Source: an uncultured Planctomycetaceae bacterium | GTDB lineage: Bacteria > Planctomycetota > Planctomycetia > Pirellulales > Pirellulaceae | Assembly: GCA_903927685.1 (NCBI GenBank) | Contig: CAIYOB010001510.1 | Span: 1 to 8,814 of the forward strand | Length of the DNA stretch: 8,814 bases | Direction of reading: 5' to 3' | Shown here: positions 1-8,814 of the stretch, one piece after another | Layout of the letters: the number at the start of each line of letters is the position of its first letter | Numbering within the stretch: position 1 is the first letter of the stretch | The notes under the pieces: generated by a model | The model's database searches: none | The model's input: the letters and a program-made list of their open reading frames with translations, nothing else | What the model was told of the DNA's origin: nothing | Translations under genes and position numbers: made by a program

Positions 1-250
1 GATCCGCCGTCGCCTGCCGGCTCGGCGTTCAACGAACTGGGCCGAAATGGGGAAGTCATTTCGTGAGCGTTGCTACGAGTCGCCCACCCAGGGCCAAGGC
101 CAAGCCTAGGGGCGACGCCAGACTCGTCCGCAGGAGTTCCCAAGTTCCCATCCGCAGGCCCTTTTCCGTTCGCCGCTTTGGGACTAAAATATGCGAAATT
201 TGGTTCGTGAATTTTATATCGCCAATTGACCGGCTTGGTATCGGCAGAAT
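1..250. other. Upstream intergenic region with inverted repeats and an AT-rich stretch
   Basis: No convincing gene is visible. In frame 1 the first 21 codons are open and end at a TGA at 64-66 (last residues NELGRNGEVIS), which could be the tail of an upstream + strand gene, but it is too short to judge. Downstream is an inverted-repeat element: GTCGCCC at 79-85 pairs with GGGCGAC at 110-116, and CGAGTC at 76-81 can alternatively pair with GACTCG at 121-126. There is no T-run after it, so a simple intrinsic terminator is not supported. Bases 181-220 are clearly AT-richer than the rest of the window and include TAAAAT (185-190) and TTATAT (214-219). They are a reasonable place for the promoter of the next gene, although no good -35 box stands at the right distance. 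Confidence 0.5.
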
Positions 251-595
251 ATGAAAAGAAAGCGGCTCGCTCGCCCGGCGCGGTCCGCGGCTGCGGACGA
301 CGCAGCGACTTCCGCCGGCCCGGCTTGGACGTTCCTGACCAACCATGCCCATGTGCTGTTGTGCATCTACCGCGACTCCGGAATCCGGCTGCGGGAGGTG
401 GCCCAGCGCGTCGGCATCACGGAGCGGATGGTGCAGAAAATCGTGGCCGAGTTGGCGGAGGCGGGTTATCTGGCGGTGGAAAAAGAAGGCCGCTGCAATC
501 GCTACGCAGTGCAGTGGGATTTGCGGTTGCGGCACCCCTTGGAGTCGCAGCAGGCGGTCGGACGGCTGCTGGATTTGCTCGGCCGTGACGGATGA
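251..595 (+). CDS. Small winged helix-turn-helix DNA-binding protein (MarR/ArsR-like fold)
   Basis: This 114-residue protein is a likely cytoplasmic transcriptional regulator. A basic, low-complexity tail (residues 1-24) precedes the motif WTFLTNHAHVLLCIYRD (26-42), which begins the first helix of a winged-helix domain. Residues 46-70 (RLREVAQRVGITERMVQKIV and onward) are the helix-turn-helix, and 72-87 (GYLAVEKEGRCNRYAV) are the wing. The C-terminal part, with LRHPLE at 93-98, completes a pattern I recognise from small single-domain regulators common in actinobacteria and other high-GC bacteria. No sensor domain is visible, so the ligand is unknown. The start is fixed within a few codons: an in-frame TGA lies at 227-229 and ATG 251 is the first ATG after it; no clear ribosome binding site precedes it. 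The ppc gene begins 51 bases downstream on the same strand, so co-transcription, and regulation of ppc or of the gene itself, is plausible but unproven. Confidence 0.85.
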   Translation: MKRKRLARPARSAAADDAATSAGPAWTFLTNHAHVLLCIYRDSGIRLREVAQRVGITERMVQKIVAELAEAGYLAVEKEGRCNRYAVQWDLRLRHPLESQQAVGRLLDLLGRDG

Positions 596-646
596 GCGCT
601 CGGAGGAAACGCGTCGATCAGGTGGTGAAATATCCAGCGAATTCCC

Positions 647-3400
647 ATGGCAATTGAATCCGAAGACCAACTCGACGCGGCCGTTTCGCGTCTGCAAGCA
701 AGGCTCGACCAGACGATCCAACAGATCGCCGGCCCGGAGGGACTGGCCGCAGTCGTGCAGGTCCGCGAGCTGGCTCAGGCGGCGTACGCTGGCCGCCCGG
801 CGGCGCAGCCGGAACTGACGCTCAGGCTGGCCCAATTGACCGAGGTCGAGCGCCGCGTGGTCGCCCGGGCGTTGTCGATTTTCCTGGACCTGATGAACGT
901 GGCCGAGGATCGGCAGCGCGTGCGGATCTTGCGGGAGCGGGAACGCGCGGCGCATCCCGCGCCGCGGGCCGAGTCGATCCGCGCCGCGGTCGCCCAGTTG
1001 GCGGCCGAGGGTCTGGCAGCCGGCGAGGTCCAGCGTTTGCTCGACCGCCTGGACATCGAATTGGTGCTGACCGCGCATCCGACCGAAGCCAAACGGCGTG
1101 CGATCCGCGGCAAGCTGCGGCGAGTCCGCGAATTGCTGCAGCGGCTCGACGAAGGCGAGCTGTTGCCGCGCGAGGCCGCGGACCTGGACGCGCATCTCCA
1201 GGCGGAACTGACCAAGCTTTGGCAGACCGACTTCATCCGCCCCTGGCCGCCCACCGTCATCCAGGAGGTGCAGCGCGGGTTGAGCATCATGCCGGTGCTG
1301 TGGGAAGTGGTGCCGGACGTCTTGAAGGATTTGCGGCAAGCCCTGGCTGAGTTCTATCCAAAGCAGCGGTTTCGCGTGCCGCCGTTCCTGCGGTTTGCCT
1401 CCTGGATCGGCGGCGATCGCGATGGCCATCCGGGCGTGACGGCCGACGTGACCGAGCAGACGTTGGCTTGGCTGCGCAAAGCGGCCGTGGGCCAGCAGCG
1501 TGAGACCGTCTGCAACTTGTTCGGTTCGTTGAGTCTCTCGGCGCGGCAGGCACCGGTCAGCGAGGAGTTGCACCAGGCGATCGCAACCGCCGTGGCCAAC
1601 TGGCCGGAGTTGGCAGGCCTGCTTGCGGGCATTCCGCCCACCGAAACGTATCGCCGCTGGTTGGTGATCGTGGACTGGCGACTGCACGCCTCCGGCCAAC
1701 TGCGTCCCAGTGCGCCGCCGCCTGCGGGAGCCTACCGCTCCAGTTCCGAACTGGCGGACGACGTGCGGATCATTCAGCGGAGCCTGTCGGGGGCCCACAA
1801 CGACGTGCTGGTGCAGGGCGAGATCCAGCGTTGGCTGGATCAGATCGAAGTCTTCGGCCTGCACCTGGCGCGGCTGGATGTTCGGCAGGATGCCCGGCAC
1901 CACGAGGCGGTGATGACCGAACTGCTGGCGCATGCCGGCGTCGCAGCCAATTTCGCGGCGCTGCCGGAAGCCGATCGCCAGCGGGTTCTTCTGGAGTCTC
2001 TGGCCCGCCCCTGGATCCGGGACTTGACCGCCTTGTCCGACGCGGCTCGGGAAACGCTGGCACTGCTGACTCTGCTGCGGCGCACGCTGAGGACCGGTGG
2101 ACCGGAAACTCTGGGCGGCTACGTGATTAGCATGACGAGGACGGCGAGCGACGTGCTCGCGGTGCTGTGGTTGTGGGAGTGGTCCCGGACGGTCGACGGC
2201 GGCGACCCGCGTGACGCCGCCTTGCATCTGCCGATCATTCCCCTGTTTGAAACCATCGACTATTTGCGGGATGCCTCGACGACGATGGCCGCCTTGCTGG
2301 ACGTGGCCGCCTATCGGTCGTACTTGGAAGCGCAGGGGCAGCGTCAAACGGTCATGATCGGTTACTCGGACAGCACCAAAGACGGCGGCTATCTGGCCGC
2401 CTGTTGGGCCTTGTATCACGCCCAGACGCAGATTCACGAGGTGGCCCTGCAACACGGGGTGGCGGTGACCTTTTTCCATGGCCGCGGCGGTTCGCTGGGA
2501 CGCGGCGGCGGTCCGACGGCCCGCGCCATCCTCTCGCTGCCGGGGGCGACCTTCGACGGCACGCTGCGTCTGACCGAGCAAGGCGAAGTCATGGCGGAGC
2601 GTTACGACGACCTGCAGGTGGCGCATCGACACCTGGAGCAGGTGACGTGGTCGGTCCTGCTGGCCGGCATGCGGACGACCGCCACGGACACGCGCCGTTG
2701 GGAGGAGATCATGCAGTGGTTGGCGGACCGCTCGTTCCAGGCATACCGTCGACTCACCCAACAGCCGGGCTTCGTGGACTTCTTTCGCCACGCGACACCC
2801 ATCGGCGAGATCGAACAACTGCCGATCGGTTCGCGTCCGGCTCGGCGCAAGGCCGGGGGCTCGCTGAGCGACCTGCGCGCGATTCCCTGGGTCTTCTCCT
2901 GGACGCAGATCCGCTGCCTCGTGCCGGCTTGGTACGGCTTCGGCAGTGCCGTGGCGGAACTCCGCGCCGAGTCGCCCCAGCGCTGCCGTGAATTGACGGA
3001 CATGTATCGCCGTTGGCCGTTCTTTCGCGCCTCGGTGGATAACGCCGTGCTGGCGCTGGCCAAGACGAACCTCGCCATCGCCGGGGGCTACTTCCGGCTC
3101 GCCGCCCAGGCGACGGACGGGCCGCAGTTCGCCGCGCTGATCGTCAGCGAGTACCAGCGCTGCTCCGCGGCGGTGCTGGAGGCGACCGGCCAGCCGCGAT
3201 TGTTGGACGACGTGCCTTGGCTGCGGGAATCCATCGCCCGGCGCAGCCCGTTTGTGGACGCACTGAATCTGTTGCAGATCGATTTGTTAAGCCGACTGCG
3301 GGCGGTGGCGGGGGAAGCCACGCCGGACGCCGAGGAGTGGGCGCACCTGATTCGCCTGACCATCCAGGGTGTTGCCGCCGGCATGCGAACCACCGGGTGA
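647..3400 (+). CDS. ppc: Phosphoenolpyruvate carboxylase
   Basis: This enzyme carboxylates PEP with bicarbonate to give oxaloacetate and phosphate, using Mg2+ or Mn2+, and refills the TCA cycle from the cytoplasm. Its 917 residues fit the family (about 880-970), and all bacterial-type PEPC signatures are present in order: LVLTAHPTEAKRR with catalytic His144; FASWIGGDRDGHPGVT around 250-265; IGYSDSTKDGG with Lys578; the glycine-rich loop FFHGRGGSLGRGG with His611, Arg613 and Arg619; LRLTEQGEVMAERY; IGSRPARRKAGG followed by LRAIPWVFSWTQ; and the C-terminal GVAAGMRTTG. Lys806 and Arg866 match E. coli Lys773 and Arg832 of the aspartate inhibitor site, but the E. coli Asn881 position (third from last) is Thr915 here. 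The start is well bounded, because an in-frame TGA at 626-628 lies just upstream and ATG 647 is the next ATG; no close ribosome binding site is seen. The gene looks intact and probably active as the usual tetramer. Confidence 0.98.
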   Translation: MAIESEDQLDAAVSRLQARLDQTIQQIAGPEGLAAVVQVRELAQAAYAGRPAAQPELTLRLAQLTEVERRVVARALSIFLDLMNVAEDRQRVRILRERERAAHPAPRAESIRAAVAQLAAEGLAAGEVQRLLDRLDIELVLTAHPTEAKRRAIRGKLRRVRELLQRLDEGELLPREAADLDAHLQAELTKLWQTDFIRPWPPTVIQEVQRGLSIMPVLWEVVPDVLKDLRQALAEFYPKQRFRVPPFLRFASWIGGDRDGHPGVTADVTEQTLAWLRKAAVGQQRETVCNLFGSLSLSARQAPVSEELHQAIATAVANWPELAGLLAGIPPTETYRRWLVIVDWRLHASGQLRPSAPPPAGAYRSSSELADDVRIIQRSLSGAHNDVLVQGEIQRWLDQIEVFGLHLARLDVRQDARHHEAVMTELLAHAGVAANFAALPEADRQRVLLESLARPWIRDLTALSDAARETLALLTLLRRTLRTGGPETLGGYVISMTRTASDVLAVLWLWEWSRTVDGGDPRDAALHLPIIPLFETIDYLRDASTTMAALLDVAAYRSYLEAQGQRQTVMIGYSDSTKDGGYLAACWALYHAQTQIHEVALQHGVAVTFFHGRGGSLGRGGGPTARAILSLPGATFDGTLRLTEQGEVMAERYDDLQVAHRHLEQVTWSVLLAGMRTTATDTRRWEEIMQWLADRSFQAYRRLTQQPGFVDFFRHATPIGEIEQLPIGSRPARRKAGGSLSDLRAIPWVFSWTQIRCLVPAWYGFGSAVAELRAESPQRCRELTDMYRRWPFFRASVDNAVLALAKTNLAIAGGYFRLAAQATDGPQFAALIVSEYQRCSAAVLEATGQPRLLDDVPWLRESIARRSPFVDALNLLQIDLLSRLRAVAGEATPDAEEWAHLIRLTIQGVAAGMRTTG

Positions 3401-3432
3401 TACACCAGGAGAGTTCCTCCCGTTGCGAGGCT

Positions 3433-3450
3433 CCGTTGGCGGTTCAACGG
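3433..3450 (+). terminator. Hairpin after ppc, weak terminator candidate
   Basis: A perfect 6-base stem (CCGTTG / CAACGG) with the loop GCGGTT begins 33 bases after the ppc stop codon. Its position suits transcript termination or 3'-end protection. It is followed by a C-rich run rather than T residues, so it is not a classical Rho-independent terminator; the call rests on position and symmetry only. Confidence 0.2.
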
Positions 3451-3787
3451 CCCCGGCTCGATCCCCACGTCCGCCTGAACAAGCTGGATGTTGGTTGGCC
3501 GACGATTCGCAACACCGCGAATCCGCTGCGATTGATGGTGGATAGCCTGGAATTGACGCTCTTGAAGTCAGCCCACTCTTCAGCGAGCCAAGCCGCGCAT
3601 CGGCACTGCCGCCGGTGCCGGAATCCAGCTCGTTCGGATAGTCGCTCGAACCATCCTTGGCTGCCGGACAGTCCTTGGCAGTTCCTGCTCGAAGTGCGAG
3701 AATGCTTGTCGGAGCCGGTGAGATCCGCAGGAGTGGTTCCCCCGATACAGTGCAGCGAGCCGCTGGTGGATGCGGTGTTGATGAAGC

Positions 3788-3791
3788 GAGG
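3788..3791 (+). promoter_or_regulatory. Ribosome binding site deciding the start of the beta-propeller gene
   Basis: GAGG lies 7 bases before ATG 3799. An alternative in-frame ATG at 3781 has only a more distant G-rich stretch upstream. Starting at 3799 also puts the basic residues directly before the hydrophobic core of the signal peptide, as expected, so this site supports 3799 over 3781. Confidence 0.55.
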
Positions 3792-3798
3792 ATCTGCC

Positions 3799-5148
3799 AT
3801 GAAGACGACTTTGCAGCGATGGTTGGCCGGGATCGGGATGGTATTGGTGTCGCTCGCCGTCTGTCGCGCCGAAGATTGGCCACAGTGGCTGGGGCCGAAT
3901 CGCGATAGCGTTTGGCGGGAAACCGGGATTATCGAGCGGTTTCCCGACGGCGGGCTGCCTGTTCTGTGGCGGGCGCCGGTCGCCGGTGGCTACGCGGGCC
4001 CAGCCGTCGCGGACGGACGCGTGTATGTCACCGACTATCTGGCCGAAGGCGATCGGACGCCGGATCCGAACAGCCGCAGCAGACTGCAGGGCCGGGAACG
4101 GGTCTGGTGCTTGGCCGCGACGGACGGCGCGGTGCTGTGGAAGCATGAATACGATTGCGCCTACGACATTTCGTTCGCTGCCGGACCGCGGGCCACGCCG
4201 ACGGTCGATGGCGAGCGAGTCTACACGCTGGGGGCCCAAGGCGACTTGCGCTGCCTGAACACGGCGGACGGCTCCCTCGTCTGGTCGCACAACTTCCAGC
4301 ACGATTATCAAGCGGCGACGCCGCTCTGGGGTTATTGCGGGCATCCGCTGGTCGACGGCGACAAGCTGTTTTGCGTGGTCGGGGGTGAGGGCAGCATCGC
4401 GGTGGCGTTTGACAAGCGGACCGGCAAGGAACTGTGGCGGGCCCTGACGGCCAAGGAGCAGGCGTATTGCCCGCCCACCATGATCACCGCGGGGGGCAAG
4501 CGGCAACTGGTCATCTGGCATGCCGAAGCGATCAACGGCTTGGATCCTCAGACGGGCCAGGTCTATTGGTCGGTCCCGTTGGATGCGAACTATGCGATGG
4601 GGATCGCGACGCCGCGGCAACTGGGCCCATACCTGTTCGCCGGCGGGATTGTGAACAAGTCCGTACTGCTGCGACTGGGCAACGAACCGCCCACGGCCGA
4701 GGTCGTTTGGCGCGGGGCCAGGGGCAAGGGCCTCGGCCCGGTCATGGTCACGCCGTTTCTGGAAGGCGAGTACCTGTACGGTGTCGACGGCAAGGGTGAA
4801 CTGCGCTGCGTCGCGCTGGCCAGCGGCGAGCAACTGTGGACCACCTACGCGGCGACGACCACGAGCGGACGGCCCGAGCATTCGGCTTGCGCCTTTCTGG
4901 TCAAGCACGGCGAGCGGTTCTTCCTGGCCAGCGAAACGGGCGAACTGATCATCGCCCGGTTGACGCCGGACAAGTACAGTGAAATCAGCCGCACCAAAAT
5001 CATGGAACCGACCGGACTCGCGTTTGGCCGCAGCGTCTGGTGGAGCCATCCCGCCTTTGCCAACCGCTGCGTGTACGCCCGCAACGATCGGGAACTGATC
5101 TGCGTGTCGCTGGCCGCCGAGACGGTGAAAGTCCTCGGCAGTGATTGA
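3799..5148 (+). CDS. Secreted PQQ-like beta-propeller repeat protein
   Basis: This 449-residue protein is probably exported through Sec. It has a basic start (MKTTLQR), a hydrophobic core (about residues 8-21) and a likely signal peptidase I site after Cys-Arg-Ala24; the Cys22 context (LAVC) is a poor lipobox. The mature end DWPQWLGPNRDSVWRE is typical of planctomycete propeller proteins. Blade repeats of the PQQ-like/BamB type, ending in patterns such as TDGAVLWKHEY, recur around residues 66-117 (AGPAVADGRVYV ... VLWKHEY), 131-166 (RATPTVDGERVYTL ... LVWSHNF), 181-214 (GHPLVDGDKLFCV ... ELWRA), 225-260 (PPTMITAGGKRQLVI ... VYWSVPL), 318-350 (TPFLEGEYLYGV ... QLWTTYA) and 361-435. No catalytic residues or c-type haem motif (CxxCH) of quinoprotein dehydrogenases were seen, so it is more likely a scaffold or binding protein than an alcohol dehydrogenase. 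The substrate or partner is unknown. A membrane-anchored protein follows 40 bases later and is probably co-transcribed. Confidence 0.92.
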   Translation: MKTTLQRWLAGIGMVLVSLAVCRAEDWPQWLGPNRDSVWRETGIIERFPDGGLPVLWRAPVAGGYAGPAVADGRVYVTDYLAEGDRTPDPNSRSRLQGRERVWCLAATDGAVLWKHEYDCAYDISFAAGPRATPTVDGERVYTLGAQGDLRCLNTADGSLVWSHNFQHDYQAATPLWGYCGHPLVDGDKLFCVVGGEGSIAVAFDKRTGKELWRALTAKEQAYCPPTMITAGGKRQLVIWHAEAINGLDPQTGQVYWSVPLDANYAMGIATPRQLGPYLFAGGIVNKSVLLRLGNEPPTAEVVWRGARGKGLGPVMVTPFLEGEYLYGVDGKGELRCVALASGEQLWTTYAATTTSGRPEHSACAFLVKHGERFFLASETGELIIARLTPDKYSEISRTKIMEPTGLAFGRSVWWSHPAFANRCVYARNDRELICVSLAAETVKVLGSD

Positions 5149-5176
5149 ATCGTAGCTCCTCACCGAATTGGCTCTT

Positions 5177-5181
5177 GGGAG
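5177..5181 (+). promoter_or_regulatory. Ribosome binding site deciding a GTG start
   Basis: GGGAG stands 7 bases before GTG 5189. The longer alternative, TTG 5168, has no purine-rich site at a useful distance and would add MALGRRK before the membrane helix. The site therefore favours GTG 5189, although the upstream basic residues would also suit a membrane anchor. Confidence 0.55.
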
Positions 5182-5188
5182 ACGGAAA

Positions 5189-5857
5189 GTGGATGCCTTG
5201 TGGTTTTTCGGGTTTGTGGCAGTGTTCCTGGTCTTGGGCGTCATCGCGACGGTAATCTCCAGCCGCAACGAGCAGAAACGCAGCGAAGCTTGGAAAGCCG
5301 TCGCGACGCGGCCCGGGATGCAGTTTCTGGGCGAAGGCAACTCGGTGCTGTCCCGGTTTGGCCAGTTGAAGATGTTCCAGACCGGACGGAAGCAACGCGT
5401 TTGGAACGTGATCGCCGTCGAGTCCGGAGAAATCCGGATCGCGGTCGGGGATTTTCGTTTTATCACGGGCAGCGGCAAGAATTCGCATACCCACAATCAG
5501 ACGATTTGTGCGCTGGAAAGCGACCGGTTCAGTGTACCTCACTGCCGCCTGCGTCCGGAAGCGAAGTGGTTGGATGCCCTCGGCTCTCTATTCGGCGGAC
5601 AGGACATTGATTTCTCCGAGGACCCGCAATTCTCCGCCGCGTTTGTGTTGCAGGGTGAGGATGAACCGGCGATCCGGCGGATTTTCAACGCCGAAGTTCG
5701 AGCGTGGTTTGCCGAACGGGCGGGCCGGGGATTCGTTTTCGAGGCCCGCGGCCACAAGCTCGTCTTTCATCGGGGCAAGCGGATCCCACCCGACGAGGCT
5801 CCCGCGTTGATGGACCAGGCACTGCAGATCATGAAGCTGCTGGCCGGCCAGCCGTAG
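5189..5857 (+). CDS. Single-pass membrane-anchored protein of uncharacterised family
   Basis: This 222-residue protein (229 if translation begins at TTG 5168) opens with a strongly hydrophobic segment at about residues 4-23 (LWFFGFVAVFLVLGVIATVI), followed by the basic, polar SSRNEQKRSEAWK. That fits one N-terminal transmembrane helix with a soluble domain; which side the domain faces is not settled by the sequence. The soluble part contains a beta-rich stretch (70-95), THNQTICALESDRFSVPHCRLRPE (101-124), then GGQDIDFSEDPQFSAAFVLQGEDE (136-159) and a helical C terminus. The pattern of a DIDF motif followed by FS, a hydrophobic stretch, QGEDE and then IRRIFN matches small uncharacterised proteins I recall from several high-GC bacteria, but I know of no function. 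No catalytic motif is evident. It lies 40 bases after the exported beta-propeller gene on the same strand, suggesting a shared transcript and an envelope-linked role. Confidence 0.82.
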   Translation: MDALWFFGFVAVFLVLGVIATVISSRNEQKRSEAWKAVATRPGMQFLGEGNSVLSRFGQLKMFQTGRKQRVWNVIAVESGEIRIAVGDFRFITGSGKNSHTHNQTICALESDRFSVPHCRLRPEAKWLDALGSLFGGQDIDFSEDPQFSAAFVLQGEDEPAIRRIFNAEVRAWFAERAGRGFVFEARGHKLVFHRGKRIPPDEAPALMDQALQIMKLLAGQP

Positions 5858-5890
5858 CGATCGGTCACGCAATCGCTTCCTCGTTTAACC

Positions 5891-5960
5891 GCGACCCAAC
5901 GGGGAGCGCGGGGCACGGGATCCGGCGTGGTTGCGAGCCAAATCGCCCCCGTTGGGTCGC
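5891..5960. repeat. 14-base perfect inverted repeat
   Basis: GCGACCCAACGGGG at 5891-5904 is the exact reverse complement of CCCCGTTGGGTCGC at 5947-5960, with 42 bases between. The right arm is also the start of the first 27-base direct repeat. A second hairpin overlaps the cluster: GGTCGCCG at 5985-5992 pairs with CGGCGACC at 6012-6019. Transcribed, the region would form one of several alternative stem-loops; as DNA it resembles a small palindromic intergenic element. Confidence 0.8.
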
Positions 5961-6004
5961 CGTCAGACGATAGCGATCCCGTTGGGTCGCCGTCAGACGA
6001 TAGC
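5948..6004. repeat. Two 27-base direct repeats with a 30-base period
   Basis: Bases 5948-5974 and 5978-6004 are identical. Each starts CCCGTTGGGTCGCC, continues with the near-palindrome CGTCAGACG and ends TAGC; the spacer is GAT. Only two copies are present and the spacer is just 3 bases, so this is not a CRISPR array. The unit looks like a short intergenic repeat that may be dispersed in the genome, or a paired protein-binding site in front of the downstream gene. Confidence 0.85.
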
Positions 6005-6126
6005 CTTCCTTCGGCGACCGCCCCGGGGAACTTAGGGCTCAAGCCGCCGTCTATACCCGAATGATCGACGGCGGGTGCCGCCGTGCACAAGCGGAAGACT
6101 GTTCTGTTCTCTGGCTGGAAGATGAT

Positions 6127-6132
6127 GGGGAG
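6127..6132 (+). promoter_or_regulatory. Ribosome binding site of the dikinase-like gene
   Basis: GGGGAG ends 3 bases before ATG 6136. The spacing is short but the site is purine-rich, and it supports ATG 6136 over the in-frame ATG 6061, which has none. Confidence 0.4.
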
Positions 6133-6135
6133 TCC

Positions 6136-8814
6136 ATGAGTTTTCGATTGCGAATCCGTCGGCGAAAGTCCGTATCAGAAAAGCGTAAGTTGCGACAGCG
6201 AAATGCCTTGCGGGAACGGCGGACCGAACAGCTCGAGAGCCGGTGCCTGATGACCGGAGCTGCCGAACTGGTGCCGGAAATTGCGTTCCTGTCCGCCGCC
6301 GCGGATTTCGAACCGGCTGGCAACATGGAGGTCGAAGTCGGCTGGGCGGGCCTCGCGGCCATGACGGGCGGAACGGACGAACTCGTGCCAGCCGAAGACT
6401 GGAGCCGGCTGGCTGAGGCAATGCGAACGACTCTGCCGACGCCATCGCCCTGGCAGAATCAGAACAACCCGCTCGACGTGGACGCCGATGGCAGGGCAAC
6501 ACCCCGAGACGCGCTGTTGGTGATCAACCAGCTGAATGCCGGCACCCAGGTTCTATCGCCCGAGTCCGGCTCTCGCTTGGCGTTTGTCGACGTCAATGGA
6601 GATCTCATTGTCACGCCGAGGGATGCCCTGGAACTGGTCAATGCCCTCAACATCCCGCCCGCCGCTGGCGAGGCGACTGTCGAGGGCGGACTCACGACCG
6701 CTTTGCCCGGCGGCGAAAACTCGCTGTCGGAAGACGCGGGCCGCCAGACGTCTCTGCCGTCCACCGAGAGTCCGCTGCCCAGCAACTTGCTGGCTGCAGC
6801 CGTTCCGTCGGCCCTCGTGCCAGCGGATCCGCCGGACGGCAAGACGAGCATCAGCTACTTGGACGAGCCCTTCGCCAACTACTCCGCTGGGTTCAACGGC
6901 GTGCGGTACGTCAAATGCCACATCCTGACATCGGACCCGGCTACGGTCTATTTCCAGGACTCGGTCAAGTACCTGTACCACTACGATTTTGCGACGGCTC
7001 GCCTGGAGCCGTTCTTGAACATGACTCGCGAGCAGTTCGATGCGGTCTCCCTGCATCTGGCCGGCCAGCAGGTGGTCATGGCCACGGTGTTGATGTCCCC
7101 GGACGGGAAAGAACTCGCCGTCCAACTGGTTGGACACGACGCCTACCCCCGCGAGGATGTTGCGGCCTGGATTCAGACCATCGTCGCCGCGGTGCAGAGC
7201 GATACCCCCTTGACCGTGCTGTACATGCCCGCTTACGAACAGGCGGCCGCCGCCGAGGCGGATCGCAGCTGGTTCGCTTCCCAGGGCATCACCGTCGCTG
7301 ATTCCGCCCGTTGGGCGCGGGGAAACGTCACCTATGCCGAAGGCTGGGCCACGGGCCGCCTGGTGCAGATCCCCGCCGCGGACATCAAGGCCGCGTATGG
7401 CGACGGTCGTCTCCGGCCCACCGACATCCTGTTGCTGACCGACGGAGTCCCGGCGGAGGTGCCGTACGTCCGGGGCATCATTACGCTGACTCCCGCGACG
7501 CCGAACTCGCACGTCGCAATTCTGGCTCGCAACCAGCAACTGCCGTTTGCCTGGGTGCAGGACGCCGCGGAACAACAGCGGATCCTGCAACTCGCCGGCC
7601 AGTCGGTGCTGCTGCGGGCGAGCCTCGGGCGGGTAGCCGTGTCGCGGCTGGATGCCCCACTCACGCCGTCCTCGGTGGCCGACCAACTTGCGGCGCTGCA
7701 GACGCCCGCTCGGGCGAACGTCATTCCCACCGCGGAATACGGCAAGTGGCTCGAGGACGCGACCGGCCTGACGCCAGACCAGATCGAGTACTTTGGCGGC
7801 AAAGCCGCGAACTACGGCCTGCTGCGGCGGACGATCCCCGACAACTCCCAGCGGGCGATGGCGTTCTCGTTTGACCTGTGGAACGCGTTCATGTCCAATC
7901 TGCATCCGACGACCGGCCGGACACTGCGGGAGGAAATCGACGCTCGGCTGGGCAGTTTCTCTTACCCGCCCGACATGACGCTGGCCCGTCAGAAGCTGGC
8001 CGAGGTCAATACGCTGATCCGCAAGACGGTCAAGTGGACGGAGGCGCAGAAGACGCGGATCCTCGACGAATTGATCGCCGCGTTTCCGGACGTGCCGCAC
8101 GACCAGTTCTTGCGGTTTCGCAGTTCCAGCAATGCGGAGGATTCCCAGGAGTTGACCGGCGCCGGCCTGTACGACAGCTTTAGCGGTTGCATCGCCGACG
8201 ATACCGACGCCGACACCAAGGGGCCATCCCACGCCGACCCGAACGAACCTGACGAAAAGGGGGTGCTGCGGGCGATCGAAAAAGTCTTCGCCAGCTTCTA
8301 CAACGAGAACGCGTGGCTGGAACGGCTGCGGCATGGCGTCCGCGAACAGGACACCGGCATGGCGATCCTGGTGCATCACAATTTCCCGGACGAGTTGGAG
8401 ATGGCCAACGGAGTCGTCACCTTCAAGTTCACCCGGTCGCAGTGGGGCGATTACCAGGAGGTCAGCTATGCGGCCAGCATCGTGACCCAGTTGGGCGCCC
8501 TCAGCGTCACCAATCCGGAAGGCGGCGCCATCGCCGAGGAAGTCAATGCCTTCTTCGGTCCGGGACAGGTCCCGTACCTGTACGTGCGCACCCCCTCGAC
8601 CTTGGTCCCGATCGGCGGCACCGTGATGACGTGGGAAAGCGATTACACCGAACTGATGCAGCTGATCGCCCGCGTCGCGGAAGGCTACGCCGAACAGTAT
8701 CCGGACAAATCCGAGTTCACGCTCGACCTCGAGTTCAAGCGGATGACCCCGGGCGAGTTGATCGTCAAGCAAGTCCGCGAGATTCCCACGGCCCAGTCGC
8801 AGCTGACCAAGCCC
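6136..8814 (+). CDS. Exported dockerin-containing PEP/pyruvate-binding dikinase-like protein, 3' end missing
   Basis: The frame is open for 893 codons and runs off the window end, so the C terminus is missing. Residues 1-32 are very basic and lead to EQLESRCLMTG (31-41), a variant of the planctomycete LEPR-XLL N-terminal motif of large surface or secreted proteins. Two dockerin type I calcium loops follow: DVDADGRATPRD (114-125) and DVNGDLIVTPRD (152-163), each with acidic or Asn ligands at loop positions 1, 3, 5 and 12. A low-complexity linker covers about 170-234. Residues 235-395 resemble the N-terminal region of a bacterial PEP/pyruvate-binding family. A swivel domain (about 396-500) carries TPNSHVAILAR with His459 as the probable phosphohistidine. 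A PPDK-type ATP-grasp domain starts at FGGKAANYGLL (Lys556) and includes LRFRSSSNAED (Arg660, Arg662), TGAGLYDSF, an acidic insert (687-708), LDLEFK (Glu866) and KQVRE (Gln879, Arg881). These residues match the ATP site of PPDK/PEP synthase, so activity is plausible. The phosphate acceptor is unknown; no PEP-binding TIM barrel lies before the window end. Confidence 0.9.
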   Translation, partial: MSFRLRIRRRKSVSEKRKLRQRNALRERRTEQLESRCLMTGAAELVPEIAFLSAAADFEPAGNMEVEVGWAGLAAMTGGTDELVPAEDWSRLAEAMRTTLPTPSPWQNQNNPLDVDADGRATPRDALLVINQLNAGTQVLSPESGSRLAFVDVNGDLIVTPRDALELVNALNIPPAAGEATVEGGLTTALPGGENSLSEDAGRQTSLPSTESPLPSNLLAAAVPSALVPADPPDGKTSISYLDEPFANYSAGFNGVRYVKCHILTSDPATVYFQDSVKYLYHYDFATARLEPFLNMTREQFDAVSLHLAGQQVVMATVLMSPDGKELAVQLVGHDAYPREDVAAWIQTIVAAVQSDTPLTVLYMPAYEQAAAAEADRSWFASQGITVADSARWARGNVTYAEGWATGRLVQIPAADIKAAYGDGRLRPTDILLLTDGVPAEVPYVRGIITLTPATPNSHVAILARNQQLPFAWVQDAAEQQRILQLAGQSVLLRASLGRVAVSRLDAPLTPSSVADQLAALQTPARANVIPTAEYGKWLEDATGLTPDQIEYFGGKAANYGLLRRTIPDNSQRAMAFSFDLWNAFMSNLHPTTGRTLREEIDARLGSFSYPPDMTLARQKLAEVNTLIRKTVKWTEAQKTRILDELIAAFPDVPHDQFLRFRSSSNAEDSQELTGAGLYDSFSGCIADDTDADTKGPSHADPNEPDEKGVLRAIEKVFASFYNENAWLERLRHGVREQDTGMAILVHHNFPDELEMANGVVTFKFTRSQWGDYQEVSYAASIVTQLGALSVTNPEGGAIAEEVNAFFGPGQVPYLYVRTPSTLVPIGGTVMTWESDYTELMQLIARVAEGYAEQYPDKSEFTLDLEFKRMTPGELIVKQVREIPTAQSQLTKP

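Follow-up and report, generated by a model that had tools for sequence, protein, structure and literature searches.

A putative exported phosphohistidine dikinase from a planctomycete belongs to a large planctomycete and verrucomicrobial family

What would a phosphohistidine dikinase do on a protein that appears to be built for export? To our knowledge, such dikinases have been described as cytoplasmic or plastid enzymes, and ATP is scarce outside cells, which counts against a dikinase acting beyond the cytoplasm. The question arises from a gene in an 8,814-nucleotide stretch of DNA from an uncultured planctomycete (the window), in which an initial annotation had recognized a dikinase core on an export-type protein. 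The gene starts on the forward strand with an ATG at position 6136, with GGGGAG a short way upstream, and its frame is still open at the window edge (6136..8814, 893 residues). The annotation had called for the complete gene; a protein search supplied it as P0001, which is identical to the window protein over the overlap and extends to 1443 residues from residue 39, giving a full length of about 1481 residues. From conserved residues, domain order and export-type features across the family, we propose that the product of this gene is a phosphohistidine dikinase of the extracytoplasmic space that would pass phosphate from ATP via His459 to a surface acceptor, as one member of a large planctomycete and verrucomicrobial family, a reading that we consider slightly more likely than not.

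All features lie on the forward strand. A very basic N terminus leads into LESRCLM (residues 33–39, 6232..6252), a probable export tag, followed by two dockerin type I repeats detected by Pfam (residues 114–172, 6475..6651); both the tag and the two dockerin loops named in the annotation were located in the sequence. A linker connects the repeats to an alpha/beta domain conserved in the family (residues 243–397, 6862..7326), delineated by alignment and a predicted model. Next come the swivelling phosphohistidine domain (residues 396–529, 7321..7722), with the predicted phospho-carrier His459 in PNSHVAILAR (codon 7510..7512), and a Pfam-detected ATP-grasp domain of the PPDK_N type (residues 533–889, 7732..8802), the Pfam matches themselves spanning 434–504 for the swivel and then 552–760 for the ATP-grasp. 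The latter contains Lys556 in a GGK motif (7801..7803), Arg662 in FRSSSNAED (8119..8121), and the predicted metal and phosphate ligands Glu866, Gln879 and Arg881 in LDLEFK...KQVR (8731..8778). Past the ATP-grasp, outside the window, P0001 continues with a further domain conserved in relatives, for which no Pfam family recurs among 20 relatives, and then with RTX-type repeats (PF00353 in Pfam; NCBIfam RTX-type matches at about 1278–1363). P0001 aligns with its relatives (alignment A1) and has the family's build of N-terminal domain, swivel, ATP-grasp and C-terminal domain.

Is this core equipped for catalysis? The six residues on which the annotation had built its case, H459, K556, R662, E866, Q879 and R881, are encoded where it had read them and are invariant in an alignment of 120 of 120 relatives, listed from at least 261 matches. 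R730, together with E668 and D669 in RSSSNAED, is equally invariant there. The ATP-grasp domain superposes on dikinases that use ATP. A genome search also revealed a twin family whose members are shorter (about 650–870 residues as called), 25–33% identical and without the C-terminal domain. Among the best 120 of at least 3003 matches to one twin, the histidine, the GGK lysine, the RSS arginine and the E, Q and R are kept in 119–120 of 120; the one row that departs has a gap in place of the last three residues. Relatives are under purifying selection, with Ka/Ks ratios of 0.14–0.22 in five family pairs and 0.08–0.09 in two twin-family pairs.

Characterized enzymes indicate what some of these residues may do. 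In the rifampin phosphotransferase study (PMC4844700), the lysine of the GGK motif (Lys22) is essential and Arg117 is required to phosphorylate the drug, the Arg117Ala variant retaining ATP cleavage with drug phosphorylation gone; Glu297 is dispensable, its replacement having left activity. For HpeH, PMC12167813 gives the histidine as essential. By motif and position, R662 would correspond to Arg117 and E866 likely to Glu297. Invariance of all the named residues is therefore not proof that each is needed, because the Glu297 replacement in rifampin phosphotransferase kept activity.

What might receive the phosphate? The N-terminal family domain has 14 invariant columns in a 22-row alignment (A4, 22 of 31 pieces; alignment A3 used 20 of 24, and an earlier one, A2, contained wrong-strand pieces from L010, L016, L021, L033, L034 and L035). 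Its predicted model is an alpha/beta fold with a pLDDT of 90.7, and a structural search with this model gave no clear match. In the twin family the domain shares K58 and H80 with the window family, and other positions are fixed to different residues: FQDS becomes MNT (Q72 to M, D73 to N, S74 to T), Q130 becomes D and Y163 becomes H (best 120 of at least 3003). We place the candidate acceptor site in the N-terminal domain because the twins share the chemistry residues but differ on the surface of this domain; invariant chemistry together with changed N-terminal residues is as expected if this domain chooses the acceptor. As the acceptor itself, the likeliest candidate would be a polysaccharide, either extracellular or on the cell surface, or else some other small molecule that is exported.

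The same comparison bears on two other accounts of an exported protein. One holds that the protein is catalytically retired, its ATP-grasp and swivel domains being kept as a binding or structural surface module. An ATP supply outside the cell is not known, adhesion-type domains are appended in family members, and the window protein scores low with Pfam (41 bits for PPDK_N, compared with 91–120 bits in twin-family and GWD-like proteins), all of which would suit such a module; yet retired enzymes usually lose their chemistry residues, whereas here all of them are invariant in both families while acceptor-side residues differ, and we judge retirement unlikely. The other supposes an active enzyme with water as its acceptor, an ecto-nucleotidase yielding AMP and phosphate for uptake, or a phosphoryl donor other than ATP. 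We consider this quite improbable, as so conserved an N-terminal domain suggests a specific partner, even though it would fit the scavenging of phosphate in water and dikinase half-reactions can act as ATP pyrophosphatases, as the Arg117Ala rifampin phosphotransferase illustrates (PMC4844700).

A third account, in which the dikinase acts in the cytoplasm and its export features have been misread, depends on how the family begins. Signal-peptide-like starts were scored with a crude rule of our own, not SignalP, that looks within 50 residues for a hydrophobic uncharged stretch behind a basic residue. They occur in 88 of 120 listed members of the family and, in the twin family, in 104 of 120 sequences, compared with 18 of 1200 internal control 50-mers; a looser rule gave 103 of 120, 116 of 120 and 141 of 1200, respectively. 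The annotation's notion of a dikinase core on an export-type protein is thereby borne out among relatives with the same core. Several of the 32 of 120 listed family members that fail the stricter rule start inside the gene (e.g., P0003, P0005 and P0011) or resemble signal peptides that narrowly miss it. The window protein has its basic LESRCLM start in place of a classical signal peptide, and its close relatives P0002, P0007, P0008 and P0009, four members beyond the 88, start with LESRQLM or LERRELM. We take LExRxLL/M to be a planctomycete tag; LESRCLM itself had no NCBIfam match. Pfam further detects RTX repeats, dockerins, a beta-helix (PF13229) and LamG (PF13385) appended in family members. 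These sequence features favor a predicted export strongly for the family and fairly for the window member, whose one candidate signal is the LESRCLM start. The cytoplasm is where known dikinases obtain their ATP, a classical signal peptide is missing from the window protein, and GWD-like proteins from the same verrucomicrobial order start without an obvious signal, but most members of the two families have signal-like starts, fusions of this kind occur among family members, and a cytoplasmic site of action appears very unlikely to us.

The dockerins, part of the domain combination that the annotation stressed, are incidental: PF00404 occurs in 2 of 120 listed relatives and is absent from P0002–P0011, the ten nearest among the matches listed. 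A search for the same architecture, as the annotation had suggested, thus recovers the core and the export-type starts but hardly the dockerins. Novelty had been sought in one domain combination; it lies instead in a large, apparently exported family (at least 261 proteins at E 1e-3, and at least 3003 with a twin as query) whose members look able to act as dikinases in a manner reminiscent of the plant enzymes that phosphorylate starch.

For an extracytoplasmic dikinase, we propose the following cycle, each catalytic step of which is modeled on known dikinases. The ATP-grasp domain would bind Mg-ATP; the swivel domain would dock, His459 would take up phosphate, and AMP and inorganic phosphate would be released. 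The swivel domain could then turn to the N-terminal domain, which would hold the acceptor, perhaps a surface glycan, and allow its phosphorylation. The tag, the dockerins and the RTX calcium repeats beyond the window may anchor the enzyme to the cell surface or within a matrix. Candidate sources of ATP outside the cell are release by neighbors, lysis or a periplasmic supply. For the window protein, activity, ATP as donor, site of action and acceptor are all predictions of this model.

How does this build compare with that of known dikinases? PEP synthase and PPDK share the PPDK_N ATP-grasp with the window protein, but there the ATP-grasp precedes the swivel, whereas here it follows the histidine domain; a profile comparison with 2ols aligns in reversed order, as a weak match (E 0.019). 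A GG before the histidine is a feature of PPS-type swivel domains according to PMC12167813. By alignment, none of the 120 listed family members has the GG loop ahead of its catalytic histidine, a count that covers all 120 where a regular expression for the histidine pattern matched 99; nor does any of 120 twins have it (best 120 of at least 3003). The PEP/pyruvate barrel is not among the Pfam matches of the window part or of P0001, and NCBIfam PEP_synth scores 16.3 bits on the window protein against a cut-off of 739.75. The annotation's PPDK-type reading thus holds for the ATP-grasp domain and fails for the overall build. Rifampin phosphotransferase differs as well: its ATP-grasp comes first, as PMC12167813 and PMC4844700 describe it, and second in the window protein, in which a rifampin-binding domain was not identified and NCBIfam RIF_Ptrans_rph reaches 15.9 bits, far below its cut-off of 999. 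The two-component aryl dikinases HpeHI, CreHI and PpsAB consist of two chains, use phenol substrates and are intracellular, unlike the single, export-type chain described here.

The closest resemblance in layout is to the glucan, water dikinases GWD and PWD and to two GWD-like references, L069 and L070, from the verrucomicrobial genomes G439 and G442. All have the histidine domain ahead of a PPDK_N ATP-grasp on its C-terminal side, lack the GG loop before the histidine, and share with the window protein a GAGLYDS/GAGLYES-type motif following RSS.NxED. L069 has GWD1_pHisD at 733–842 (86 bits) and then PPDK_N at 875–1183, and L070 has them at 433–541 (91 bits) and 580–888; in the window protein, by contrast, GWD1_pHisD reaches 17.7 bits, below the Pfam cut-off of 27, so that its phosphohistidine domain falls under the Pfam cut-offs. 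The window protein also differs from GWD and PWD in its extra domain after the ATP-grasp and in its export features. Plant GWDs carry carbohydrate-binding domains N-terminally and the dikinase domain C-terminally (PMC6805951); in the window part, no carbohydrate-binding module is among the Pfam matches up to E 1. The GWD mechanism, as given in PMC7569903, passes the beta-phosphate of ATP to the histidine and on to glucan, and the gamma-phosphate to water.

Phylogeny of the ATP-grasp domain suggests a kinship of the window family (family A) with GWD that is weak and unstable between trees. In a 24-row tree, families A and B (the twins) fall on one side of a branch (100/98) and the GWD-like rows adjoin them (86/75); in a 39-row tree, the GWD-like rows group with PPS/PPDK instead (87/98). 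The larger tree included L091, L092 and L102 (wrong strand) and L082 (broken frame), and the smaller one omitted these four, the long-branched L068 and, of the 20 rows from family A, 10. In L069 (2996–6556, forward strand), the GWD-like dikinase is preceded by a fused N-terminal TIM barrel of xylose-isomerase-like type (AP_endonuc_2, 82 bits).

What would such enzymes mean for these bacteria? A large conserved dikinase family with export features would raise the question of ATP-driven extracellular chemistry in a major bacterial group, and it may offer a bacterial counterpart to starch phosphorylation, on surface or environmental glycans. We speculate, as a doubtful but conceivable extension, that planctomycetes and verrucomicrobia phosphorylate a polysaccharide or other surface polymer outside the cytoplasm by a histidine relay, through exported GWD-like dikinases; if true, ATP would have to be supplied outside the cytoplasm in a regulated way, and bacterial surface glycans would bear a phosphate mark. 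No paper on exported dikinases of this type was found in a literature search that reached few subscription journals.

By source name, some family hits are from Pirellulales, Sedimentisphaerales and Verrucomicrobia; entries in the twin search include Rubripirellula, Mariniblastus, Pirellulaceae and Verrucomicrobiia, and any overlap between the family and twin lists is counted in both. Where the source gives a label, it reads 'PEP/pyruvate-binding domain-containing protein' or 'hypothetical protein'. Matches were found in 5 of 387 genomes (three of them strong) drawn evenly from the phylum of G001, the genome of a relative, and in 83 of 293 genomes of G001's order; 69 of the latter have E below 1e-70, and the remaining ones are twin-family or GWD-like proteins or fragments. 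Copy numbers are lower bounds, because scoring was limited to two candidates in each genome. Three family copies contain internal stop codons (G567:C5:256693–259422, G557:C9:31623–33611 and G576:C82:49413–51149), possibly as decaying genes or assembly errors.

Gene context names no acceptor, because no neighbor recurs among 24 family loci, nor, beyond pairs, among 10 twin-type loci. Upstream of the dikinase gene, the window encodes a PEP carboxylase (647–3400), a PQQ/BamB-type propeller (3796–5148) and an unnamed 229-residue protein (5168–5857), and the gap before the gene holds two exact 25-base direct copies (5949–5973 and 5979–6003), 30 bases apart. Propeller genes, which are common in these bacteria, also adjoin two twin-family genes (the L064, L065 pair). 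Some twins carry EF-hands before the dikinase core, as Pfam detects in L059 (3949–6135), and in L059, L062 and L064 a small signal-peptide-bearing protein is encoded just downstream of the twin-family gene.
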